This document shows positions 1 to 64,000 of a stretch of DNA of 64,000 nt, piece by piece. This DNA is from a virus. The position numbers and the translations under genes are program-made. The notes beneath the pieces were generated by a model. The model did no database searches. It saw only the letters and a list, made by a program, of their open reading frames with translations, and was not told the origin of the DNA. The DNA lies in the IMG/VR virus record IMGVR_UViG_3300037882_004127, positions 1 through 64,000 of that record. One strand, given 5' to 3'. Positions within the stretch are counted from its first letter, which is position 1, and every line of letters starts with the position of its first letter.

Positions 1-480
1 ATCGTTAACGATAACCAAGTAGATACGATTTGCATTGAGGATTTGAATATTCAAGGGATAATGAAAAATCATAAATTAGCTCGCGCAATGTCAGACGTTG
101 CAATTGGGCGGTTTTATGAAATTTTAAAATACAAGTGTGAATGGAAGGGGGTTAATCTGATTAAAATTGGCCGTTTTGAGGCGAGTTCAAAAACTTGCTC
201 CGTGGACGGTTATGTCAATCATGGTTTGACCCTCAAAGATCGCAATTGGGTTTGCCCAGTTTGTCAAACGAATCATGATCGCGACTTAAATGCCGCGATC
301 AATATCAAAAAATTTGGTTTACTTGGGTTGAAAAACTCAGATAAACCAAAACTACCGATGGAATGTCGGAAAGTTAAGCCTGTGGACCGGAGCGTTAGTT
401 CCGGGGTGAAGCAGGAAGCCCCTTCGCTTGTCGATGAGGTAGTTCACAGTGAATGCGAAATTTCGCCGATAAATCTTTAA
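1..480 (+). CDS. tnpB: TnpB-type RuvC nuclease, C-terminal part (copy 1)
   Basis: The frame is open from base 1, so the gene starts before the window. Visible are the RuvC-II motif (ICIEDLN), the conserved SSKTCS block and the RuvC-III motif DRDLNAAINI. TnpB proteins are RNA-guided DNA nucleases of IS200/IS605-type elements. The zinc ribbon is damaged: the first knuckle reads CSVDG instead of CxxCG, while the second CPVC pair remains. The last ten or so residues are encoded beyond the predicted right end of the element, so the stop codon lies in flanking DNA. Family is certain; activity is unknown. Confidence 0.88.
   Translation: MVNDNQVDTICIEDLNIQGIMKNHKLARAMSDVAIGRFYEILKYKCEWKGVNLIKIGRFEASSKTCSVDGYVNHGLTLKDRNWVCPVCQTNHDRDLNAAINIKKFGLLGLKNSDKPKLPMECRKVKPVDRSVSSGVKQEAPSLVDEVVHSECEISPINL
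387..447 (+). ncRNA. right end / putative omegaRNA 3' end of TnpB copy 1
   Basis: Inside the 3' end of tnpB there is a hairpin (CCGGA 387-391 with TCCGG 400-404) followed by the block GAAGCCCCTTCGCTT and a GAGGTAGTTCAC ending at 447. This is the usual look of an IS200/IS605 right end, which doubles as the 3' end of the guide RNA. Sequence from 448 on would be the guide. Copies 3 and 4 carry a related CGCTTG-centred hairpin. Confidence 0.6.
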
Positions 481-548
481 TTAAGGCGCATATTTCATGA
501 GTGTTTTTAAAAGATGTTTTTAGGGTTAATGTTTGATTATTATTCATA

Positions 549-803
549 TTATTTATCCTTTTTCTCTACGATTAACTCATCCTTTTCGATAACAACGGCC
601 CAAATTCTAGTACCCTCTGCTCCAGACCCAGAAATTTGGACAATCTTCCATCCTTGTTTAAGATAAACTTCCAAGTCTTTTGTGTCGGTCACGGTCCCTC
701 TTGTCGGTTTCCAAGAATAAGAAATGAATACCACTTTCTGTTCCGCAAAACAAGCTCCCACAAAGGCCAAGTAAATAATAAATAGTTTAATTAATTTTTT
801 CAT
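549..803 (-). CDS. small exported protein, possible lipoprotein
   Basis: The start at 803 gives a basic N-terminus (MKKLIKL) and a hydrophobic segment ending VGACFAEQ, which fits a signal peptide. It could be cut after CFA or lipidated at the Cys of VGAC. The mature part holds a KDLEVYLKQGWKIVQISG stretch seen in many small phage and bacterial proteins of unknown function. An upstream in-frame start at 842 would bury the signal peptide and overlap the upstream gene more. Function unknown; it probably acts at the envelope. Confidence 0.6.
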   Translation of the reverse strand: MKKLIKLFIIYLAFVGACFAEQKVVFISYSWKPTRGTVTDTKDLEVYLKQGWKIVQISGSGAEGTRIWAVVIEKDELIVEKKDK

Positions 804-1308
804 GTTCGATAAGTTGATATTCAACACCATTAAAGTTAGCAATCAGTTTCCCCGTGGTCAAGCATCTTTTAACAGTGGCTTTATCTTTCCGCGCGCGTAA
901 ATTTTGAACCTCTCTCGTTAAATCTTCATTAATTGAAATGTGGCGCGCCAAAGATTGTTTGGTTTGGCTTAATTGCTCTGTTAAGTTCTCGTTTCGCTCA
1001 ACCAACCCCTGAATGGTATCTGTTGGGGAAATTTCGTAAGATTGGAGTAATTTCTTATTAGCATCCAAAACGTTTTCTAAATCTTCCAACTCATCTCTAA
1101 GTTTTGCCTTGTCCCCTTCCAAGTCATCAATTTCATCCTCGGCTCGCTCTAGATCTTTTTTAATAGAATCAATTTCTTCCTGCGCATTTTTAATTTCACC
1201 TTCGGTATAGATTAAATAGGTTAGCCCAAAATGTTCAACTGATTCAACGTTAATGCGAGCCCACTCAGGCGCGTTTACAAAATTTGATAAAAAGTGTTTT
1301 AATAGCAT
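787..1308 (-). CDS. coiled-coil protein
   Basis: 173 residues. Residues from about 37 to 135 are dense in E, K, D, L and R with heptad spacing (for example KKDLERAEDEIDDLEGDKAK), a long coiled coil, followed by a basic stretch and a short globular C-terminus. No enzyme motif is seen. It overlaps the downstream signal-peptide gene by 17 nt, which suggests coupled translation. Function unknown. Confidence 0.65.
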   Translation of the reverse strand: MLLKHFLSNFVNAPEWARINVESVEHFGLTYLIYTEGEIKNAQEEIDSIKKDLERAEDEIDDLEGDKAKLRDELEDLENVLDANKKLLQSYEISPTDTIQGLVERNENLTEQLSQTKQSLARHISINEDLTREVQNLRARKDKATVKRCLTTGKLIANFNGVEYQLIEHEKIN

Positions 1309-1311
1309 AAA

Positions 1312-1503
1312 TTATTCAACCTTAATTGATTGTTTATATTTCTTGGCCAGTGTAAAATAAAACATAAATATCGCGTGTTCAACCAACATTCCGGTGAAAA
1401 TCCCCGTGATTAAGGGATTGTTAAATTGCGCGATAATTATGCACAGAATAATTCCCGCAATAAAGTTGTAGTACCACGCTGTTAGATCTATTTTGAATAG
1501 CAT
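1312..1503 (-). CDS. small membrane protein
   Basis: 63 residues with two hydrophobic segments (around residues 12-27 and 33-52, the first containing FIAGIILCIIIA) and a basic tail. Probably an inner-membrane protein with two passes. It starts MLFKI three bases after the gene upstream and ends three bases before the coiled-coil gene, so the three genes form one unit. No family recognised. Confidence 0.6.
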   Translation of the reverse strand: MLFKIDLTAWYYNFIAGIILCIIIAQFNNPLITGIFTGMLVEHAIFMFYFTLAKKYKQSIKVE

Positions 1504-1506
1504 AAA

Positions 1507-1725
1507 TTACTTGGAATAAGCCTCATCAAATTTAACGAAATAACTACCAATCGTAACTTTAAACCCGGCGCGTTTAAAATATTCATATTTCTCTTTCGCG
1601 GTCTCCTCTGAAAATGTTCTCATTTCAATAATGGTTTTAAAAGTTAACTCGTCAAATCGGATAACCTCGTAAACCATTAGCGCGCCGAAATCATATAGTT
1701 TCTGAATAGTTTTTAGGTTGAGCAT
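1507..1725 (-). CDS. hypothetical protein
   Basis: 72 residues, mixed helix and strand, ending in an EYFKRAGFKVTIGSYFVKF segment that reads like a compact alpha/beta domain. No known motif. It lies in the tight minus-strand run between the membrane protein and the 67-residue gene, with 3-nt spacers on both sides. Confidence 0.55.
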   Translation of the reverse strand: MLNLKTIQKLYDFGALMVYEVIRFDELTFKTIIEMRTFSEETAKEKYEYFKRAGFKVTIGSYFVKFDEAYSK

Positions 1726-1728
1726 AAA

Positions 1729-1932
1729 CTAAAGTTTGCCGACAATTGCTAAAGCGTCAAGTAAATTATCCGCATCGCCCAAATGAATCATCCCACGGCA
1801 GTGGCGCGGGGTTTTATAGCATTGATAGTCAATAGCTTGCGTATGAACAATTCGCCAAACACCGCCCTCATATTCACCATTTATTATTACTTGCCCCTCA
1901 TTCAGATTAAAATATAAATCGGCTAATTTCAT
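1729..1932 (-). CDS. hypothetical protein
   Basis: 67 residues with a strand-rich N-terminal half (QVIINGEYEGGVWRI) and a CYKTPRHC pair of cysteines that could bind metal. Its start overlaps the end of the dNMP kinase gene by 4 nt, so it is translated from the same message. Function not recognised. Confidence 0.55.
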   Translation of the reverse strand: MKLADLYFNLNEGQVIINGEYEGGVWRIVHTQAIDYQCYKTPRHCRGMIHLGDADNLLDALAIVGKL

Positions 1933-2483
1933 GGTTTATTAAATATTTGTTCAAACAATTCCTTAACCAAGGGGCGTAATAAGACATGAGTCGAATCAGT
2001 TAGCCAGTTTAAATGATAATCAGCCTTCATGGCGACTAACGGCCCGTAAATCCTCTCATTCTCAGTAGGTTCCGGCGCACCTTCGCGAGTCACATTAATC
2101 ACGATCATGGCGTCCCCATAAATCTTTTTGTAAAACTCATATTCCCACGGGTGGCGCAAATCAGTGATGATTGGAATTTTCCCTTTGTAAATATAATAGC
2201 CAATCAAACTCTCAACCTTCGCGGCCCAAAAGTTTTTATCCTTATCCAGCCCCATTTGCGCGACTTGAATATAAAGCGGGCGCATACTCTCTTTTTCCTC
2301 CGGGCTTAGATTCCATTCATTTTTACCGAAAAGGCCATTACTCACTGAGCCTAACATAGTTTTAATTTCATCCGCGAAAGAAACTCGGGCGAAATTTGGA
2401 CTGAGTTCGTATAAGAGGGAGAACAGGGTGTCTTTGCCAACAACACGCGTGCCAGTTATTCCGACTAATTTGATTTGTTTCAT
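1929..2483 (-). CDS. deoxynucleoside monophosphate kinase
   Basis: The N-terminus has a P-loop (GITGTRVVGKDTL) followed by a SFADEIK segment, a middle helix region, ITDLRHPWEYEF, and a late TREGAPEPTENE. This order matches phage dNMP kinases of the T4 gp1 type, which phosphorylate dNMPs to feed DNA synthesis. Length 184 is slightly short for that family. It fits with the dUTPase at 24 kb. The specific nucleotides used cannot be told. Confidence 0.8.
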   Translation of the reverse strand: MKQIKLVGITGTRVVGKDTLFSLLYELSPNFARVSFADEIKTMLGSVSNGLFGKNEWNLSPEEKESMRPLYIQVAQMGLDKDKNFWAAKVESLIGYYIYKGKIPIITDLRHPWEYEFYKKIYGDAMIVINVTREGAPEPTENERIYGPLVAMKADYHLNWLTDSTHVLLRPLVKELFEQIFNKP

Positions 2484-2491
2484 AAGGCGCT

Positions 2492-2743
2492 TTAAATAAA
2501 TCTGGTCCCAACCATCAGTTGAGAATTATAGCCATTTGGCTGATTAAGATAAAAGTAAAAATACATTGGATTTCCCTTATTGTCAATAAAATTAGACCGA
2601 ATTTCGCCCCCAGCTACATAAAACACCGCATCTTTAATTAGTTTGTTAGTAGCCCAATAAAAAGTTTTCCCAACGGATTTCATGTCTTCGTGGGATAAGA
2701 CGGCTTGGACATATTCTTGATCGGAATTAAATTGAAGGCGCAT
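2492..2743 (-). CDS. hypothetical protein
   Basis: 83 residues starting MRLQFNSDQEYVQAVLSH, helical at first and then rich in aromatic strands (MYFYFYLNQPNGYN). No motif recognised. It is the first gene downstream of the tRNA and structured region and may be the first gene of the run leading to the dNMP kinase. Confidence 0.55.
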   Translation of the reverse strand: MRLQFNSDQEYVQAVLSHEDMKSVGKTFYWATNKLIKDAVFYVAGGEIRSNFIDNKGNPMYFYFYLNQPNGYNSQLMVGTRFI

Positions 2744-2852
2744 AACTATTTAAAAATGGTCCTCCCGGCCAGCGGAGCCTCTGGCATAAAAACCTTATAA
2801 AGATTTCATTTTTAGCTACTTTAAATCACAGGAGGAGAAGGATTTACAAAAA

Positions 2853-2929
2853 TGGTGGGAATACTCAGATTTAAACTGAGACTATTTCTTGTTAGAACCA
2901 AGATTGACTTTTCAATTGCCGATATTCCC
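2853..2929 (-). tRNA. tRNA-Arg (anticodon TCT), CCA encoded
   Basis: Read on the minus strand: a 7-bp acceptor (GGGAATA with TATTCCC), discriminator A and encoded CCA; a 3-bp D stem (GGC/GTC); an anticodon stem TCTTG/CAAGA with loop GTTCTAA, giving anticodon TCT; a 6-nt variable loop; and a T stem CTCAG/CTGAG with loop TTTAAAT. T-loop position 56 is T rather than C, and the D loop carries GA rather than GG, so the usual 19-56 G-C pair appears as A-T. It would read AGA codons, which are common in these genes. Confidence 0.8.
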
Positions 2930-2969
2930 AAAATAAATCTAAAAAGAACAAAATTAAATGAGCATATCT

Positions 2970-3285
2970 TTAATCCGTGACTCTGCCATTCCTGCACGGC
3001 TTCAAGTTGATATTTAGCTGAGAGCGACCCGCTCAATATCCCAAAATTTCAGCTAACCCCAATAATCATGGGCTATTTTACTTTTAAGGGAAAATTTGAA
3101 AGAACTCCTATATCATCCTAAATTTCACCTAACATGTCAACTCTTTTCTCAGAAAAACCAACCTCGCGGTGAGATAACCACTTTCTCACACATTGCATTC
3201 TTTGTCAGATCGTCTCTTTTATTAGCTTGCGCTAATGGGTGTTTTGGACTACGCGAGTGCTTTCTTGTTGCGAAACGAGGTTTAA
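2970..3285. other. non-coding stretch with several strong hairpins
   Basis: No convincing gene lies here. Visible stems are CCGTG 2975-2979 with CACGG 2995-2999; TTAGCTGA 3014-3021 with TCAGCTAA 3049-3056 enclosing GAGCG/CGCTC (3022-3034); GTGAGA/TCTCAC near 3170-3191; ATTAGC/GCTAAT with a TTGC loop near 3222-3237; and AACCTCG 3160-3166 with CGAGGTT 3276-3282 closing about 120 nt. It may be one or more structured RNAs beside the tRNA. The transcribed strand is not clear. Confidence 0.4.
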
Positions 3286-3476
3286 TCAAATATAAACCCG
3301 CGCCGACCTTGAACCCTTACACAAGGATCATTACCCGGAATTTCCGCGCGATCAAAGTCCCCATCTTCAGGGCCAAGGTTGTAATTCCACTCCTTAGTTG
3401 CCTTTTCAATAAAGGCCGCTTCCTGTTCTTTGGTGGTCACGAAAACCACATCTAGATTTGAATATACGATATACAT
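3282..3476 (-). CDS. hypothetical protein
   Basis: The start at 3476 (MYIVYSNLDVVFVTTKEQEA) is preferred, because an earlier in-frame start at 3515 would overlap the upstream gene further and add a lysine-rich, unlikely N-terminus. About 64 residues: strands first, then a helix, then an acidic turn and a RVQGRRGFIFD end. No family recognised. Confidence 0.55.
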   Translation of the reverse strand: MYIVYSNLDVVFVTTKEQEAAFIEKATKEWNYNLGPEDGDFDRAEIPGNDPCVRVQGRRGFIFD

Positions 3477-3490
3477 TTTTGTTTTGGTGT

Positions 3491-3703
3491 TTACATTCCC
3501 TTTTCTTCGTGGCAATGACCCACGATAAAGCCATCCTTTAAAATATCCCCTTCGTAAATTTCTTTATTCGAGGCCATAATTAAGCTAGTTTGTGTATTAA
3601 TCTCGGGGAAATGATATTTGCTGAACCCGCGCCCGCAAATCCAGTTTAGGAGGCGCTTGGGCAAGGAGATTTTCTGGAAGGTCTTAAATTTGATGTTTTT
3701 CAT
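3491..3703 (-). CDS. short protein with a YopX-like EGDI motif
   Basis: 70 residues. The C-terminal half contains NKEIYEGDILKDGFIVGH, matching the EIYEGDI core found in the five longer YopX-family proteins of this window. The N-terminal part is basic. It may be a shortened YopX relative. YopX function is not known. Confidence 0.5.
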   Translation of the reverse strand: MKNIKFKTFQKISLPKRLLNWICGRGFSKYHFPEINTQTSLIMASNKEIYEGDILKDGFIVGHCHEEKGM

Positions 3704-3753
3704 GGTTAATTGATTACTTAAATACTCTAACTATTCCCCGGCAAAAATCAAGC

Positions 3754-3984
3754 TTATTTCTCCAAATTCCCGCCCGATTGAATAATTTCAACCAAACGAT
3801 AATCGGCCATTTGCGCGCTGATAATTTCCTCTGAGAAGGTTTTATTATAAAGTGAAATGCTAATTAATAAGACTCCGATTAAAAATCCACAAACAGCGGC
3901 AACAGTTCTAAAAAAATCTTCATCCCAAGATTCTTTAATTGAGTTAATTGTTGCGCTAATCGCGGCGATAACGAGAAAGGTCAC
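3754..3984 (-). CDS. small membrane protein
   Basis: 76 residues with a hydrophobic start and a second segment (VCGFLIGVLLISISLY). GTG start at 3984 overlaps the stop of a short upstream frame (GTGA), which suggests coupled translation. Topology and role unknown. Confidence 0.5.
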   Translation of the reverse strand: MTFLVIAAISATINSIKESWDEDFFRTVAAVCGFLIGVLLISISLYNKTFSEEIISAQMADYRLVEIIQSGGNLEK

Positions 3985-4058
3985 GCCAATAGATAATTGA
4001 ACATTGATTCAATTAGCAAGAGGTTTAATTTGGCATCATAGATTTGTTGGATGTTCAT
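3981..4058 (-). CDS. possible 25-residue leader peptide gene
   Basis: A short frame MNIQQIYDAKLNLLLIESMF... ends at a TGA that overlaps the GTG of the membrane-protein gene. It lies directly downstream of a promoter-like sequence and would couple translation of the next gene. Too short to judge by content alone. Confidence 0.35.
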   Translation of the reverse strand: MNIQQIYDAKLNLLLIESMFNYLLA

Positions 4059-4092
4059 ATATTTTGTTCGGTTTAAGTTAATTACTAAAATG

Positions 4093-4121
4093 AGGTTATG
4101 TGATTTTGGCGCGGGAGTCAA
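4093..4121 (-). promoter_or_regulatory. sigma70-like promoter
   Basis: On the minus strand TTGACT (4121-4116), 17-nt spacer, TAACCT (4098-4093). It faces the 4058 and 3984 genes. Confidence 0.45.
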
Positions 4122-4128
4122 GAGCTTT

Positions 4129-4392
4129 TTAAGAATTTCCAGTATTCCCATAAGGCGACAATTTAAGTTTGCGGCGAAAACGCGACACGAAATCTTGATG
4201 CTGACTTTCTGAGCAGATTAAGTACCACTGATCACTCTTATTATTGTCGGCCCGATAATAACCAATGACTGTTTGCGCGGGGCTAATTAGTTTGCCGAAG
4301 AAACGTGTTTCAGGTTGGCGCTCAACACTGAAGACGGCTTCGTTTTCAATGTCAAACTCGCAAGTTAATTCATTGTAGTTAAAGTTTTTCAT
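4129..4392 (-). CDS. hypothetical protein
   Basis: 87 residues, strand-rich (FDIENEAVFSVERQPETRFFGK), ending with a basic FRRKLKLSPYGN tail. No motif recognised. It lies 5 bases downstream of the 88-residue gene in the same run, and a promoter for the next unit follows it. Confidence 0.55.
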   Translation of the reverse strand: MKNFNYNELTCEFDIENEAVFSVERQPETRFFGKLISPAQTVIGYYRADNNKSDQWYLICSESQHQDFVSRFRRKLKLSPYGNTGNS

Positions 4393-4397
4393 ATTTA

Positions 4398-4664
4398 TTA
4401 TTCTTCAAATGGATCAATCCCGGCATACATTAAGTTAATTGGGTCGGCGCTGTCAAGTCGCTTTTTAGACTTTTTCCGTCCGCCGCGTGATTTGAATATC
4501 GTCACGACAGTTTTGTCTTTAACTAGCGCAATCATCCCGTTGCCAAGGGGATATCGACCATCAGTTGGGCCGATTTTTGAAATAATCCCTTTTGATATTT
4601 TGCGTTTATCTAAATCGAGGAAGCGCTCGCAATATCGGACAATGGCGTGGTCGGTGACTTTCAT
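4398..4664 (-). CDS. hypothetical protein, HAIVRYCERF type
   Basis: 88 residues. The N-terminus (TDHAIVRYCERFLDLD), a middle VKDKTVVTIF strand and a very basic RGGRKKSKKR segment resemble small phage proteins of the BECR/DUF4258-like nuclease fold in general layout. The resemblance is loose and no catalytic set can be assigned. Confidence 0.5.
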   Translation of the reverse strand: MKVTDHAIVRYCERFLDLDKRKISKGIISKIGPTDGRYPLGNGMIALVKDKTVVTIFKSRGGRKKSKKRLDSADPINLMYAGIDPFEE

Positions 4665-4667
4665 GGA

Positions 4668-4946
4668 TTAGGCAACTTTTTCAGGCACAAACTTACAATT
4701 AACCTCGTCCCATTCAAATTCACCCGAAGCCAAAATCGGGCGAAATTCTTCGGGGCCAGCCTTATCTAAACGAATCAATTCGGCGATCATTTCTGGCTTA
4801 AACCAAGACCTTTGTTCCGCATACCAAATATTAAGGGCGGTGGAATAATTTACGCCAAACTTAACGGCAAGAGCATCGAAGAAAGCTTCTTGCTCATCGT
4901 TAGCATGTTCCCGGCAAAATTGAAGATATTGGGTGTGGAGGTTCAT
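4668..4946 (-). CDS. hypothetical helical protein
   Basis: Start chosen at 4946 (MNLHTQYLQFCREHANDE), because the 12 extra residues from 4982 are not like the rest. About 92 residues, mostly helical, with FFDALAVKFGVNYSTALNIW that could be a helix-turn-helix. It is the first minus-strand gene beside the divergent plus-strand unit at 5155. Confidence 0.5.
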   Translation of the reverse strand: MNLHTQYLQFCREHANDEQEAFFDALAVKFGVNYSTALNIWYAEQRSWFKPEMIAELIRLDKAGPEEFRPILASGEFEWDEVNCKFVPEKVA

Positions 4947-5120
4947 GGGTAAGAGATTGATTGAATGGTTGGGCGAAGTCAAGGGTGTTTTCTGTGTTTG
5001 TTTGATTTAATCTCTTAATAGCGCCTTTTGGCATGTTAAGTTAAACTACAACTACGTGAGATTGGTTTTTCTGCATATTCAAGCCTTCATCCTATATTAT
5101 CCCAATCCTGTCTCAATTTT

Positions 5121-5149
5121 TAGACATGCATTTTTCTTTCGTGTATAAT
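5121..5149 (+). promoter_or_regulatory. TAGACA-N17-TATAAT promoter, near-leaderless
   Basis: TAGACA 5121-5126, 17-nt spacer ending in GTG, TATAAT 5144-5149, and the ATG of the next gene only 5 nt later at 5155. Transcription should begin at or next to the start codon. The same GTGTATAAT string occurs before the two ribbon-helix-helix genes at 44.8 and 50.9 kb. Confidence 0.7.
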
Positions 5150-5154
5150 TAAAC

Positions 5155-5871
5155 ATGGAAAATGATAAAAGCAACTACAAATTTAAGGTTAGAAAGCACA
5201 TTAAGTCAAGGCTTCTTTTCGCGCAAAAGTTGATTGAAATTGGCATTCCGGAAAACAAAGTCAAACAAACTATCGCTTTTCTCCATTGGGTTATATCCGC
5301 GCTTAAATTTAATCAAGAAAATAAAAATATATCTCTGGATGACGGACATGAGTTTTTTAGCATTTCTTCTAAGCTGATCCGTAAATTTTTGCATAATGAG
5401 TATTTTTTGATTTTACAGACTCTGCAAAGAGGCGGCTATTTAATAGCACATCCAGATCGTTTGTTTGGGATCAAGAAAAGTCTTCAATATGCGCCCACAG
5501 ATAAGTTAAAGGGCGAGCTGGAAAAATATCAGGAAGAATACCTAAATAAAATAATGGAATCGTTGGATGGGTTAAAACTAATTAAGAAGAACCAAGAAAA
5601 GAACGCTAAGGCTTTGGCTAAAATAAATAACAAAGACCCTTTCGTTAGGAATGAATTAGAAAACGTAAATAAGGTTGATTTCTATTCTAATTGGCCGCAA
5701 ATTAAAGATGTTCTGGCCAAACTAACCAAAAATAAATCCATAGTGAATCGCGGCTATTTGATCAAAATGATCGAGGGGCGAATTGACAAAAAGATAAAGA
5801 GGAGTGAAAAAACCGCCGAATTTATACGGATTTTAACTGTATCACAAATATCATCCGTAAGTATGCCGTAG
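5155..5871 (+). CDS. N-terminal part of a palm-polymerase-like replication protein
   Basis: 238 residues in the first frame. It has a helical, lysine-rich N-terminus, a possible winged-helix stretch (FFSISSKLIRKFLHNEYF) around residues 64-90, and further helices up to KIKRSEK near residue 219. After that the frame drifts and stops at a TAG. The continuation that makes sense is in the -1 frame from 5808. I read it with the next entry as one protein of about 465 residues interrupted at the A6 run 5807-5812. Confidence 0.6.
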   Translation: MENDKSNYKFKVRKHIKSRLLFAQKLIEIGIPENKVKQTIAFLHWVISALKFNQENKNISLDDGHEFFSISSKLIRKFLHNEYFLILQTLQRGGYLIAHPDRLFGIKKSLQYAPTDKLKGELEKYQEEYLNKIMESLDGLKLIKKNQEKNAKALAKINNKDPFVRNELENVNKVDFYSNWPQIKDVLAKLTKNKSIVNRGYLIKMIEGRIDKKIKRSEKTAEFIRILTVSQISSVSMP

Positions 5872-6551
5872 TGGACGGGAAGAGATTTGCAATGGATGTC
5901 GATTTGCGCGCGTGTCATTTATCCTTTCTTGCGGATTATCTGTATAGGATCAAGCCTAGCGAAAAACTTCTAAATGAAAGAGGGGTGTGGCGGGCGGTCT
6001 TTACCTCTAAGGAAACAGATCCTAGAAAGTTTTTTGCAACACAAGGAAATATTGACATGGATAAAGATCCGCTGGCCGAAAAGAAAATTAAGAAACTAAT
6101 GAATAGCTGGATTAACGGTGGTAAATTTCCGGTTTTTGATAAATATATGAAAGAATATTGGGGACCAATTTATAAGGTTTGGAAAAAATTGAACAAGAAA
6201 ACTATTGGTAATGGGATTTCAAAAACTCTTGAGTCTGAAATTTTTCGGGCAGATTGGGTGGTTAAGCTCCAAAAGAAACATAAGGTCGTAGCTCTATCAA
6301 CTCACGACGGGTTCTGTCTTTACGGAGAGAAAACAGATGCGGACTCTTACCTTAAGGAGTTTTTTGAAGAGTCGAAAAGAATCGCCGGATGGGAACTTTA
6401 TTTTAAGGTGGATAAAAAGATTGAATTTGATACGAAAACTGAAATTGATATTTTTGACCTAAAAATTCAAGAAGCGGTCGATAAGGAAAATGTAGCGCGC
6501 GTTGAGTTCCTCACAAAAGAAAAGACCGATTATATCCAGCGGATTTCTTGA
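5808..6551 (+). CDS. C-terminal palm-like part of the replication protein (shifted frame)
   Basis: The frame is open from 5808 and reads NRRIYTDFN...YAVVDGKRFAMDVDLRACHLSFLADYL, then further helices, ESEIFRADWVVKLQ and STHDGFCLYGEKTDA. The DxDLRACHLS block looks like polymerase motif A and the HDG block like motif C of family A polymerases or single-subunit RNA polymerases. Similar layouts occur in uncharacterised phage and plasmid proteins. A GTG at 5871 could start this part alone but would lose the RxYT block. The polymerase link is inference only. Confidence 0.5.
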   Translation, partial: KNRRIYTDFNCITNIIRKYAVVDGKRFAMDVDLRACHLSFLADYLYRIKPSEKLLNERGVWRAVFTSKETDPRKFFATQGNIDMDKDPLAEKKIKKLMNSWINGGKFPVFDKYMKEYWGPIYKVWKKLNKKTIGNGISKTLESEIFRADWVVKLQKKHKVVALSTHDGFCLYGEKTDADSYLKEFFEESKRIAGWELYFKVDKKIEFDTKTEIDIFDLKIQEAVDKENVARVEFLTKEKTDYIQRIS

Positions 6552-6576
6552 TTTTTCACTGCGAAAAGGGTAATAT
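6548..6576 (+). promoter_or_regulatory. promoter before the 6583 gene
   Basis: TTGATT 6548-6553, 17-nt spacer, TAATAT 6571-6576, and the ATG at 6583 after 6 nt. It overlaps the stop codon of the upstream gene and fits the near-leaderless pattern seen elsewhere. Confidence 0.55.
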
Positions 6577-6582
6577 ATTGAT

Positions 6583-6894
6583 ATGGAAACAAAGTTCAAG
6601 GCTTACTCGCTGGAAAGCGTTGAAATACTCGTTAAGTTAGGATTTCGCGGGATCATCCTTTATCAAGGAGCTTTTACCGAGGGGGACAAATCTCTTAAAT
6701 ACTTTGATTCGAAAACCTTTTATACCGTAGATGTTGATTACGAAGATAAATTGGCCCATGCAAGGGTATGGTCAACGGATTTAGATTTGATGAAAACGCG
6801 CGCAATTTTAGCTATTCAAGGGGCGTTTAATAAATTAGATGAAGAGGGACAAGAGCGCGCGAATAAAGAGATTGATCGCATTAAAGCGTTATAA
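6583..6894 (+). CDS. hypothetical protein
   Basis: 103 residues, strands first (GFRGIILYQGAF, FYTVDVDY) and a helical C-terminus (GAFNKLDEEGQERANKE). No family recognised. Last gene of the plus-strand unit and followed at once by a terminator hairpin. Confidence 0.6.
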   Translation: METKFKAYSLESVEILVKLGFRGIILYQGAFTEGDKSLKYFDSKTFYTVDVDYEDKLAHARVWSTDLDLMKTRAILAIQGAFNKLDEEGQERANKEIDRIKAL

Positions 6895-6901
6895 ATAAAA
6901 A

Positions 6902-6929
6902 TTCCCCGCAATAATTAAATTACGGGGAA
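6902..6929. terminator. hairpin terminator between converging genes
   Basis: TTCCCCG 6902-6908 pairs with CGGGGAA 6923-6929, and the inner AATAATTAAATT can extend the stem. It lies between the plus-strand gene ending at 6894 and the minus-strand gene ending at 7041, so it may serve both strands. The roughly 110 bp after it hold no feature I can name. Confidence 0.6.
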
Positions 6930-7040
6930 CAAACTATCCAGTTGTTAAACAGTTAAGTAAGATTCTACGCGCCGTGGCTCACCTTTGTGTTCGACCGGTG
7001 TTAACATTATATAAGGCTAGTTCAATTTGTGTCTTCATGA

Positions 7041-7514
7041 TTATTTACTAAAATCAATCTCGTCCGTTGGGAGAATAACAATTTCCACTAAGTCTTTTGC
7101 TGGAGCAATTGAAACAGCCTTGCTATACTCACGTTTAATCCCGTGGAAGAAATCATAATATTTTTCAATCTTCCCACCTTTCCCCTTGCGTCCGCGTTTA
7201 CTCTTCGGGCGATCATTTTGCTGCGCTGATGCTTGTTGGATTCGTTGAAGCAAGGTGTTGTTATCACTATCTTGAGGAACTTTGGCTAAAAACCCCCCTT
7301 CCGAATAATTACCCTTTTCATCACGACGAACAAAGAAAACGTGCTTATTTTTAGCCTTCGGTCCAGTTTCGTCCTTCAATTCCTCCTTCTCTGCCTCTAA
7401 TTCAGCCTGAATCTTTTTGATATCCTCAATTAGATTTTTCTTAGTTTCGGCGTCCTTCACGTTTTCGTGAATTTTCGCCATAATTTCGTCAATTGGTAGT
7501 TTTGTGATAGCCAT
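7041..7514 (-). CDS. hypothetical protein with a basic linker
   Basis: 157 residues: a helical first half (IKKIQAELEAEKEELKDE), a KHVFFVRRDEKGNYSEGG strand region, a very basic linker (KSKRGRKGKGGKIEK) and a C-terminal strand region. The linker suggests nucleic-acid contact, but no domain is recognised. Confidence 0.6.
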   Translation of the reverse strand: MAITKLPIDEIMAKIHENVKDAETKKNLIEDIKKIQAELEAEKEELKDETGPKAKNKHVFFVRRDEKGNYSEGGFLAKVPQDSDNNTLLQRIQQASAQQNDRPKSKRGRKGKGGKIEKYYDFFHGIKREYSKAVSIAPAKDLVEIVILPTDEIDFSK

Positions 7515-7531
7515 GTTTTTTATTATTAAGT

Positions 7532-7750
7532 TTAGTAAGCTGCTGGAATTAGTGATTTGTGATAAAACGCCTTAATATGTTTATCAAGGGTTTTCTCAGT
7601 GATTTTTCTCTCAGGAATTTCGTCATAACGATTTTTAAGAATCTCGTATAAATTCCCCTTATGTCGCGTCACGACCATCGCGACCTCTGCAAATGCTTGC
7701 TCGGCCACTCGGTATTTAGTGTCTTTTGAGACGAACAGAATTGTGTTCAT
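7532..7750 (-). CDS. hypothetical protein
   Basis: 72 residues. A strand at the N-terminus (NTILFVSKDTKYRV) is followed by helices with many charged residues. Located 17 nt upstream of the basic-linker gene. No motif. Confidence 0.55.
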   Translation of the reverse strand: MNTILFVSKDTKYRVAEQAFAEVAMVVTRHKGNLYEILKNRYDEIPERKITEKTLDKHIKAFYHKSLIPAAY

Positions 7751-7778
7751 ATTGATTTTTGTTCCAAAAATTGTAATC

Positions 7779-8252
7779 CTACGGATTATTTGCCTCGGAA
7801 ATCATTTGATTTTCCCAAGCCTGATATTGAATTTTGGCTTCGTTCAATGTTGTAAACTTAGCTTTTGCAACCTCATCAATAACAAGTTCACCGGGGGAGT
7901 CATCTACATATTTCCCATTAACATGAATCACGCGCCAACTCATATGATCGCCCTCTCCGTAAGATGCCGCCGACACGGCTTCCCAGCCACCATCGACCTC
8001 GTACCAAGTTAATTGGTGGGTGTCTTTTTTGTGCAAAAGTTGTTCCGCCCGAATATGCTTTAATTTGCCCCGCAATGTCTTGAGGGAATCTTCATTCACC
8101 AAAAAATCCCAGACAGCATCCGATGATCTCTCATCAAAGGGATCTCCAATGATTTCGCGGGCAGTTTCATTAGCGTCCTGTATTTGTTTAAGAAAGTATT
8201 CAACTCGTCGTTTTTGTTCTGATAATTCTTTATTTTGTTGTTTGATATTCAT
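7779..8252 (-). CDS. hypothetical protein, helical N-terminus
   Basis: Start 8252 gives MNIKQQNKELSEQKRRVEYF, a coiled helix, instead of the longer form from 8285 that runs into the upstream gene. The C-terminal half (HQLTWYEVDGGWEAVSAASY, WRVIHVNGKYVDD) looks like a small beta domain and ends in a helix. Function unknown. Confidence 0.55.
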   Translation of the reverse strand: MNIKQQNKELSEQKRRVEYFLKQIQDANETAREIIGDPFDERSSDAVWDFLVNEDSLKTLRGKLKHIRAEQLLHKKDTHQLTWYEVDGGWEAVSAASYGEGDHMSWRVIHVNGKYVDDSPGELVIDEVAKAKFTTLNEAKIQYQAWENQMISEANNP

Positions 8253-8281
8253 ATTTGTTTTTCTCCGAAATTGGTATCCAT

Positions 8282-8758
8282 TCAAATTGTTTTCTGTAAA
8301 TATTGTTCCTTCTCTTGAGCCTCTAAAGATTTTCTGATATAACGCATAAAAATAATAGCCTTATCCTCGGGGAGAAAAGCTGCGTCGCCAGTATCGTTAA
8401 TGTCAACACTGAAGCGGAAATTAGTTCCCTCAACTTCATACCATAACTCTCTCGCGCGGTAGAACAGGAATTTAACCTTCTTGTCTTTTACTAAATCTTT
8501 AATATTTAACATGTTATTTATGTTTTCGGTCCATTCAGTAATATCTTCACCATCCTCAGATTCCCATTCCAGCCATTCCCCATTCTCAAAAATCTCTAAC
8601 CCGAACGCATTTGAATCAATACTCTTATCCAAAAGTTGCGAGTTAGCCAAGGCTTCAATTAATTGTGCGCCATGTTTTGGATCTGTAACGGGATAAACAA
8701 TCGGTCTATCAGGTGGATTAATAATATTCCAAACGCGCAAATCGCCTTCACGCGGCAT
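8282..8758 (-). CDS. hypothetical acidic protein
   Basis: Start 8758 (MPREGDLRVWNIINPPDRP) is preferred; an in-frame ATG at 8785 adds nine basic residues and cannot be excluded. Pro-rich N-terminus, an acidic middle (EWESEDGEDITEW) and a strand/helix C-terminus. No motif recognised. Confidence 0.55.
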   Translation of the reverse strand: MPREGDLRVWNIINPPDRPIVYPVTDPKHGAQLIEALANSQLLDKSIDSNAFGLEIFENGEWLEWESEDGEDITEWTENINNMLNIKDLVKDKKVKFLFYRARELWYEVEGTNFRFSVDINDTGDAAFLPEDKAIIFMRYIRKSLEAQEKEQYLQKTI

Positions 8759-8790
8759 TTTATTGATTTTTCTTTGGCGAATCATCTTAT

Positions 8791-8952
8791 TTATTCTCTT
8801 TTTAATATTTTATTAATCGCCACCCGAAATCCATAGCAAGCAACATCCGACATAAAATCTTTCCACGCGGGGTTATTGTTGTCGGTTGTGGAGAAGAGTT
8901 CTTCCAGAAAATCTAGCCGCTCTTTATCTGTAATTTTCTTAATGGTTTTCAT
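8791..8952 (-). CDS. small helical protein
   Basis: 53 residues: MKTIKKITDKERLDFLEELF, then a WKDFMSDVACYGFRVAINKI helix. The ATG overlaps the TGA of the thioredoxin gene (ATGA), so it is probably translated by coupling. Function unknown. Confidence 0.55.
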   Translation of the reverse strand: MKTIKKITDKERLDFLEELFSTTDNNNPAWKDFMSDVACYGFRVAINKILKRE

Positions 8953-9206
8953 TTGTTAACGTTAATCAGTTCAATCAGTGTTTGCTTGGGCACGATACCC
9001 ACTTTGCGCAAAATTTCAACGTTATCCTTAAGAAAAATCAAAGTTGGCGCGGCACGGATATTGTATTTATCGAAGATTGATTCGTGGTCATCGAGATTGT
9101 AGGAAACTAGTTCAACCCCGGTTTCTTTAATTACCTCTGGCAAATACCGGGCTAGGGCAATGCAGGGTTGGCATCCGGGAGATGAAAATTTAAGTAGCTT
9201 AAGCAT
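8949..9206 (-). CDS. thioredoxin/glutaredoxin-like protein
   Basis: 85 residues with the redox motif CQPC near residue 13 inside KFSSPGCQPCIALARYLP, and the cis-proline segment RAAPTLIFL. It is short for thioredoxin but close to phage glutaredoxin-like proteins. It would reduce disulfides, for instance for a ribonucleotide reductase, although none is visible here. It overlaps neighbours on both sides. Confidence 0.8.
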   Translation of the reverse strand: MLKLLKFSSPGCQPCIALARYLPEVIKETGVELVSYNLDDHESIFDKYNIRAAPTLIFLKDNVEILRKVGIVPKQTLIELINVNK

Positions 9207-9369
9207 TATAATTTAATTTAGTGGTTGTTCTTATGATGTCAAATTGAAAGTCCTCAACAAACTGTTTCTTTTTATTGTTGCTCAGCGCAGCGAAGGTTTC
9301 TCTAATTTTTACTCTGCGCTTCCCATTCACTTGCGCGACCCTCATCAAATCTTCTAATTCGTTTATCAT
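9199..9369 (-). CDS. small hypothetical protein
   Basis: 56 residues, starting MINELEDLMRVAQVNGKRRV and mostly helical and basic. It fills the gap between the 217-residue gene and the thioredoxin gene and overlaps the latter by 8 nt. No motif. Confidence 0.5.
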   Translation of the reverse strand: MINELEDLMRVAQVNGKRRVKIRETFAALSNNKKKQFVEDFQFDIIRTTTKLNYNA

Positions 9370-10023
9370 TTAATACTCGTGCGCGGAAGGTTTATTCACT
9401 CTGATAAAATACGATGTTTCAACAGGAAAGTCAAGTCCCGAAACGTCGCAATGATTAGTTTCCCACTGAATCAAAGAAGACTCCCCTCGTGGAATCTTAT
9501 ATTTCGGGCGAATTTCATCAATGAATGCCCACGCGCCCTTAAAATCTTTTTTCGCGCAGAATTTATGCACCTTTTTAGAATCAACTTTATTCAGGGGATA
9601 ATCCTTATATTTAACAAATCCCTCAATTTCGGGCAAGTTATCCCCGAATGGCTCTGAAAAGTTGGTTGTTGAGCCCCATAAGCCACCATTTCGTTTCACG
9701 GATAAGTAATTATCAATAATCTTCTCAACCTGATAAGCCACAAACCCATCGCCCGCCTTTTCGTTATGAACCCCCCATGAAGCACTTGTGTGTTCAGGGA
9801 AATAAAATTCGCGCGGTTTATTTTCTTGAACGGCCTGATCGACAAATTGTTTCCTGATAAAGGATTGAATGGCATCGCGGCGGTCATGATCTAAGTTAGA
9901 GCCGCCAACGAATTCTATCATGTAATCAAATTGGCCTAGTTTGCCACGGCAATACATTTCGCAAACATTTTTAATAACGGTGGCCTGCTCCTCGGTGATT
10001 AGAAGTTTTATTTTATCGCTCAT
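9370..10023 (-). CDS. hypothetical protein
   Basis: 217 residues. The N-terminus (KIKLLITEEQATVIKNVCEMY) is of a type seen in other phage hypothetical proteins, followed by a HTSASWGVHNEKAGDG region and a C-terminal strand region. No catalytic motif can be assigned. It starts 4 nt inside the upstream gene. Confidence 0.6.
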   Translation of the reverse strand: MSDKIKLLITEEQATVIKNVCEMYCRGKLGQFDYMIEFVGGSNLDHDRRDAIQSFIRKQFVDQAVQENKPREFYFPEHTSASWGVHNEKAGDGFVAYQVEKIIDNYLSVKRNGGLWGSTTNFSEPFGDNLPEIEGFVKYKDYPLNKVDSKKVHKFCAKKDFKGAWAFIDEIRPKYKIPRGESSLIQWETNHCDVSGLDFPVETSYFIRVNKPSAHEY

Positions 10024-10277
10024 TTTATTTTTAGCTGTTTTAACTCTTCAATATCTTTCAATCTCATTTTAATATCTTTTTCGCGCGTTTTAATCAGATG
10101 CCTCCTAAGCCTTTCAAAGGCGCGTTTTTTACCCATGCGGCGCGGATAATAATAGTATCCTATTCCAATAGGATTAGGTTTCGTGGGTTCTCTGTCATGA
10201 GGAATTTTCTCATTCTTGATGTCCCACTCAGACCCCTTAAAAATATTTGGGCGAATTTGAATTAAATTGTAGTACAT
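10020..10277 (-). CDS. hypothetical protein, basic C-terminus
   Basis: Start 10277 (MYYNLIQIRPNIFKGSEWD) is chosen over 10289. About 85 residues with a Pro/Tyr-rich middle (IGIGYYYYPRRMGKK) and a basic helical C-terminus, which may bind nucleic acid. No family recognised. Confidence 0.5.
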   Translation of the reverse strand: MYYNLIQIRPNIFKGSEWDIKNEKIPHDREPTKPNPIGIGYYYYPRRMGKKRAFERLRRHLIKTREKDIKMRLKDIEELKQLKIK

Positions 10278-10278
10278 A

Positions 10279-10440
10279 TTATTTAACAAGTTCCTCTAAT
10301 TCCCGAATAACCCTTTCCAGTTCAATCGCTTCCCCATCGCACCTAATTGAACCTGCCATCGATTCAAATGCGGCCTCATCCCGCTTTTCTTCGGCGCGAA
10401 CTTTTAACAAGGCAATATACTTAAGGAGTTTATTTCTCAT
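10279..10440 (-). CDS. small helical protein
   Basis: 53 residues (MRNKLLKYIALLKVRAEEKR ... IRELEELVK), helical throughout. The ATG overlaps the TGA of the acyl-carrier-like gene. No motif. Confidence 0.5.
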   Translation of the reverse strand: MRNKLLKYIALLKVRAEEKRDEAAFESMAGSIRCDGEAIELERVIRELEELVK

Positions 10441-10679
10441 GGTTTAGGCAAGTAGTCAAATATCGGCCTGTCAAGATAGCAAGCTAAATTATCGGAAATG
10501 TCGGAGTAATCAAGATCTGTCTTAAACTCTTCCTCAATTGACAAGAAAAAATTGCAACAATCCAACTCATCCGCGCAAAAATCGCGTAAAGTTGATCGAG
10601 GGCTTAATGAGACATCCCACACGTTAAGGGTATTTTCCAAAATCTCAATTAATTTGCTAACTTGCTTTTCTGTTGGCAT
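10437..10679 (-). CDS. acyl-carrier-protein-like protein lacking the serine
   Basis: About 80 residues. The segment FCADELDCCNFFLSIEEEF lines up with the carrier-protein motif that precedes helix II (GADSLDxVELVxxxEEEF), but the phosphopantetheine serine is replaced by Glu. The fold is probably that of an ACP, used without its prosthetic group. The call rests on pattern only. Start 10679 (MPTEKQ) or 10685. Confidence 0.45.
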   Translation of the reverse strand: MPTEKQVSKLIEILENTLNVWDVSLSPRSTLRDFCADELDCCNFFLSIEEEFKTDLDYSDISDNLACYLDRPIFDYLPKP

Positions 10680-10719
10680 GGTCATGAATAAATTAGTGTC
10701 CGTTTCTTTTTACTAGGAC

Positions 10720-10914
10720 TTAATTTAACCCACTTATCAAACATTTTCCAGAATTTTCGGCCCATTTTGATTTTACTTGGCCCCCATCTTTTTTAATACG
10801 ACCCATCGGCCCGCAATAATTATGCACTTCAAATGTGATTCCGTGATACTTGTAAATGTTCGGGCAACTAATATGCGCCCAACCTTCGTTAAATTTAATG
10901 AAATGACCGGCCAT
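10720..10914 (-). CDS. hypothetical protein
   Basis: 64 residues (MAGHFIKFNEGWAHISCPNI...), strand-rich with three cysteines, perhaps a small metal-binding or beta domain. I preferred this frame over an overlapping minus-strand frame 10773-10982, which has poorer composition and would overlap the next gene. Confidence 0.5.
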   Translation of the reverse strand: MAGHFIKFNEGWAHISCPNIYKYHGITFEVHNYCGPMGRIKKDGGQVKSKWAENSGKCLISGLN

Positions 10915-10933
10915 GTTAAACGAGATTTAAAGA

Positions 10934-11140
10934 TTAATTTCGGCCCACTTTTTTTGCTGTATCCGAATTCTCTTTTACCCATTCAATTAAATCTGAGTCA
11001 GAAAGCTCCTTAGCTAATTTATAACCAAAGTCCCAGTCTTTAAAATCTGCTAGGCCATACTTAGAATAAAGAAAATCCGCGTACACGTTGCAAATTTGAT
11101 TTCTAGTGAGTTCATTCCAAAAAATATTTTTATTTTTCAT
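10934..11140 (-). CDS. hypothetical protein
   Basis: 68 residues, helical with many aromatic and acidic residues (FWNELTRNQICNVYADFLYS). No motif. It is the first gene of its minus-strand run, facing away from the plus-strand fragment at 11204. Confidence 0.5.
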   Translation of the reverse strand: MKNKNIFWNELTRNQICNVYADFLYSKYGLADFKDWDFGYKLAKELSDSDLIEWVKENSDTAKKVGRN

Positions 11141-11203
11141 TTAGTATAATTCTAAATTCCCCGTGATTTTATCAATTTCGTCACTCCACCGAACCCAATC
11201 CAA

Positions 11204-11620
11204 GTGAGAGTCAGACCTTGGGAGTTAAGCTCATTCATTCAGACGTTCGCCGCGAAGAAATCAAGCTTAATTGTTGGGGTTTTGAGCTTAATTCAGGACT
11301 CTTTCTTGGGTTTGCCCTCGGATGGCGCATTTAAAGGAGAGCTTGATCAAATTCGCGAGCAAGGCAAAATAACCGAAATTAGTAATCAAGCTGTTGAGGA
11401 AAGTTATCGCAATTCAGTGATTAATTCAGCCCTGATTAAGTTATGTATCGAGAATAGAGGTGAAGCCGATATTGGTATAGCCTCGGTAAGTGCCAGACAT
11501 AAAAAAGTTTATGAGTTAATGGGATTCGAATTAATTGGTGATGAGAGATTTTATTCAAACGAGACTAAAGATCGAGTGGTTTTAATGGCGGTGGATGTTA
11601 ACCGGTTGAAATCACTTTAG
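11204..11620 (+). pseudogene. FeeM-like GNAT acyltransferase, N-terminally truncated
   Basis: Plus-strand frame with the features of the FeeM/autoinducer-synthase-like GNAT family: VGVLSLIQDSFLGLPSDG, then an LDQIREQGKITEISNQAVE stretch, and RHKKVYELMGFELIGDE. The first strands of the fold are missing: the frame opens only at 11156 and its first usable start is GTG 11204. It sits alone on the plus strand inside a minus-strand cluster. Probably a captured gene remnant, though a short active form is possible. Confidence 0.5.
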
Positions 11621-11827
11621 TCAGGTCGATTCGTTATAAATGTCAACCAATTTCTCATAAACGTCCGGACTCTTCTTTTTTATTAAATCCGCCGCGACAT
11701 TAATAAGTTTTAAGGCTAAATCTTTCGATTCTTTATCATTCAAAAGACCGCTTTTTAGCGTGACATTATCATCGGTGATGATTAATTCTTTATATTGGCT
11801 ATAGCCACCTGATAATTTGAAGTCCAT
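11621..11827 (-). CDS. hypothetical protein
   Basis: 68 residues. Short strands (KLSGGYSQYKELIITDDN) then a helix (LALKLINVAADLIKKKSPD). Ends exactly where the plus-strand GNAT fragment ends (11620/11621). No motif. Confidence 0.5.
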   Translation of the reverse strand: MDFKLSGGYSQYKELIITDDNVTLKSGLLNDKESKDLALKLINVAADLIKKKSPDVYEKLVDIYNEST

Positions 11828-11830
11828 AAA

Positions 11831-12223
11831 TTAAAATCCCACATCAGGCTTTGTAAGCCCGTCCGGCCAAGCGTGATACATTTTATAATAGGCATCCATA
11901 TACTTCTGCGCATTCTCTTTTTCTCGTTTAACGCGCCATTCAAGCTCAGCGATTATTTTATTGGATAATTCGCCCGCGCCTTTGGCTACCTTACGCCGCG
12001 CTTCATCCAACGGACTTAAATGCTCGATCTCTCCATAACCAGATGAGCCAGAATAAACATTCTCCGTGAAACCGTCAACTATTTGATCGGCGACATGTTT
12101 AATTATGGCATCCTCGCACGATAGGGATTCAATTAGGATTAGTTTGGACTCATCTGATATTGATTGGAACAAAGCCCAAAGATCAATTTCAAGTTTACCT
12201 TTTTTGTCTATTTCTACGTTCAT
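11831..12223 (-). CDS. hypothetical helical protein
   Basis: 130 residues, acidic N-terminal half (QSISDESKLILIESLSCEDA) and a long charged helix towards the end (AELEWRVKREKENAQKYMDA). It sits 2 nt from the next upstream gene. No family recognised. Confidence 0.55.
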   Translation of the reverse strand: MNVEIDKKGKLEIDLWALFQSISDESKLILIESLSCEDAIIKHVADQIVDGFTENVYSGSSGYGEIEHLSPLDEARRKVAKGAGELSNKIIAELEWRVKREKENAQKYMDAYYKMYHAWPDGLTKPDVGF

Positions 12224-12225
12224 AT

Positions 12226-12534
12226 TTAAATTTCCTCAATTCGATAAAGGCTATTCTCTGTCCCAACTACAGTAACAGCGGGATCAGATTCGTCAAGACA
12301 AACAATCGGCGTTGATGTAAATTCCCCACACATTCCTCCTGGGTTGTAAAAATTTGCTAAACGTGTCACCTTAATGGGTTTGCCAATTTCCAGTTCGCCT
12401 AAGAGCCCAATCAACCAGTAACCGGTTTTAAGGGTCGCGCCCTCTAGCCCAGATTGCTTTGTAACTAAATGCAATTTAATGACATTTGGGGAATAAATTT
12501 GTCTGATTAGAGCGGCGGATTCTTTAGGTGTCAT
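12226..12534 (-). CDS. hypothetical protein
   Basis: 102 residues: a helix (TPKESAALIRQIY) then strands and glycine turns (TLKTGYWLIGLLGELEIGKP) like a small beta-barrel domain. It lies just downstream of the RNA ligase gene and may be co-transcribed with it. No motif. Confidence 0.5.
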   Translation of the reverse strand: MTPKESAALIRQIYSPNVIKLHLVTKQSGLEGATLKTGYWLIGLLGELEIGKPIKVTRLANFYNPGGMCGEFTSTPIVCLDESDPAVTVVGTENSLYRIEEI

Positions 12535-12560
12535 TTAATAATTAATTGTTAAAGTAAAAT

Positions 12561-13553
12561 TTATTTGAGGGAATCGTATTTTTTTGAAATAATCTTAAAG
12601 CTATCAGTTGAATGGTTCACTACAACTCCCTCAAATGGTCTGCCGTTAATCTCCGTAATTAAATGATCATACTTATCAATTAATTTTTGGGTTAAAATAA
12701 CATCATACTCAAGAATGGGAACAGTCGGTAGATTTAATTCTGCGCATAATTTAGTGAAATATAACGGATGACTCTTTCGCGCGTACTTCTTTTCGTCGAT
12801 TAAATAAACCGAGAAGAATCCAATGTTAAGGGGTAGCCCAGCATGGGGGTTATGATTAAAATGCTGAATTTTTTGGCCATAAGATTCGCCGCGCAAGCAT
12901 AACGAGATATTATTTTCAACACAATATTTCTCTAACTTGGCCAAAACATTATAATTCTTATCTTGCCGCGAATAGTTATTTTCAACCCCTTCTTTAAAGC
13001 AAAGGGTGCGGCCCAATATGCCTTTGTCAATTACTGAACCATTCTCAACCTTAACAAAATAACTTGCACTTTGTCCGTCTATTTTAAGAGTAACATCAAC
13101 CAATTCGCCGAAAGGTAAATATTTTTTAATAGATTGGTACCTTGATTCGTCAGTTTTTGGGATACCAAACGGAAGCACGCCGCGCGCACTATTATCGTTC
13201 GGCGCAGGTGGCTCAAATTTAATAACACCAACGACTTCAGTTAAATCGTCACCCTCTTTATATTGATTCGGGTCAAGTTCTAAATTGGCAAAACTTTCAA
13301 TGACTCCGAAAGACCATTCGCCGCGCAATTTAATTGCTTTAATTCGGCTTGATTTAGATTTGTAAAAAGCAGTCCATGGTTTATCTGGTAAAACACTATC
13401 AGGTTCGATAAACACGATCTTGTCGCCAACCTTATATTGACCTAATTTGGTAATGACCTCGTAACCCAAAACCGTGCAGATATCTAAACTGTCGGCATTT
13501 GGGTGTTTTATTACATTTAAAATGATTTCGCAAGATACTAATTTATTACTCAT
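12561..13553 (-). CDS. RNA ligase, Rnl5 (DraRnl-like) family
   Basis: 330 residues. An N-terminal OB-like domain (residues 1-110, including KVGDKIVFIEPDSVLPDK) is followed by the nucleotidyltransferase motifs: I TLKIDGQSAS with the nucleotide-accepting lysine, III LCLRGESYG, IIIa GFFSVYLI, IV FEGVVVN and V FKIISKKY. N-terminal OB plus ligase core is the layout of Deinococcus-type RNA ligase. It would seal nicks in RNA, for example after host tRNA cleavage. A promoter lies 8 nt before the start. Confidence 0.85.
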   Translation of the reverse strand: MSNKLVSCEIILNVIKHPNADSLDICTVLGYEVITKLGQYKVGDKIVFIEPDSVLPDKPWTAFYKSKSSRIKAIKLRGEWSFGVIESFANLELDPNQYKEGDDLTEVVGVIKFEPPAPNDNSARGVLPFGIPKTDESRYQSIKKYLPFGELVDVTLKIDGQSASYFVKVENGSVIDKGILGRTLCFKEGVENNYSRQDKNYNVLAKLEKYCVENNISLCLRGESYGQKIQHFNHNPHAGLPLNIGFFSVYLIDEKKYARKSHPLYFTKLCAELNLPTVPILEYDVILTQKLIDKYDHLITEINGRPFEGVVVNHSTDSFKIISKKYDSLK

Positions 13554-13561
13554 AAGATCCG

Positions 13562-13590
13562 ATAAAAGTTTATTTCGCGCGAAAAGTCAA
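13562..13590 (-). promoter_or_regulatory. promoter before the RNA ligase gene
   Basis: Minus strand TTGACT (13590-13585), 17-nt spacer, TTTTAT (13567-13562), then 8 nt to the ATG. The -35 overlaps the end of the upstream gene. Confidence 0.5.
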
Positions 13591-13829
13591 GTTGTTTTAA
13601 TAGCTTTTCTAAAAAATGCCCAGTTTAACATTTCTTGTTCAAACCCAACTATATATACGCTTACCCAGCTTGAATTTACGCGCAACTTATGGATAGTATA
13701 CTCCTGCCCAACGGTTAGGTTAGCATCACAAAAAGTGCGCATTTTAGGAAATTGCGGATAATAAAACTGGGGGACACCAATAAATGTTACCTTATCCCCA
13801 ACTTCGGGCCAAATAGGCTGGTTATTCAT
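13587..13829 (-). CDS. hypothetical protein
   Basis: 80 residues from 13829 (MNNQPIWPEVGDKVTFIGVP), with beta-rich content (GQEYTIHKLRVNSSWVSVYI) typical of small SH3-like phage proteins. An earlier in-frame codon at 13850 would lie in the YopX gene. Function unknown. Confidence 0.55.
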   Translation of the reverse strand: MNNQPIWPEVGDKVTFIGVPQFYYPQFPKMRTFCDANLTVGQEYTIHKLRVNSSWVSVYIVGFEQEMLNWAFFRKAIKTT

Positions 13830-14274
13830 TTTTAAATATATTTCCAACAACCTTACAATTTACGAAATTTTTGGCAAGAAATAAATTCCTAAATCCATCT
13901 TCAAGGTTAATTGTCACAAACCCGCAATAATCGCGCTCTTTACACCATTCAATTTTGAATTTTACCGGGTAAACAACGTTCTCCAGTATATCGCCCTCAA
14001 AAATATCTTGCCCGTCCATATCTTTTAGCCCGGTAAACTGTTGAACTACATATCTTTTCTGCGCAAACCATGGTAGATTATCTGGATAAGTGAGGGCCGA
14101 TTGCTTTTCAAATAAGGGTTTATCCTCCCTGTCTGGAAATCCCGCGTCAAATTTTGTCACTAAACCATTCAGGCCGATAAAGGTTTCTGTGAACGCGTGA
14201 GTTCCGCTGACTAACTCCTCAACCCATTGATTAAGGGCGCGGTCCCAAATGCGGAATTTAAATCGGTTAGTCAT
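13822..14274 (-). CDS. YopX family protein
   Basis: 150 residues with the YopX signature: FKFRIWD at the start, VVQQFTGLKDMDGQDIFEGD in the middle and CKVVGNIF at the end. YopX proteins are common in phages of Gram-positive and uncultured hosts and have no settled function. One of five full-length paralogues in the window, well diverged from the others. Confidence 0.8.
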   Translation of the reverse strand: MTNRFKFRIWDRALNQWVEELVSGTHAFTETFIGLNGLVTKFDAGFPDREDKPLFEKQSALTYPDNLPWFAQKRYVVQQFTGLKDMDGQDIFEGDILENVVYPVKFKIEWCKERDYCGFVTINLEDGFRNLFLAKNFVNCKVVGNIFKNE

Positions 14275-14275
14275 T

Positions 14276-15226
14276 TTAATACTCCTTAATAAATTCTTTC
14301 ACGCTAACATAGTCCTTGTAAATATCCTCGTTAGCCATTCCAAATATATTATCATAACTGTATTTTCCACTGCGAAACACCCTCCCATCACCATCCCAAT
14401 TCTCACCGATACAAGAACTAATTTCATCATAAATTAATTGATCCGCCTCCGTTTCAATGTTAAATCCACTTAAACCGGATTCCGCATAAGAATAACCATC
14501 ATTCCAATCTTCGCGGTTCTTCAATAAGTAATGAGCCAACCGCAAATATTTATCCTTCTCTAAAATAACATCCAAAATTTCACGCGCATTGGGAATACCA
14601 TTTTCAACGGGAATATCATACTTTTTGACCAGTCCAATAATCACCTTATTTTCTTTCTTTTTGCTTTGTTCCTCATCTTTCTTTTTTTGAATTTCAAGGT
14701 CAGCTAGCCGCTTTTTCTCCGCGCGCTCCTTAATTGTCCGTTCAATTGAATCCCAATCTGGCATGGAGGGTTGGTAGGTTTTGCATTGCGCCTCAATTTC
14801 ACGAATAAAATCAGCCCTAATTTGGGGCTTAAACATTTTGCGCGACTTGGAATCCGTCACGGTCTGCTTGATTCCCATTGTAGTCATCAAATCGGCCAAC
14901 TTTTTAAAGCAGGCTGAATTCTGCGCGGCAATTACTTTATTTTCTTCATGAGTCGCGGCATCTTGGGTCTTCATCGCGGCGATTTCCTCGCGGGTCGTCT
15001 TTAATTCCATGTCGTCGCCCTTGAATCCATATCGGCCATCTGGTTTAGACCAAGTGAACTCAAAAGTATCGCGCAAATAAGGTTTGAATGGCTGAATTTT
15101 CCAGTTTTGTTCCGCTAAATCTTTGTATTTTGTAACTTCGGCCTGAGCTTCGTTTAGGCTATCAATCATGTATTCAATGGCTAATTTCGCCTTATATGGG
15201 TATTTAGTTTCGTCGTAAGTTTTCAT
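14276..15226 (-). CDS. large hypothetical protein with coiled coil
   Basis: 316 residues from 15226 (MKTYDETKYPYKAKLA); the longer form from 15256 overlaps the upstream gene. Helical, with a strongly charged coiled stretch near the middle (RTIKERAEKKRLADLEIQKK) and a tyrosine-rich C-terminal domain. No enzyme motif is seen. May be a structural or scaffold-type accessory protein. Confidence 0.55.
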   Translation of the reverse strand: MKTYDETKYPYKAKLAIEYMIDSLNEAQAEVTKYKDLAEQNWKIQPFKPYLRDTFEFTWSKPDGRYGFKGDDMELKTTREEIAAMKTQDAATHEENKVIAAQNSACFKKLADLMTTMGIKQTVTDSKSRKMFKPQIRADFIREIEAQCKTYQPSMPDWDSIERTIKERAEKKRLADLEIQKKKDEEQSKKKENKVIIGLVKKYDIPVENGIPNAREILDVILEKDKYLRLAHYLLKNREDWNDGYSYAESGLSGFNIETEADQLIYDEISSCIGENWDGDGRVFRSGKYSYDNIFGMANEDIYKDYVSVKEFIKEY

Positions 15227-15230
15227 AAAT

Positions 15231-15551
15231 TTATCCTCTAATTGTTGCGTACCCATCTCCTTCTAATGTTACATCAGATGGTTCACAATTATTTCTTCTA
15301 CAAATATTTTTAATAAAATCATTTTGAACCTGTTCTCTTTCTCTCTCAACTTTCTTTACCTTGTCCTCCAAATCCCTTTTCACGACTTCCAATGGATGGG
15401 GAATACATTCTTGGCCGGTGGCTTCCCATTCCATATCAGCAATTCCTATGATTGCGTCAATAAATTCACATTCTCGTTCTTTTGGTAGTTTAATTTCAAA
15501 CTCACTTAAGACTTCTTCCAAACAATCTGTCCAGTATTTTTGAGATGCCAT
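15231..15551 (-). CDS. hypothetical protein
   Basis: 106 residues, helical, acidic first half, a basic coiled segment (DLEDKVKKVEREREQVQNDF) and two late cysteines. Its end overlaps the alternative start of the downstream gene. No family recognised. Confidence 0.5.
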   Translation of the reverse strand: MASQKYWTDCLEEVLSEFEIKLPKERECEFIDAIIGIADMEWEATGQECIPHPLEVVKRDLEDKVKKVEREREQVQNDFIKNICRRNNCEPSDVTLEGDGYATIRG

Positions 15552-15556
15552 GTTGA

Positions 15557-15865
15557 TTAACGTTTAATATACAATCCATTCACGAATCTCTTGTCAACGA
15601 ATTTCTCTGATTTTTCTGTCCACCACGTAGGAATCTTTTCCAGACTTGGCCACCGCGCAAATTCAATCTTATCCAGAATGTAAAACCTTTGGTAAGCTTT
15701 GACTGTATCAGGCTCTTCACGGTCAAGCTGCTCTTTAAATGAACTAAAACAACGCGCGAATGGGGTTAAGCCACCATTAGGGAAACTTATGGACCGATAA
15801 TTATTCAATATCCAATTTAAATGCTGCGCCGCGCTTGTTTGTGGAACGCCCGAATCTGTGACCAA
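15557..15865 (-). CDS. hypothetical protein, 5' end uncertain
   Basis: Up to 102 residues from a TTG at 15865. The body reads as real protein (HLNWILNNYRSISFPNG, then IPTWWTEKSEKFVDKRFV). The first 49 nt lie over the end of the truncated methyltransferase in another frame, so the original 5' end may have been lost in a deletion that joined the two genes. Function unknown. Confidence 0.45.
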   Translation of the reverse strand: MVTDSGVPQTSAAQHLNWILNNYRSISFPNGGLTPFARCFSSFKEQLDREEPDTVKAYQRFYILDKIEFARWPSLEKIPTWWTEKSEKFVDKRFVNGLYIKR

Positions 15866-16116
15866 GGAAAATTTCCGATAGAAAAGTCGTAATGAAAATT
15901 AGTTCCATTCGTATATTCAAAAAAATCAATACCTTCGTCAATTTCACACCACGCGCTAACACAATGATCGGGGAAATTATTATAGAAGGCCCCCTTCCCA
16001 CGACATGGGTCTAATATGGAACCGTAAGGTTTAAAATGTTGAATGATGGCTTTGGCTAAATAATCGGGCGTAAATACCTTATCATTTCCGTTACGAGGAA
16101 CTAGAGGATTGCTCAT
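15817..16116 (-). pseudogene. N6-adenine methyltransferase, truncated
   Basis: 99 residues. SAM-binding motif I (SILDPCRGKGAF), an acidic SAWCEIDEGIDFFEY segment and the catalytic-type motif SIGNFPWSQIRAF are present, as in short phage adenine methyltransferases. The usual second half (about another 80-100 residues) is missing: the frame ends a few residues after the FPWS block. Probably inactive, or complete only with the overlapping downstream frame. Confidence 0.6.
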
Positions 16117-17072
16117 TTTGTGCCTTTAATTTCTTCCCAAGTTTGTTTAATTACATTTTCAAGTGACATAAAGGGCTCTTTATAGCCAAATTCCTCAACT
16201 AATTTTCGATTATCACTCTGCGTAAAATACTGGTATTGATTTTTAATCGCATCGGGTAATGGCATAAATTCAATCAAATCTTTATTTAGCCCGCGCGTTT
16301 CGAGCACACAATCGGCAATGTCCAACCAAGTCCGCGCCTTTCCGCTACCTAAATTCACGATTCCCGAAAGTTCCATTTCTAATTCGGCGATATAAATAAG
16401 AACCGCGCAAACATCCCAGACCGAGACGAAATCCCTCGATTGAAAACCCGATTTAATTTCAGGCCGCAAACTTTCAAACAATTTAATTTTATTCTCCGGG
16501 GTAATATCTTGGGTTAGCCAGCGATAAACCACAGAACTCATATCTCCCTTAAACCTTTCGCGCGCGCCACCGAAAACATTGAAAAACCTCGCGCTCACTG
16601 TTCGCGGGCAATTTCTCTCAATAATATACTGGTCAACAGATAATTTCGAGTAGGCGTAAAAGGATTGTGGTTTTAAATCGTAAACTCGTTCGGTAAAGTC
16701 TTTTTCTTCGGAACCATAGACCGAGGCGCTACCCGCGAAAATGAATTTAACCTTATTCTTGTTGGCTTCCTTAATCAGGTTAACCGAATATTCATAATTT
16801 TGCGCCCAAACTTCGGGGGAGTTTTCAGCCTTAGTACTGCTGTTCCCGCCCATATGGAAAATAACATCACAATATTTGATATGATTTGTAACTTCGTGGG
16901 GCTCTAAAATTGGTCGATTAAAACGTAAGCCGACAATATTTTGCCATTTTTTTGTCCAATTATAGTCGCTTACATAAATGTTATAATGGCCCTTATCGTT
17001 TAAAGCCTTAATTAAGGAGGCTCCTATAAAACCCATACAACCTGTTATTAAAAATACTGGTGACTTGTTCAT
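16113..17072 (-). CDS. hldD: NAD(P)-dependent epimerase, HldD (ADP-heptose epimerase)-like
   Basis: 319 residues, extended SDR. Rossmann motif GCMGFIGASL at residues 11-20, SASVYG and YAYSKL (the Tyr-x-x-x-Lys pair), then SGFQSRDFVSVWDV, NLGSGKARTW, and late MPLPDAIKNQYQYFTQSDN, which matches the C-terminal pattern of ADP-glyceromanno-heptose 6-epimerase. It overlaps the nucleotidyltransferase gene by 4 nt. The actual sugar nucleotide could differ from ADP-heptose. Confidence 0.75.
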   Translation of the reverse strand: MNKSPVFLITGCMGFIGASLIKALNDKGHYNIYVSDYNWTKKWQNIVGLRFNRPILEPHEVTNHIKYCDVIFHMGGNSSTKAENSPEVWAQNYEYSVNLIKEANKNKVKFIFAGSASVYGSEEKDFTERVYDLKPQSFYAYSKLSVDQYIIERNCPRTVSARFFNVFGGARERFKGDMSSVVYRWLTQDITPENKIKLFESLRPEIKSGFQSRDFVSVWDVCAVLIYIAELEMELSGIVNLGSGKARTWLDIADCVLETRGLNKDLIEFMPLPDAIKNQYQYFTQSDNRKLVEEFGYKEPFMSLENVIKQTWEEIKGTK

Positions 17073-17500
17073 TTATTTAAATTTTGAATTATTTGTGAGG
17101 TTGAAATTCCGGGCAGTCTTTCAATAATCACTGTTCGCCCGCCCCATTGCTTAATCTCTTGCGCACCAATGATTTGCGATTCATTATAATCCGAACCTGT
17201 GATGAGAAAATCAGGTTTAACCATCATTATCAAATCAATAGGATTGCAATAAAAACCATGAACCTCATTGACTAAACGTGATTCATAAAGAGCGCGTCGC
17301 CTTTTAAGCCAAGAACTAAGTGGTTGTCGTTTTTTATAATCTATAATGTAGCCGTCTGAATTTAGTCCGATAATCACTTGACCAGTCGGGCCAACTAATT
17401 TGCGCATTTCATTTAATAGAAAGAGGTGGCCTGAATGAGGAAGATTATCGGGGGTTGAATCAAAAACTCCGGCGCAAAACGCTGTTTGAATTTTATTCAT
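17069..17500 (-). CDS. cytidylyltransferase-fold enzyme, HldE C-terminal domain-like
   Basis: 143 residues. Nucleotide-binding GVFDSTPDNLPHSGHL with an insert relative to the usual GxFDxxHxGH, IIGLNSDGYI, a LITGSDYNE segment and the terminal LPGISTSQII. These fit the adenylyltransferase half of HldE (heptose-1-phosphate to ADP-heptose). The matching kinase half is at 55 kb. The insert before the HxGH motif is unusual but keeps the catalytic residues. Confidence 0.7.
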   Translation of the reverse strand: MNKIQTAFCAGVFDSTPDNLPHSGHLFLLNEMRKLVGPTGQVIIGLNSDGYIIDYKKRQPLSSWLKRRRALYESRLVNEVHGFYCNPIDLIMMVKPDFLITGSDYNESQIIGAQEIKQWGGRTVIIERLPGISTSQIIQNLNK

Positions 17501-18263
17501 ATTTTTTCCATCCCTTATATTCAGAAAGTCGATTTTTATTTAAAAGTCTCATTGAGCCAGACGATAATTCATTATCTCTACAAAATTTTTCTAGATTAAA
17601 TATCTCTCTTTTGTTTCCGTCTGGGTCAAAAAAATAGTAGGTCTTTGGTCCTATTTTCACTCCCTTTTTACCCCACATTGGATTTTTCTCTCCGATCCTA
17701 GCTTCGCTCATTTTTAATTTTGTTTCATCAGGCAACTTTCTATCTCTTTGGAAATCCCTCATCTTAAATTTGGCTTTTAAGTCATGATTTTTCCCATAAA
17801 AATGATTATCCTCCCCCATTGAAATACTCCTCAGATATGCTTTCTGCTCTTCTGACAAAGGGCCTCTTTTATGCCCTAGTATGCTCCCAGCGGTTGGCAA
17901 TATGTTAAAAGCTTCCTTGTTGGCAGCTATTCCATAATAATCAATATATTTCTGTTCCGCGCGAAGTAAATCTTCTTTTGTCTTTTCCGTCTCTTCTAGT
18001 CCAAGAAAAACTAAATTTTCTGCTCCATATTTTTTTAAATAATGCAAGAGAGGCAAATTGGGGTGAGAATCAAGCTCTAAAGAGGATTGATGTTTATAGT
18101 ATCTTCCTTCAACATCTTTAGAGGAGCCTACGTAAATAGGAGTTTCAAAACTTTTTGTTTGAACTAAACCCGAAAAAGCATAAACACCAATATAATTCAT
18201 GCCGCTCTGAAAAGCATTGTAGTTCCCCGACATCAGAACGATTGGATTGCACCCGCTAATCAT
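17493..18263 (-). CDS. GIY-YIG homing-type endonuclease with NUMOD3 motifs
   Basis: The GIY-YIG domain begins MNYIGVYAF (18200) with IYVGSSKDVEGRYYKHQSS. Two NUMOD3-like repeats follow (around GEDNHFYGKNHD and MSEARIGEKNPMWGKKG) and a C-terminal DNA-binding part ending NRLSEYKGWKKYE. The start at 18263 overlaps the stop of a small HTH gene (ATGA); 18200 is the other likely start. It is inserted between the HldE-C-like gene, which it overlaps by 8 nt, and the cupin gene. Confidence 0.8.
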   Translation of the reverse strand: MISGCNPIVLMSGNYNAFQSGMNYIGVYAFSGLVQTKSFETPIYVGSSKDVEGRYYKHQSSLELDSHPNLPLLHYLKKYGAENLVFLGLEETEKTKEDLLRAEQKYIDYYGIAANKEAFNILPTAGSILGHKRGPLSEEQKAYLRSISMGEDNHFYGKNHDLKAKFKMRDFQRDRKLPDETKLKMSEARIGEKNPMWGKKGVKIGPKTYYFFDPDGNKREIFNLEKFCRDNELSSGSMRLLNKNRLSEYKGWKKYE

Positions 18264-18433
18264 TTTACCAACCATTTCAAGTCGTTTTCTTTAATTAGGA
18301 TTTTTCGTTCAGAGATTTTATAAGTCTTTAGCTTGCCGGATTTTACCCACCTGTGGAGCGTCATAAGGGAAATATCAAGAAATCGGGTAGATTCTTTGAG
18401 CGTTAAATAATTTTCATTGTCTATTGTTATCAT
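18260..18433 (-). CDS. MerR/excisionase-type HTH protein
   Basis: 57 residues: YLTLKESTRFLDISLMTLHR then WVKSGKLKTYKISERK, the helix-turn-helix plus wing of small HTH_17/excisionase proteins. Its TGA overlaps the first ATG of the GIY-YIG gene, so the two are translationally coupled. It may regulate or target the nuclease. Confidence 0.7.
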   Translation of the reverse strand: MITIDNENYLTLKESTRFLDISLMTLHRWVKSGKLKTYKISERKILIKENDLKWLVK

Positions 18434-18475
18434 AAGTTAATTAGGGATACACTAGATTGTAATGAAATTATAAAT

Positions 18476-18862
18476 TCATTTTTGGCTAGCCCCTTTGCCT
18501 ATCCGGTATGAATCAAATTCATGGTGTTTTGAAGACGCTTCGAGTATGGTCGCCGATGTTTTCGCCGTTAATTTATGTGGGTTTCCCGCTGGAATGTGGA
18601 TAATATCACCCGAACGTAATTCCTTCTTGAGTAAGTCCGCATTCGCTAAATCATAATACTCCATAAGTAGTTCACCATCAAGTACATACCACGTTTCTTC
18701 CTTGAGAAAATGCTGGTGGAAACTAAAATCCTTCCCAGCATCGAAACGTAAGATTTTCAGGCAGTATTTTTCAAAGTTTTTGACCCAGTATTCCGAGCCC
18801 CAAGATTTAATGTGAAGTTCACCCGCTGGAAAACTGATTGGTTCTATTGGTTTAATGTCCAT
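18476..18862 (-). CDS. cupin-fold protein, mannose-6-P isomerase/sugar epimerase-like
   Basis: 128 residues, one cupin domain: FSFHQHFLKEETWYVLDGEL provides the HxH...E metal site and GDIIHIPAGNPHKL the second histidine. Such proteins isomerise sugar phosphates or act in nucleotide-sugar routes. Its place beside the HldD-like and HldE-C-like genes points to the same sugar pathway. Confidence 0.7.
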   Translation of the reverse strand: MDIKPIEPISFPAGELHIKSWGSEYWVKNFEKYCLKILRFDAGKDFSFHQHFLKEETWYVLDGELLMEYYDLANADLLKKELRSGDIIHIPAGNPHKLTAKTSATILEASSKHHEFDSYRIGKGASQK

Positions 18863-18864
18863 GT

Positions 18865-19107
18865 TTAAGTTAGTTTATATGCAATAACCGGTTTAACCCG
18901 CAAGAATAATCCCGAGCCAATTTCGCCCGAACCATAAATCGGTTCAAGCTTTTTCGTTTTAACCGCGCGATTAAAACATTCTGAGTTAACAAATTGATCT
19001 AAACCTATATGCTCCTTAATTGCACGCCGCTCTGCTTGGCCGCCCTCTGATTCAACAAAAGCAATTATTTTTTCGCGCATTTCTTTAATTTGATTATTCT
19101 GTTTCAT
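18865..19107 (-). CDS. small winged-helix-like protein
   Basis: 80 residues, helical start (IKEMREKIIAFVESEGGQAE), then RRAIKEHIGLDQFVNSECF, which reads like a DNA-binding helix pair, and a short beta wing (SGLFLRVKP). The call as DNA-binding is tentative. Confidence 0.45.
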   Translation of the reverse strand: MKQNNQIKEMREKIIAFVESEGGQAERRAIKEHIGLDQFVNSECFNRAVKTKKLEPIYGSGEIGSGLFLRVKPVIAYKLT

Positions 19108-19282
19108 AGTATCCTAGTTTAATTAAATTTTTTAAATCCTCGGCGGCAGTCAGTAATCCAGCGGCAGAATAATAATTATTCCAATTTTTCTCTATCTCGT
19201 GCTCTTTTAACCGAGTATTCGCCCAACCCTCCCATGATTCGGCAAGACGAATCAACTCTTTTGTTTTAATTGATTTAATCAT
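19094..19282 (-). CDS. hypothetical helical protein
   Basis: 62 residues, helical, two tryptophans near the middle (ESWEGWANTRLKEHE). Overlaps the downstream gene by 14 nt. No family recognised. Confidence 0.5.
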   Translation of the reverse strand: MIKSIKTKELIRLAESWEGWANTRLKEHEIEKNWNNYYSAAGLLTAAEDLKNLIKLGYYETE

Positions 19283-19285
19283 TAT

Positions 19286-19819
19286 TTAGAGTGGGGTTAA
19301 AAACCGCTCAACTTTCCAAGCATCCGGCAATTTCTGCCCAAGCCATCTATACTTGCGAAACATAAACCTAATGCCGCGAGCATACCATATATAAGGTCGC
19401 ATATACCATTTATTCAATAAAACCGTGCGTTCATTTTGTGCATCCCAAAATTCTTTTTCACGCGCCTTTCGTTCAGCATTCGGTTCAACCTCAAATTTCA
19501 CCAACTTAATTTCCGACTCCGCATTGAATGAATACTGATATTCAACCCAATAGTCATTTGACTCTTTATCAAAGGATGTATAAAAATTGATTAACTGCGG
19601 TTTACGAACCACCCTCACCTCAACTGCGCCGGGACCATCGGAATAAACTTCCTCGCCAATTGAGCCGTCACCGTAAATTGTATAATGATCCATCCCAGAA
19701 CTTAAATCTTTGGTTTGGAAATCCCCTTGATAAATCTCGTCTACTGTTAGTTCGCCCAAATCGGACGGCATCGGGAGACTGAAACCTCGGTGAATTTTGA
19801 TAGTGTTGAAAATTCCCAT
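19286..19819 (-). CDS. hypothetical protein
   Basis: 177 residues, beta-rich in the middle (KPQLINFYTSFDKESNDYWV), with a helical, Trp/Arg-rich C-terminus (WYMRPYIWYARGIRFMFRKY). No motif found. The start overlaps the stop of the upstream gene by one base. Confidence 0.55.
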   Translation of the reverse strand: MGIFNTIKIHRGFSLPMPSDLGELTVDEIYQGDFQTKDLSSGMDHYTIYGDGSIGEEVYSDGPGAVEVRVVRKPQLINFYTSFDKESNDYWVEYQYSFNAESEIKLVKFEVEPNAERKAREKEFWDAQNERTVLLNKWYMRPYIWYARGIRFMFRKYRWLGQKLPDAWKVERFLTPL

Positions 19820-20055
19820 TATTTTCGCCCTTTCATCGCATCATTTTTCATAGCCCAATCAGACCTTTCCTTCATAATATTCGTATCAGCGGATAAATTA
19901 TTTACAATTCCACGCAACTCTGAAATCACATTCACGGCGTTATTTAGTATAGCCACGGCATCATCTCGTTCAAGGGAGTCATCCTCAATTAATTTGTGAA
20001 TATAATTAATGTCAAAATTATGGGCCAATAACCCGCGCATTGATTTAAGTCTCAT
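19819..20055 (-). CDS. hypothetical helical protein
   Basis: 78 residues, all helical with alternating charge (DDAVAILNNAVNVISELRGI). No motif. Sits between the HAD gene and the 177-residue gene. Confidence 0.5.
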   Translation of the reverse strand: MRLKSMRGLLAHNFDINYIHKLIEDDSLERDDAVAILNNAVNVISELRGIVNNLSADTNIMKERSDWAMKNDAMKGRK

Positions 20056-20073
20056 ATTTAATAGATTACTAGG

Positions 20074-20625
20074 TTAAACGCCTTGGGTCAAGATTAATTT
20101 CAACTCGGCTATCCGTCGTGCGGCTTCTTCGGTTTGGCTGGGGTGAAGTTCTGACCAATGATAGAACATCGCATCCTTATGGGCGGCAAGCCATTCGGTT
20201 CCGTTGGGCTCCATTTTATCGTCCACGAGTAAACGCCCCGGTCCAGACATATAAGATTTTGAGCCCTTATTCATCCACAGGCGATTTTTATGTTTTTTGA
20301 AAAAACGATCTATAAATTCGCACTTCCCACTAGCCACTCCGTGGTTAAGAGAGCACTTAGTTAGAAAAATCCAATCAATACCACTTTTATCAACCATATC
20401 CACCAAATTAAGCGACCATTGATATAAGGGTAAATTTGCAAACCAATTATGCGTTCCAAATTCGGTCCAGAAATTTTTCTTTCCGCCCGCTAATTCATAA
20501 ACCAATTCATCGCTCGGCATGTTGTCCGCTTCACACGGAATACCTAATTTTTTGCAAGCTGTTGGTTTAAAGGGGGTTAGGAGCCCGTCCACGTCCAAAC
20601 AGATTAAATTTATTTTTTGAGTCAT
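20074..20625 (-). CDS. HAD-like phosphatase
   Basis: 183 residues. Motif I is LICLDVDGLL (DxDG), a FLTKCS segment stands at the motif II position and GRLLVDDKMEPNG at motif IV. This is the layout of small HAD phosphatases in phages. Given the neighbouring heptose-type genes it could act like GmhB, which dephosphorylates heptose bisphosphate, but the motifs do not prove that; a nucleotidase is also possible. Confidence 0.6.
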   Translation of the reverse strand: MTQKINLICLDVDGLLTPFKPTACKKLGIPCEADNMPSDELVYELAGGKKNFWTEFGTHNWFANLPLYQWSLNLVDMVDKSGIDWIFLTKCSLNHGVASGKCEFIDRFFKKHKNRLWMNKGSKSYMSGPGRLLVDDKMEPNGTEWLAAHKDAMFYHWSELHPSQTEEAARRIAELKLILTQGV

Positions 20626-20627
20626 GT

Positions 20628-22247
20628 TTAATTCAGTAATAATTGATTCTCCCCAATCCTAAACGAGTGATTAAAGAATTTTTGCGCAATTTCGGGGCTA
20701 ATGTCAACTTCTTTCGCGGCTTCTTCCTCGGAACCTAACCATTTCAACAATTTTCCCGTCTGAATATTTAAAGCGTGAATAAAATCTGGATTAAACGAAA
20801 AATGTAAGTTCCTATTATAGAACGCTTTAACCTTGAAAAGAAACTCCTTTTGCCCGTTTTCCCCCTTAAAATGATAATTAACCGCTTCGGACGAATCCCA
20901 TTGATAGGGGCGCGGCTTATCTTCTACTGGAACAAAACCTAAATTATTCGCAATAACGAGCAAATCACCAATAAAATCCGCCGCATGAGGCTCTAAACCA
21001 GTGCTACATGGGGAATAGCCCTTAACCAAACCGCCGCACCTCTCTAAGACCATTCGATGTCCGACCTTTAATTTCACATGGCTGACCTCATTTGATTCAT
21101 CGCGATAATAATTGTAACGGAATTGATTCTCCGAGAAGACCCTTCGATTTGAAGAATAATTCTCAACATTGGCGAACTCAAGTAGTCTTTTATAAACTTC
21201 AACTAATTGACTGTCGAATTTTAGATTGGCGTTCCGTATCACGTACAAAACGACTGCGTAAGCATTATCTGAATTAAAATCAATCCCGCTACTTTTATTT
21301 GTTAGCCCAAGTATCTGATCGCGCGAAGATTTTGTCAAAAGCCTATTAATATTTTTCATGCCGTCGAATAAACGGTTCCAAAATAATTTCTTCTCACTCG
21401 CCAACTTCATCTTTAAACTCGCGATTAAGCCAGCCTTTGTTATCTCGAATTCCTTCAATAAACCATTATCAAGGGAGCAAATGGCGGAATAATTCTTTTG
21501 TAAATCGGACATTCTTTCATTATACAAGAAAACGAGGGCGTCAATGAGGTTGCGACCCGCTACCAATTGCTCATTCTTAATTTTATCCTCCAAAGGATCT
21601 TTTAAAACGGGCTCCGGGTATTTGAAGTTATCATTAAAGAATCGCGCGAATGGATCGTTATCTTCAGAGTATCTTTGCCCCGTCCTGATTAGAAGTAAAT
21701 TCACTTTGGCCCGCGCCTTTCTATCTTCAGACTCCATGAAATCAAAAGATCCTAGAGTTTCTGGATTTAACCCGCGCGCTTTAATTTCAAATTGAATATC
21801 TTTATTGTCGGCCCATCGTTCAGGAATCACCAAATAAAGTAAACAGTTAGGAGGCGATTCTTTAAGGATTTTTATTGTCCATTCAACATACTCGCTAAAG
21901 GGACAATTCGAATAAATAACATCTAACTCTTTGTCAAATAAGTTGATATGCCAGAAGTCACAACCAAGAATGAGGTAGCTAGGGTTTAAATTACTTAAGT
22001 GAGTAGATGATTTCTCAATGGCGTAAATTGAATCGAATATACCTAATTCCGCGAAAGCATCTAAAACTTTTCCTCCACCTGCGCCTATGTCCACAACACT
22101 CTTTAACCTTTTATAATGATCCTCATTTATGGATTTAATTGATTTCGCGGCGCATTCAATAATGGAATTCATCGTTGGGTAATATTCATAATCTTCTAGG
22201 GAATCTTTTAATAGATTTAGTTCTTTATTAAACTTCATGGACTTCAT
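20628..22247 (-). CDS. SAM-dependent DNA methyltransferase, DUF4942-like
   Basis: 539 residues. SAM motif I SVVDIGAGGGKVLDAF near residue 49, acidic YAIEKSS, and a catalytic-type YSNCPFSEYVEW near residue 110 in the place of an NPPY motif. The long C-terminal region (with YNRNLHFSFNPDF) resembles DUF4942 proteins of phages and plasmids. A TnpB element lies right at its 5' end: joining the flanks of that element adds 25 in-frame residues from an ATG at 23657, so the present ATG may be a restart site. Confidence 0.7.
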   Translation of the reverse strand: MKSMKFNKELNLLKDSLEDYEYYPTMNSIIECAAKSIKSINEDHYKRLKSVVDIGAGGGKVLDAFAELGIFDSIYAIEKSSTHLSNLNPSYLILGCDFWHINLFDKELDVIYSNCPFSEYVEWTIKILKESPPNCLLYLVIPERWADNKDIQFEIKARGLNPETLGSFDFMESEDRKARAKVNLLLIRTGQRYSEDNDPFARFFNDNFKYPEPVLKDPLEDKIKNEQLVAGRNLIDALVFLYNERMSDLQKNYSAICSLDNGLLKEFEITKAGLIASLKMKLASEKKLFWNRLFDGMKNINRLLTKSSRDQILGLTNKSSGIDFNSDNAYAVVLYVIRNANLKFDSQLVEVYKRLLEFANVENYSSNRRVFSENQFRYNYYRDESNEVSHVKLKVGHRMVLERCGGLVKGYSPCSTGLEPHAADFIGDLLVIANNLGFVPVEDKPRPYQWDSSEAVNYHFKGENGQKEFLFKVKAFYNRNLHFSFNPDFIHALNIQTGKLLKWLGSEEEAAKEVDISPEIAQKFFNHSFRIGENQLLLN

Positions 22248-22266
22248 GGAATTGATGAAAAGGAAA

Positions 22267-22286
22267 CTCTCGAATTTATTTGAGAG
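22267..22286 (+). repeat. left-end hairpin of TnpB element 2
   Basis: CTCTCGAAT pairs with ATTTGAGAG around a TT loop, nine pairs including one G-T. The string CTCGAATTTATT recurs in the right end near 23567-23578. Confidence 0.65.
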
Positions 22287-22334
22287 AGGAGTTTTCGCAT
22301 AAAAGGTTAAAAATTTTCACTGTATGAAATAAAA

Positions 22335-22363
22335 TAGACAAAATTGGTGTATTGAATTATAAT
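22335..22363 (+). promoter_or_regulatory. promoter of TnpB copy 2
   Basis: TAGACA 22335-22340, 17-nt spacer, TATAAT 22358-22363, then 14 nt to the GTG start at 22378. Same hexamers as the promoter at 5121. Confidence 0.65.
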
Positions 22364-22377
22364 CAATAAGCTAACCC

Positions 22378-23541
22378 GTGCCCAACTTAACCTACAAGGC
22401 AGAATTGCTTTTCCAAAGTCAAGAGGATTTTGGGAAAATTCTTAATGTGTTAAAGGCTGAGCAGCAAGTATTTAACGAAGCGTCCAAAATCCATTATGGA
22501 GACGGTTCAAAACGAAAAAATAGCATTGTTGAGCTTCACGCTGGATTTTATAGCAAATTTAGGTTAGCTCATCCTGAAATTCCATCACAAATTGTTATTC
22601 GTGGGGAACAAGCATGCTTATCGGCTTACCGTTCAATTAAATCCAATAAACACGAAATTCATAAGGCAATAGAGAAGAAGAATTTAAGCATTAGGCTAGA
22701 TAAAAGAATTTATACTTATAAAGAAGACAAAATTAAATTAACCTCGTTAGACAAGCGTGTCACCGTAGATTTTAAGCGCTACCCAAAAATCGAAGAAATG
22801 CTAAAATCTTATGAATTTTGCGATCCACTTCTATTTGAACGAGACGGTAAAATCTGGATAGCTCTTACATTTAAAGTTCCCGCAAAACCAGAATCTATTG
22901 AAAAATTAGCCGTGGGCATAGATTTGGGTGTGAATCGAGTAGTTGCTACCTCTGAGGGTAAAATATTTCAGGATAAAAAATTTAACAAAACAAAAAGAAA
23001 ACTTCGATTTTTAAAGCGCCGACTCCGGTCAAAGGGGACAAAATCGGCAAGACGGCACTTAAAGAAGATCCGCCACAAAGAGGCAAATCGAAATAATAAT
23101 CAATCTCATCTATTAGCGAACACCATTATTAGCTCGACCAGCGCAAATGTTTTGGTTTTGGAAGATCTGACGGGTTTAAAAAATCCCAAGAGTAAGAAAA
23201 AGAAAATGAGTAAGTCTAATAATAATAAAATTGGGCAAGTCCCTTTTGCTAGACTTAGAGAAATTTTGACCTACAAGGCACCCATTTATGGGAAAACGGT
23301 TTTACTTATTGACCCAAAATTCACGAGTCAAATTGACTCAAGAACAGGGTTAAAGGATGGGTTAAGAAAAGGCAGTAGATATTACTGTTCGGACGGAGTG
23401 ATATTGGATGCAGATTTAAATGCGTCAATCAATATCACTAAACGTTCAAAACTCCCCGTTTCACTCGGTAGAAATATCGAGACTTACGGGCAGGCTGTTG
23501 TCACCCAGCCAATTGTATTTAAGTCGTTTAATTCTAAGTAA
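22378..23541 (+). CDS. tnpB: TnpB-type RuvC nuclease (copy 2)
   Basis: 387 residues with GTG start. RuvC I is VGIDLGVN (Asp near 182), RuvC II VLVLEDLTGLK (Glu near 262) and RuvC III DADLNASINI (Asp near 346), with the arginine/lysine-rich KRRLRSKGTKSARRH helix between. The TSQ block is followed by IDSRTG and YYCSDG, so three of the four zinc-ribbon cysteines are gone. The stop lies inside a hairpin. RNA-guided nicking or cleavage activity is expected for the family, not shown here. Confidence 0.88.
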   Translation: MPNLTYKAELLFQSQEDFGKILNVLKAEQQVFNEASKIHYGDGSKRKNSIVELHAGFYSKFRLAHPEIPSQIVIRGEQACLSAYRSIKSNKHEIHKAIEKKNLSIRLDKRIYTYKEDKIKLTSLDKRVTVDFKRYPKIEEMLKSYEFCDPLLFERDGKIWIALTFKVPAKPESIEKLAVGIDLGVNRVVATSEGKIFQDKKFNKTKRKLRFLKRRLRSKGTKSARRHLKKIRHKEANRNNNQSHLLANTIISSTSANVLVLEDLTGLKNPKSKKKKMSKSNNNKIGQVPFARLREILTYKAPIYGKTVLLIDPKFTSQIDSRTGLKDGLRKGSRYYCSDGVILDADLNASINITKRSKLPVSLGRNIETYGQAVVTQPIVFKSFNSK

Positions 23542-23591
23542 TTAGAATTTTATGCATTACAAACACTCGAATTTATTCGTGGGTAGGTGAC
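23531..23591 (+). ncRNA. right end / putative omegaRNA 3' end of TnpB copy 2
   Basis: Two hairpins: ATTCTAA 23531-23537 with TTAGAAT 23542-23548 around GTAA (the tnpB stop lies here), and CGAAT 23568-23572 with ATTCG 23575-23579 around TT. The block ends TAGGTGAC at 23591. The guide would be the flank from 23592, which belongs to the interrupted methyltransferase gene. Confidence 0.5.
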
Positions 23592-23657
23592 CGAGCTATA
23601 CCATTCGTGGTCTTCTGATAAATCTTGAAGTTTCTTTAAAGTGGATAGATAGGCCAT
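23550..23657 (-). pseudogene. 5' fragment of the methyltransferase gene cut off by TnpB element 2
   Basis: From ATG 23657, 22 codons (MAYLSTLKKLQDLSEDHEWY plus two serines) run up to the element edge at 23592 and then 13 codons of element sequence to a stop at 23550. The 22 codons join in frame to the DUF4942-like methyltransferase if the element is removed. The motif LSEDHEWY also resembles LEDYEYY in the present methyltransferase N-terminus, so a remnant of a second copy is another reading. Confidence 0.5.
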
Positions 23658-23687
23658 TTATTTAATTTAACAAAACAAAAGTAAACA

Positions 23688-23942
23688 TCAAGCCTTTTTA
23701 TCACCAAAACCAATAAATTTAAATATTTTCAAAAACGTTGCCTCATTCCCGGCCCAAGTCATTCCTCCTCCACCATGTTTATCATCATTATGATTACTCC
23801 AAGTGATTATTTCCCCTTCAGTTAAAACGCCCCCTTCCTCCTCTTCGCCACCAACTTGCATTACTGTATGCTCAACGCCTTTATGATTTTCCGCTGTTAA
23901 GGCAAACCAACGGGAACCTTGTTTAATGTTTTTATTATTCAT
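23688..23942 (-). CDS. hypothetical protein, acidic and Gly-rich
   Basis: 84 residues with a strand-rich first half (GSRWFALTAENHKGVEHTVM), an acidic loop and an HNDDKHGGGGMTW turn. The histidines could bind metal. Starts 4 nt inside the upstream gene. No family recognised. Confidence 0.5.
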   Translation of the reverse strand: MNNKNIKQGSRWFALTAENHKGVEHTVMQVGGEEEEGGVLTEGEIITWSNHNDDKHGGGGMTWAGNEATFLKIFKFIGFGDKKA

Positions 23943-24154
23943 AGTTTTAAATAGGTTTTAATTTCCTCATCGGTCATATCACCTCGCAAGGAATCAACCA
24001 AATATTTAATTACATCAAGGGTAAAATCACATTCTGCGAAACGCAAATCAATTGCCTTAATAAGTTCGTGGGCATCATCGCGGCTGATTGAATGGGTGAT
24101 TGCCATAATTGGGATGCTGACATTTAAATCAAAGTGGTTGTCGAGGATTTTCAT
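23939..24154 (-). CDS. hypothetical protein
   Basis: 71 residues, helical (ITHSISRDDAHELIKAIDLR) and acidic. Located 3 nt downstream of the dUTPase gene and likely in one operon with it. No motif. Confidence 0.5.
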   Translation of the reverse strand: MKILDNHFDLNVSIPIMAITHSISRDDAHELIKAIDLRFAECDFTLDVIKYLVDSLRGDMTDEEIKTYLKL

Positions 24155-24157
24155 ATT

Positions 24158-24706
24158 TTACTGGCCTGAACTTCCAAAGCCACCCTTATTACGTTCAGTT
24201 TTATCCAAATCGTCAACTAAAACCCAATCAATACCTATATTTTTAACGGGACGAATTTGCATGATTTTATCATTTGCCTTATAACATTTATCCAAATTGA
24301 CGCGCGCTCCTAAGCGATGTCCGTCAAAAATGGTAATATCACTCATTTGCACTAAATATTTAAAACGAACCATAATTTGGCCGCGAAATCCATTGTCTAA
24401 TGTGGGGCAAGAGTTTGCCATGATTAAATTATATTTGCTAATACTTGACCTAGGCAAACCTTGAATCCACCAATCATTATAGTCTAAATAGGTATCAAAT
24501 ACAGTTAAGGTCTGTTGCGGAGCGATAAATAAATTAGTCCCATATTCAATATAATCAATTTCGCTGTAAATGCCGCCGCCGATTTCATCACCCTTAATAA
24601 AGGGGCCAGATGTCGCAAAAACATCATAACAAGCATCTTTTTCCGTGTTTTTAACGGGTAGTTTTAAACCGTCAATTTTCTTAACGTGAATTTTAACTTT
24701 TTGCAT
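24158..24706 (-). CDS. dut: dUTPase
   Basis: 182 residues with the five trimeric dUTPase motifs in order: DACYDVFA, GLPRSSIS, TLDNGFRGQIMV, DKIMQIRPV and the C-terminal GGFGSSG. It hydrolyses dUTP to dUMP and keeps uracil out of DNA. It is longer than minimal dUTPases because of an insert between motifs 1 and 2. Motif 3 has Asn-Gly-Phe where Asp/Tyr is usual, as in other phage versions. Confidence 0.85.
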   Translation of the reverse strand: MQKVKIHVKKIDGLKLPVKNTEKDACYDVFATSGPFIKGDEIGGGIYSEIDYIEYGTNLFIAPQQTLTVFDTYLDYNDWWIQGLPRSSISKYNLIMANSCPTLDNGFRGQIMVRFKYLVQMSDITIFDGHRLGARVNLDKCYKANDKIMQIRPVKNIGIDWVLVDDLDKTERNKGGFGSSGQ

Positions 24707-24712
24707 ATTTTA

Positions 24713-25057
24713 TTAATCTGTAAATTCCGCCAAACAATTTTCTTCCTTAATATCCGCGTAAGCCAACATATCTTTCACGGGCCAACTAATCGTGCAGTCC
24801 ACCAACCGCCGGTCAAATTCCTTACGAGTAATAAGTTCGGCCATAGATTCGTCAAGATTCGCGCGGTCGAAACCATCATGATCAAGGATAGTTAGATTTT
24901 TAAACTCGGGCTCCTTCAACCAGTCGTGAGATGACCGAATCAACCCCGAATCTGTGGCCCAATCGCCCGTCGCCTCTGGGTGGAATTCCCAGAACATGCC
25001 GGAACTTTTTAATTTGAGATAAGTTTCCTTATCTATATTTTTAAGTCTCTCAATCAT
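24713..25057 (-). CDS. hypothetical protein
   Basis: Start 25057 (MIERLKNIDKETYLKLKSSG) chosen, since the longer frame from 25135 covers the end of the DUF551 gene. 114 residues, mixed, with an LTILDHDGFDRANLDE segment. No known motif can be assigned. Confidence 0.55.
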   Translation of the reverse strand: MIERLKNIDKETYLKLKSSGMFWEFHPEATGDWATDSGLIRSSHDWLKEPEFKNLTILDHDGFDRANLDESMAELITRKEFDRRLVDCTISWPVKDMLAYADIKEENCLAEFTD

Positions 25058-25062
25058 AAAAT

Positions 25063-25269
25063 TCAATAAGGTTTTTCGATTTCTGCCCAATAAATTACTC
25101 CAACCAATGGTTTTGATATGTGTCGCTCTTCCCAAAAATTCCCCTGTTCGTCAAGCCACACCACGAGGGCATAATTATTACTCCAAGCTGGATTTCTATG
25201 CCCATCAATCCAAACCAACACCTCTTTGCCGCGCTCTGGCAATTTATCTTTAATATTTATCCAGTTCAT
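25063..25269 (-). CDS. DUF551-type protein
   Basis: 68 residues: starts MNWINIKDKLPERGKEVLVW and ends VGVIYWAEIEKPY, the standard beginning and end of small DUF551 proteins of phages. Their function is unknown. Confidence 0.75.
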   Translation of the reverse strand: MNWINIKDKLPERGKEVLVWIDGHRNPAWSNNYALVVWLDEQGNFWEERHISKPLVGVIYWAEIEKPY

Positions 25270-25271
25270 GT

Positions 25272-25556
25272 TTATTTTCCTAGTGAAGTATAATATTTAT
25301 TAATGTGCTGCGAAATAGTTTGGGGCGTCCATAAAGCCTTCATGAATTTACCTTTAAGAGCATCCTCGTCACTTAACTCGTGATTATCAATGACAATGCA
25401 CCAACCTGATTTAACACGGTTTCGCCAGAATTCCATGTTCGGGTTAATTGCACTGATTAGTTTGTCCGAGAATAAAAATAGGTTATCGGGAATCTCAATA
25501 ACATTTTCCTCGTACCATTTACCCGACTCTTTGTACCAGTCGTATTTAATTTTCAT
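25272..25556 (-). CDS. hypothetical protein
   Basis: 94 residues, Tyr/Trp-rich start (KIKYDWYKESGKWYEEN) and a helix-rich end. In the small-gene run around the dUTPase, 2 nt from its downstream neighbour. No motif. Confidence 0.5.
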   Translation of the reverse strand: MKIKYDWYKESGKWYEENVIEIPDNLFLFSDKLISAINPNMEFWRNRVKSGWCIVIDNHELSDEDALKGKFMKALWTPQTISQHINKYYTSLGK

Positions 25557-25558
25557 AA

Positions 25559-25735
25559 TTATTTATATTTATCAGCTTTAGGTAATTCGCCAATCGCCAC
25601 GTAACGAACATATTCCGCCCAAGTCCATCCTAAATATTCGTAAATTTCACAATTAATTGAATCATCGTTGTACCATTCATCCATTGCCGAATCAACTTCT
25701 TCGTATGCAAGTAATCTTGGGTAATTAATCTTCAT
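25559..25735 (-). CDS. small hypothetical protein
   Basis: 58 residues (MKINYPRLLAYEEVDSAMDE ... WAEYVRYVAIGELPK), acidic and Tyr/Trp-rich. Its start overlaps the end of the next upstream gene by 11 nt. No motif. Confidence 0.55.
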   Translation of the reverse strand: MKINYPRLLAYEEVDSAMDEWYNDDSINCEIYEYLGWTWAEYVRYVAIGELPKADKYK

Positions 25736-25979
25736 ATAGCCCTTTCATTCCCAACGCCTTTCTCATCTCATCTGCCTTTTCCCCGCAAACGCACTCAAAA
25801 TCTTCGCCAGTCCGGACCTCCTCTAAAAGTTCAGCGGCTTGTAATGCGACTAACTGAACTTTTTCTAAATCTTCAATAATACGCGTGAGTTCGTCATCAG
25901 TCGGCAGAGGTATATCGCCATTTTTATTGAGTATGTATTTGAGTAATTTCTCAAGCGGTGTTTTAATATCATTTTCCAT
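25725..25979 (-). CDS. hypothetical helical protein
   Basis: 84 residues, helical, with CVCGEK near the C-terminus, a possible half zinc site. Two bases from the upstream 64-residue gene. Function unknown. Confidence 0.5.
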   Translation of the reverse strand: MENDIKTPLEKLLKYILNKNGDIPLPTDDELTRIIEDLEKVQLVALQAAELLEEVRTGEDFECVCGEKADEMRKALGMKGLYED

Positions 25980-25981
25980 AT

Positions 25982-26176
25982 TCAGTCCTCAAAATTCAAT
26001 TCAGTTTCAGGGTCCAAAGGCTCGCCGCACGATGTTAAATAGGGGTTCCCGTCCTGATCGAAACGGATAGTTTCCGCGTAATAAAGTTCCCAAAGAGCGG
26101 TGCTAATAGCTTTTTCGCTCAACCCCTTAGCTGCGCATTTGTCAATAGCCTCTTTAATTGTTAGCTTTTTATTCAT
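25982..26176 (-). CDS. small hypothetical protein, HTH-like
   Basis: 64 residues. TIKEAIDKCAAKGLSEKAIS followed by TALWELYYAETIRFDQDGNP reads like a winged-helix half. It overlaps the YopX-type gene upstream by 4 nt. Tentative. Confidence 0.5.
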   Translation of the reverse strand: MNKKLTIKEAIDKCAAKGLSEKAISTALWELYYAETIRFDQDGNPYLTSCGEPLDPETELNFED

Positions 26177-26529
26177 GGTTTTAGTAAATCTGAATTTTGA
26201 TGAATATTCCCGACCACTTCACATCTATACCAGCGTCTCTTATCAGCAAAAACATCAATCCAAGTTAAATCTTCCCCCTCCAGATAAAAAGAGCCGTCCT
26301 CATTATCATATTTTACCACCGCTAAACCATCGCGATCATCATAAGAAACAATATCGTTTTCAAAAATTTGTTTTTTATTGGCATCTTTAATGCCTGTTCC
26401 GCGATCAATTTCAAAACAATCGTAAAAACCAATCGGTTTGGGTTCAACCAAGTCCCCATTGCCATCCATCAAACAATCTTCCGGCTTAAAGAAGTAATCA
26501 TCCTTAACGTTATAAACGCGATATTTCAT
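26173..26529 (-). CDS. YopX family protein
   Basis: 118 residues: KYRVYN at the start, GIKDANKKQIFENDIVSYDD in the middle, EVVGNIHQNSDLL at the end. A diverged YopX member, in tandem with another one directly upstream. Function of the family is unknown. Confidence 0.75.
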   Translation of the reverse strand: MKYRVYNVKDDYFFKPEDCLMDGNGDLVEPKPIGFYDCFEIDRGTGIKDANKKQIFENDIVSYDDRDGLAVVKYDNEDGSFYLEGEDLTWIDVFADKRRWYRCEVVGNIHQNSDLLKP

Positions 26530-26912
26530 TTTAATAAATCTGGATTTTGATAAATGTTCCCGACAACCTTCATGGAATCATAAGCAACGGGCCAGCCACC
26601 ATAAAAATCATACTCCTTCCAGTTTAAGTAAAACGGAGAAAAGGCTAAATTTGAATAAGTTTTCGCCCATTTTATTACAAGTAAGGGTTGAGGATCATCA
26701 AAATCAAACCATTGGATAATGTCACCCTCATAGATATTTTTCCCATTAGAATCGGTTCGCCCGGTCCAACGCATATATTCCGTTTGGAAACCTCCGTAGC
26801 CCCGATAATCGGTACAGCCAAAGAAGGCTTCCATTGAGAGGAAATCGCCATCATCTGAATAGTGCATTGTATCCCCATCCCACGCGCGTAATTTTAGTTC
26901 GTTTATCTTCAT
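26526..26912 (-). CDS. YopX family protein
   Basis: Start 26912 (MKINELKLRAWDG) gives the usual YopX beginning; the 13 residues upstream are from the overlapping gene. RTDSNGKNIYEGDIIQW and MKVVGNIYQNPDLL are the family hallmarks. Tandem with the 26173 gene, so the pair may come from a duplication. Confidence 0.8.
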   Translation of the reverse strand: MKINELKLRAWDGDTMHYSDDGDFLSMEAFFGCTDYRGYGGFQTEYMRWTGRTDSNGKNIYEGDIIQWFDFDDPQPLLVIKWAKTYSNLAFSPFYLNWKEYDFYGGWPVAYDSMKVVGNIYQNPDLLK

Positions 26913-27049
26913 GTTTTTGACCGGATTTCCTGTGCTGTCAACTCCCCGCACATTAATCTCAATTGAGAATCAGTCGCATCTTTAATTTCTTTAGCGCGCT
27001 TAGTTGTCTCAATCTCAGCACTAAAATCATCATAATCGCCATTAAACAT
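26909..27049 (-). CDS. small hypothetical protein
   Basis: 46 residues (MFNGDYDDFSAEIETTKRAK...), acidic then basic helical. ATGA overlap with the YopX gene and an 8-nt overlap with the upstream gene support it being real. Confidence 0.5.
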   Translation of the reverse strand: MFNGDYDDFSAEIETTKRAKEIKDATDSQLRLMCGELTAQEIRSKT

Positions 27050-27452
27050 TGTCGGTCATCCTTTCGAATTCCTCTGTTAACTCGTCACTGAATACCAACT
27101 CGTTAATCACCGGATAAGCAATCATACAAACAAACGCCATAACGCAGGGCGCGACCACATACATTTCACAATTATTTACAATGTCATCCCCGCAAAACCC
27201 CTCCTTCTCTAAATATCCCAATCGCCCATTTTTGTAAACAATCCCGCCAAATCGCCCTTCATTCGCGGTGATTAGGCCAGCATAATTTAGCCCATTCAAT
27301 TCGATTGAGTAAATAATTGTTGAATTTTTTGTGGGGTCGGGATCAACCTCATAATTGGCGCGAAAGGGGATTTGATTTTCTATAAAGCAGTTAACCACTT
27401 GGTTATGGATTTTTAACAGATCGGATTCTTTGATTTTTAGAGGATTAAACAT
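27042..27452 (-). CDS. hypothetical protein
   Basis: 136 residues, with an N-terminal helix, strands (TIIYSIELNGLNYAGLITAN) and a late hydrophobic stretch (YVVAPCVMAFVCMIAYPVIN) that could be a membrane segment or a buried helix. First gene after a good promoter. No family recognised. Confidence 0.55.
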   Translation of the reverse strand: MFNPLKIKESDLLKIHNQVVNCFIENQIPFRANYEVDPDPTKNSTIIYSIELNGLNYAGLITANEGRFGGIVYKNGRLGYLEKEGFCGDDIVNNCEMYVVAPCVMAFVCMIAYPVINELVFSDELTEEFERMTDNV

Positions 27453-27473
27453 GTGAGGGATTACGTGGGTCAG

Positions 27474-27502
27474 AGTATGGGAGATTATTCTTGGGGTGTC
27501 AA
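27474..27502 (-). promoter_or_regulatory. consensus-like promoter
   Basis: Minus strand TTGACA (27502-27497), 17-nt spacer, CATACT (27479-27474), 21 nt before the ATG at 27452. One of the best -35 matches in the window. Confidence 0.65.
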
Positions 27503-27518
27503 GGGGGAAAGCGCCGCG

Positions 27519-27968
27519 TTAGGCTGAATTATCCGCCAATATGTTGCGATAACAGGTCTCAATCCATTCTTTGGCGTCCTCTAATTGAGAGTGCCCAAAA
27601 GGTGCCCAGTTTATTAGCTCGGGGTCGTGATCTTCGCGCCACTCAATAGCATTATTCACCAATCTCTGTTTAAGGCGGAATTTGAAACCTTCTTCATAAG
27701 GGCTGGTTAAAACCCAGATGGAATTATCATTGTCGTCAAACTCCTCAATCCAATTATATTCAGTAGGCATGTTTTCAAGTCTGGTTAAATCCGCGTGTTC
27801 AGTTTCCCGGGGGGCAATCTCAGCTTTATAAAAGTCGCCCAATAGCGGCAGGGAATCTATATATTTTTCAAATGCCGGTGTGATTAATTTATTAAATTCG
27901 TCTTTAGCAGTGGCGACAAGCGATGGATCTTTCGAAGAGAGTCTGCGAACAATATCTTCATTTGTCAT
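27519..27968 (-). CDS. hypothetical protein
   Basis: Start 27968 (MTNEDIVRRLSSKDPSLVAT) overlaps the upstream stop by 4 nt (ATGA); the earlier start at 28004 is less likely. About 149 residues, helical N-terminus and a Trp-rich acidic remainder. No motif recognised. Confidence 0.55.
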   Translation of the reverse strand: MTNEDIVRRLSSKDPSLVATAKDEFNKLITPAFEKYIDSLPLLGDFYKAEIAPRETEHADLTRLENMPTEYNWIEEFDDNDNSIWVLTSPYEEGFKFRLKQRLVNNAIEWREDHDPELINWAPFGHSQLEDAKEWIETCYRNILADNSA

Positions 27969-28317
27969 TTTAGTAAAACCGCCACCTTGCCCGAGGCATA
28001 CCATGAACGGAAGTCTTTATTTAAACCGACGAACCTTTTAACCGCTTCGTTGAACTCCGCAAATCCATTGAAGTCAGCCGGACATAAATCTTCTTGTCCT
28101 TCAACCGCTTGATCAATAATATCGGAAGCGTCTAAATTCAGGGTTGGGATAATTTTGTCAACTCCCCAAATGTACTCGGGCAATGGAGCCTCATCGTTCT
28201 CCTCGTTCACTTCTAGGTAATCATCAACCGTCTCATAATATTCTGATTCATCCCAAACGGGAAACAGCCAATTTGTCGCCGGAACTTTTGTCGCCAGTTC
28301 AAATTTAATCTTTTCAT
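27965..28317 (-). CDS. hypothetical protein with an apparent frameshift at its start
   Basis: The frame ending at 27965 stays open back to 28324 and reads as good protein (IKFELATKVPATNWLFPVW, then EYYETVDDYLEV) but has no ATG in frame before a GTG at 28210. An ATG at 28317 is in another frame, and one extra A in the AAAA run 28311-28314 would give MKKIKFELATK in frame. Either an indel, a frameshift, or an unusual start. About 117 residues if read through. Function unknown. Confidence 0.5.
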
Positions 28318-28324
28318 TCGCGCG

Positions 28325-28642
28325 CTACCATTCAGAATTCCCATATTGATTGAGTTTCTTTATTTCCTCCTCATTCAATACGTATTCAAGGATAATCTTA
28401 TTTCTAGACCACTTACCGTCCGTCATAAAATACTTATTAAAAATATCTCCCGTGACCTTATGCGACCACCAATCAGGAATTTCGCGGCCACTTTTCAAAA
28501 TGGCGGGCTCAAATTGAGAGTTGCACAAATAAGATTCAATTTCGGCGAAACGGGCGGGGTCAAGCAAACCAGAATCACGTAATGAGGCAAAATTAGTAAA
28601 GATAGTCGCGTAAAGACTGGTTAGTTTTGGTTTATCGTTCAT
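28325..28642 (-). CDS. hypothetical protein
   Basis: 105 residues: helical, with FAEIESYLCNSQFEPAILKS and an acidic late helix. Its TAG is followed almost at once by the frameshifted gene. No motif. Confidence 0.55.
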   Translation of the reverse strand: MNDKPKLTSLYATIFTNFASLRDSGLLDPARFAEIESYLCNSQFEPAILKSGREIPDWWSHKVTGDIFNKYFMTDGKWSRNKIILEYVLNEEEIKKLNQYGNSEW

Positions 28643-28646
28643 AAAA

Positions 28647-28910
28647 TTAAATTATTGGGTCATCGACAAATATATAATCAGCCTTTACACCATTTTGTCT
28701 CGGCGTATAAATTTGGGACTCAATCAATCGAGTTTCCAAAGGAATGTCGGGCGCAAATTTTGATAGTTCGGAAAGAAAAATACCAAAAGTCAGACCTTTT
28801 CTTCCAGTGATTGTCTTGTATCTCTGATAAGCATCAGGCAACCAATCAAGGCACTCCCAATAATCGGTCCTATTCGGAAATACTTCGGCGAATTTAATCA
28901 ATTTACTCAT
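28647..28910 (-). CDS. hypothetical protein
   Basis: 87 residues from ATG 28910 (MSKLIKFAEVFPNRTDYWEC). A TTG two codons earlier is possible. Helix then strands (SQIYTPRQNGVKADYIFV). Overlaps the upstream gene. No motif. Confidence 0.5.
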   Translation of the reverse strand: MSKLIKFAEVFPNRTDYWECLDWLPDAYQRYKTITGRKGLTFGIFLSELSKFAPDIPLETRLIESQIYTPRQNGVKADYIFVDDPII

Positions 28911-28912
28911 GA

Positions 28913-29113
28913 TCAATCCTCAAATGCGCTCCACCCTGAATAATACCAATAATTCATTTCGTCTTCCCATGTTGTATCTCGTTCATGGCCGGAGGGTTTA
29001 AAAAGCTCATGATAATCTAACCCATTTTTCGCATCATTAAACCCTTTATCATAATATTTTTTATAAGTTTCCCATGAGAAACTGTCATCTTCTGTTGGTG
29101 GTTCGTAAGCCAT
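28913..29113 (-). CDS. hypothetical acidic protein
   Basis: 66 residues, very rich in Tyr, Trp and acidic residues (DDSFSWETYKKYYDKGFND, MNYWYYSGWSAFED). Small acidic aromatic proteins of this kind are sometimes protein inhibitors or DNA mimics in phages; that is only a thought here. Confidence 0.5.
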   Translation of the reverse strand: MAYEPPTEDDSFSWETYKKYYDKGFNDAKNGLDYHELFKPSGHERDTTWEDEMNYWYYSGWSAFED

Positions 29114-29118
29114 TTTAA

Positions 29119-29205
29119 TCAAAGTTTAGGTTTTCCTGCAGCGTCTGAGGCTAATTGCAAATCAGTTGCTTCTTCGGGGAGGGTAAAATTAAGTGAGGCC
29201 ATCAT
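29119..29205 (-). CDS. 28-residue protein, possibly shortened
   Basis: MMASLNFTLPEEATDLQLAS... is the beginning style of a common phage small protein with a LNFxLPEE start, but here the frame stops after 28 residues. It fills the gap between two genes exactly, so it may still be translated. Confidence 0.35.
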   Translation of the reverse strand: MMASLNFTLPEEATDLQLASDAAGKPKL

Positions 29206-29207
29206 AT

Positions 29208-29468
29208 TTAAAATTCTAAGCTTTCTTTTTTAATTTCAAGTTCCGCTCCAATTTTAGCCGCGATCATTTCAGCAACAGCCTTTGGAGTATCAATATCCTC
29301 CGTCCATTCTTTTTTAAAAGAGATTGTTTTCCCGTTTATTTCAAAATCGGCTCCATGGGTTCCGGGATGAAAATCCCAAAAATTACCAAGGAAAAGTATT
29401 TTTTTGCCAATTTTAATTTGGGCCATCTCAGTATCCCCGTCGATATATAATGTGATTTTATTTTTCAT
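29208..29468 (-). CDS. hypothetical protein
   Basis: 86 residues, strand-rich (ITLYIDGDTEMAQIKIGKKI) and then a helix (TPKAVAEMIAAKIGAELEIK), a compact alpha/beta fold. Neighbour of the C39-like gene. No family recognised. Confidence 0.5.
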   Translation of the reverse strand: MKNKITLYIDGDTEMAQIKIGKKILFLGNFWDFHPGTHGADFEINGKTISFKKEWTEDIDTPKAVAEMIAAKIGAELEIKKESLEF

Positions 29469-29471
29469 AGC

Positions 29472-29921
29472 TTAATTGATCTGTAACTTAAATGGAACAA
29501 TAAACTGTAATCGGCTAATTTTAACTTCGTGGTCATAAGCCTCATTCTCGGGATTTGGGTCATGAACTACCCTTAACTCGGTGCCTTGCTTATCTTTAAC
29601 AAACTGCCCAACCACCGCGTGACTTCCGCCCGGGAATTTTTGTGACGGGACACTCATTATACAATAGACGTTTCTTAAATGAGTCCAATTTAACGCGCAA
29701 TACCACTTTAGATCGTTATGAAGATAAATTTCAAGAATGAATAAACCACGTTCAGCCAGCCATTTTCGCGCTAAATCCTCCGCAATAATCCCTTTTGAAT
29801 GATCGGAGTCGCCGACAAAATTTGGCACATCATCCGCATTTAATTCGAGAATTGACGCAATGCAACACCTCCAACAATCGCCTTTGCCTTGACTAATTAC
29901 TTTTTGGTTAACAGGTTTCAT
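29472..29921 (-). CDS. papain-like/C39-like cysteine protein
   Basis: 149 residues. The order of GKGDCWRCCIASILEL (Cys), VPNF, GGSHAVVGQF (His) and VVHDPNPEN (Asp) is that of small C39-like cysteine hydrolases in phages and bacteria. Substrate unknown; it could be a peptidase or a related amide hydrolase. It overlaps the upstream gene by 4 nt. Confidence 0.65.
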   Translation of the reverse strand: MKPVNQKVISQGKGDCWRCCIASILELNADDVPNFVGDSDHSKGIIAEDLARKWLAERGLFILEIYLHNDLKWYCALNWTHLRNVYCIMSVPSQKFPGGSHAVVGQFVKDKQGTELRVVHDPNPENEAYDHEVKISRLQFIVPFKLQIN

Positions 29922-30112
29922 GTTAAAAGGTTTGTTAGAAAATTAAGCCTACTCTCTACATTCTCTTTAGGGGAGAGCCTTAAAATAGGAATTGGATAGG
30001 AATCTTCGCCGTCCCAAGTCCAAGGGGTTTGTTCGGTTAGTTTAATCAAAACGCCAAATAACTCGGGGTCCGATGGGGATGCGCAAATTTTAAATTTTGG
30101 ATATTGATTCAT
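29918..30112 (-). CDS. hypothetical protein
   Basis: 64 residues with short strands and a helical end (KENVESRLNFLTNLLT). ATGA-type overlaps at both ends. No motif. Confidence 0.5.
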   Translation of the reverse strand: MNQYPKFKICASPSDPELFGVLIKLTEQTPWTWDGEDSYPIPILRLSPKENVESRLNFLTNLLT

Positions 30113-30561
30113 GATTTATACAAATTATACATTTTTTCTATTTCTGGCTCCTCTATATACTTTAGAATTTTTTCAACCTCAAAAGCCGATCCCCAAAAGA
30201 AAATGTTTTTTGTTTTTGCGTTTTTAGCCTTTATAAAAAGTTTCAATTTTAATTGGTTTGGTAAATTATAAATGCTCTCTTTATTTTTTACCTTTTCCTT
30301 CAAAAGGAAATTTATCTCTTCTATTTTCGGCTTATATTCTTTCGGGAGGAATGTCGTTATTTCTTTATCTCCGGGCTCGTAAATTAATTTTAATAATTTT
30401 TCTTCAAAATAGACTTCGTAATAATTTAACCCTCTAGTGGGGACACTTCCTTTAACGATCTCTTTAATCTTGGCTAAATTTTTCTCCTCAATATCTTCCC
30501 CGTAACGCTCAAAGTATCTTTTTCTTGAATGCGACCATTTAGCGTAATCATGGGAAAACAT
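30109..30561 (-). CDS. hypothetical protein, BECR-nuclease-like pattern
   Basis: 150 residues from ATG 30561. The N-terminal HSRKRYFERYGEDIEEKN and NYYEVYFEEKLLKLIYEP followed by KEITTFLP resemble phage BECR-type (barnase/RelE-like) small nucleases, with a lysine-rich C-terminus. The link is by pattern only and no catalytic set is assigned. Confidence 0.45.
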   Translation of the reverse strand: MFSHDYAKWSHSRKRYFERYGEDIEEKNLAKIKEIVKGSVPTRGLNYYEVYFEEKLLKLIYEPGDKEITTFLPKEYKPKIEEINFLLKEKVKNKESIYNLPNQLKLKLFIKAKNAKTKNIFFWGSAFEVEKILKYIEEPEIEKMYNLYKS

Positions 30562-30568
30562 AATCAAA

Positions 30569-30889
30569 TCATTTCTTGCTTGGCGGTCTTTTATCCAGTT
30601 CTATTTTAATATCAGTCATATCCAAGCCTCTTCCAACCAATCTTTTCGCCACTCTAATTTTCATCTGCTCCTTGGTTTCAGGTGGAGCCCAAGTTTTTGC
30701 GACAGTTTTCCGAAAGCCTTCTCCTCCTTGGGTCAATTCGCTCTTAATGTATCTGGCACCGGAATTAAAACCAGACTCCCAAAATCTAATCAAGAAACCA
30801 ATGGTTAATAATAATGGAGAAAATATTAAAATTAATACGATTAATATTCGGCGGAAAAGGTTTGATGTTATGTATGCAATAGTAATCAT
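30569..30889 (-). CDS. membrane protein
   Basis: 106 residues; a hydrophobic stretch ILIVLILIFSPLLLTIGFLI near residues 14-33 and a cytoplasmic, basic remainder (MKIRVAKRLVGRG). One or two membrane passes. Function unknown. Confidence 0.55.
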   Translation of the reverse strand: MITIAYITSNLFRRILIVLILIFSPLLLTIGFLIRFWESGFNSGARYIKSELTQGGEGFRKTVAKTWAPPETKEQMKIRVAKRLVGRGLDMTDIKIELDKRPPSKK

Positions 30890-31248
30890 TTAATATAGGG
30901 CTTCAAAATCTCTTCAATTTTATTCTTAATTATTTCCGCGTGACAAGGCTTAAATAACGGTGGCCCCGAACACCAGCATGCTAGCGCTATATTTTCCCCT
31001 CTATAAACGCGGCGGGCGATTTTCTTAGTTTCCTCTAACATCGGGCCATTGTTTAAACAGTCTTTCTCAAAGTCAACTCGATATTTATTTATCACATCAG
31101 CGCGCTCCGAATCATCTAAATGATTATGAAGTACATGTCGGTTTCCTAAAACTGGATTTTTGCGATCAACGTCAATTCGAACAAAGGAAGAATCAGCCTT
31201 TTCGCCACCCTTTCTTTTGGAAATTATTTTAATTTGGCCGAAGGACAT
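30886..31248 (-). CDS. DUF4326-like protein
   Basis: 120 residues from 31248. KIISKRKGG near the start, VINKYRVDFEKD in the middle and NIALACWCSG...KPCHAEII near the end fit the DUF4326 pattern (a CWC...CH site that could bind metal). The family is uncharacterised. The start region overlaps the upstream Cys-rich gene by 25 nt. Confidence 0.6.
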   Translation of the reverse strand: MSFGQIKIISKRKGGEKADSSFVRIDVDRKNPVLGNRHVLHNHLDDSERADVINKYRVDFEKDCLNNGPMLEETKKIARRVYRGENIALACWCSGPPLFKPCHAEIIKNKIEEILKPYIK

Positions 31249-31439
31249 AAAACACAACATTTTTTCGCGCGGTCACGATAGATTTTTAACGAGAGATTAT
31301 TTAAATGACGATTTTCTTCCTTGCTCGATCCATATTCCCGCCCCTCGCAATAATAACCGCCATCAGTGGCCTCGCAGCTTTCGCCCAAAACTCTCTCTTG
31401 ATGTTGTAAATAAACGCAATTATTACAATTCTTTTTCAT
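31224..31439 (-). CDS. small Cys-rich protein
   Basis: 71 residues with CNNC at the start, scattered cysteines and a final KKCCVLC cluster. Probably binds zinc through a ribbon-like fold. Role unknown. Confidence 0.55.
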   Translation of the reverse strand: MKKNCNNCVYLQHQERVLGESCEATDGGYYCEGREYGSSKEENRHLNNLSLKIYRDRAKKCCVLCPSAKLK

Positions 31440-31725
31440 ATTTAAATTCCCGTTCGGCTAAAATGATTTCGCTCCATAAATCACCAGTTAACCCAGTCTC
31501 CAACATTCTTTTATGTAATTCTTTCAAAACCCGCATCGCGTTCTTATTGACTAGACCAATCTCATAACCCATCGGGATTATCGAACCATTTATAACCGGC
31601 CCCGTGCAAACCGAACGATCATATTCCTCGCATTTTTGATGATATTCAAGGGCGAGTTCGCGGAGTTTAAGCCTATCTTCATCCGGCAGCGAATTTAAAT
31701 ATTGATTAAAGAATCCCCCACTCAT
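31423..31725 (-). CDS. hypothetical helical protein
   Basis: 100 residues, helical (DEDRLKLRELALEYHQKCEE) with a GPVINGSIIPMGYE turn. Overlaps both neighbours. No motif. Confidence 0.5.
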   Translation of the reverse strand: MSGGFFNQYLNSLPDEDRLKLRELALEYHQKCEEYDRSVCTGPVINGSIIPMGYEIGLVNKNAMRVLKELHKRMLETGLTGDLWSEIILAEREFKYEKEL

Positions 31726-32024
31726 ATTCCAAAATGATTTGTTCCAAGTTCCTCATCCAACCGACAATATTCGGGCAAGCCATAATTTTTCTTTAATTGC
31801 AATGAGCAAAAAATAGCCTTATTAATCTCTGGGTCAAAAATAAATGAAATCTCCCCCTTTCCAACGCAAGCCCCTTTTTTTTTCCACCCTTCAAATGTTT
31901 GAAAGAACCGATCTAAAGTTTTTTCCGCGAAAAATAGTTGGTCCTCCGTGGAGTTAGGATTCTTGATTAGGTCTTTCAATTGAAAATAACCAGATTTTAA
32001 CTGATCTTTAAATTCGTTGGTCAT
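31722..32024 (-). CDS. hypothetical protein
   Basis: 100 residues. Helical N-terminus (LIKNPNSTEDQLFFAEKTLD) and a strand-rich end. No motif. It overlaps the next upstream gene by 17 nt. Confidence 0.5.
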   Translation of the reverse strand: MTNEFKDQLKSGYFQLKDLIKNPNSTEDQLFFAEKTLDRFFQTFEGWKKKGACVGKGEISFIFDPEINKAIFCSLQLKKNYGLPEYCRLDEELGTNHFGI

Positions 32025-32202
32025 GTTTATTCATTTCATCAACTTGCTTTTTAAATTCGGGGTCACTCTCGTATTTATCGAGAAGTTCTTCAAATTGTTT
32101 AATCACGGAATCGTAGAATCCCGTTAATTTCGCGCGCCTTAAATGAGGCTCGTAAGTTCCGGCCTTAATCTGTTTCCTGCGTTTGTGATAGCCTTTACTC
32201 AT
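32008..32202 (-). CDS. small basic protein
   Basis: 64 residues from 32202 (MSKGYHKRRKQIKAGTYEPH), very basic at the N-terminus and helical after that. May bind nucleic acid. The longer start at 32238 falls inside the neighbour. Confidence 0.5.
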   Translation of the reverse strand: MSKGYHKRRKQIKAGTYEPHLRRAKLTGFYDSVIKQFEELLDKYESDPEFKKQVDEMNKHDQRI

Positions 32203-32599
32203 ATTTAACCTCCCATTTTTCCGCGCCCACATCAACATAAATCTTTTTCATCTCTAGAGCTTCCCTATTTTGAGTATAGTTAAACCGGGGGTCGGGCGGA
32301 ATATCGTAATGAAACCAGTCGCCGCCAATGATTGGGGAAACTCGGCTAGACGGGTCTTCAATATTTTCTACGTAAGCCGTTCCCTTTTCATCCCAGCCGC
32401 AATTGTTGTAAACTTTATCCTGATAATAAACTTCGGGGACTGTATAATAATCTAGCCATTCCTCGTAAGTTAAGGGGATATCGTAATATATTTTGCGCGT
32501 GTGTTCGGCACGTTTAGATGTGTGGAAGGGGCCACTTAAGGTGCCGTCTTTTCGGTGGAAGTGATATTTCCCGCTGATAAAAGTTAATTCTGCGTTCAT
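32195..32599 (-). CDS. hypothetical protein
   Basis: 134 residues, rich in Tyr and acidic residues, with IGGDWFHYDIPPDPRFNY in the middle. It overlaps the YopX gene by 4 nt. It lacks the EGDI motif, so I do not place it in the YopX family. Confidence 0.55.
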   Translation of the reverse strand: MNAELTFISGKYHFHRKDGTLSGPFHTSKRAEHTRKIYYDIPLTYEEWLDYYTVPEVYYQDKVYNNCGWDEKGTAYVENIEDPSSRVSPIIGGDWFHYDIPPDPRFNYTQNREALEMKKIYVDVGAEKWEVKYE

Positions 32600-32994
32600 G
32601 TTTTAATTAACTCGGGGTTATCAAATATATTTCCAACCACGCGGCACTGCTCATTATAATCATACAGCCAGATTAAGCATTCGGGATCATCAGGATCTTT
32701 CGTCATAAAACACCCATTATCAAAGACTACCGAACAATACTCTCCAGAGTCGCCGCCGCAATCAATGATGTCACCTTCGTAAATTTCTTTGCCTTCGGAA
32801 TCCTTTAAACCAGTAAATTGCAACGCGACAATCCTATTTAAATCCTTGATTGAAACGCCATTCAGTAAGTTGCCAAACATGATATTTTCGCCGAATAGGT
32901 TCACCCCGTCTAAACATGCCTCTGAGTGGGGACCATGAATCCATTTTTTGGTTTTTTGGTTGTAAACGCGAAATTTAATAGTTCGATTAGTCAT
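32596..32994 (-). CDS. YopX family protein
   Basis: 132 residues: IKFRVYNQKTKKW at the start, QFTGLKDSEGKEIYEGDIID and CRVVGNIFDNPELI. A clear YopX member, three bases downstream of the polymerase core gene and probably co-transcribed with it. Confidence 0.8.
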   Translation of the reverse strand: MTNRTIKFRVYNQKTKKWIHGPHSEACLDGVNLFGENIMFGNLLNGVSIKDLNRIVALQFTGLKDSEGKEIYEGDIIDCGGDSGEYCSVVFDNGCFMTKDPDDPECLIWLYDYNEQCRVVGNIFDNPELIKT

Positions 32995-32997
32995 AAA

Positions 32998-35580
32998 TTA
33001 TTCCTTATTCTCTTTCTCCTCAAGTTCCTTACGAATAGTGGACACTTTCAAAACGGTGGGCACTTCCTGTTCAATGATATCCGACACGAAGTATAGGATG
33101 TCGCCCGAGTCGAGTTTTTTCTTAGTGAGGTGGAATACACAAACCATACTCTCTTTAAACATTTTTCCGCCGCGAGAGTCAAGCTGGAAGTCCATTACAG
33201 TTAGGGAATCGGTGTCGTCCTTTAAAGTATATTTAACGTAATCTTTTTTGTTTTTTGAGACTCTTTTCTCAACCTCGCCGATTTGAACCACGGATAAGTA
33301 AGACTCGCGCGGGGGTGAAGGGGGGAGGGTTTTTATGGATTTTAAATCGTGGAGGTTGTTTATGTGCTTACTATAGATTGACTTAAGCGAATGTGAATAG
33401 GAGAAGCCTAGGTAATAGTTTTCGGCTAAATAAATCGTGAGAGCGCTGAACTTTTCATTCCGGTGGAACTTGGCGAAGAAGTCAGCAGTATCGCGACGCA
33501 AAGTAAGGATTCGCTTTTCTGAGATATGGAGTTTGCCTTTTTCGTTTTTTAGCTCGGTGGAGGCTAATTTAATGATCAGAGGAAGGTCATAGTTGTATTT
33601 TGGGCCTAGGCTATTGATGATGGGAAGCTCTCGGGGTGTCAATTCATTAAATATTTCGAACTCTAAGAGGAGCCTATTTCTTGAGTTAGAATTAAAACTA
33701 TCGAAGGTTCCGCTTAAAATAATAGACGAGATAACTCCCAATGGTAGTTTTGCATTTTGGCAACTCATGAAGAGTTCGAATTTATTGGTCGCAGTTGCTT
33801 TAAATGATTTGAGCTTTTCTAGATTGGCCGTAGACAAATTTCTTAGCGAGCTAATTCCAGTTCGGATATTCCCATCCTCAATCGTATACTCGAACCCACT
33901 CTTAATAATATCTGGCGCAAGTAATTTTATATTAAAGTGTTGGAGTTCTTTTTGAATCGCAGTTATTTCTTCTAATGGGGCAGCAAGTTCTTTCGTTCCG
34001 ATAAGACAAGACCAATACCATTGAACTGGATACTTATATTTAAGATAAACTGTTAAAGCAGAAAGATACGCGGTACTCGCGGAATGTGCTTTGTTGAACG
34101 AGTAACTTGCGCTATCATTGAGTAACTTCCATAAAGAATCGGCTACAATTTTTTCAAACCCGTTAGCTTGACATTTGTCATAAATTTTTTGTTCCCACTC
34201 TTTGACCTTTTGTAAGTCCTTCTTACCTACAATTTTACGAATTATTTCTGATTCGTCTTTTGTAAAACCAACAGCTACAGACATTTGCATCAGTTGTTCC
34301 TGATATAGTGGAACAAATCGAGTGGTCGCCAAAATTGAATTAAAAACTTCGTGAACTGGTTTTCCGTTATTATTTTTGTAAGTGCCTACATATGAAAGAC
34401 TTCCTGGCCGAGCCAACGCATTTATATCACTCAGTTCGTTAATGTTTTTCGGCTTAATACTCTCGGTAACTCCATAAGCGCAATCTGCCGAAATTTGATA
34501 AAGCCCATAAGGTAAGAGTTTACTATCTTGGAATTTATTATAAATAAACGGATCATCGTCCAAATTAATATCATCCACTTTCTCAGGAATAATATCTGCG
34601 ACTCGTTTAATAATGGCATTTGTTGTAAGAGAAAGCAAGTCTAATTTTGTGGCGAAATTGCTCACGATTCTCATGTCATACGAGCTAACTATATCACCCT
34701 CTTTATTGATTTCCAATGGGATCAAGTCTGTTAATTCATAAAAAGATACCAAATATCCCGATGCGTGACTTGACGTGCTTCGCATAATTTCGCAAAGAGA
34801 CTTACATACTTTAACTGTTTCAGAATGATTATCGGCCCATTCTTTGAACTCTTTATTCTCTTTATAGGTTTCCTCAATAGATTGAACGACTCCATATTTC
34901 ATTTCAATCATGTCTGAAACTCTGTGAGCCTCAAACTCGTCCACTTCCTCTAGTGACTTATAAACATCTTTAATTAAAATCTTGGTGGTAAATGATGATA
35001 TATTGCTAATCTTGGAAATACAATTTGGGTAAACCTCTTTGAGCCAACTAACTATAGATTCCCTGCCATTTCCAAGATTTAAATCTGCGTCCGCGAGTAA
35101 GTCCCCCTTTAAGAACAACTTGCCATCTATGATTTTTTTTCCATTGCGTGCGCGGCTAACAAAACGCTCGAAAAACAACCCATGTCGAATTGGATCAACC
35201 GGAAAGCCAGTGATTTTTAATAACCACGCGACACAACATCCGCCAATAGAACCACGGCCATAATCAATAAAAACCCCTAATTCACGGGCCTTGTTAATTA
35301 CCATCCATACAAGCAATAGATAATCTACAAACCCCAATTCATCAAGAATTTCCAACTCATATTCGATTCGTTGTTTGTATTTAGGATAATCTTCCTTTTT
35401 TACATGATTACAACGCTCTTTCCATCCTTGGCGACAGAGAGCTTTACAAAAATCTAAATTAGAAACATTTTCTGGTAAATTAAGCTCAGTTTTTTGTTCT
35501 TTTGTTATATGGATTTCCGGTAAACGAATATAGCCATAATTTTCTATAGAGTATTTTGAAAAATTAGAAATAAAATTCAT
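32998..35580 (-). CDS. dnaE: DNA polymerase III alpha subunit, catalytic core without PHP domain
   Basis: 860 residues. The palm holds IDYGRGSIGGCCVAWLL and LLADADLNLGNGRES (the catalytic DxD pair), with the third acidic position at FATKLDLLSL. A KKDLQKVKEWE region and ASYSFNKAHSASTAYLS (motif of the fingers) follow. The C-terminus is an OB domain (VVQIGEVEKRVSKNKKDY). The N-terminal PHP domain of bacterial DnaE is missing here and a PHP-like protein is encoded separately at 37.5-38.3 kb. Confidence 0.9.
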   Translation of the reverse strand: MNFISNFSKYSIENYGYIRLPEIHITKEQKTELNLPENVSNLDFCKALCRQGWKERCNHVKKEDYPKYKQRIEYELEILDELGFVDYLLLVWMVINKARELGVFIDYGRGSIGGCCVAWLLKITGFPVDPIRHGLFFERFVSRARNGKKIIDGKLFLKGDLLADADLNLGNGRESIVSWLKEVYPNCISKISNISSFTTKILIKDVYKSLEEVDEFEAHRVSDMIEMKYGVVQSIEETYKENKEFKEWADNHSETVKVCKSLCEIMRSTSSHASGYLVSFYELTDLIPLEINKEGDIVSSYDMRIVSNFATKLDLLSLTTNAIIKRVADIIPEKVDDINLDDDPFIYNKFQDSKLLPYGLYQISADCAYGVTESIKPKNINELSDINALARPGSLSYVGTYKNNNGKPVHEVFNSILATTRFVPLYQEQLMQMSVAVGFTKDESEIIRKIVGKKDLQKVKEWEQKIYDKCQANGFEKIVADSLWKLLNDSASYSFNKAHSASTAYLSALTVYLKYKYPVQWYWSCLIGTKELAAPLEEITAIQKELQHFNIKLLAPDIIKSGFEYTIEDGNIRTGISSLRNLSTANLEKLKSFKATATNKFELFMSCQNAKLPLGVISSIILSGTFDSFNSNSRNRLLLEFEIFNELTPRELPIINSLGPKYNYDLPLIIKLASTELKNEKGKLHISEKRILTLRRDTADFFAKFHRNEKFSALTIYLAENYYLGFSYSHSLKSIYSKHINNLHDLKSIKTLPPSPPRESYLSVVQIGEVEKRVSKNKKDYVKYTLKDDTDSLTVMDFQLDSRGGKMFKESMVCVFHLTKKKLDSGDILYFVSDIIEQEVPTVLKVSTIRKELEEKENKE

Positions 35581-36590
35581 TTTGATAAATCAAGAAATAA
35601 AACCCTATCTTCGCAATTTTTTGCCACCGCTCTACAGTAAGAAATAAACTCATCTTGACCGTAATCAAGTTTTAAAATATTAATAGTTTTGTGCAACCAT
35701 TGAACATTGCCCTCTATATATCCTTTTGTTGAATCAATACGGTCTAAGGAGGCGGTTTTCTCAACTCCCTTACCAAAACAAATATCATAACCACTTAATG
35801 CACATTTTCTATTTTGGGAAAGAAATAAACCCCAAATATATTCAGCAGATATGTCAAACTCAATGTTCCTATTTCTCGCCCCGAAACCAATTCTCCAAAA
35901 ATCATTACCCGTTATCTCTCCCCACCCTTGAGTCTTATCACAGCCACAATTAGTGGTGTGCCCACCCGTTAAAGAATTAGTTCTAGCTGTTTTTCTTCCC
36001 CCACATTCACATTCGCACTCCCAAAAACTTACCAAACCTCCATTTTTTACCTCTTTAACGATTCGATTAACTAAAGTCAATTTACCAAACTTTTGCCCTT
36101 TCAGATGGTCCGCTTTCATTTCTGAAACATCCGATAAAGAACGTATTAGACCCTCTCTTCTTAAAAATCTTTTTACTGTATCTTCACTGGAAAACCCCGC
36201 CTTCTTTACAATTTCAACACAACTATAACCCTCTTCGTATAAAGATGTGATTAGCTTTTCTTCTTTTTCTGTATATCCAATTAGCTTTTCTAAGCCCATG
36301 TGCCAAGCATGAACATAAATAGCTTGTTTGCTGCGTTTTAAATACGCGACAATCTCTTTAAAGGGGGTTTCGTAATAATTATCTTTTAAGTAATCCTCTT
36401 CTTCCTTGGTCCAAAGATTTAATTCAAACGGCTCTAATTCGCCCGATTTGATCAATCTAGTAACTTTGGCTTGAACAGAATTTCTCTTTCTGCCTAACTT
36501 TGCCGCGATCTCTTCGTTAGTTAAAATCTTATGATTGGCTTTCACAAAATCCAACTCATCTTCGGACCACTTTATGTTTTCCTTAATCAT
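35577..36590 (-). CDS. HNH homing-type endonuclease with Myb-like HTH repeats
   Basis: 337 residues. Three Myb-like/HTH repeats in the N-terminal 150 residues (WSEDELDFVKANHKILTNEE, WTKEEEDYLKDNYYETP), a Cys-rich ribbon (ECECECGGRKTARTNS, TNCGCD), and a C-terminal HNH-like part with ASLDRIDSTKGYIEGNVQWL. It lies between the exonuclease block and the polymerase core with 4-nt and 1-nt overlaps. It probably cuts a polymerase gene lacking the insert. Confidence 0.8.
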   Translation of the reverse strand: MIKENIKWSEDELDFVKANHKILTNEEIAAKLGRKRNSVQAKVTRLIKSGELEPFELNLWTKEEEDYLKDNYYETPFKEIVAYLKRSKQAIYVHAWHMGLEKLIGYTEKEEKLITSLYEEGYSCVEIVKKAGFSSEDTVKRFLRREGLIRSLSDVSEMKADHLKGQKFGKLTLVNRIVKEVKNGGLVSFWECECECGGRKTARTNSLTGGHTTNCGCDKTQGWGEITGNDFWRIGFGARNRNIEFDISAEYIWGLFLSQNRKCALSGYDICFGKGVEKTASLDRIDSTKGYIEGNVQWLHKTINILKLDYGQDEFISYCRAVAKNCEDRVLFLDLSK

Positions 36591-36820
36591 TACTTAATTA
36601 CTTCCATTCCGAATTTGGACGCAATCTTTTTATCACCAGAAAATACAAAAAAATAATCATCTTGCGCCCCATCCGAACAAAGCTCGCATCCGGAATCTCG
36701 CATGTCTTCTAGATTTTTAATCTCTGATTGTAAAGCCACGATCATTTCGTCAAAAGTCTTGGCATTGCCATAAACCCATTTTCCGCGAATAACCGTTTCG
36801 TATTTTTTATTTTTAGGCAT
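36590..36820 (-). CDS. hypothetical protein
   Basis: 76 residues with GCELCSDG in the middle, and a basic start (KNKKYETVIRGKWVYGN). Sits upstream of the HNH gene and 9 nt from a strong promoter -10 box. No family recognised. Confidence 0.5.
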   Translation of the reverse strand: MPKNKKYETVIRGKWVYGNAKTFDEMIVALQSEIKNLEDMRDSGCELCSDGAQDDYFFVFSGDKKIASKFGMEVIK

Positions 36821-36829
36821 AATTTTGTT

Positions 36830-36858
36830 ATTAAAAGATATTCCGACCCCTTTGTCAA
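36830..36858 (-). promoter_or_regulatory. promoter upstream of the HNH/polymerase block
   Basis: Minus strand TTGACA (36858-36853), 17-nt spacer, TTTAAT (36835-36830), 9 nt to the ATG at 36820. It would drive the HNH and polymerase core genes separately from the exonuclease and PHP genes. Confidence 0.65.
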
Positions 36859-36859
36859 T

Positions 36860-37507
36860 TCAAATCTCCACAGCCCACAAAAGTTTCTGCAAAACCTGAA
36901 GATTTATTGAAAGATCATAAATTGAATTATGTAGCTTACTATCATCAACTTGTATCCCGAATTCCTTCGCCAAAACCCCCAATGAGGTCTTAACCCCTTT
37001 TCTCTTTTCCCTGCTCAGAGTCCCCATGGCGTATTGTTGTTGAATAAAATGCGCCCTATCCGGCTTGATCCCCAACTTCATCATTCTAGCCACTGCATTA
37101 GTATCCAGAACGCGGTGAATATTATAAATTGGCCTCTTCCCTAAATATCGCGCCCATTGGTTAATAATATATAGATCGAAGAAAAGCACGTTGTGCCCGC
37201 AAAGGATAATATCATCATTTAATAATAGCGGTTCAAAGTGATTCCATACCTCAAGTGGGTCTTTCCCTATTAATTTAACCTTCTCCTCGGAATAGCCCGT
37301 AATCCGCGCCGCATCCCGTGACATATGAAATCGGCCACCCCAGTTAATAAAATGATCTTGCTCTTCGATTATTTCATTTTTTGTCGCTAAAATAGAAGAA
37401 TGTTGCCAAGGCGGGTTATCAGTTAAGAGGTTAAGACTATATGTTTCTTCATCGAAAAAACAATACTGCTGTTTGTCATTAAATCTTAGTAAGTCGGCCC
37501 CAATCAT
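36860..37507 (-). CDS. DnaQ-like 3'-5' proofreading exonuclease (DEDDh)
   Basis: 215 residues. Exo I YCFFDEETYS (Asp and Glu), Exo II CGHNVLFFDLYI (Asp) and Exo III HNSIYDLSIN (His and Asp). This is the DEDDh arrangement of the polymerase III epsilon subunit. It overlaps the PHP-like gene by 4 nt, which fits a replicase operon. Confidence 0.85.
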   Translation of the reverse strand: MIGADLLRFNDKQQYCFFDEETYSLNLLTDNPPWQHSSILATKNEIIEEQDHFINWGGRFHMSRDAARITGYSEEKVKLIGKDPLEVWNHFEPLLLNDDIILCGHNVLFFDLYIINQWARYLGKRPIYNIHRVLDTNAVARMMKLGIKPDRAHFIQQQYAMGTLSREKRKGVKTSLGVLAKEFGIQVDDSKLHNSIYDLSINLQVLQKLLWAVEI

Positions 37508-38289
37508 GCTTTTACCTCCGTTAAGTTTAAGTAATCAGTTAGACAAAAATTGGGCGATCCACAATGATTTAATTCGGGTTTTTGGAAAGTTGTCCGCTCC
37601 TTAATAGCTCTGAATATTAGCCAAGATTTCGCGTCCTCATAATCCGGATAGTAAATAGTTTTAGTATTAATCACCTCATACTCTCCATCCTTAATAAAAT
37701 TGTCAAGTGCTTCATCAATCAGTGGTGCAAATGGCAATCCACTATTAATTTCTTTCATGAACACGGGTTTGACCGGAAACTTCGGAATAATCGCGCTCCC
37801 ATAGTTTAGGGTATTTCTGTGAAGAAAGCTATCAAAATAAGGCACTGACAATGATAAATTCTCCGTCCACATTTCACCTAAGACACTCCAAGAAGTTCGA
37901 TAGTGATAATACTTCCCCTTTGGGTTCGTAAACACTTTACTATACAGCTTAATAATATCCTTGTACGATTGGCTATTTCTCATCCATACAATCACCTTAC
38001 TCTCATCATTAACCGATTCAGGGGTATGTTCCTCAGCATTACTACAAACCCATAATTCTAGCCCGAAAATTAATTGCAAATTATTCTCATCACATAATTT
38101 GAGTGCCGAAACGAAATCGTACATTCGAGTTGAGACAAAATAAACCTCCTTTAGTCCTGCTTTTTTTGCTAAAGTTATAATGGATTGGGGTCCATCAGAT
38201 TTAGTCTCCTTCTTAGGCCACCACACATTGATTCCACGACCCGATGAATCTGAATACCAAATCGGGATAATCTCTTGTTTATTTTCCAT
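37504..38289 (-). CDS. separate PHP-like domain of DNA polymerase III alpha
   Basis: 261 residues. The order SIITLAKKAGLKEVYFVST, FVSALKLCDENNLQLIFGLE and VIVWMRNSQSYKDIIKLYSK follows the N-terminal PHP domain of DnaE. The metal-binding histidines usually found at its start are absent, so it should be catalytically silent as in several DnaE proteins. It probably pairs with the polymerase core encoded at 33-35.6 kb. Confidence 0.7.
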   Translation of the reverse strand: MENKQEIIPIWYSDSSGRGINVWWPKKETKSDGPQSIITLAKKAGLKEVYFVSTRMYDFVSALKLCDENNLQLIFGLELWVCSNAEEHTPESVNDESKVIVWMRNSQSYKDIIKLYSKVFTNPKGKYYHYRTSWSVLGEMWTENLSLSVPYFDSFLHRNTLNYGSAIIPKFPVKPVFMKEINSGLPFAPLIDEALDNFIKDGEYEVINTKTIYYPDYEDAKSWLIFRAIKERTTFQKPELNHCGSPNFCLTDYLNLTEVKA

Positions 38290-38297
38290 TTTAAAAA

Positions 38298-38615
38298 TTA
38301 CCTAACCTCCTCCACTTCAATCAAATCCCCATCAAACTCATATCTTTGCCAACTCACCACCTTAATCCCAAATGACCCATCCAGCGGCACCCAACCCTCA
38401 TCGTCCTTATGGGGCGGTTTACCATCATATAAAATGTGGTTAGATAATTGTTTAAGCCAAGTTTTCACATAATCCCCGCCATTATCGTCTAATCTGTGCT
38501 CGTAACCGCCCCAGAATTCAACCATTTCCTTAATCACATCCTTGCTTTTCTCCAAGTCAATAACAATTGTGGCCAACCAATCACCATCGTAATTTAAATC
38601 GTATGTTTTAGTCAT
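38298..38615 (-). CDS. hypothetical protein
   Basis: 105 residues, acidic, with strands near both ends (LNYDGDWLATIVIDLEKSKD, WVPLDGSFGIKVVSWQRYEF). Located 8 nt upstream of the PHP-like gene. No motif. Confidence 0.5.
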   Translation of the reverse strand: MTKTYDLNYDGDWLATIVIDLEKSKDVIKEMVEFWGGYEHRLDDNGGDYVKTWLKQLSNHILYDGKPPHKDDEGWVPLDGSFGIKVVSWQRYEFDGDLIEVEEVR

Positions 38616-38617
38616 AT

Positions 38618-38923
38618 TTACTCCTCAAATTCCCATTCCCAAACGCGCCAATTTCCACCCATAAAACCCTCAAACGGAAGGTCTTCAATCATCTTCTTTA
38701 AAGCGTCTTCTCTGGATAAAGTCAACAGCAACCCGACAATTATGCCCAATTTACTAACTTGATTTTCAATATAACAGGAGTCCCCGATATATTCCTTGAT
38801 AACGGTTTCAGGATCAACCTCTACCCGGCGAATTTCCGGAACTTTCTTAAACTTTTTGCACCCGGCTTTGTCCACGCCGTTTTCGGCTTTAGCGTTTACT
38901 GTGTATTTTTTATAGATTTTCAT
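38618..38923 (-). CDS. hypothetical protein
   Basis: 101 residues, basic start, an acidic central helix with LGIIVGLLLTLSREDALKKM and a WRVWEWEFEE end. No motif. Two bases from its downstream neighbour. Confidence 0.5.
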   Translation of the reverse strand: MKIYKKYTVNAKAENGVDKAGCKKFKKVPEIRRVEVDPETVIKEYIGDSCYIENQVSKLGIIVGLLLTLSREDALKKMIEDLPFEGFMGGNWRVWEWEFEE

Positions 38924-38926
38924 ATT

Positions 38927-39091
38927 TTAATTTTCCGCGCAATAATATCCATCTTTATGATAATAAATTCCCATAGCATCACAATCTAAAAGTTCTGGTG
39001 GTAGAATTACCATTTGGTCCGTTTTGGTGTCAACTCCATAATCAAGTCTAACCTCGCCTTTCTTATCCTTAAATGTATAAATAATAATCAT
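38927..39091 (-). CDS. small hypothetical protein
   Basis: 54 residues (MIIIYTFKDKKGEVRLDYGV ... YYHKDGYYCAEN), two beta strands and a turn. First gene after the promoter at 39.1 kb. No motif. Confidence 0.5.
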   Translation of the reverse strand: MIIIYTFKDKKGEVRLDYGVDTKTDQMVILPPELLDCDAMGIYYHKDGYYCAEN

Positions 39092-39096
39092 TCAGA

Positions 39097-39125
39097 ATAA
39101 TTCTCAATTAAATTCTCAATGTCAA
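39097..39125 (-). promoter_or_regulatory. promoter upstream of the 39091 gene
   Basis: Minus strand TTGACA (39125-39120), 17-nt spacer, AATTAT (39102-39097), 5 nt before the ATG. Confidence 0.5.
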
Positions 39126-39131
39126 GTAAAG

Positions 39132-39530
39132 TTAACTCATTAGCCGGGCATTGTCAAGTTGTTTAATCAACTGTTCGCGGGCAATCAAATCCATCAATTG
39201 AGACTTAATCTCAGTTGCCCTCTCCTTGGATAAATCACACCAATTACCTTCAGATTCCTCATAAGCAAGGGAATTTTCGGTTTCGCGCAAAATCCCATAA
39301 ATTAACAATTGAATTAAATAATTCTCGGCCTCTTCATATGTGTTGAATGTTGAGTAGGATTCTAACTCGTGCATAACATAACCGTGATGTTCAACCACGT
39401 ATTTAACATCTTGGTAAACGGTATATTGAGTGTTGATGCTAAATTCAAAATCCCTTTGTTTATGGTGGCTGCAACCAATGCATCTTCCCCATAGTTCGAG
39501 CAATTCCTTAATTATATCTTGTTTATTCAT
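39132..39530 (-). CDS. hypothetical helical protein
   Basis: 132 residues, helical with Cys near the start (LWGRCIGCSHHKQRDFEF), a possible zinc site. Overlaps the SPOUT gene by 4 nt. Function unknown. Confidence 0.5.
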   Translation of the reverse strand: MNKQDIIKELLELWGRCIGCSHHKQRDFEFSINTQYTVYQDVKYVVEHHGYVMHELESYSTFNTYEEAENYLIQLLIYGILRETENSLAYEESEGNWCDLSKERATEIKSQLMDLIAREQLIKQLDNARLMS

Positions 39531-39982
39531 TTTAAGTTTTTAATTAATCGGTCATACATAACCAACGTCCCCGCTACAGCGACATTATATGAATAAGTTC
39601 TATCCGACTCAATCGAACAAATCCCATCGCATTTTTTGACAATTTCAATTGGCAGTCCTTTAATTTCGGACACAAGTAAATAAACCGCCCTCTCAGGATG
39701 ACAAAAATTCCTCAAATAAGAACCCCCATATTTCGGATCTTCAACTGCAATTAATTTGCAATTCGCTGGTTTAGTAGCATAGAATTCCTCAAAATCTTTA
39801 AAAGAGCGAGCCGGAATGTGTCGCGCCGCGCAACAGGTATCGGAGTGTTGGGTTTTATGTTTTGATCCAATAACAAATATGCCCGCCGCACCTAATTGGT
39901 AAGCGGACCTCATTAAGGTTCCATAATTACATTCTTTCTCGGGGTAATAAATACCAATTTCAAAATATCCTCGGTTGCTCAT
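39527..39982 (-). CDS. SPOUT-fold RNA methyltransferase (TrmH/SpoU-like)
   Basis: 151 residues. Motif 1 NYGTLMRSAYQLGAAGIFVI, motif 2 AVYLLVSEIKGLPIEIV and motif 3 SYNVAVAGTLVMYDRL fit the SpoU family, which 2'-O-methylates tRNA or rRNA. Asn and Arg of motif 1 are kept; motif 3 has SYNVA instead of the more common SLNVS. Minimal length for the fold. Confidence 0.75.
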   Translation of the reverse strand: MSNRGYFEIGIYYPEKECNYGTLMRSAYQLGAAGIFVIGSKHKTQHSDTCCAARHIPARSFKDFEEFYATKPANCKLIAVEDPKYGGSYLRNFCHPERAVYLLVSEIKGLPIEIVKKCDGICSIESDRTYSYNVAVAGTLVMYDRLIKNLK

Positions 39983-39984
39983 AA

Positions 39985-40272
39985 TTAATTAAAAAATTCT
40001 ATTTTAACCCCACTTAAATCAACTGCTAAAATAGCAATCCCACACCATTCATTCCCGGGGGAATCAACCTCATATTGCATAATCGCGAAAAATAAATTCT
40101 TCCGATTGTGACCTTGCGCAAATTCCCTAATTGCCATATCTTTATTATTAATTAACCACTCAATGGCTTTCTTGGGCGAACTGAACGCGCCGAATTCACA
40201 ATCTAATGAGACATTCCTCTTATCCACGCGACGGTAAATCTTAATGAAATAAACCGATTTGCTTTTGCTCAC
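39985..40272 (-). CDS. hypothetical protein
   Basis: 95 residues, basic start, then strands and helix (SPKKAIEWLINNKDMAIREF). In the small-gene run after the SPOUT gene. No motif. Confidence 0.5.
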   Translation of the reverse strand: MSKSKSVYFIKIYRRVDKRNVSLDCEFGAFSSPKKAIEWLINNKDMAIREFAQGHNRKNLFFAIMQYEVDSPGNEWCGIAILAVDLSGVKIEFFN

Positions 40273-40505
40273 TTTTTCACCCCTCCGAACATTTGATTGA
40301 ATATATCTGAACCGCCCGATGCTTTATGAAAATTTGTTGCAATTCGTTTGCCCTCCTCAAAACCATCCGCCCGGCCATCATTGCGCGCATATTTACATGC
40401 GGTTAGAATAATTTTCTCCAACTGTTTCGCGGTTAACTCAATACTGTCCGAATCACCCCAATCATTTTTGGCGGCGAACTTTAAATAGATTTCTTTATCA
40501 GTCAT
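40269..40505 (-). CDS. hypothetical helical protein
   Basis: 78 residues, helical with a Gly-rich C-terminus (KASGGSDIFNQMFGGVKK). Overlaps both neighbours. No motif. Confidence 0.5.
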   Translation of the reverse strand: MTDKEIYLKFAAKNDWGDSDSIELTAKQLEKIILTACKYARNDGRADGFEEGKRIATNFHKASGGSDIFNQMFGGVKK

Positions 40506-40785
40506 ATTGTCTCCTCAATAGAGATTCTTTAATCTCGTGATATTGTTCATTGGTTAATTCAATCAACCCATCATCCAATTCCGTCTCCCGATCAATTAGG
40601 GTAAACCATCGCCCCAAAACGCGCACCTCTAAAAAACTGATCCTCACATTAAGGGCTCGCTCATCGCCAACTGAATCGTCATATAAGGCGAGAAAACCCG
40701 TGAATAGTAGGGTTAACTCGTCAAATGTGGGGAATTGCCGCTGGATTGATTGAATTTGATTAGGGGTTAATTCAATGTGGTTCAT
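40498..40785 (-). CDS. hypothetical protein
   Basis: 95 residues from 40785 (MNHIELTPNQIQSIQRQFPT); the earlier frame at 40821 lies in the next gene. Strands in the middle (VRISFLEVRVLGRWFTLIDR) and a helix at the end. No motif. Confidence 0.5.
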   Translation of the reverse strand: MNHIELTPNQIQSIQRQFPTFDELTLLFTGFLALYDDSVGDERALNVRISFLEVRVLGRWFTLIDRETELDDGLIELTNEQYHEIKESLLRRQYD

Positions 40786-40787
40786 AG

Positions 40788-40982
40788 CTATTTTAGTTTC
40801 ACACTCATTAAGCGCGACCATTGCTCCTTGGTCAAGCCAGATTCTTCAAATAACTCAAATTCCCGATCAATCCAACCGTCTAACCAATCGCAGCCCTTCT
40901 GGGTGTAATGTTTAAAAGGGTTTAAGTCGGAATCACTTAACCTATCCCGGGCCTCCCAACCTAATTCGTAAGCATCTTTCAT
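40788..40982 (-). CDS. hypothetical protein
   Basis: 64 residues, helical and acidic (AYELGWEARDRLSDSDLNPF). ATGA overlap with the upstream gene. No motif. Confidence 0.5.
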   Translation of the reverse strand: MKDAYELGWEARDRLSDSDLNPFKHYTQKGCDWLDGWIDREFELFEESGLTKEQWSRLMSVKLK

Positions 40983-41269
40983 AAGCTCACTGTCTCCTTT
41001 AGTATTTTTTTAAGCGCATCAACCTGTTTGTTTAGTAACCTAATCCGTTCGCGCGTAATGCTGAGACCAATTTTCTTCGCAGTTGCCTTCTTAATGTAGA
41101 ATTTAGTATATTTATTGTCCCGCCGCCAGATGAATTTGTCCTCTTTGATTAAATGCGCATCATAATTATCAGGGGGACCCTCGAAAATATGCTTCTTAAC
41201 GGAACCTGTTGCATATTCGGTGTCAACGGAATAAACCGTTATGGGATAGGTTAGGGTAAAATTTCTCAT
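40979..41269 (-). CDS. hypothetical protein
   Basis: 96 residues, strands first (NFTLTYPITVYSVDTEYATG) then a coiled basic helix (ERIRLLNKQVDALKKILKE). Overlaps the upstream gene by 4 nt. No motif. Confidence 0.5.
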   Translation of the reverse strand: MRNFTLTYPITVYSVDTEYATGSVKKHIFEGPPDNYDAHLIKEDKFIWRRDNKYTKFYIKKATAKKIGLSITRERIRLLNKQVDALKKILKETVSL

Positions 41270-41487
41270 TTAATTTTCTCCTCGTCACGCATTACTCGTT
41301 TACTATTTCTGCGCAAATAATCATAACCCTTCAATGCTTGTTCGGTTGTAACTTTTGGCTGATTGGCAATCTGTTCAATAGTTGCGCGTTTAATCTTGGG
41401 CTTATCGCAAAATAAAATCTCCTCTAAAGAGAAATCTTTATCGACAATTTCTTTCCAAATATCTTCAATTATTTTATTGGAATCCAT
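41266..41487 (-). CDS. hypothetical protein
   Basis: Start 41487 (MDSNKIIEDIWKEIVDKDFS) is preferred; the frame upstream of it is a shadow of another gene. 73 residues, helical, ending basic. No motif. Confidence 0.5.
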   Translation of the reverse strand: MDSNKIIEDIWKEIVDKDFSLEEILFCDKPKIKRATIEQIANQPKVTTEQALKGYDYLRRNSKRVMRDEEKIK

Positions 41488-41488
41488 A

Positions 41489-41662
41489 TTATCCTTGCGA
41501 ACAGCTAAACCAAACATCGCGCGCCGCATCTTCTGGGTTGTTGGGCCAATTGTCAAAGCGGCTGTCGGATTCCTCTGCAATTTCCACGCGCGTATCTTCG
41601 TCCCAATAACCGCGTCTTTCGCAAAAATCAACAAATTCCTTATTCCATTGTTCGCGGGTCAC
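41489..41662 (-). CDS. small acidic protein
   Basis: 57 residues starting GTG (MTREQWNKEFVDFCERRGYW), acidic in the second half (IAEESDSRFDNWPNNPEDAA). A good AAGGAG lies upstream of the GTG and the upstream frame stops right before it (TAAGTG). It fits the packed minus-strand layout. Confidence 0.55.
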   Translation of the reverse strand: MTREQWNKEFVDFCERRGYWDEDTRVEIAEESDSRFDNWPNNPEDAARDVWFSCSQG

Positions 41663-41760
41663 TTAAATGGTCTCCTTTAGGTTTAGGAAATATTCTCGCA
41701 TAGCTTTCCACTCAGGATTCCTGTAGCCCGGCTCAACCCAAATTTTGCAAAAAAGTTCAC
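41663..41760 (-). pseudogene. 3' part of a small gene split by TnpB element 3
   Basis: 98 nt on the left flank of the element. Its frame carries ELFCKIWVEPGYRNPEWKAM and ends ...LNLKETI. Joined to 37 nt on the right flank (43006-43042) it restores a single 44-residue frame with a GTG start. An ATG at 41779 inside the element edge could also express this half. Confidence 0.6.
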
Positions 41761-41810
41761 ACGGCGATATAAAGTTCATGAAATTAGTGTATTCATTGTT
41801 ACAAAACAAA

Positions 41811-42956
41811 ATGTCAGTCTTAACCTACAATGTCGAATTGATTCCGAAGAGTCAAGAAGATTTCTTAAAAATTGAGAAAATTCTTGATGCGAATCGCTTT
41901 GCGTGGAATAAAATATCTAAGGTTTATTACGGGCTAGGGAAAAACACGGATAGAAAAGATTTGCATAAACAAACTTATTTCCCAATCCGTAGAGAAAAAC
42001 CAGAAATTCCCGCACAAGTTATCATTCGTGCTCAAAATGACGTAAGGGCGGCATATAAATCAGTAGTTAGCAATAAGCACAAAATTGTTAAACCGATAGA
42101 AAAGAAGAAATTAAGCATGAGGCTGGATAAAAGGCTTTATAGGCTTAAGGAGGGCTTAATATTTCTGACCACTTTAGAAAAAAGATGTGAATTTACATTT
42201 AAAACATTTGAAAAATTTAACGAACTAAAAGCGAAATATGTTTTCGGCGACCCTTTAATTTTTATCCGTGGCGGGAAACTTTATGCGGCGATTTCATTTA
42301 AGATTCCAGAAATTCCAGTTAGTAGCACCCCATTGGCAGTTGGAATTGACCTAGGAATAAAAAATATCGCTGCAACATCCGATGGGAAAATCTATACAGA
42401 TAAAAAATATTTGAAAGAAAAACGGCAACTTAGATTTCTGAAAAGAAAATTAAGAGCACGCAAAACAAAATCCGCTCGAAAACATCTAAAGAAAATTCGG
42501 CGAAAAGAGGCTAATCGCACCAAGAATTTTGCTCATCATTTGGCTAACAAAATTTTAGATACAGAAGCAAATGTTATCGTTTTAGAAAAATTAAAAGGGA
42601 TTAAACAGAAAATCTCTAAAAAACGAGGAAAAGCGTTTAATAATAAATTTTCGCAAATACCAATTGCGATGTTAGCGACGATCATATCATATAAGGCACC
42701 CTTAAAGGGGAAAACGGTTCGTTTCGTGAATCCACAAAATACCAGTCAAATTGACCACAGAACGGGTCAAAAAGACGGAGTCCGCAAGGGTAATATCTAT
42801 CTCGGAAAAGATGGAATTTTACTTCATGCGGATATCAATGCTGCAATAAATATTGCAAAACGTTCTGAACTCCCAATACTAAGCGGAAACGCAAGTTATT
42901 GGCAAGCCGTTGTCAACCGGCTAATCGTTGGAAATAGTTTAAGCCGAAAGGTTTAA
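41811..42956 (+). CDS. tnpB: TnpB-type RuvC nuclease (copy 3)
   Basis: 381 residues from ATG 41811 (MSVLTYNVELIPKSQEDF), the start that aligns with copy 2; a longer frame from 41745 would cross the element's left edge. RuvC I VGIDLGIK (Asp near 180), RuvC II VIVLEKLKG (Glu near 259), RuvC III HADINAAINI (Asp near 341). The TSQIDHRTG and YLGKDG segments hold none of the four zinc-ribbon cysteines. Clear relative of copy 2, so both come from one family of elements. Confidence 0.88.
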   Translation: MSVLTYNVELIPKSQEDFLKIEKILDANRFAWNKISKVYYGLGKNTDRKDLHKQTYFPIRREKPEIPAQVIIRAQNDVRAAYKSVVSNKHKIVKPIEKKKLSMRLDKRLYRLKEGLIFLTTLEKRCEFTFKTFEKFNELKAKYVFGDPLIFIRGGKLYAAISFKIPEIPVSSTPLAVGIDLGIKNIAATSDGKIYTDKKYLKEKRQLRFLKRKLRARKTKSARKHLKKIRRKEANRTKNFAHHLANKILDTEANVIVLEKLKGIKQKISKKRGKAFNNKFSQIPIAMLATIISYKAPLKGKTVRFVNPQNTSQIDHRTGQKDGVRKGNIYLGKDGILLHADINAAINIAKRSELPILSGNASYWQAVVNRLIVGNSLSRKV

Positions 42957-42976
42957 ATTAATTCGTTTTCGACAAG

Positions 42977-43005
42977 CCTCTATCGCTTGCGATGAGGTAG
43001 TTGAC
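42977..43005 (+). ncRNA. right end / putative omegaRNA 3' end of TnpB copy 3
   Basis: CCTC and ATCGC pair with GCGAT and GAGG around a TT loop (42977-42997), with one bulged T, followed by TAGTTGAC. This is the classic right-end shape. The guide would be the flank from 43006, which is the interrupted small gene itself. Confidence 0.6.
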
Positions 43006-43042
43006 GCAAATTTTTAATCAATTCTTTAATTTGGTCGTTCAC
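43006..43042 (-). pseudogene. 5' part of the small gene split by TnpB element 3
   Basis: GTG at 43042 overlaps the stop of the upstream gene (GTGA) and starts MNDQIKELIKNL, helical. The element edge interrupts it after 12 codons and one base; the frame now runs 20 codons into the element to a TAG at 42980. See the 41663-41760 entry for the rest. Confidence 0.6.
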
Positions 43043-43356
43043 TGGTTTAATTCTTTCTTTAATTGTTCAAATAATTTCTTTTTCCACTCAATCTCTAAAT
43101 TTGCGCGGCTCTTCTCCGCAAGCTCTCGTTGTTCAATCTCCTCCTTAGTCTCGGGGCGCTCATATTTAATGGAGTAAATCAAAACGCCCGCACCATAAGA
43201 TTCGGTGGCGCTAATATGCAAATAGGCAGACTGGCGAAATTCCTCCGGGATTGAGAGGAGCTTACCATTCAACCAGTTGATATGTTCCGCTAAATTTGTA
43301 GGGAAAGTGTCGAGCCAAGAATTGCCCTCATCGTAAATTGTGATTGTTTTATTCAT
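43039..43356 (-). CDS. hypothetical protein
   Basis: Start 43356 (MNKTITIYDEGNSWLDTFPT) preferred. 105 residues, ending in a long basic/acidic helix (ELAEKSRANLEIEWKKKLFE). No motif recognised. Confidence 0.55.
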   Translation of the reverse strand: MNKTITIYDEGNSWLDTFPTNLAEHINWLNGKLLSIPEEFRQSAYLHISATESYGAGVLIYSIKYERPETKEEIEQRELAEKSRANLEIEWKKKLFEQLKKELNQ

Positions 43357-43576
43357 TTTTTTTAAGTTCAACTTCAATTTTATCTAGAGCCTCATTTAAG
43401 GCAATCCTTAATTCAGAGATATTCCCAAATTCCGATTTGAGGCAACCCTGAGTGAGGGGATTGATTTTGCCAAGTTCAACGTTAGAGGGCTTGATGATTG
43501 CTAATTGCAAACCATTAACATAAACGTCGGTATGCCCGGGGTGAAAACAGGTTAGGAATGAGGTGTAGTTATTCAA
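43349..43576 (-). CDS. hypothetical protein
   Basis: 75 residues, strands near the start (FHPGHTDVYVNGLQLAIIKP) and a helical end. Overlaps both neighbours by 8 nt. No motif. Confidence 0.5.
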   Translation of the reverse strand: MNNYTSFLTCFHPGHTDVYVNGLQLAIIKPSNVELGKINPLTQGCLKSEFGNISELRIALNEALDKIEVELKKNE

Positions 43577-43817
43577 CGGTGTAGGTTCCTGATAGTTTAA
43601 CTGTCTTTCCGGTTTCTAACTGTTCAAAAATAATTCCCGAACGGCTCGTTCTAACAAAACCCTTAGCTTTGTAAGTTTTAAGAATTTCGCCAGATTGAGA
43701 ATATAGGGTGACTAAAGAAATCGCCTCGTCCCGCTTTTGTGTTACTTTGAAAACAAAGGTTAAAGATCCAGCGAGAAATAGTAATAAGATGGTTATAAGT
43801 GTGGCTACAAATTTCAT
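43569..43817 (-). CDS. membrane-anchored small protein
   Basis: 82 residues with an N-terminal hydrophobic helix (FVATLITILLLFLAGSLTFV) and a beta-rich soluble part. It starts one base after the primase stop. Could be an anchored protein of the envelope; role unknown. Confidence 0.55.
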   Translation of the reverse strand: MKFVATLITILLLFLAGSLTFVFKVTQKRDEAISLVTLYSQSGEILKTYKAKGFVRTSRSGIIFEQLETGKTVKLSGTYTVE

Positions 43818-44732
43818 TTATTGAGTAAGCCACTTTTCGCGCCAGTTGTCAAACTTAATTTCACTTTGTTCTCCGAGAAAGTGGCAATCGGCAAAGTCCT
43901 TGGTTTCTGGAAGTGCAATTAAGACTCGCTCTTCTGTAAAAAAATTGTCAAGAGTTTTTTTAATTGAAAATGCTTTTTTATTCCCTACGCCACCGTTTTC
44001 ACTACCCAACTCATTATTTGTCGCAATCAATATGCGTTTAGGGTTAAGCGAAATCAAATAGGCAATTATTTTTGAACTGATGTTAACCCCGAATAAGCAC
44101 AGAACATTTTTGATGCCTTGCTCCCAGAGATATAAAACACAACCGGGACTTTCAACTAGAATAACTGATCCAGACTTTTTGATCTCTTGAGGCTCATAAG
44201 GCCATGTCGCATTGCGGATTTCCCCTAAATGCTTCCATTTGCCGATACCATTCTCTTTATGCCAATCAGAATAATCAATTAACCGCCCGCTGAATCCAGT
44301 AATTTGAGTTTTTTCTTTATTGAAAACAGGAAGGACAACACGCTTATTTAACTGGCCTCCTAGCGCAACTCCCATGCGAAAATATCTTTGAGTCGCGGCA
44401 CTAACGCCTCGCTTTTCAAAATAAGAGTAGTCAAAAATTAATTTATCTAATAAGGAGATCGGCCAGTTTTTAGGAATTTGAATTTTAGGCTCAGGTGAAA
44501 TGTAAGGCGTGTAACTTCCATCTGATTCGGTTCCGATTAACTGAAGGATTCGGGCAAGATGCTCTTTGTCGCCACTATATTTTAAGCAATTAAATTTTCC
44601 ATCTCGTTGAACACCAAGATGGTTCTTATTATGGCTGTCTTCATTATTTTCGGCGCATGCGGGGCATCTCGCTTGCCACCCCGTAGAGGTTGTTACGAGG
44701 TTTTCCAACTTTTCTAAATCTATGACGTTCAT
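43818..44732 (-). CDS. DnaG-type primase with CHC2-like zinc finger and TOPRIM
   Basis: 304 residues. CPACAEN...FNCLKYSG at residues 20-55 is the zinc-binding CHC2-type site, and VILVESPGCVLYLWEQG near 190 holds the TOPRIM glutamate. The DxD segment of TOPRIM is reduced (RILIATNNELG), so activity may differ. Short version of a primase or primase-helicase half; the DnaB gene lies just upstream, separated by the nuclease cassette. Confidence 0.75.
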   Translation of the reverse strand: MNVIDLEKLENLVTTSTGWQARCPACAENNEDSHNKNHLGVQRDGKFNCLKYSGDKEHLARILQLIGTESDGSYTPYISPEPKIQIPKNWPISLLDKLIFDYSYFEKRGVSAATQRYFRMGVALGGQLNKRVVLPVFNKEKTQITGFSGRLIDYSDWHKENGIGKWKHLGEIRNATWPYEPQEIKKSGSVILVESPGCVLYLWEQGIKNVLCLFGVNISSKIIAYLISLNPKRILIATNNELGSENGGVGNKKAFSIKKTLDNFFTEERVLIALPETKDFADCHFLGEQSEIKFDNWREKWLTQ

Positions 44733-44763
44733 TGAAATTATTTTAATAAATCTTACACATGTT

Positions 44764-44793
44764 TAGATATTCGTGACGAATCTTGTGTATAAT
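44764..44793 (+). promoter_or_regulatory. promoter with operator-like palindrome before the RHH/nuclease pair
   Basis: TAGATA 44764-44769, 18-nt spacer, TATAAT 44788-44793, 8 nt to the ATG. The palindrome ATTCGTGACGAAT (44769-44781) lies in the spacer, a good spot for repression by the ribbon-helix-helix protein. Confidence 0.65.
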
Positions 44794-44801
44794 CAATTAG
44801 C

Positions 44802-44966
44802 ATGTCAACAACAAAAGATAAGAATCGGCGACTTCAACTCTGCTTAAAAGCGGACGTGGCACAGAAATTGGAAGAGATTGCGCTTAAGACTAAACTTAAA
44901 TACGTGGCGATTATTAGTAATGGGATTGAGAAAGAATACGAGAAGATGAAGGAGGGTGCGAAATGA
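44802..44966 (+). CDS. ribbon-helix-helix (CopG/Arc-like) regulator 1
   Basis: 54 residues: a strand RRLQLCL, helix ADVAQKLEEIALKT and helix YVAIISNGIEKEYEK, the ribbon-helix-helix pattern. Almost no leader after the promoter. A strong GAAGGAGGG near its end is the ribosome binding site of the nuclease that follows with ATGA overlap. Probably an autorepressor of the cassette. Confidence 0.7.
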   Translation: MSTTKDKNRRLQLCLKADVAQKLEEIALKTKLKYVAIISNGIEKEYEKMKEGAK

Positions 44967-46135
44967 TTGGGCGAAATTGGACCGAGGAAGAGATTGCTTT
45001 GGCAACTAAACTAGGAAGCGAGGGGAAAACGGCAAAAGAAATCGCCGTGGCTTTAAACAGAACGCGCGAATCTATTGAGTCAAAATTAAGAAAGGCGAAC
45101 ATAAAATACAAGAAAAATGAATTTTTCGATTTAAACGGGGAGGATGCTCTTTGGTTCAGAGAGAATTTCAATAAACTTAAAATCAGAGAGTGCGCGGAAA
45201 TAAAGGGTATGACGATTAACCGTGTCCAACAAATCGCCAACTTACTAGGTCTGTCCAAACAAAAGAAAAGAAGTAGCGTCCCACTAGAAATTCAAAATCA
45301 AATAGCAGAGGAATATAAAACGCATAAAAATAAGGGAAAATTAAGAGAAAAGTATGGTTACGGAATGGCGACAATAAGCAAAATTATCGCAGAAAGGGGA
45401 ATTAAATTTTCTCTTTACTCTAAGTTTGATGATATTGGGGCTGATGTAATTAAAGATTTTAACGATGGAATTTTGTCAATGCGACAAATGGAGGTTAAAT
45501 ACAATTACTCAATGGATCAAATGAGAAATAAGTTAAAAGAGCTTGGAATTTATGATGAAAACAGATGGGAGAAAACGATTAACAAAAAACCATATTATCA
45601 ATGCTGGGTAGATAAATACGGGCAAGAAGAAGCGGATCGTCGCGAAGTTTTATATAGAGAAAAACAAGCCATTGCTGCTAAAAATAAAGTTTACGTTTAT
45701 CGCGATGCCCCACAAGGTTCCGGTAATGGTTGGAAGGGATGGTATGACGGACATTATTTTAGGAGCTTAAGGGAGCTATGTTTTATCGTGGAAATGGACG
45801 AAGCGGGGATCGAATGGAATTCAGCAGAAAAGAAGATTTACGATATTCCATATATTTGGGACGGGAATCCAAGAATTTATCGTCCAGACTTTGTAATCGG
45901 TAATTTATTATACGAAATTAAACCTATCCGTCTTCATACCAGTCCTAAGGTCTCTGCAAAAGCTAAAGCCGCTCACGAATTTTGCTCTAAAAATGGACTC
46001 ACTTATATTATAACGGATGTGAAAATAAAACCCGAATTAATTAAAAAGTATTATGATTTAGGTCGAGTAAAATTCGACAGAGACTATGAAGAAAGGTTTC
46101 TAAACTTTCTAAAAAAGAATCAAAAAGCTGGTTGA
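44963..46135 (+). CDS. PD-(D/E)XK homing-type endonuclease with HTH repeats
   Basis: 390 residues. An N-terminal HTH (WTEEEIALATKLGSEGKTAK) and further HTH-like repeats to about residue 190, then a C-terminal nuclease: YFRSLRELCFIVEMDE (Glu), RIYRPDFVIG (Asp) and LLYEIKPIR (ExK), the PD-(D/E)XK set. It overlaps the 3' end of the DnaB gene by 16 nt in the opposite direction. Fits a freestanding homing endonuclease aimed at a replication gene. Confidence 0.75.
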   Translation: MIGRNWTEEEIALATKLGSEGKTAKEIAVALNRTRESIESKLRKANIKYKKNEFFDLNGEDALWFRENFNKLKIRECAEIKGMTINRVQQIANLLGLSKQKKRSSVPLEIQNQIAEEYKTHKNKGKLREKYGYGMATISKIIAERGIKFSLYSKFDDIGADVIKDFNDGILSMRQMEVKYNYSMDQMRNKLKELGIYDENRWEKTINKKPYYQCWVDKYGQEEADRREVLYREKQAIAAKNKVYVYRDAPQGSGNGWKGWYDGHYFRSLRELCFIVEMDEAGIEWNSAEKKIYDIPYIWDGNPRIYRPDFVIGNLLYEIKPIRLHTSPKVSAKAKAAHEFCSKNGLTYIITDVKIKPELIKKYYDLGRVKFDRDYEERFLNFLKKNQKAG

Positions 46136-47640
46136 ACACCGCCCTTATCATCAAGTGGAATTTTTGACAACCCACTTTTCCGCAATTGCTCTGAATAAGT
46201 CCCGCAATCTGTCACGGCGAAATTAGAAATATTTAAATTAATAAAATTAGGGCGATAACTAACGTCTCTACCCTTCCCCACCCGAACATAATCCATAAAT
46301 TCAGGCCCCTTTTCACCCAAATATCTAGTTTTAGTGGTAATTAGTTTGTGGGTTGGGGCCTTTATATCTGGTGTGGAATCGGCAAGCATTTCATCATGAG
46401 TTCTTTTACGAAGAATTCCCATATAAGACACAAGCCAATTCAAGCGATCAGACATACTAAGTACGGCCCCGCTGTCATCCAAATCCGCCGCTTTTTTACC
46501 ATCAACAATACCAGCACGATTCGTTTGAACTGCCGTTATAACTGGGCAAACGCAATATTCAGCGGCCTCTTTCAAAATCTGCGTCTTGTCGTACGCAGCT
46601 ATGTATTCTTGTTTGTTCCCAGTATTGTCTGCACTCGTAATTTTTAAATAATCATACATCACTAAGAATGGATTACCGCGCCCGACCTTATTCAAGTAAA
46701 ATCTCTTAATATATTTGTCTACCTCATGACCACTTTTATTCCCAATAGACTCAAAGTATAAATTTTTGTTCTTCTGTGAACGAATAATCTCTAATTCGGC
46801 CCTGATCTTTTTTGACCAAACCGCGTCATATCTCCATTTTCGCGAATCAATAAGCCAATAAGGAACTCCAATCTTACCAGCGATATAGCGTAAAACCGCA
46901 TCTTCTATAAACATCTCGCTGTCAAGATATAATATCTTTAACTCCTTCGCTTTATCTGGATTTGCGTCCGGCATTCTACGCATAATATCAAGAAGAAAGG
47001 TACTTTTATTTCCCCCAGACCTCGCCGCGTAAATCATCAGACTTTTTGCTCTAGCCCCGGATAGATTTTCCTGAATGCTTTTATAGGGCATTATCAAATC
47101 GTTACTATTTATTTTCTCCTCCCCATATTCTTCGATAATATCGGGCAAAACTTCAAGTAAGTTAATAGGTTCTGGTTCATCCCCAGTCAGGCTTACCAAC
47201 GATTCCCCCAAATATTTATCCGTAATATCAATCATCTCCTTAGCCGTTTTCGGCGCGTCCTTACCATCCGCCATGATCTCTTGCTGAACCTTGGCGGCAT
47301 TATTACAGATAGTCCGTTTGAGGGTGACTAATTTTAACTCTTTCGCTAATGAAGTTATATTCCGCTTATCAACCGGCCTAATTTTAAGTGCGCCGCAAAA
47401 ATCGCCAACCTCTAATCCTTCCAAGGTAATCCCTAATGATTTTAACTTTTCCGCAACGATAATTTCATCAGGTCGCCCCTTATTCTCTACTATATTAGTA
47501 ATAACCGCGAAAACAGGAGAATTTTGCTTACTAAAATCCTTGGAATTAACATATGGAATTTCCACGTATGTTTCGGGGTATTGTAAAAGAATGGCAAGAA
47601 CTGACTGTTCAATTTCAATGGAATAAAGCGCTTTAGACAT
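46120..47640 (-). CDS. dnaB: DnaB-type replicative helicase
   Basis: 506 residues. N-terminal domain (SIEIEQSVLAILLQYPETYV) and a RecA-like C-terminal domain: Walker A region AARSGGNKSTFLL, where Asn stands in place of the Gly before Lys, DSEMFIEDAVLRYIAGKIG, Walker B FLVMYDYLKI and an ITAVQTNRAG segment. It should unwind DNA ahead of the polymerase core. Confidence 0.88.
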   Translation of the reverse strand: MSKALYSIEIEQSVLAILLQYPETYVEIPYVNSKDFSKQNSPVFAVITNIVENKGRPDEIIVAEKLKSLGITLEGLEVGDFCGALKIRPVDKRNITSLAKELKLVTLKRTICNNAAKVQQEIMADGKDAPKTAKEMIDITDKYLGESLVSLTGDEPEPINLLEVLPDIIEEYGEEKINSNDLIMPYKSIQENLSGARAKSLMIYAARSGGNKSTFLLDIMRRMPDANPDKAKELKILYLDSEMFIEDAVLRYIAGKIGVPYWLIDSRKWRYDAVWSKKIRAELEIIRSQKNKNLYFESIGNKSGHEVDKYIKRFYLNKVGRGNPFLVMYDYLKITSADNTGNKQEYIAAYDKTQILKEAAEYCVCPVITAVQTNRAGIVDGKKAADLDDSGAVLSMSDRLNWLVSYMGILRKRTHDEMLADSTPDIKAPTHKLITTKTRYLGEKGPEFMDYVRVGKGRDVSYRPNFINLNISNFAVTDCGTYSEQLRKSGLSKIPLDDKGGVQPAF

Positions 47641-47685
47641 GTTTTATATAAACTTATTCAACCTCTTATCTTAACCAGAGTCAAC

Positions 47686-47717
47686 AAAAAAAGCCGCCCC
47701 GTTTTTGAGAAGCGGCT
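47686..47717 (-). terminator. rho-independent terminator after the phosphoesterase gene
   Basis: On the minus strand AGCCGC (47717-47712) pairs with GCGGCT (47697-47692), followed by seven T. Directly downstream of the stop at 47732. Confidence 0.8.
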
Positions 47718-47731
47718 CGTTTAATCTTAAA

Positions 47732-49114
47732 CTACTTAACATTTACTGATTTACTAAAAATAATCTGTGTCAACCCATCAACCGGGGAAAACAAATACCC
47801 TTCCGACCCTTGAATATTTCCGACGTAGGAATTTTCGCTATGCCACTGATCCGGATTGCAGAGCGCGGCACTAACAAAAATACGAACCCCACGACTATCT
47901 AACATCTGCTGAAAAACGTGTTTATGACCTGTGAGCCAGTAAAGGTGTTTATAATTTGATATAACCTCCATCTTTTCTCGCATCATCACCGCCCCTAAAT
48001 CTTCTAGCTTTTTAACTCCGTTTCCATGGGCAAAACCGATTAGTGTTTTTCCATGAGCGAAATATTTGCGATTCGACGGTTCATTATTAACGTTAATATT
48101 AGGATGGTTGCGGAAGAAAGCCTTAATATACGCTCCAAGGGCATATTCGCTTAAATTCGCATGGTTGCCAGCAACTACCATCACTTCAACAGGGAACTGA
48201 ACAGCCAACGACTCAACTGTCTCGGCAATTAACTGACAACTCTCATCAAATACTTTATGCCACCGAGAATCTCCCTCAATTTTTGTTCCCGAACTGGTCT
48301 CAACCCTCTGATTCTCGTAATGGATTAGATCCGAACCGATAATTAAAAGCACTTTACCAATTTTTCCGACTGGAGCTTCTGAAATTAATTGTTCGGCGGC
48401 ATCTTTGTAATACTTTTTGGCAATTGAAATATCAAAGTCACCCCATAATGTCTGGACCCCATGCGCCAATTTCCCAATGTGTAGGTCTTGGATTGATATT
48501 ACATAAAGATCATCACCAGAGCTAGTTATGGGTTTAATATTGAAGGTGGCCGGGGCGCGCTCGTTAGCTTGTTTAGTGAAGGTTTCGAGTAGATTTGATA
48601 ACGAATCCTGATCCACCCGTTTCTTAAACTCCGCCCGCAAATTTAAAACACCTCTCTGCAAACTCGGCACAAATGATTTGGGCTCCCACTTGTTTAGATC
48701 AACTTTACAAAACGCCACTAAATCCTCAAGTGTCCTAATTTCACCTGCATTTTTAATTTCTAATGTCGCTTTATCGCCACTAACTTTAAACCCGCCAACC
48801 GGGGGTTCGCCTAATTGAATCGGTACCCAGTTTGTATCCATAATGACTTCGCCTGTTCCTTTATCAATAACCTGAGTGTTAAATGAATCCGTTACTACCG
48901 TTCCAACAACAGGAGAATCAACGGCAACTTTATAATATCCAAACAATTTTCTAAACTTCTCATTCGCCGCACTTTTCTTTAAGCCCCATATTTCCCGAAT
49001 TTTCCGCCTCACCAATTTAGTGGATTCTTTATCGTTTAACCAACCCTCTTTTAGATCTCCCAATAAAACGTTTAAATATTCCCTTTTGTCAGCCTCGGTG
49101 TTTTGATTCGTCAT
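47732..49114 (-). CDS. calcineurin-like metallophosphoesterase
   Basis: 460 residues. A helical N-terminal region with HTH-like content (to about 100), then the phosphoesterase motifs SIQDLHIGK, IIGSDLIHYE, VVAGNHANLSEY and LTGHKHVF, metal ligands all present. Related to phage DNA-repair and phosphodiesterase proteins of the SbcD type; here no SbcC partner is visible. Own promoter and terminator. Confidence 0.8.
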   Translation of the reverse strand: MTNQNTEADKREYLNVLLGDLKEGWLNDKESTKLVRRKIREIWGLKKSAANEKFRKLFGYYKVAVDSPVVGTVVTDSFNTQVIDKGTGEVIMDTNWVPIQLGEPPVGGFKVSGDKATLEIKNAGEIRTLEDLVAFCKVDLNKWEPKSFVPSLQRGVLNLRAEFKKRVDQDSLSNLLETFTKQANERAPATFNIKPITSSGDDLYVISIQDLHIGKLAHGVQTLWGDFDISIAKKYYKDAAEQLISEAPVGKIGKVLLIIGSDLIHYENQRVETSSGTKIEGDSRWHKVFDESCQLIAETVESLAVQFPVEVMVVAGNHANLSEYALGAYIKAFFRNHPNINVNNEPSNRKYFAHGKTLIGFAHGNGVKKLEDLGAVMMREKMEVISNYKHLYWLTGHKHVFQQMLDSRGVRIFVSAALCNPDQWHSENSYVGNIQGSEGYLFSPVDGLTQIIFSKSVNVK

Positions 49115-49124
49115 AAATTGTAGT

Positions 49125-49153
49125 TTACTAGTATTACACTATTTTCAAGTCAA
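49125..49153 (-). promoter_or_regulatory. promoter of the phosphoesterase gene
   Basis: Minus strand TTGACT (49153-49148), 17-nt spacer, TAGTAA (49130-49125), 10 nt before the ATG at 49114. The -35 lies inside the 3' end of the upstream gene. Confidence 0.5.
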
Positions 49154-49466
49154 CGCAAGCTTTTAATTCACTTGGCAAAGGCGATCCTCGGTCAATGTGA
49201 ATTTTAATTTGCCGACGAATATCGTCTTGTAAAAGTTGAATTTGTTTGGCAATCCGCCACATGGTTTGGTTTAGATAACATTCTTTTTCAAATTCGCGCA
49301 AAGCCTCATCAGTATTTGGCTGAAGGATCGCATTATAATGATACGATTCAAAAAGGCGGAGTGATTGAAAGTTAAAACCGGCAATTTTCTTAGGCTCGCC
49401 ATAAAAAACGAAATCGTATTTAATTTCGGTGAATTGCCAATCGGGGAAGTTTGCAGGGTTAATCAT
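49134..49466 (-). CDS. hypothetical protein
   Basis: 110 residues: strands with aromatic residues (WQFTEIKYDFVFYGEPKKIA), then a helical, basic C-terminal half. Overlaps the C5-methyltransferase by 8 nt and is therefore part of that unit. No family recognised. Confidence 0.5.
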   Translation of the reverse strand: MINPANFPDWQFTEIKYDFVFYGEPKKIAGFNFQSLRLFESYHYNAILQPNTDEALREFEKECYLNQTMWRIAKQIQLLQDDIRRQIKIHIDRGSPLPSELKACVDLKIV

Positions 49467-50376
49467 GTTGAATTAGATTTTTAAAAATATGAACTATTGT
49501 TGGCACGTTCCAGCCGTTACCAATGGCTTTATATCTATTTGTTTTTGCAATGCAGTCCGTATAATTATCATCAAGTCCCTGCAACCTTTCACACTCTAGC
49601 GGAGTAAGCGTTCTATAATGTTCACCGCAAACTAGTTTGCGTTTTGTCCCCGGTGATTGGGCGCATAGAGTTGGGTATTTTTCAACATAGTAATAATCTT
49701 CGGTAATATAACCATGAGGCAAACGGTATAGCAACATCTGGTTCACAGCTTTCGTTTTATAATGTTTCCACGGAACGGATTTATAAGACGCATTTAAGGA
49801 TAATGATTTTGATCTATCAACCTCCACCAATTCGGGATTTTCCAAAATATCCTTAAGAAAAATTCTCTTATCCTCGGGTTGAGTAACATTGGGGATGTTC
49901 GTCCAATATAAACGGTTTCTCTGTTGCGCGGAAACTAACGCAGAATTTATTTTAATTGGTTGAACGCCAAGAGCTTCCGAAATTACATCCTGATATTCCT
50001 TCTTCATCTTTACATTTTCAAGAAGAAATTTTATATTTGGATTTTTAACTTTAAGTGCGTTTAAAATATCAACAAAAACAAAAAACAATTTACTTCGTTC
50101 ATCATTAAAATTTAATTGTTTCCCACAAAAGCTGAATCCTTGACAGGGGCTCCCAGCTTGAATTAGATCTATTTTAGGCAAATCATCAATATTTATTTTT
50201 GTTACGTCGCCTATCTGAATTGTATCGGGCCAATTCTTTTGAGTAACTTTAATAGCATTTTTGTCAATTTCGCTCGCGTAATAATTATTAACTTTGATTC
50301 CAGCGCGGTCAAGAGCGATTCTCCCGCAAGAAATTCCATCGAAAAGTGAGAGCACGTTAAGTCCGTTGTTTTCCAT
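49459..50376 (-). CDS. DNA (cytosine-5) methyltransferase
   Basis: 305 residues with the C5 motifs in order: I LSLFDGISCGRIAL, IV AGSPCQGFSFCG (catalytic Cys), VI LLENVKM, VIII AQQRNRLYWTNI and X AIGNGWNVPTI. It methylates cytosine in a sequence that cannot be read from the protein. A PD-(D/E)XK protein gene lies 4 nt upstream, so the two could act together. Confidence 0.88.
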   Translation of the reverse strand: MENNGLNVLSLFDGISCGRIALDRAGIKVNNYYASEIDKNAIKVTQKNWPDTIQIGDVTKINIDDLPKIDLIQAGSPCQGFSFCGKQLNFNDERSKLFFVFVDILNALKVKNPNIKFLLENVKMKKEYQDVISEALGVQPIKINSALVSAQQRNRLYWTNIPNVTQPEDKRIFLKDILENPELVEVDRSKSLSLNASYKSVPWKHYKTKAVNQMLLYRLPHGYITEDYYYVEKYPTLCAQSPGTKRKLVCGEHYRTLTPLECERLQGLDDNYTDCIAKTNRYKAIGNGWNVPTIVHIFKNLIQHD

Positions 50377-50380
50377 ATTA

Positions 50381-50797
50381 TTATAAATCTAAATCAAAAG
50401 TTTCTTTAAACATTTTTTTGGTAAGATTGTTGAGGTGTTCATCGTTCAATTCAATAAACTTGAACCCGTTTAATTCGGCAAGTTGCATCTTCTCGCTATC
50501 GGCCTTTAACTTTTTTAAATAACCGGCACGCGAACCATGCATGAATTGATTGAATTCAAGGTGAACGGAATCAGGGCTGACTTCAATAATAACCTTACGA
50601 GAAAGATTTACGAGATCTAACCGCTTCTTACCGGACTTTGGTAAAAGCATTTCTTCCAACACTATATCGTTTTTCCAAAACTTAAATAAAAAATCTTTTA
50701 CCGTTTTTTGAGGTCCGCTAACCTTACGCTCCCAATCAATTTTATATTGGGCGGGGTTAAAATTTACCTCCCGCCCATTTTTAGTTTTCCACTTCAT
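50381..50797 (-). CDS. PD-(D/E)XK (Vsr/DUF559-like) endonuclease
   Basis: 138 residues. KKRLDLVNLSRKVIIEVSPD gives the Asp and Glu of the nuclease core, followed by HLEFNQFMHGSRAGYLKKLK and NGFKFIELNDEHLNNL, as in Vsr-like and DUF559-like phage nucleases. Could be a partner (restriction or mismatch-repair) of the C5-methyltransferase. The usual lysine of ExK is replaced by Ser, so activity needs testing. Confidence 0.6.
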   Translation of the reverse strand: MKWKTKNGREVNFNPAQYKIDWERKVSGPQKTVKDFLFKFWKNDIVLEEMLLPKSGKKRLDLVNLSRKVIIEVSPDSVHLEFNQFMHGSRAGYLKKLKADSEKMQLAELNGFKFIELNDEHLNNLTKKMFKETFDLDL

Positions 50798-50805
50798 CTT
50801 AAGGA

Positions 50806-50834
50806 ATTATTGGTTATTTGGAGAATCAAGTCAA
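50806..50834 (-). promoter_or_regulatory. promoter of the nuclease/C5-MTase unit
   Basis: Minus strand TTGACT (50834-50829), 17-nt spacer, AATAAT (50811-50806), 8 nt before the ATG at 50797. It lies back to back with the plus-strand promoter of the second RHH cassette. Confidence 0.6.
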
Positions 50835-50840
50835 GTTAAT

Positions 50841-50877
50841 TAGATATTTATTCCACAATCGGTGTATAATGATTATA
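50841..50877 (+). promoter_or_regulatory. promoter and palindrome before RHH/LAGLIDADG pair
   Basis: TAGATA 50841-50846, 18-nt spacer, TATAAT 50865-50870, 6 nt to the ATG. TATAATGATTATA (50865-50877) is a palindrome with a central G, like the one in the first cassette, and covers the -10 box. Confidence 0.65.
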
Positions 50878-51023
50878 TGGCATACATCCGAACGAACATA
50901 TTCCTGTCCGAAAAGCAAATGAAAGAACTGCGCGAAATCGCCCTAATCAAGGATATTAAATTTTCCGAATTGGTGCGCACGGCGGTTAATGAGTATATTG
51001 AGAAGGAGACGAAAAAGCTATGA
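50877..51023 (+). CDS. ribbon-helix-helix regulator 2
   Basis: 48 residues: strand IRTNIFLS, helix EKQMKELREIALIKDI, helix FSELVRTAVNEYIEKE. The classic ribbon-helix-helix layout. AGAAGGAGAC near its end is the ribosome binding site for the next gene, joined by ATGA. Confidence 0.75.
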   Translation: MAYIRTNIFLSEKQMKELREIALIKDIKFSELVRTAVNEYIEKETKKL

Positions 51024-52009
51024 GTGAAAACAAATCTGAAATTATTAACCTTCATAACGAGGGATTCTCTGTTGTCCAAATCGCCAGTAAAACAAAATAT
51101 AGCAAAAAAGATATATTTGAGACTATTGTAGAAGGCGGATTTGTCCCGCGCAAATTTGAACCAGATGAGAATATAAAGATTAAAATAATTAATGCTTTTC
51201 TAGAGAATAACTCTGTAAACAAAACATCCAAAATGTTTAACTTGTGTTTTCAAGCCACAAAAAGCATTTTAGTCAAAAGCGGCCTCAAAATTGACCCGGC
51301 GAAATATCATGTTATAGATGAATCTTTTTTCGAGACAATTGATTCGCACGAAAAGGCTTATTATATCGGGCTAATTATGTCTGACGGGTGTTTGCTCTGG
51401 AATAGAAGAAAAGATAAGGTGGGACAATTGCTTATTAGCTTAGTGGAAGCCGATAAATACATTCTCGAAAACTTAATTTCATTAACAAAAAGTTCAACAA
51501 AATTAAGAGTTCAAATTCACCGATGCAGGGATGGTTGCGTTCGTCAACCAATGAATGGTCTTTGTATCGCTTCGGAGGTTTTTGTTTCCCATCTGACTAA
51601 ATATGGACTTTTCCCAAATAAAAGCGTCAACCACCCTTTCTTTAAAAACATTCCAGAAGAGTTTTTATCCAGCGCTATTTTGGGCTACTTTGATGGCGAC
51701 GGAAGCGTTTCTATTTTAAGACAAAACACTCAACTATGTGCATCGTTCATTTCCTCAATTGAATTTTCAAAAGAACTTTACAAAACACTTTTAAGTAAAA
51801 ACATAAAGTGCTCTATAAGGGTAAGAAAAACCAAAAAGGGAACTGAGATGGGCGAAGTTCGACTAAAAGGCAATAACCAATGTCTTAAGTTGTATAGATA
51901 TATGTATTCCTCCAATATCCCTTCGTTGACGAGAAAGAAGCTAAAGTTTGAAACTATGATTGATAGAATCAAACTTGGGCTTACGAAAGATACCTCCCAC
52001 TATAGCTGA
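51020..52009 (+). CDS. LAGLIDADG homing endonuclease (cassette 2)
   Basis: 329 residues. N-terminal HTH-like part (GFSVVQIASKTKYSKKDIFE), then the two LAGLIDADG motifs AYYIGLIMSDGCLLW and LSSAILGYFDGDGSVSI about 115 residues apart, as in single-chain enzymes. Stands on the plus strand among minus-strand genes and overlaps the RecA-like gene's 3' end by 10 nt. Confidence 0.85.
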   Translation: MSENKSEIINLHNEGFSVVQIASKTKYSKKDIFETIVEGGFVPRKFEPDENIKIKIINAFLENNSVNKTSKMFNLCFQATKSILVKSGLKIDPAKYHVIDESFFETIDSHEKAYYIGLIMSDGCLLWNRRKDKVGQLLISLVEADKYILENLISLTKSSTKLRVQIHRCRDGCVRQPMNGLCIASEVFVSHLTKYGLFPNKSVNHPFFKNIPEEFLSSAILGYFDGDGSVSILRQNTQLCASFISSIEFSKELYKTLLSKNIKCSIRVRKTKKGTEMGEVRLKGNNQCLKLYRYMYSSNIPSLTRKKLKFETMIDRIKLGLTKDTSHYS

Positions 52010-53157
52010 ATTAACTTCGTATACTGTTCATACATCCACTCAAAGACTTTCTTGTTTTCTTCAATATAATCAAAAACCCCATTAATCCCCTGATGTTGAA
52101 CCTTAATTTCAATTCCATCTTTTTTAGCTGAAGAAACTAACTCCTCACTAAAGAAATACCACGCTCCCTTTCGCGTTAGATGATTGAATTGCATTGCGAT
52201 ATCAACAACTTCCTTCTCTACCCAAATAGCAGAACCGACGCGATTTTTACGAATCGGAACCCTAATTCGCCCGCACCCCGTAACATCCGAAGCGGATTTT
52301 TTCACTTCAATAGAGGCGAACACTCCGAGAACTTTATTTTTTACGGGATCTGGCTTCTCGTCTGGTTTTTCCAAAATGTAATCACCCTGATAGCGAGGAT
52401 GATAGTAAAGGACGTAATCACTTTGATGCCCGATAGAAGACCCACCGCTACCTTCTACCTGTCTATTTACCCCCGGAGCATAAGGATCTAATTTAATCGC
52501 TGCGCTATATTGGGTAATAACAATCATCAATGCGTCGTAATGACTCACCGGAAGAGCAAACCGCTTAAACAAAAGTTTTGTAAGTAAGGGCACACCCGCT
52601 ACTTTCGGGCTTTCTGTCCCTCCCCAAACGTCCTTCATTGCGTCCGCTTTTAAAATTGTGCCGTCTAAACTGTCCCAGCATATACACAAATGCTCATCGG
52701 CCTCATGCATCGCTTTCAACATAGTTTCTAAGGTTGATGCAATAGTTTCAAAGTAATTTACCGACCAAATAAAAACAGTCCCGTAATCCCATTCTTCCGA
52801 GGTCGTAACATACTTTAATCCCGTTCTCGCCTGAAATTCTTTGGAGCAGCGACCTTCGGCCTTAACCAAAATTGTTCGGGAGCGCGGAACAACCTTCATG
52901 AAGTTTTCTGCGTAAACCATTGCCTGTGAGGATTTTCCGGTTTCGGGGCCTGACGCCGCGAGACGCAAAACCTGACCAGAACGAACCTTGATTTGAGAAT
53001 CCAAAATTAGACTCCCGCTTGATATAGGGTAATTTTTAGAAATTACATTATTATAGTGATCTTTTTGAGTATCTTTGAGAATCGTTGCAAAAATATCCTT
53101 GGTGGATAGCTTTACCTCTTCGCCCTCAACCCCATCAGTTTTTTTCGATTTAGCCAT
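52000..53157 (-). CDS. RecA/UvsX-like recombinase
   Basis: 385 residues. Walker A region AASGPETGKSSQAMVY near residue 70, Walker B HLCICWDSLDG, and a later SSIGHQSDYVLYYHP part. The Walker A pattern matches RecA (GPExxGKT). It would carry out strand exchange in phage recombination-dependent replication and repair. Promoter TTGACA-N17-AATAAT lies just 5 nt before the start. Confidence 0.8.
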   Translation of the reverse strand: MAKSKKTDGVEGEEVKLSTKDIFATILKDTQKDHYNNVISKNYPISSGSLILDSQIKVRSGQVLRLAASGPETGKSSQAMVYAENFMKVVPRSRTILVKAEGRCSKEFQARTGLKYVTTSEEWDYGTVFIWSVNYFETIASTLETMLKAMHEADEHLCICWDSLDGTILKADAMKDVWGGTESPKVAGVPLLTKLLFKRFALPVSHYDALMIVITQYSAAIKLDPYAPGVNRQVEGSGGSSIGHQSDYVLYYHPRYQGDYILEKPDEKPDPVKNKVLGVFASIEVKKSASDVTGCGRIRVPIRKNRVGSAIWVEKEVVDIAMQFNHLTRKGAWYFFSEELVSSAKKDGIEIKVQHQGINGVFDYIEENKKVFEWMYEQYTKLIQL

Positions 53158-53162
53158 GTTAA

Positions 53163-53191
53163 ATTATTGTTCTTTTATCTCTGAATGTCAA
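53163..53191 (-). promoter_or_regulatory. strong promoter of the RecA-like gene
   Basis: Minus strand TTGACA (53191-53186), 17-nt spacer, AATAAT (53168-53163), 5 nt to the ATG at 53157, so the mRNA should be leaderless. Confidence 0.65.
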
Positions 53192-53388
53192 TCCTTCTTT
53201 TGCGCCGCGCGCCACTTCACCTGTTTATTGAACTCATCCTCAATTAATTGCGCATCCTTCTCGGTGATCCCATAATCAACCCAGTGGTCGCGTGACCAAT
53301 TTAAATCATTATCATGTAACGCCTCTAAAACCTGCATAAATTTATTGCGCCAATAATTTGCATCGCCCGATGGTTTAGTTTGTTTCAT
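53188..53388 (-). CDS. hypothetical protein
   Basis: 66 residues, helical, acidic middle and basic end (FNKQVKWRAAQKKD). Upstream of the RecA-like gene; its 3' end carries that gene's -35 box. No motif. Confidence 0.5.
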   Translation of the reverse strand: MKQTKPSGDANYWRNKFMQVLEALHDNDLNWSRDHWVDYGITEKDAQLIEDEFNKQVKWRAAQKKD

Positions 53389-53390
53389 TT

Positions 53391-53579
53391 TTATTGATAA
53401 TTTGATGATTCTACATTTAAATAAATCCTTAACTCCTTCGCAGCCTTAAGATAATTTTCTCTCAACCGATGGAATTCCTCATCCTTAACATCTTTGAAAT
53501 TACTATATCCAACGAAGCAGTAATGAAAACCCTCGTTTTCGACTTTACTCCGAACGTAATCTAAATCTTTGGCGTGCAT
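53391..53579 (-). CDS. hypothetical protein
   Basis: 62 residues, helical with YCFVGYSNFKDVKDEEFHRL. Short spacers to both neighbours. No motif. Confidence 0.5.
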   Translation of the reverse strand: MHAKDLDYVRSKVENEGFHYCFVGYSNFKDVKDEEFHRLRENYLKAAKELRIYLNVESSNYQ

Positions 53580-53581
53580 AA

Positions 53582-54100
53582 TTATTTTAATAGTTCTAGT
53601 AAATTCCTATAAGACTTCTTTTCTACAACAATGTCAAATCCTATTTTCTCATTTTCTAACTTTACTTCCTCTCGTTTAACCGAAAGGTCGATTGCCCATT
53701 TTTTATACAAGTCCTCAACCTCCTGACGATCAATCCAATACAAAAGGGACTTTACTTTTATGGCTGGTTTAAACCCCTCCAAAAGAAACTCCTTATGCGG
53801 AAACCGCCTCACGAATTTGGCCAACACCATAATCTCCCTTTTGAAATTATCCCGTAAAGAATCGGACTCAACCAAATCGCGCAAAATTTGCCCGCGTTCT
53901 TCTCTAGTTAACTTAACAGGAGGCTTATCCTTAACTTTTTTCTTTTTGGGTTCCGTTAAATAAACAATTTGTTCTAAATTAAGCTGAGTTAATTCCCGCG
54001 CGAATTTCTTCCGCCCGTAATAAACCCCTAAACATTCTTGCTCAACTTTATATTCAATGCCATTTTGAGCGATTTTCTCGCCGATTTGAGGTAAACGCAT
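53582..54100 (-). CDS. hypothetical basic protein
   Basis: 172 residues from 54100 (MRLPQIGEKIAQNGIEYKVE). A beta-rich first part and then a highly charged, helical rest. A KKKKVKDKPP segment suggests nucleic-acid contact. No known domain. Confidence 0.5.
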   Translation of the reverse strand: MRLPQIGEKIAQNGIEYKVEQECLGVYYGRKKFARELTQLNLEQIVYLTEPKKKKVKDKPPVKLTREERGQILRDLVESDSLRDNFKREIMVLAKFVRRFPHKEFLLEGFKPAIKVKSLLYWIDRQEVEDLYKKWAIDLSVKREEVKLENEKIGFDIVVEKKSYRNLLELLK

Positions 54101-54101
54101 G

Positions 54102-54299
54102 TTAAAGACGAAAATCCGCATATTCCTTTATGGCGTTCCCTTCACAATCATATTCGCCGGGTATAAATACTTCACAAATACCTTTGTGCAAACCATACGA
54201 TTTTCCATCATCCGTAACATTCAACTCGGCATTATGCTTTTTCAATAATTCGTCCAAATCGCGCCGAAAATCGGCCTCTCGTTCTTTTGCGGTTTTCAT
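54102..54299 (-). CDS. hypothetical protein
   Basis: 65 residues, helix (EREADFRRDLDELLKKHNAE) followed by a short beta part. ATGA overlap with the upstream gene. No motif. Confidence 0.5.
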   Translation of the reverse strand: MKTAKEREADFRRDLDELLKKHNAELNVTDDGKSYGLHKGICEVFIPGEYDCEGNAIKEYADFRL

Positions 54300-54676
54300 G
54301 ATTTTAAATAAACCAGCCGTGTGTGCTGATCCTGTTCGTAAGTTCTTTGAATTTCAAACCGATGCCCATTCAAGAGCAAATGATCTACCATCGTGCAAGC
54401 TAAACCAACCATTTGAGTGGGGGAAACGTTATGAATCGCTACCTCACCAAAATCAATACCATATTCCGCGAACTCCCAGTTATCAATAAACGCCTCGCCA
54501 CCAAAAGTTTGGATGACGGATTTCTCGTTTAAACTGACATAATCATGATCAGTCTCGTCAAAGTATTTATTCACCGCCGATGAAACTCGCGCCCGCAAAC
54601 TTTGATGTTCGGGGCATAAGGGTTGGATTTCTTTAGTGATTTTGTTAACTAGCTCAGCTATTTGGTGATCTTTCAT
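54296..54676 (-). CDS. hypothetical protein
   Basis: 126 residues, helical at first, then FGGEAFIDNWEFAEYGIDFG and a basic end. No motif. Ends 4 nt within its downstream neighbour. Confidence 0.5.
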   Translation of the reverse strand: MKDHQIAELVNKITKEIQPLCPEHQSLRARVSSAVNKYFDETDHDYVSLNEKSVIQTFGGEAFIDNWEFAEYGIDFGEVAIHNVSPTQMVGLACTMVDHLLLNGHRFEIQRTYEQDQHTRLVYLKS

Positions 54677-54678
54677 GT

Positions 54679-55083
54679 TTATTGGTGTTTCGCGTAAAAT
54701 AATGTCTCGTTATGATCCTTGATTGATTCGCCAAACTCCTCCTTGGTTAAACCATATTTATCCAAATCTAAAGCCAAATCCTTAACTACCTCATAAAACT
54801 TTTTGCGCCCATTTTCCGGCATTGAATCATAATCAAAAGCAGATGCGTTATAAATTTCGCGTAAAATCTCATTCAACCGGTGGATCTCTCCTCTTAACAA
54901 ATCAATCTCGGGAACTCTTTCCCTTGAGAGAATGTCACCACCATATTTTTCTTGCCAGTCCCAAGCTTCTTGATAGGAAGAAAATCCAATGGCCTCGTCA
55001 AACGACGCTAAATAAGGGTTTGGCGGATAACAGCGGTCGAATTCTCCAGTATAGTAAAGATTGCCGCTTTTTACATAGAACAT
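54679..55083 (-). CDS. hypothetical protein
   Basis: 134 residues. Beta N-terminus (FYVKSGNLYYTGEFDRCYPP), an EAWDWQEKYGGDILSRERV segment and a helical C-terminus. No family recognised. Begins just past an inverted repeat. Confidence 0.5.
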   Translation of the reverse strand: MFYVKSGNLYYTGEFDRCYPPNPYLASFDEAIGFSSYQEAWDWQEKYGGDILSRERVPEIDLLRGEIHRLNEILREIYNASAFDYDSMPENGRKKFYEVVKDLALDLDKYGLTKEEFGESIKDHNETLFYAKHQ

Positions 55084-55092
55084 TCAACTAAC

Positions 55093-55118
55093 TTGACATT
55101 TTATGTGGTAAAAGTCAA
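55093..55118 (-). terminator. inverted repeat after the sugar kinase gene
   Basis: TTGAC 55093-55097 pairs with GTCAA 55114-55118, and TTTTA/TAAAA extends the stem past one unpaired base. It includes the kinase stop codon. No clear T-run, so terminator activity is uncertain; the TTGAC boxes could also belong to a promoter. Confidence 0.4.
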
Positions 55119-55945
55119 CTTAATTCGGCCTCTACCTCACTTAAACTCGCAGTTGCTGTACCCGATTTTCCGACGACCACCCTAGCCGCAGCATTAGCAA
55201 ATCTAATACTTTGATCTATATCCTCACTTAACATGTATTTATAACAGAATGCGGAATTGAAGGTGTCCCCGGCCCCGCAAGCCTGAGGATTGCTCACGGG
55301 TTTTGTTGGGAAAAACTTACCCTCATTAACCCATAAAGCCCCTTTCCCTCCCTGTGTTACGATCATGTTACGTCCGCACTTTTCATTTTTACCCAATTCG
55401 GAATATTCCTTATTATTAATTTTAATAAAATCCGCCTTATTTGCCCAACTTAAAAATTTCTTGCGCGAATCAATTACTGTTTTCACCCCATACTTATCAC
55501 ATAGTTCAAAAATCAACTCAAGCCAATACTCATCTAATAACCCCTTGCAATAGTCCGAAATAACCAATACTTTAACGGTCCTGTGTTCCTCTATGACTTT
55601 CTTTAGATTTTTGAACATATCTCCGTCAAAATATTCATGATTTTTTGTGATTACGTCGTCATTTTCATCAATCCGGACTATCGTCGCTCCGGTCATTTCC
55701 TCAACAAAGCGCTTTTTAATAATCGCAGTCTTATTGGTGATGAAACAGATCTCAGATTCTTTTAGCCCTAATGAGCGCAAATTATTAAAAACATTCTCGG
55801 CCATGCCGCCGGTGACGCTTTCTCCAACCGGCTTGGTCACAACTGAGTTTGGCTGCTCAGGATTAAGGCGTAAGGGACGTAAAGTGATATTGTGGTCGAT
55901 GCATCTTTCCCCGATTACAATTATCTTTGGCGCAAAATTTGACAT
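55115..55945 (-). CDS. PfkB-family sugar kinase, HldE N-terminal domain-like
   Basis: 276 residues. GERCIDHNI near the start, GGMAENVFNNLRSLG, LVISDYCKGLLD, an IVTQGGKGALW stretch, the catalytic GAGDTFNSAFCY and a final ANAAARVVVGKSGTATASLS. This matches the kinase half of HldE, which makes heptose 1,7-bisphosphate. Its likely partner, the nucleotidyltransferase, lies 38 kb away at 17 kb. Confidence 0.75.
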   Translation of the reverse strand: MSNFAPKIIVIGERCIDHNITLRPLRLNPEQPNSVVTKPVGESVTGGMAENVFNNLRSLGLKESEICFITNKTAIIKKRFVEEMTGATIVRIDENDDVITKNHEYFDGDMFKNLKKVIEEHRTVKVLVISDYCKGLLDEYWLELIFELCDKYGVKTVIDSRKKFLSWANKADFIKINNKEYSELGKNEKCGRNMIVTQGGKGALWVNEGKFFPTKPVSNPQACGAGDTFNSAFCYKYMLSEDIDQSIRFANAAARVVVGKSGTATASLSEVEAELS

Positions 55946-55950
55946 GTATT

Positions 55951-55980
55951 ATCATATCAAATTTCATTGTAAAAAATCTA
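55951..55980 (-). promoter_or_regulatory. promoter of the sugar kinase gene
   Basis: Minus strand TAGATT (55980-55975), 18-nt spacer, TATGAT (55956-55951), 5 nt to the ATG. It matches the TAGATA-N18-TATAAT promoters of the plus-strand cassettes. Confidence 0.5.
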
Positions 55981-56898
55981 TTTATTGAAGGCCGGACACC
56001 CCGAATATCTACGAACCTCTACACTTTCCCCTTTTTCTTTGTCAAATTCAGGTTCTTCGCTAATGTCGTATCCCGCAATGATATTTTTATCTTTATCCAG
56101 TTTAACTTTATAATTTCTAGCCTGCTTAAATTGACAGACTCGCCAACAGAATCCATCATCGGTATCCTTCTTAAATATTTTCTTGGCCTCAACTTCCGTA
56201 AACTTGGAAAATACATATCCCATGTACTCCAGATAAGATTCAATCCCGGCTAATTCCGCATCATTTTTTGGCGGGACAATTTGTATGTGCTTTTGGGGAT
56301 CTTTCTTTGTTGGGGGGTGACGGACAAGAATGAACTGAACCTCGGCGGGTAAACCATACTTTTTCTTGCAATAGCTCTGATAAACCGAGGCTTGGATATT
56401 TTCGCTTAATTCGGATGGGGTGAATCTCTTTCCCTGTGTCTTATAATCTGTGATGACCACCTTATCGGGGAATACCGCGACCCTATCAAGGAAACCTCTC
56501 ATCGGGTATTTTTTGCCAATGGTTAGGTTAAATTCTTGCTCGGGCGGAAATTTCTGAACCGCGCCCTCATCTAGGTAATTGGTTTGGGTTAAGACTAATA
56601 AAACCATATCGTCAATCTCGTCAATTAAATTTTGCGGCAACGAATACTTATTTTGCCACATTTGAATTAATCTCGCAATCTGGGGACTGTTGTAGACCGA
56701 TTTTTTACCGCTCAGAATTAAATCATAATGCTTTTTGTGGCGTGGGTTTAATAGACATTCTAGAATTGAGTGGACCAAACTGCCACATGTCGTTTTGACG
56801 TGGGTTTTTTCGGGTAGTTTTAATACCTCCTTGCAGTAGAATAGCCATGAACAACTATTAATTTCTTTAATTCGAGACGCTGATAGACGAATTTGCAT
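55978..56898 (-). CDS. RecB/Cas4-type PD-(D/E)XK exonuclease
   Basis: 306 residues. CGSLVHSILECLL near residue 38, MRGFLDRVAVFPDKVVITDY with the Asp...Asp-Tyr-Lys-type core, and IQASVYQSYCKKKYGL (QxxxY motif), the signature of RecB-like nucleases used in phage recombination and DNA processing. Cysteines near the N-terminus (INSCSWLFYC) and the end (CWRVCQF, SGCP) could ligate an iron-sulfur cluster as in Cas4. Confidence 0.8.
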   Translation of the reverse strand: MQIRLSASRIKEINSCSWLFYCKEVLKLPEKTHVKTTCGSLVHSILECLLNPRHKKHYDLILSGKKSVYNSPQIARLIQMWQNKYSLPQNLIDEIDDMVLLVLTQTNYLDEGAVQKFPPEQEFNLTIGKKYPMRGFLDRVAVFPDKVVITDYKTQGKRFTPSELSENIQASVYQSYCKKKYGLPAEVQFILVRHPPTKKDPQKHIQIVPPKNDAELAGIESYLEYMGYVFSKFTEVEAKKIFKKDTDDGFCWRVCQFKQARNYKVKLDKDKNIIAGYDISEEPEFDKEKGESVEVRRYSGCPAFNK

Positions 56899-58085
56899 TA
56901 TAATTTTACCATTTCTTCTTCAAAAATTGAAAAATCTGCAATATACTTTACTTCTTTTCCTATATTCGCGGCCTCTCGCACTAAATATCCGTCTTCGGAA
57001 AGTTCTCTAGTGGTATTATGTATCAAGCCTAAATCGTATTTGCCTTTAAAATATTCCAATAAAGATTTTGGGCTTTGCCATTTTTCTGTTTCGAACATTA
57101 AACCCAATACTTCTTCTCTGCATTTAAACTTTTTAACCCCTTTAAACTCTGGTAACTTATCAAACTTCTCCTTTTTTCTTTTCAAATAAATTGTCGCATC
57201 TTTGTAAAGAAATTTTTTAATCCAATTCATAGCCTCAAAACTGCAAAAATTTAAATACCCCATTCCGGGAGTGTTATGATCTTCAAAGTATCCCATTCTT
57301 ATTGGAAAACCTCTTCTGGCTAATTCACCATAAATAGCCCTAACAAACAATTTGGTCCCCAAAAAATTTACATTCCATTTCTCATACTTTCCTTGTTGCG
57401 ACATACAAATACATCCATCCCCATCAAAATAACCACGCAAAAAATGTGGCATCAAATCAAATGGAATTTTATCTACGGGAATTTTATTAAGAGTTAAGCT
57501 TTTCCTTGGCTCACATCCTAACTTAATCAAATCGCCTCGAATAATTTTGCTATTTATTCTTACTTTAGCGGTAGATTGTAATCTGACTACCTCTTTTGTT
57601 TTTGGGTCTCGAATTTTCTCTACTCGCTCTTCAAGAATATGTTCTGCCTCAACGCACTCTTTATAAAGGTTTAAATGATCTATCTCATCTCCTTTCAAAA
57701 GAATGTTTACTCCGCTATCGGTGATGCACCCATCCGCATAGATAAAACCGAGCCAATAGGCTTTTGCTTCGGTGTTAATTTTTTCAAAAAAATCAAAATT
57801 ACAATAATATTGTTTCCCTCCAGCGCAGCAAAAATGTTTGAGCAATTTATGAGTACGCAAAAATTTAATTGATTCTCTGGAAATTCTAAATGTATTTATC
57901 ATCCATAATGGACCCATCTGGTATCTTATGCATTTATATAAATAGCGAAATTCTTCTAAATTTAACTTATTCAACCCTTCGTTATTAATAAATTTGGGGT
58001 CTTTTCGCAAAGATAAATAAATTTGCTCAGCGGCATTGTCTCTGGCACTAATCTTATTTTTAAAATCCTTCGTTCGTATAATCAT
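56898..58085 (-). CDS. LAGLIDADG homing endonuclease
   Basis: 395 residues. Motifs AYWLGFIYADGCITDSG and FLRGYFDGDGCICMS lie about 130 residues apart, preceded by a helical HTH-like part and followed by a winged-helix-like C-terminus. It overlaps the nuclease gene downstream by one base and the upstream gene by 4 nt, so it is in the operon on the same strand, unlike the cassette at 51 kb. Confidence 0.85.
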   Translation of the reverse strand: MIIRTKDFKNKISARDNAAEQIYLSLRKDPKFINNEGLNKLNLEEFRYLYKCIRYQMGPLWMINTFRISRESIKFLRTHKLLKHFCCAGGKQYYCNFDFFEKINTEAKAYWLGFIYADGCITDSGVNILLKGDEIDHLNLYKECVEAEHILEERVEKIRDPKTKEVVRLQSTAKVRINSKIIRGDLIKLGCEPRKSLTLNKIPVDKIPFDLMPHFLRGYFDGDGCICMSQQGKYEKWNVNFLGTKLFVRAIYGELARRGFPIRMGYFEDHNTPGMGYLNFCSFEAMNWIKKFLYKDATIYLKRKKEKFDKLPEFKGVKKFKCREEVLGLMFETEKWQSPKSLLEYFKGKYDLGLIHNTTRELSEDGYLVREAANIGKEVKYIADFSIFEEEMVKL

Positions 58086-58402
58086 TCAATATTCTCCCCG
58101 CATTCCTTACAAGAGTCAAACAATAATGATAAAGGTAACTTCTCCTCGATCCTACCATTAAAATACTTGCTCAGTTTAACCTCTGCGTCCTCAAAATTTT
58201 TCCACCCCCGCCATTTACCAGCGCCCGGATAGCCTCCCAAATCCAAAAAGTTGCACCACGGGAACTCAACTCCGCCAACTTCCTTTACTTCATAATATGG
58301 GCATTGATTCACCTTGCCGCGAAAATTATTCTCAACCGAGGGTAGTTCAACCCAAGTATAGCAATAACCGCCGGGTGGAATTTTACTTTTATCTTTAATC
58401 AT
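58082..58402 (-). CDS. hypothetical Cys-containing protein
   Basis: 106 residues with several cysteines (NQCPYYEV, PWCNFLD, SCKECGENIE), ending in a CxxC. Probably binds zinc. Overlaps both neighbours. No family recognised. Confidence 0.5.
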   Translation of the reverse strand: MIKDKSKIPPGGYCYTWVELPSVENNFRGKVNQCPYYEVKEVGGVEFPWCNFLDLGGYPGAGKWRGWKNFEDAEVKLSKYFNGRIEEKLPLSLLFDSCKECGENIE

Positions 58403-58608
58403 TTGTTAAATTTATTTACAAGCGAAGGAAAAACCCAAATGAGAAGTAAAACTGGGGAGAGTATAACTAAAATAAAAAACGGTAAAAAAGCAAATAAATT
58501 AAAATAAGGCGTCTTATCTAAGATGCTTTTAATCTCATTCTTTAACCCCTCATCTGTTAATATTTTGAAGAATAGAATAACCGAACAAATTAACCAAAAA
58601 ATAATCAT
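58399..58608 (-). CDS. small membrane protein
   Basis: Start 58608 (MIIFWLICSVILFFKILTDE) gives two hydrophobic segments (the second FAFLPFFILVILSPVLLLIW). The longer frame from 58704 would overlap its neighbour heavily. Function unknown. Confidence 0.5.
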   Translation of the reverse strand: MIIFWLICSVILFFKILTDEGLKNEIKSILDKTPYFNLFAFLPFFILVILSPVLLLIWVFPSLVNKFNK

Positions 58609-58970
58609 TTCGAGCGAGCCTCCCGCCGATCTTTGTTTACTTGTTCGTTCAACATGGCCTCTTCTAATTTCTCGTAAGCCCTTGATAATGAAGGACATGA
58701 CCACGCATTGTGCCGCCCAAAATCTTCATTCGACGGGCCACATTCCTTAGGCTCAAATTTAATCAAAATCTCTTTCCCTTCGACATTTTTCACTAACATT
58801 TCGGCCTCCTTACTAACGTGAATTTTAAAAACTTCCCATGCCATTCCCTTACTAGGATCACTTTCGAGGAGAGGTTTATTCAAGCATTGCTTAAAAATCG
58901 CCCAATCGCCCTTGCGCGTAACCAGTTGGTAATGAAAGCCATTCTTAATGAAATTTGTAAGTGGTTCCAT
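58605..58970 (-). CDS. hypothetical protein
   Basis: 121 residues, beta-rich first half (NGFHYQLVTRKGDWAIFKQ) and a charged helix at the end. No motif. ATGA-type link to the membrane protein. Confidence 0.5.
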   Translation of the reverse strand: MEPLTNFIKNGFHYQLVTRKGDWAIFKQCLNKPLLESDPSKGMAWEVFKIHVSKEAEMLVKNVEGKEILIKFEPKECGPSNEDFGRHNAWSCPSLSRAYEKLEEAMLNEQVNKDRREARSK

Positions 58971-58971
58971 A

Positions 58972-59193
58972 TCAATAACTTAAGGTGAATTGTTTGACCT
59001 TGGCTGTGAAAGCCCCATATTTTTCATGGTTGCGAAACATTTCTAATTTTTCAAATTCTGTATTCCCATATCCAGAGCAATAGTCTCTTTTAAATTTGGC
59101 GAACATCCAATCTCTAGCGGCTTTTTTATTTTCGAATATCGATTGATAGCCATGCCCGGACGGATCTTCGTATGATGCAACGTAAATTTTCAT
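58972..59193 (-). CDS. hypothetical protein
   Basis: 73 residues: strand, helix (ENKKAARDWMFAKFKRDYCS) and a strand at the end. No motif. Overlaps the YopX gene by 4 nt. Confidence 0.5.
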   Translation of the reverse strand: MKIYVASYEDPSGHGYQSIFENKKAARDWMFAKFKRDYCSGYGNTEFEKLEMFRNHEKYGAFTAKVKQFTLSY

Positions 59194-59654
59194 AGCTCAA
59201 AAATATTCCCCACAACCTCATATGCGTAATCATTCTTATGCAGCCAAGCGCTCGCCGCCCCGCTTTTCGCCCAATCCCCATTTAGCCAGACATATTTCAA
59301 AATGAAGGCGCAAAATTCCTCATCATATTTAACTTCAGCTCGCGCATAAATTATGTCGGGGCTTGGTAAGGGTTTTGTAACATCAACCTCATAAACATTC
59401 TCGCCAACTTTGGTCTTAGTAAAATTTAATGGGGAAACGTTTAGTATGTCACCTTCGTAAATTTCGCGCCCGTTTAGATCAGATAAACCCGTAAATTGTT
59501 GAATAATAATTTTGGGGAAATCTCCATCCGCCGAAATCAACCTATCCTCCCTCTGGTATCCCGCATTATGGTTAGACACATTAAACCAAGCAAATCCGTT
59601 CTCCTCCCACTCTTTCTTCACACGATTCCAGACGCGAAATTTAATGGTTCTCAT
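59190..59654 (-). CDS. YopX family protein
   Basis: 154 residues: IKFRVWNRVKKEWEE, IIQQFTGLSDLNGREIYEGD and YEVVGNIFEL. The longest YopX member of the window, with an insert before the C-terminal motif. Shares a one-base overlap with the SLOG gene. Confidence 0.8.
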   Translation of the reverse strand: MRTIKFRVWNRVKKEWEENGFAWFNVSNHNAGYQREDRLISADGDFPKIIIQQFTGLSDLNGREIYEGDILNVSPLNFTKTKVGENVYEVDVTKPLPSPDIIYARAEVKYDEEFCAFILKYVWLNGDWAKSGAASAWLHKNDYAYEVVGNIFEL

Positions 59655-60163
59655 TACAACTTTTTACAATATTTCCTAAGTTTTGTCAAGCCTGTTTTAG
59701 AGCCTAAATTGAACAACGGAATCCCTTTATCTTTACAGACCAAAATTCCGGTGCAAGATCCGCCAACCTCTTTGCCCTCGGGCGTCCAACAAACAGCCAC
59801 GGTGGAAGGAGTTTCGTTATCTGAACCCAAAATTAATGCTACGTTGCGAGCGTGGAAAATTCGATGATTCAATTTGAGTTGATCCCAATGACCAACATAT
59901 TTTGACGCCGCTTCCCAATTTTCGGGTGTATGTAAAATTCCATTGTAATGATTATTGTAGCCTTGCCACGGTAGATAAAGCTCAACTTTGGAATTGGCGA
60001 CTTTTTTGAACCCGTTGAGCCCAGCGTCATCTATTCCAATGGCTCCTCCAGTGCGTAAAACCCATCCTTTCTTGGCGAAAAATTCAGCGATTTGGCCAAT
60101 TTTGAGTAAGTCATCACCTGAAAATCCTTCGCGCGAACCGAAAATTGAAATATATTTAGGCAT
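59654..60163 (-). CDS. SLOG-superfamily (LOG/DprA-like Rossmann) protein
   Basis: 169 residues. FGSREGFSGDD at the start, VLRTGGAIGIDDAGL (GGAxGID-like) and VGGSCTGILVCKDKGIPLFN, the layout of small SLOG proteins in phages that bind nucleotides or NAD-derived ligands. Could be a nucleotide sensor or hydrolase; function not settled. The first minus-strand gene beside the plus-strand structured RNA region. Confidence 0.65.
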   Translation of the reverse strand: MPKYISIFGSREGFSGDDLLKIGQIAEFFAKKGWVLRTGGAIGIDDAGLNGFKKVANSKVELYLPWQGYNNHYNGILHTPENWEAASKYVGHWDQLKLNHRIFHARNVALILGSDNETPSTVAVCWTPEGKEVGGSCTGILVCKDKGIPLFNLGSKTGLTKLRKYCKKL

Positions 60164-60181
60164 TGTTAACTTTATAATGAA

Positions 60182-60209
60182 ATTATAAGGGTTTCGGAAG
60201 ATGAGTCAA
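60182..60209 (-). promoter_or_regulatory. promoter of the SLOG gene
   Basis: Minus strand TTGACT (60209-60204), 16-nt spacer, TATAAT (60187-60182), 18 nt before the ATG at 60163. Confidence 0.6.
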
Positions 60210-60254
60210 ACTAAATGATTGACCATTTGACCGAAATTCCCAATAATCTCATCA

Positions 60255-60461
60255 GTGGCTCTAAACCGATTTTCAATTCCTAAAAGGTTAACCCCCTCCC
60301 AAATCAAAAGTATTTGTGAAAAGTTTAACCTAACTGATACCCAGTTCAGAGAGGGGACGGTTGGCCGCAAGGTAAATTTTCAATTATGCGCCTACATTTG
60401 TATCCTCTTAGGCTATAAAGATTGGTATCCAAAATATTGGCCCAAAAGAATGAATAATTGA
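60255..60461 (+). CDS. possible small plus-strand protein
   Basis: 68 residues from GTG 60255 (MALNRFSIPKRLTPSQIKSI...). Balanced composition, helical, with FNLTDTQFREGTVGRKVNFQ that could be a small DNA-binding fold. Lies just before the structured RNA region. Not certain to be translated. Confidence 0.4.
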   Translation: MALNRFSIPKRLTPSQIKSICEKFNLTDTQFREGTVGRKVNFQLCAYICILLGYKDWYPKYWPKRMNN

Positions 60462-60468
60462 AAATAAT

Positions 60469-60498
60469 TTGATTTCCCGCATAAAATTAGTGTATACT
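60469..60498 (+). promoter_or_regulatory. promoter of the structured RNA candidate
   Basis: TTGATT 60469-60474, 18-nt spacer, TATACT 60493-60498; transcription would start near 60505. Confidence 0.55.
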
Positions 60499-60504
60499 TA
60501 TTTA

Positions 60505-61120
60505 AGGTCTAATAAAAGCGCGAACAAACGCTACAATTACGCCAAGCTATCGCACAGGTCCTACCACGACGCAATTCGTGCCTGTGAATAGACCACTTTT
60601 TATTCAGACATTATGAATAAATGGGCCGCGAGAGTGACGCGGGATAAAAAATCGTTGAGGTAATACCTTAACACACCAGTTAAATACCAAGCTAACCGCG
60701 TTTCTTCCTAACAAGGATAGAATAGAACGAGATTGTATCAAATTTGAATGGGGCTAATTACTGGAGCCTGTCTCGCAAGACTTAAAAGTAGTTCGATGGC
60801 GAAATTAAGTTGCGCTTCACGTTTGGGCAAATGCCGGTTAATCCCGGTAATCCCCGGTTTTCGTAAGAAGATTTCCGATAATAGAGCGTGTTTGGGTTAG
60901 CCGACCCAATGTTGTCACTTTGTCTTTTGGCTATACCGAACTGAGTTCCCAAAAACATCAAGCCTATTTACGGATTTTCCGTTTCTAGGCAGTGTTGTGT
61001 CTATGCGTAATAAATTACGTCAAGCTACCCGAAATAAGCCCCGGCCCCTAAAGTGGCCAAGCTTAAATACTTATGAAAAACCTCCGATCATTTCCGTAGG
61101 AAATAAAGGCGAAGCCTTTT
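60505..61120 (+). ncRNA. large structured RNA candidate (about 600 nt)
   Basis: Non-coding on both strands up to about 61000. Many perfect stems occur in order: GGTCTA 60506-60511 with TAGACC 60589-60594 closing a domain that holds AGCG/CGCT, CACAGG/CCTGTG and CACGA/TCGTG; TTTATTCA/TGAATAAA (60599-60621); CCGCG/CGCGG (60626-60642); GTTGAGGT/ACCTTAAC (60654-60672); TCCT/AGGA near 60706; TTGGGT/ACCCAA near 60891; ACGGA/TCCGT near 60970. A final AAAGGC-GAA-GCCTTTT (61105-61120) could be a terminator. Size and density recall the large phage RNAs (GOLLD/ROOL class), but no such family is identified. Confidence 0.55.
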
Positions 61121-61200
61121 CTCTGATTAACGGGGAAAATAAAAAACACCCAGAATTCAATCTAAGTGTTTACCTAACCAAGGAATTAAGAGCTATATGA
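60997..61200 (+). CDS. possible protein at the 3' end of the structured region
   Basis: 67 residues (GTG 60997 or ATG 61003), basic start and IISVGNKGEAFSLINGEN in the middle. It competes with the reading of this stretch as the 3' part of the RNA, since it contains the terminator-like hairpin at 61105-61120. Confidence 0.35.
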   Translation: MSMRNKLRQATRNKPRPLKWPSLNTYEKPPIISVGNKGEAFSLINGENKKHPEFNLSVYLTKELRAI

Positions 61201-61201
61201 T

Positions 61202-61393
61202 CTAGCACAATAAATTATACGCCCCAACCTTATATCCATAGCCCCATGCCAAACTAGCCGGAATTAAAAACACAACAGACAACCAATCCCGAGTATCATT
61301 TCTATGCGCGCACAATCCCGCCGCAAAGGCCAGCCAAACACACATAATCAGAGCTAGACTTTCTACGAATAAGCGAAAAGTAGATTTAATCAT
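61202..61393 (-). CDS. small membrane protein
   Basis: 63 residues with two hydrophobic segments (FVESLALIMCVWLAFAAGLC and the SVVFLIPASLAWGYG stretch). Overlaps the upstream gene by 8 nt. Role unknown. Confidence 0.55.
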   Translation of the reverse strand: MIKSTFRLFVESLALIMCVWLAFAAGLCAHRNDTRDWLSVVFLIPASLAWGYGYKVGAYNLLC

Positions 61394-61613
61394 TTATGCT
61401 CGTTAGTTTCCAAAATTTCGCCGCAATAAGCTCTTCCTGTTCTTCCTCGCTTAGCTCCCCGTTTCCCGCTCGTGCGGCATATGACCAAGCATCCGCATTC
61501 TCAATCAACTTCCTTAACCCATCGTTATTCCCGCACACACAGAATAAGTTAATCTTATGGAGAAAGTCCTCGTAAACCTTAATTTTCTCCTGATCTGTTG
61601 GGATTTTAATCAT
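61386..61613 (-). CDS. hypothetical protein
   Basis: 75 residues, helical, acidic, with NLFCVCGNND-like cysteines near the middle. No motif; packed between two overlapping genes. Confidence 0.5.
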   Translation of the reverse strand: MIKIPTDQEKIKVYEDFLHKINLFCVCGNNDGLRKLIENADAWSYAARAGNGELSEEEQEELIAAKFWKLTSIND

Positions 61614-61884
61614 TTTCGGCCACCTTTCTCATCAACTCGTTAAATTCTTCTCCATATCCGTTGATAATATATTTTGGGTTAGATGTTGGGTCTCGCCCTT
61701 CGTGAATGCAAGTAAAATCCTCAATAATATCATTTAATGGGACATCAAAATCAATTTGCGCGATTAGTTTACCATCTTTCTTGATCTCATGCCAGTATTC
61801 ACCTTTTTTATATCGGCAATCCCATCCAACCTTATAACCCAACGATTCAAAATATCTAATAACTTCTTGGTTTTGATGTGTCAT
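61606..61884 (-). CDS. hypothetical protein
   Basis: 92 residues from 61884 (MTHQNQEVIRYFESLGYKVG). WDCRYKKGEYWHEIKKDGKL gives a beta hairpin region, then an acidic helix. No family recognised. Confidence 0.5.
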   Translation of the reverse strand: MTHQNQEVIRYFESLGYKVGWDCRYKKGEYWHEIKKDGKLIAQIDFDVPLNDIIEDFTCIHEGRDPTSNPKYIINGYGEEFNELMRKVAEND

Positions 61885-61885
61885 A

Positions 61886-62053
61886 TTAAGCATCCCTAAG
61901 TTTCATTAACCGCGACCGTTCCTCAAGCAACTCGTTCAATCGTTTATACCATTTCGTTTTATCCTCGTTTGATCGGGCATCCATCCAACACCCGCGCGCC
62001 ATGGATAAAGTCTTGTCAAGTTCTTCAATTAATTTAACGTAATCTTTGTTCAT
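61886..62053 (-). CDS. small helical protein
   Basis: 55 residues (MNKDYVKLIEELDKTLSMAR ... LEERSRLMKL), helical. ATGA overlap with the upstream gene. No motif. Confidence 0.5.
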   Translation of the reverse strand: MNKDYVKLIEELDKTLSMARGCWMDARSNEDKTKWYKRLNELLEERSRLMKLRDA

Positions 62054-62241
62054 GCAATTTTTAATGTTACTTTATCCACAATAGGAATCTGTAGCCCAAT
62101 ACTCGCGGCGTCAAGTGATTTTCCGACACCAATTTTCTCCCAACCAGTTTCAACGTGACTTAATCGTTTGAAAATAACCTTTTTCCCGGAACCAAAAGAT
62201 AACAATCCGCGCCGTTCTTCCAAACTTACAAAAATCCAAAT
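62050..62241 (-). pseudogene. small gene with a frameshift next to TnpB copy 4
   Basis: The frame ending at 62050 (SLEERRGLLSFGSGKKVIFK ... LQIPIVDKVTLKIA) has no ATG; its first usable start is TTG 62223. An ATG at 62241 in another frame starts MSNYLDF, and one fewer base in the T5 run (minus strand) would join it in frame to VSLEERRG. So the gene of about 64 residues is probably broken by one base, or that base is an assembly error. Confidence 0.5.
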
Positions 62242-62247
62242 AATTAC

Positions 62248-63483
62248 TCATTTTGACTTTTTGTTGGACTTCTGCTTCATCAAGGAACTAATCGGATTCG
62301 CAAGCGAATCTAATGAACTTCCCTCTCCACAGACTTTAATTCCCGCAGAACTTGCGGTATTTTTGTTATGCATATCGTTTAGATAATAGTTTTTCAGGTT
62401 AATAGCGACGTTGAGATCGCGGTCGGTAGTTGTATTATCGTCATGTATAGTCGTTCTGTCCGCCAAAGTCAAGGAATTATTTATTTTTCCTGATTTGTGG
62501 TCCAGTTTTGAACTGGGATAGAAGCGATTCGCGATAATCACTGTCCGACCATACCATTTTGCCTTATATTCAATCATTCGACGAAACGCATAAAATGACG
62601 CATCGCCAATAGACTGAGCTAATTTATGATTTTTCATCATATTAGAAACAGATAAATCCTCTAAAACAATAACTTGGTTATCGTTTACTATTTTAGTGGT
62701 TGCTTTGTGTATGGCGTCTTTTCTAATATTTGAAATTCTATAATGTAATTTTGCTAATTTTTTCTTTGCTTTCTCTCTGTTTTTAGAACCTTTCTTCTTT
62801 TTGGATAATTGTCTTTGTTTGCGTTTTAGTTTCTTTAAGTTCTTTTTTAATGCCTTGGGATTTTCAAAAATTGTTCCGTCTGAGCAGGTGGCCAGAACCT
62901 TAATTCCCAAATCTATACCGACCGCTTCATTTGCGGGTGTGGGTGCGACCTTTACCACATCTTCAATCAGGCACGAGACAAACCACTTTCCCGCCCTACT
63001 ACTAACTGTTACCGATTTAATCTCAGCATCTAGCGGAATATAATCTGATTCTTTCAATTTTACTTCGCCAATTCTAGGCAATTTAATATGGTTTCTATCT
63101 GAGATGTAAATTGAACCATCTAATTTGAATGATTGTTTTTCGTTTTTCTTAGATTTGAACTTCGGAAAACCCTTTTTACCTTTAACTTTTTTCTTGCAAC
63201 GGGCGAAAAAGTTCTTAAATGCAATATCACAATTTATCAGGGCTGATTGCGGAGCAGATTTACTTGAATTATACATCCAACCAAGTTCGGATTGCTTTAA
63301 CTTATTCAACTCTCTATGTAACTCTATTGCATTTGGGATTTTCTCTTTTTTCTCAAACGCCTCCTTCTTCTTCGCTAACGCCCAATTATAAGCAAATCTC
63401 GCACAACCAGCATGTTGCGATAATAAAGTTCGTTGCTTATTATTAACGTCTAATTCTATTTTATAAGCACGAAGAAAGTTCAT
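62248..63483 (-). CDS. tnpB: TnpB-type RuvC nuclease (copy 4)
   Basis: 411 residues. RuvC I AVGIDLGIKV (Asp near 190), RuvC II VIVLEDLSVSN, RuvC III DRDLNVAINL, and the standard YNWALAKKKEAF N-terminal helix. SSKLDHKSG and TTIHDDN replace the zinc-ribbon CxxC pairs completely. The ATG follows the TGA of a NUMOD1 protein gene with no gap. Most similar in style to copy 1. Activity unknown. Confidence 0.88.
   Translation of the reverse strand: MNFLRAYKIELDVNNKQRTLLSQHAGCARFAYNWALAKKKEAFEKKEKIPNAIELHRELNKLKQSELGWMYNSSKSAPQSALINCDIAFKNFFARCKKKVKGKKGFPKFKSKKNEKQSFKLDGSIYISDRNHIKLPRIGEVKLKESDYIPLDAEIKSVTVSSRAGKWFVSCLIEDVVKVAPTPANEAVGIDLGIKVLATCSDGTIFENPKALKKNLKKLKRKQRQLSKKKKGSKNREKAKKKLAKLHYRISNIRKDAIHKATTKIVNDNQVIVLEDLSVSNMMKNHKLAQSIGDASFYAFRRMIEYKAKWYGRTVIIANRFYPSSKLDHKSGKINNSLTLADRTTIHDDNTTTDRDLNVAINLKNYYLNDMHNKNTASSAGIKVCGEGSSLDSLANPISSLMKQKSNKKSK
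62284..62309 (-). ncRNA. right end / putative omegaRNA 3' end of TnpB copy 4
   Basis: Inside the tnpB 3' end, minus strand GATTCGC pairs with GCGAATC around TT (62309-62294), followed by CGATTAGTTCC, a variant of the GAGGTAGTTCAC end of copy 1. The guide would continue from 62283 downwards. Confidence 0.5.
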
Positions 63484-64000
63484 TCAATCACAATATTTAA
63501 AAACATATCCGTTTTTTGTTTTTTTGTTTCTCCCGCCGCATATTGCCCAAATAGCTGGTTTAGATATATTAAACTTGCTAGATACTTCATCGGAGGAATT
63601 GAATTTTCCTACTAACTCACGATTTTTATCAAATACTAGTATGCTTCGACTGTCTCCTCCCACCTTTTCCATGTCAAAACCTAATTTTTTCCTCGCTTTT
63701 AGCAAGGTGCTAGGATGGATTCCAATATCTTTTGCTACGGCTTCCCAGTTATTTCCATTTTCTTGGTATTTTTTGGTTAAGAAATCTGAAGTTAAGAAAT
63801 TTGTATCCCGTCTTTGAATCTCTTGAGACAGACATTTTGTATATAAATCATATTTTCTATCCAAAGAAACCAACGAATCCTTATAAAAGACATTTAATAT
63901 TGGTTGACATAAATTTATTCCGCATACCCCAAAGGTAAAAACAGAAGTATTCTTCCTTTTTTTTCTGACCGCATCAGTTTTTATATGTTTTTTTATAAAG
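63484..64000 (-). CDS. HTH and NUMOD1 DNA-binding protein, partial
   Basis: The frame is open to the window edge, so the N-terminus is not seen. A HTH-like stretch (NNWEAVAKDIGIHPSTLLKA) is followed by a complete NUMOD1 domain (SILVFDKNRELVGKFNSSDE ... NGYVFKY). NUMOD1 domains are DNA-binding modules of homing endonucleases, so this is probably the C-terminal part of one or a cut-down relative. Its stop abuts the ATG of TnpB copy 4. A TTG at 63873 is the first start-like codon in the tail of the frame. Confidence 0.65.
   Translation of the reverse strand, partial: FIKKHIKTDAVRKKRKNTSVFTFGVCGINLCQPILNVFYKDSLVSLDRKYDLYTKCLSQEIQRRDTNFLTSDFLTKKYQENGNNWEAVAKDIGIHPSTLLKARKKLGFDMEKVGGDSRSILVFDKNRELVGKFNSSDEVSSKFNISKPAIWAICGGRNKKTKNGYVFKYCD

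Follow-up and report, generated by a model that had tools for sequence, protein, structure and literature searches.

ROOL, GOLLD and similar large structured phage RNAs have no settled function; a homo-oligomeric RNA cage is a feature of ROOL and GOLLD. Among other structured RNAs, OLE RNA has partner proteins, and guide RNAs are expected at the 3′ ends of TnpB genes. ROOL and GOLLD are often, though not always, found near tRNAs, the universally conserved part of GOLLD is its 3′ region, and ROOL has no known protein partner (PMC12286853).

The stretch analyzed here (hereafter the window) comprises bases 1–64,000 of a 77,859-bp IMG/VR virus record, and its genes include those for a PolIII-alpha polymerase, a DnaB-like helicase, LAGLIDADG proteins, and several TnpB proteins. 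A search of 50,697 phage records yielded no close cultured relative, the top DnaB matches being below 32% identity, and the relatives compared are two IMG/VR sequences: G001 (172 kb; DnaB 73%) and the contig G005 (191 kb; DnaB about 53%, polymerase 78%). With a probability of roughly 60%, we read the locus as a two-part plus-strand module, in which a small gene for a basic HTH-like protein (60255–60461) is followed by a structured, untranslated RNA of ~600 nt (about 60505–61130). Rfam has no match to the RNA, and the collections searched yielded two carriers only, so that it appears undescribed; it probably represents a very rare family of phage RNAs, of which two members are known and which is coupled to the small HTH-like protein gene. 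A ~600-nt candidate traveling with one small protein gene would offer a compact, testable handle on such RNAs.

Like ROOL, the candidate is large (about 600 nt), hairpin-rich, phage-encoded, and non-coding, but it has no Rfam match at E 10, lies in no tRNA island, and is coupled to a small protein gene. GOLLD is likewise a large phage RNA in which one half is conserved and the other variable; however, its conserved half is the 3′ one (PMC12286853), whereas that of the candidate is the 5′ one, and the candidate has neither an Rfam match nor a nearby tRNA. The Rfam search gave no match at the gathering score in the window and nothing relevant up to E 10 in 59000–62500 or in the G005 region, so that the candidate cannot be recognized as a ROOL, GOLLD, tmRNA, RNase P, or intron. 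Neither the window nor the other 13.9 kb of the record contains a tRNA gene by ARAGORN, and the same is true of the 20-kb G005 piece that carries the copy. An earlier note on this DNA had set aside tmRNA, RNase P, tRNA, and a group II intron domain V, in agreement with the lack of any Rfam or ARAGORN match to these or to group I/II introns; its suggestion of GOLLD/ROOL membership was not borne out, given the Rfam result, the missing tRNA genes, and a conserved part that is 5′ and not 3′.

With OLE RNA, the candidate shares the large structured RNA and, as a working hypothesis, the dedicated protein partner; it differs by its lack of an Rfam match, its other gene context, its phage rather than bacterial chromosome, and a partner that is hypothetical in its case. 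TnpB omega/guide RNAs are also structured, and two TnpB 3′ ends in the same genome (genes 22378–23541 and 41745–42956) fold unusually well, with similar z of −3.9 and −2.8. Those RNAs, however, overlap the tnpB 3′ end, while the candidate lies clear of any tnpB and is conserved together with a different gene. A guide RNA of the nearby TnpB was rejected, as the nearest tnpB (62248–63483) is a minus-strand gene whose end lies over 1 kb from the candidate. Besides these three, the TnpB-like genes of the window (the first two on the plus strand) include a fragment at 43–480 (+), and no TnpA was found near any of the four.

Table 1 Features of the candidate module and its borders in the window.
Feature	Position	Strand	Evidence or remark
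Promoter-like site of next minus-strand gene	60209–60182	−	11/12
Promoter-like TTGACC-17-AATAAT, 7 nt ahead of the small gene's GTG start	60219–60247	+	Consensus scan 10/12; region's count not above chance
Small gene, 68 aa, basic, predicted four-helix HTH-like protein	60255–60461	+	G005 homologue, codon positions, AlphaFold
Promoter-like TTGATT-18-TATACT, just ahead of the RNA 5′ domain	60469–60498	+	Consensus scan 9/12
Conserved RNA 5′ domain	60504–60594	+	42 nt at 88% to G005; 97-nt profile match; pairs preserved
SL1, irregular hairpin GGU.UAAU...AGCG(loop)CGCU...AUUA.GCC	60506–60543	+	Predicted fold in both phages
Alternative closing helix, GGUCUA (60506–60511) with UAGACC (60589–60594)	60506–60594	+	Exclusive with SL1 (same first strand)
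SL2, CACAGG/CCUGUG around CACGA/UCGUG	60553–60586	+	Pair comparison with G005
Hairpin TTATTCA/TGAATAA, directly after CACTTTT	60600–60620	+	Sequence; hairpin scan
Hairpin CCGCG/CGCGG	60626–60642	+	Hairpin scan
Weakly conserved stretch, including hairpin CCGG (60834–60837)/CCGG (60844–60847)	60769–60911	+	Colinear local alignment with G005
Two adjacent perfect hairpins, probable RNA 3′ end	61090–61119	+	Hairpin scan; terminator scan accepted none
Terminator of adjoining minus-strand operon	61171–61144	−	11-bp stem and T-run

Joint conservation of the small gene and the 5′ domain

The candidate RNA stretch starts directly after the small gene (Table 1). The G005 homologue of the 68-residue product (66444–66713) is about 55% identical over 66 residues (E 2e-22), and the differences between the two genes are distributed 26/16/50 over first, second, and third codon positions, which indicates that selection acts on the small protein. 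The AlphaFold model has four helices in an HTH-like fold (pLDDT 73, moderate confidence). No match in family libraries or solved structures names the protein, the top hint being a weak match of the G005 homologue to a transcriptional-regulator PHROG (E 0.026). The earlier description of the stretch as gene-poor was accurate for 60462–61201, where comparison with G005 revealed no conserved ORF on either strand, but it overlooked this conserved plus-strand gene directly upstream; the neighboring genes on either side are minus-strand genes, as had been stated. What frames of at least 22 aa in 60462–61201 share with G005 is limited to short fragments of the conserved DNA block, and the frame 60997–61200, checked as a possible conserved protein, has no homologue, which leaves the RNA reading standing.

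In G005, the homologue is followed 34 nt on by a 42-nt block that shares 88% identity with window 60503–60544 (E 3e-8), then by ~760 nt without ORFs of 70 aa, and the profile match between the two 5′ domains extends over 97 nt. The distance from the stop codon of the small gene to the domain is 34–41 nt in both phages. Because 50 of the 66 third codon positions of the adjoining gene differ between the phages, being nearly randomized, the conservation of the 42-nt block must reflect selection on its nucleotides. The block was rejected as a coding frame: the G005 frame stops inside the domain, and the substitutions have no third-position bias. At the level of sequence comparison, the small gene and the first ~90 nt of the RNA are conserved jointly, in the same order and spacing, in the two phages.

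The module is at 66.4–67.5 kb in G005, while the G005 counterparts of the genes that flank it in the window are near 128–130 kb. It is absent from G001, where the syntenic place is other coding DNA and where the protein profile and the RNA models match nothing in the record. This different location, together with the absence from G001, suggests that gene and RNA move together and can be missing.

The spacing would also fit a cis-acting element, in which the 5′ domain alone matters as a 3′-UTR structure stabilizing, processing, or regulating the mRNA of the small gene, the ~500 bases beyond it being ORF-free filler. Such an element would account for a strong conservation that ends after about 97 nt, for the domain lying at this distance behind the stop codon in both phages, and for the weakness of the separate promoter of the RNA. 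We nevertheless regard it as rather unlikely, as the bases beyond the domain are clearly hairpin-rich (z about −3.4 in the window) and as long ORF-free DNA is unusual in such compact genomes, yet is present behind the domain in both phages. The main rivals of the module reading are this element and a DNA site to which the small protein would bind.

Pairing within the 5′ domain

Folded alone, the SL1 block gives a nearly identical hairpin in both phages (z −2.3 and −3.6), with one pair changed on both sides between the window and G005 and one changed to G-U. In SL2, two pairs are changed on both sides and none of the nine shared pairs is broken. Taken together, the 20 named pairs of SL1 and SL2 all form in both phages, 3 of them changed on both sides and 1 to G-U, but with two sequences only, 58 of 500 shuffles do as well; a second two-sequence control for covariation was not significant (126 of 500 shuffles). 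Hence the comparison of relatives that the earlier note had called for found pairs kept and compensatory changes, without passing the shuffle control. Covariation of the domain between the two phages is suggestive rather than conclusive, and what the alignment does demonstrate is a domain held by selection on nucleotides with its base pairs kept. RNAalifold on the shared 400–480 nt gave z between −2.9 and −4.4 against shuffled columns, in which dinucleotides are not preserved.

The earlier note had also described a closed multi-branch domain. Its closing helix is indeed present (GGUCCG with CGGACC in G005) and is part of the minimum-energy fold of both 5′ domains, but it is exclusive with SL1, and in G005 the closing strand overlaps one SL2 strand. 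Since GGUCUA can pair either inside SL1 or to close the whole domain, the predicted folds suggest that the 5′ domain may be bistable. The domain might be the functional recognition part of the RNA.

Downstream of the domain, an identical CACTTTT is followed at the same place in both phages by hairpins of unrelated sequence, which is GGTAAA/TTTACC in G005 (see Table 1 for the window). A long-range helix GCTAACC/GGTTAGC (60690/60895) was left uncounted, as the similar G005 pair is at non-corresponding positions.

Folding and possible transcription of the candidate RNA

The earlier note had counted at least eight perfect stems. We found 10 non-overlapping perfect hairpins of at least 5 bp in 60462–61125, against 5.7 ± 2.0 in dinucleotide shuffles (P 0.03; P 0.007 for their total base pairs), a count reached by 2 of 89 other 664-nt windows. 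The plus strand of the candidate folds with z −2.8 over 628 nt and with z −3.0 and −3.4 for its two 300-nt halves, where 60 random phage windows of 300 nt have a mean of 0.14 and an sd of 1.08. Two of 24 random 628-nt windows had z −2.9 or lower, and both overlap TnpB gene 3′ ends (41745–42956 and 43–480); the 300 nt around these ends give z −2.8 for the former and only −0.2 for the latter. The folding of the candidate is unusual but not unique.

In G005, the shared 476 nt fold with z −2.2 and contain 11 hairpins (6.3 ± 2.2 expected), individual 300-nt pieces of the region reaching only about −1. The weakly conserved stretch (Table 1) aligns to G005 with P 0.013 against shuffles, a significance lost with relaxed scoring; beyond it, nothing aligns, and the 3′ half has no convincing match. 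Hairpins thus go on downstream of the 5′ domain where the two sequences have diverged, and this remaining part is hairpin-rich but fast-evolving. An ordinary intergenic stretch that happens to fold could produce a hairpin excess with P 0.03, and 2 of 24 random windows fold equally well, but this explanation is very improbable overall and already refuted for the 5′ domain, which is conserved despite the nearly randomized third codon positions and behind the same gene at another genomic place. The proposal of a new large phage RNA gains from the significant folding and from the conserved 5′ domain with compensating changes, while the unaligned 3′ half and the two-sequence sample count against it.

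The minus strand folds nearly as well as the plus strand (z −2.6), so the strand cannot be chosen by folding energy alone. A near-perfect direct repeat, ATTACGYCAAGCTA, is present inside the candidate RNA at 60536–60549 and 61014–61027, and CAAGCTA occurs there three times, with only two further copies elsewhere on the plus strand of the window. Good folding of both strands, these repeats, and the HTH-like model of the small protein would all suit a DNA element, that is, an operator, origin, or recombination site bound by that protein and made of the conserved block and the hairpins. We consider such an element improbable: CAAGCTA is not kept in the G005 domain, and the block is a hairpin with unpaired conserved loops whose changes preserve pairs, G-U included.

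Returning to the structured RNA, its transcription was examined through promoter and terminator scans. The promoter that the earlier note had assigned to it exists as a site, but 6 such sites occur in the region against 3.6 ± 2.0 by chance, and G005 has a −10-like TAAAAT at the corresponding place without an accepted −35. Similarly, the hairpin described as terminator-like (AAAGGC-GAA-GCCTTT, 61105–61119) is present but was rejected as a terminator, and no plus-strand terminator in the candidate region passed the scan. Of the claimed ~600-nt plus-strand RNA with its own promoter, the hairpin excess and the folding were therefore retained, but neither a promoter better than chance nor a strand preference in the folding. 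The terminator of the adjoining minus-strand operon and the promoter-like site of the next minus-strand gene set the region apart from minus-strand transcription. The RNA could be transcribed on its own or as the downstream part of the small gene's mRNA. During infection, the protein and the RNA might work jointly, with the protein either bound to the RNA or acting as a regulator of its transcription. Tentatively, and with some doubt, the module could even stand for a new class, in which a large phage RNA and the small protein dedicated to it would move between phage genomes, the RNA combining a bistable, strongly conserved 5′ domain with a fast-evolving hairpin scaffold.

Further members and genomic surroundings

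Blastn searches of INPHARED phages and PLSDB plasmids with the region gave no real match. In IMG/VR pattern scans with three motifs, only G005 was real; the remaining matches lay in unrelated sequence, had neither the small gene nor the domain, and were attributed to chance, as was the single match from a pattern scan of the GTDB genomes, inside a Flavobacterium membrane-protein gene. Searching all retrieved loci and relatives with the covariance models R1 and R2 revealed no member beyond the two, and their top other match (L018:13952, 18.7 bits) was rejected, as it is antisense within a YopX-like coding gene.

Several other features of the record were noted. The window has a second ORF-poor, hairpin-rich stretch at 2744–3281 (plus-strand fold z about −2.4), without DNA similarity in G001 or G005, and the 664-nt window starting at 2657 equals the hairpin count of the candidate. 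A YopX-like protein is encoded at 59190–59654 (−; Pfam E 3e-16) and has relatives at several sites in G001 and G005. Just past the window, the ORF-poor bases 64001–64704 of the record (L013 1–704) have DNA similarity to window 57409–57788 and 51584–51623, in the two LAGLIDADG genes of the window, and are possibly, judging from this similarity, the remains of a third homing endonuclease gene. Finally, a DNA methyltransferase-like gene (49459–50376, −) has 87% identity with its G001 counterpart, a value that far exceeds those of the other genes of the genome and suggests a recent exchange.
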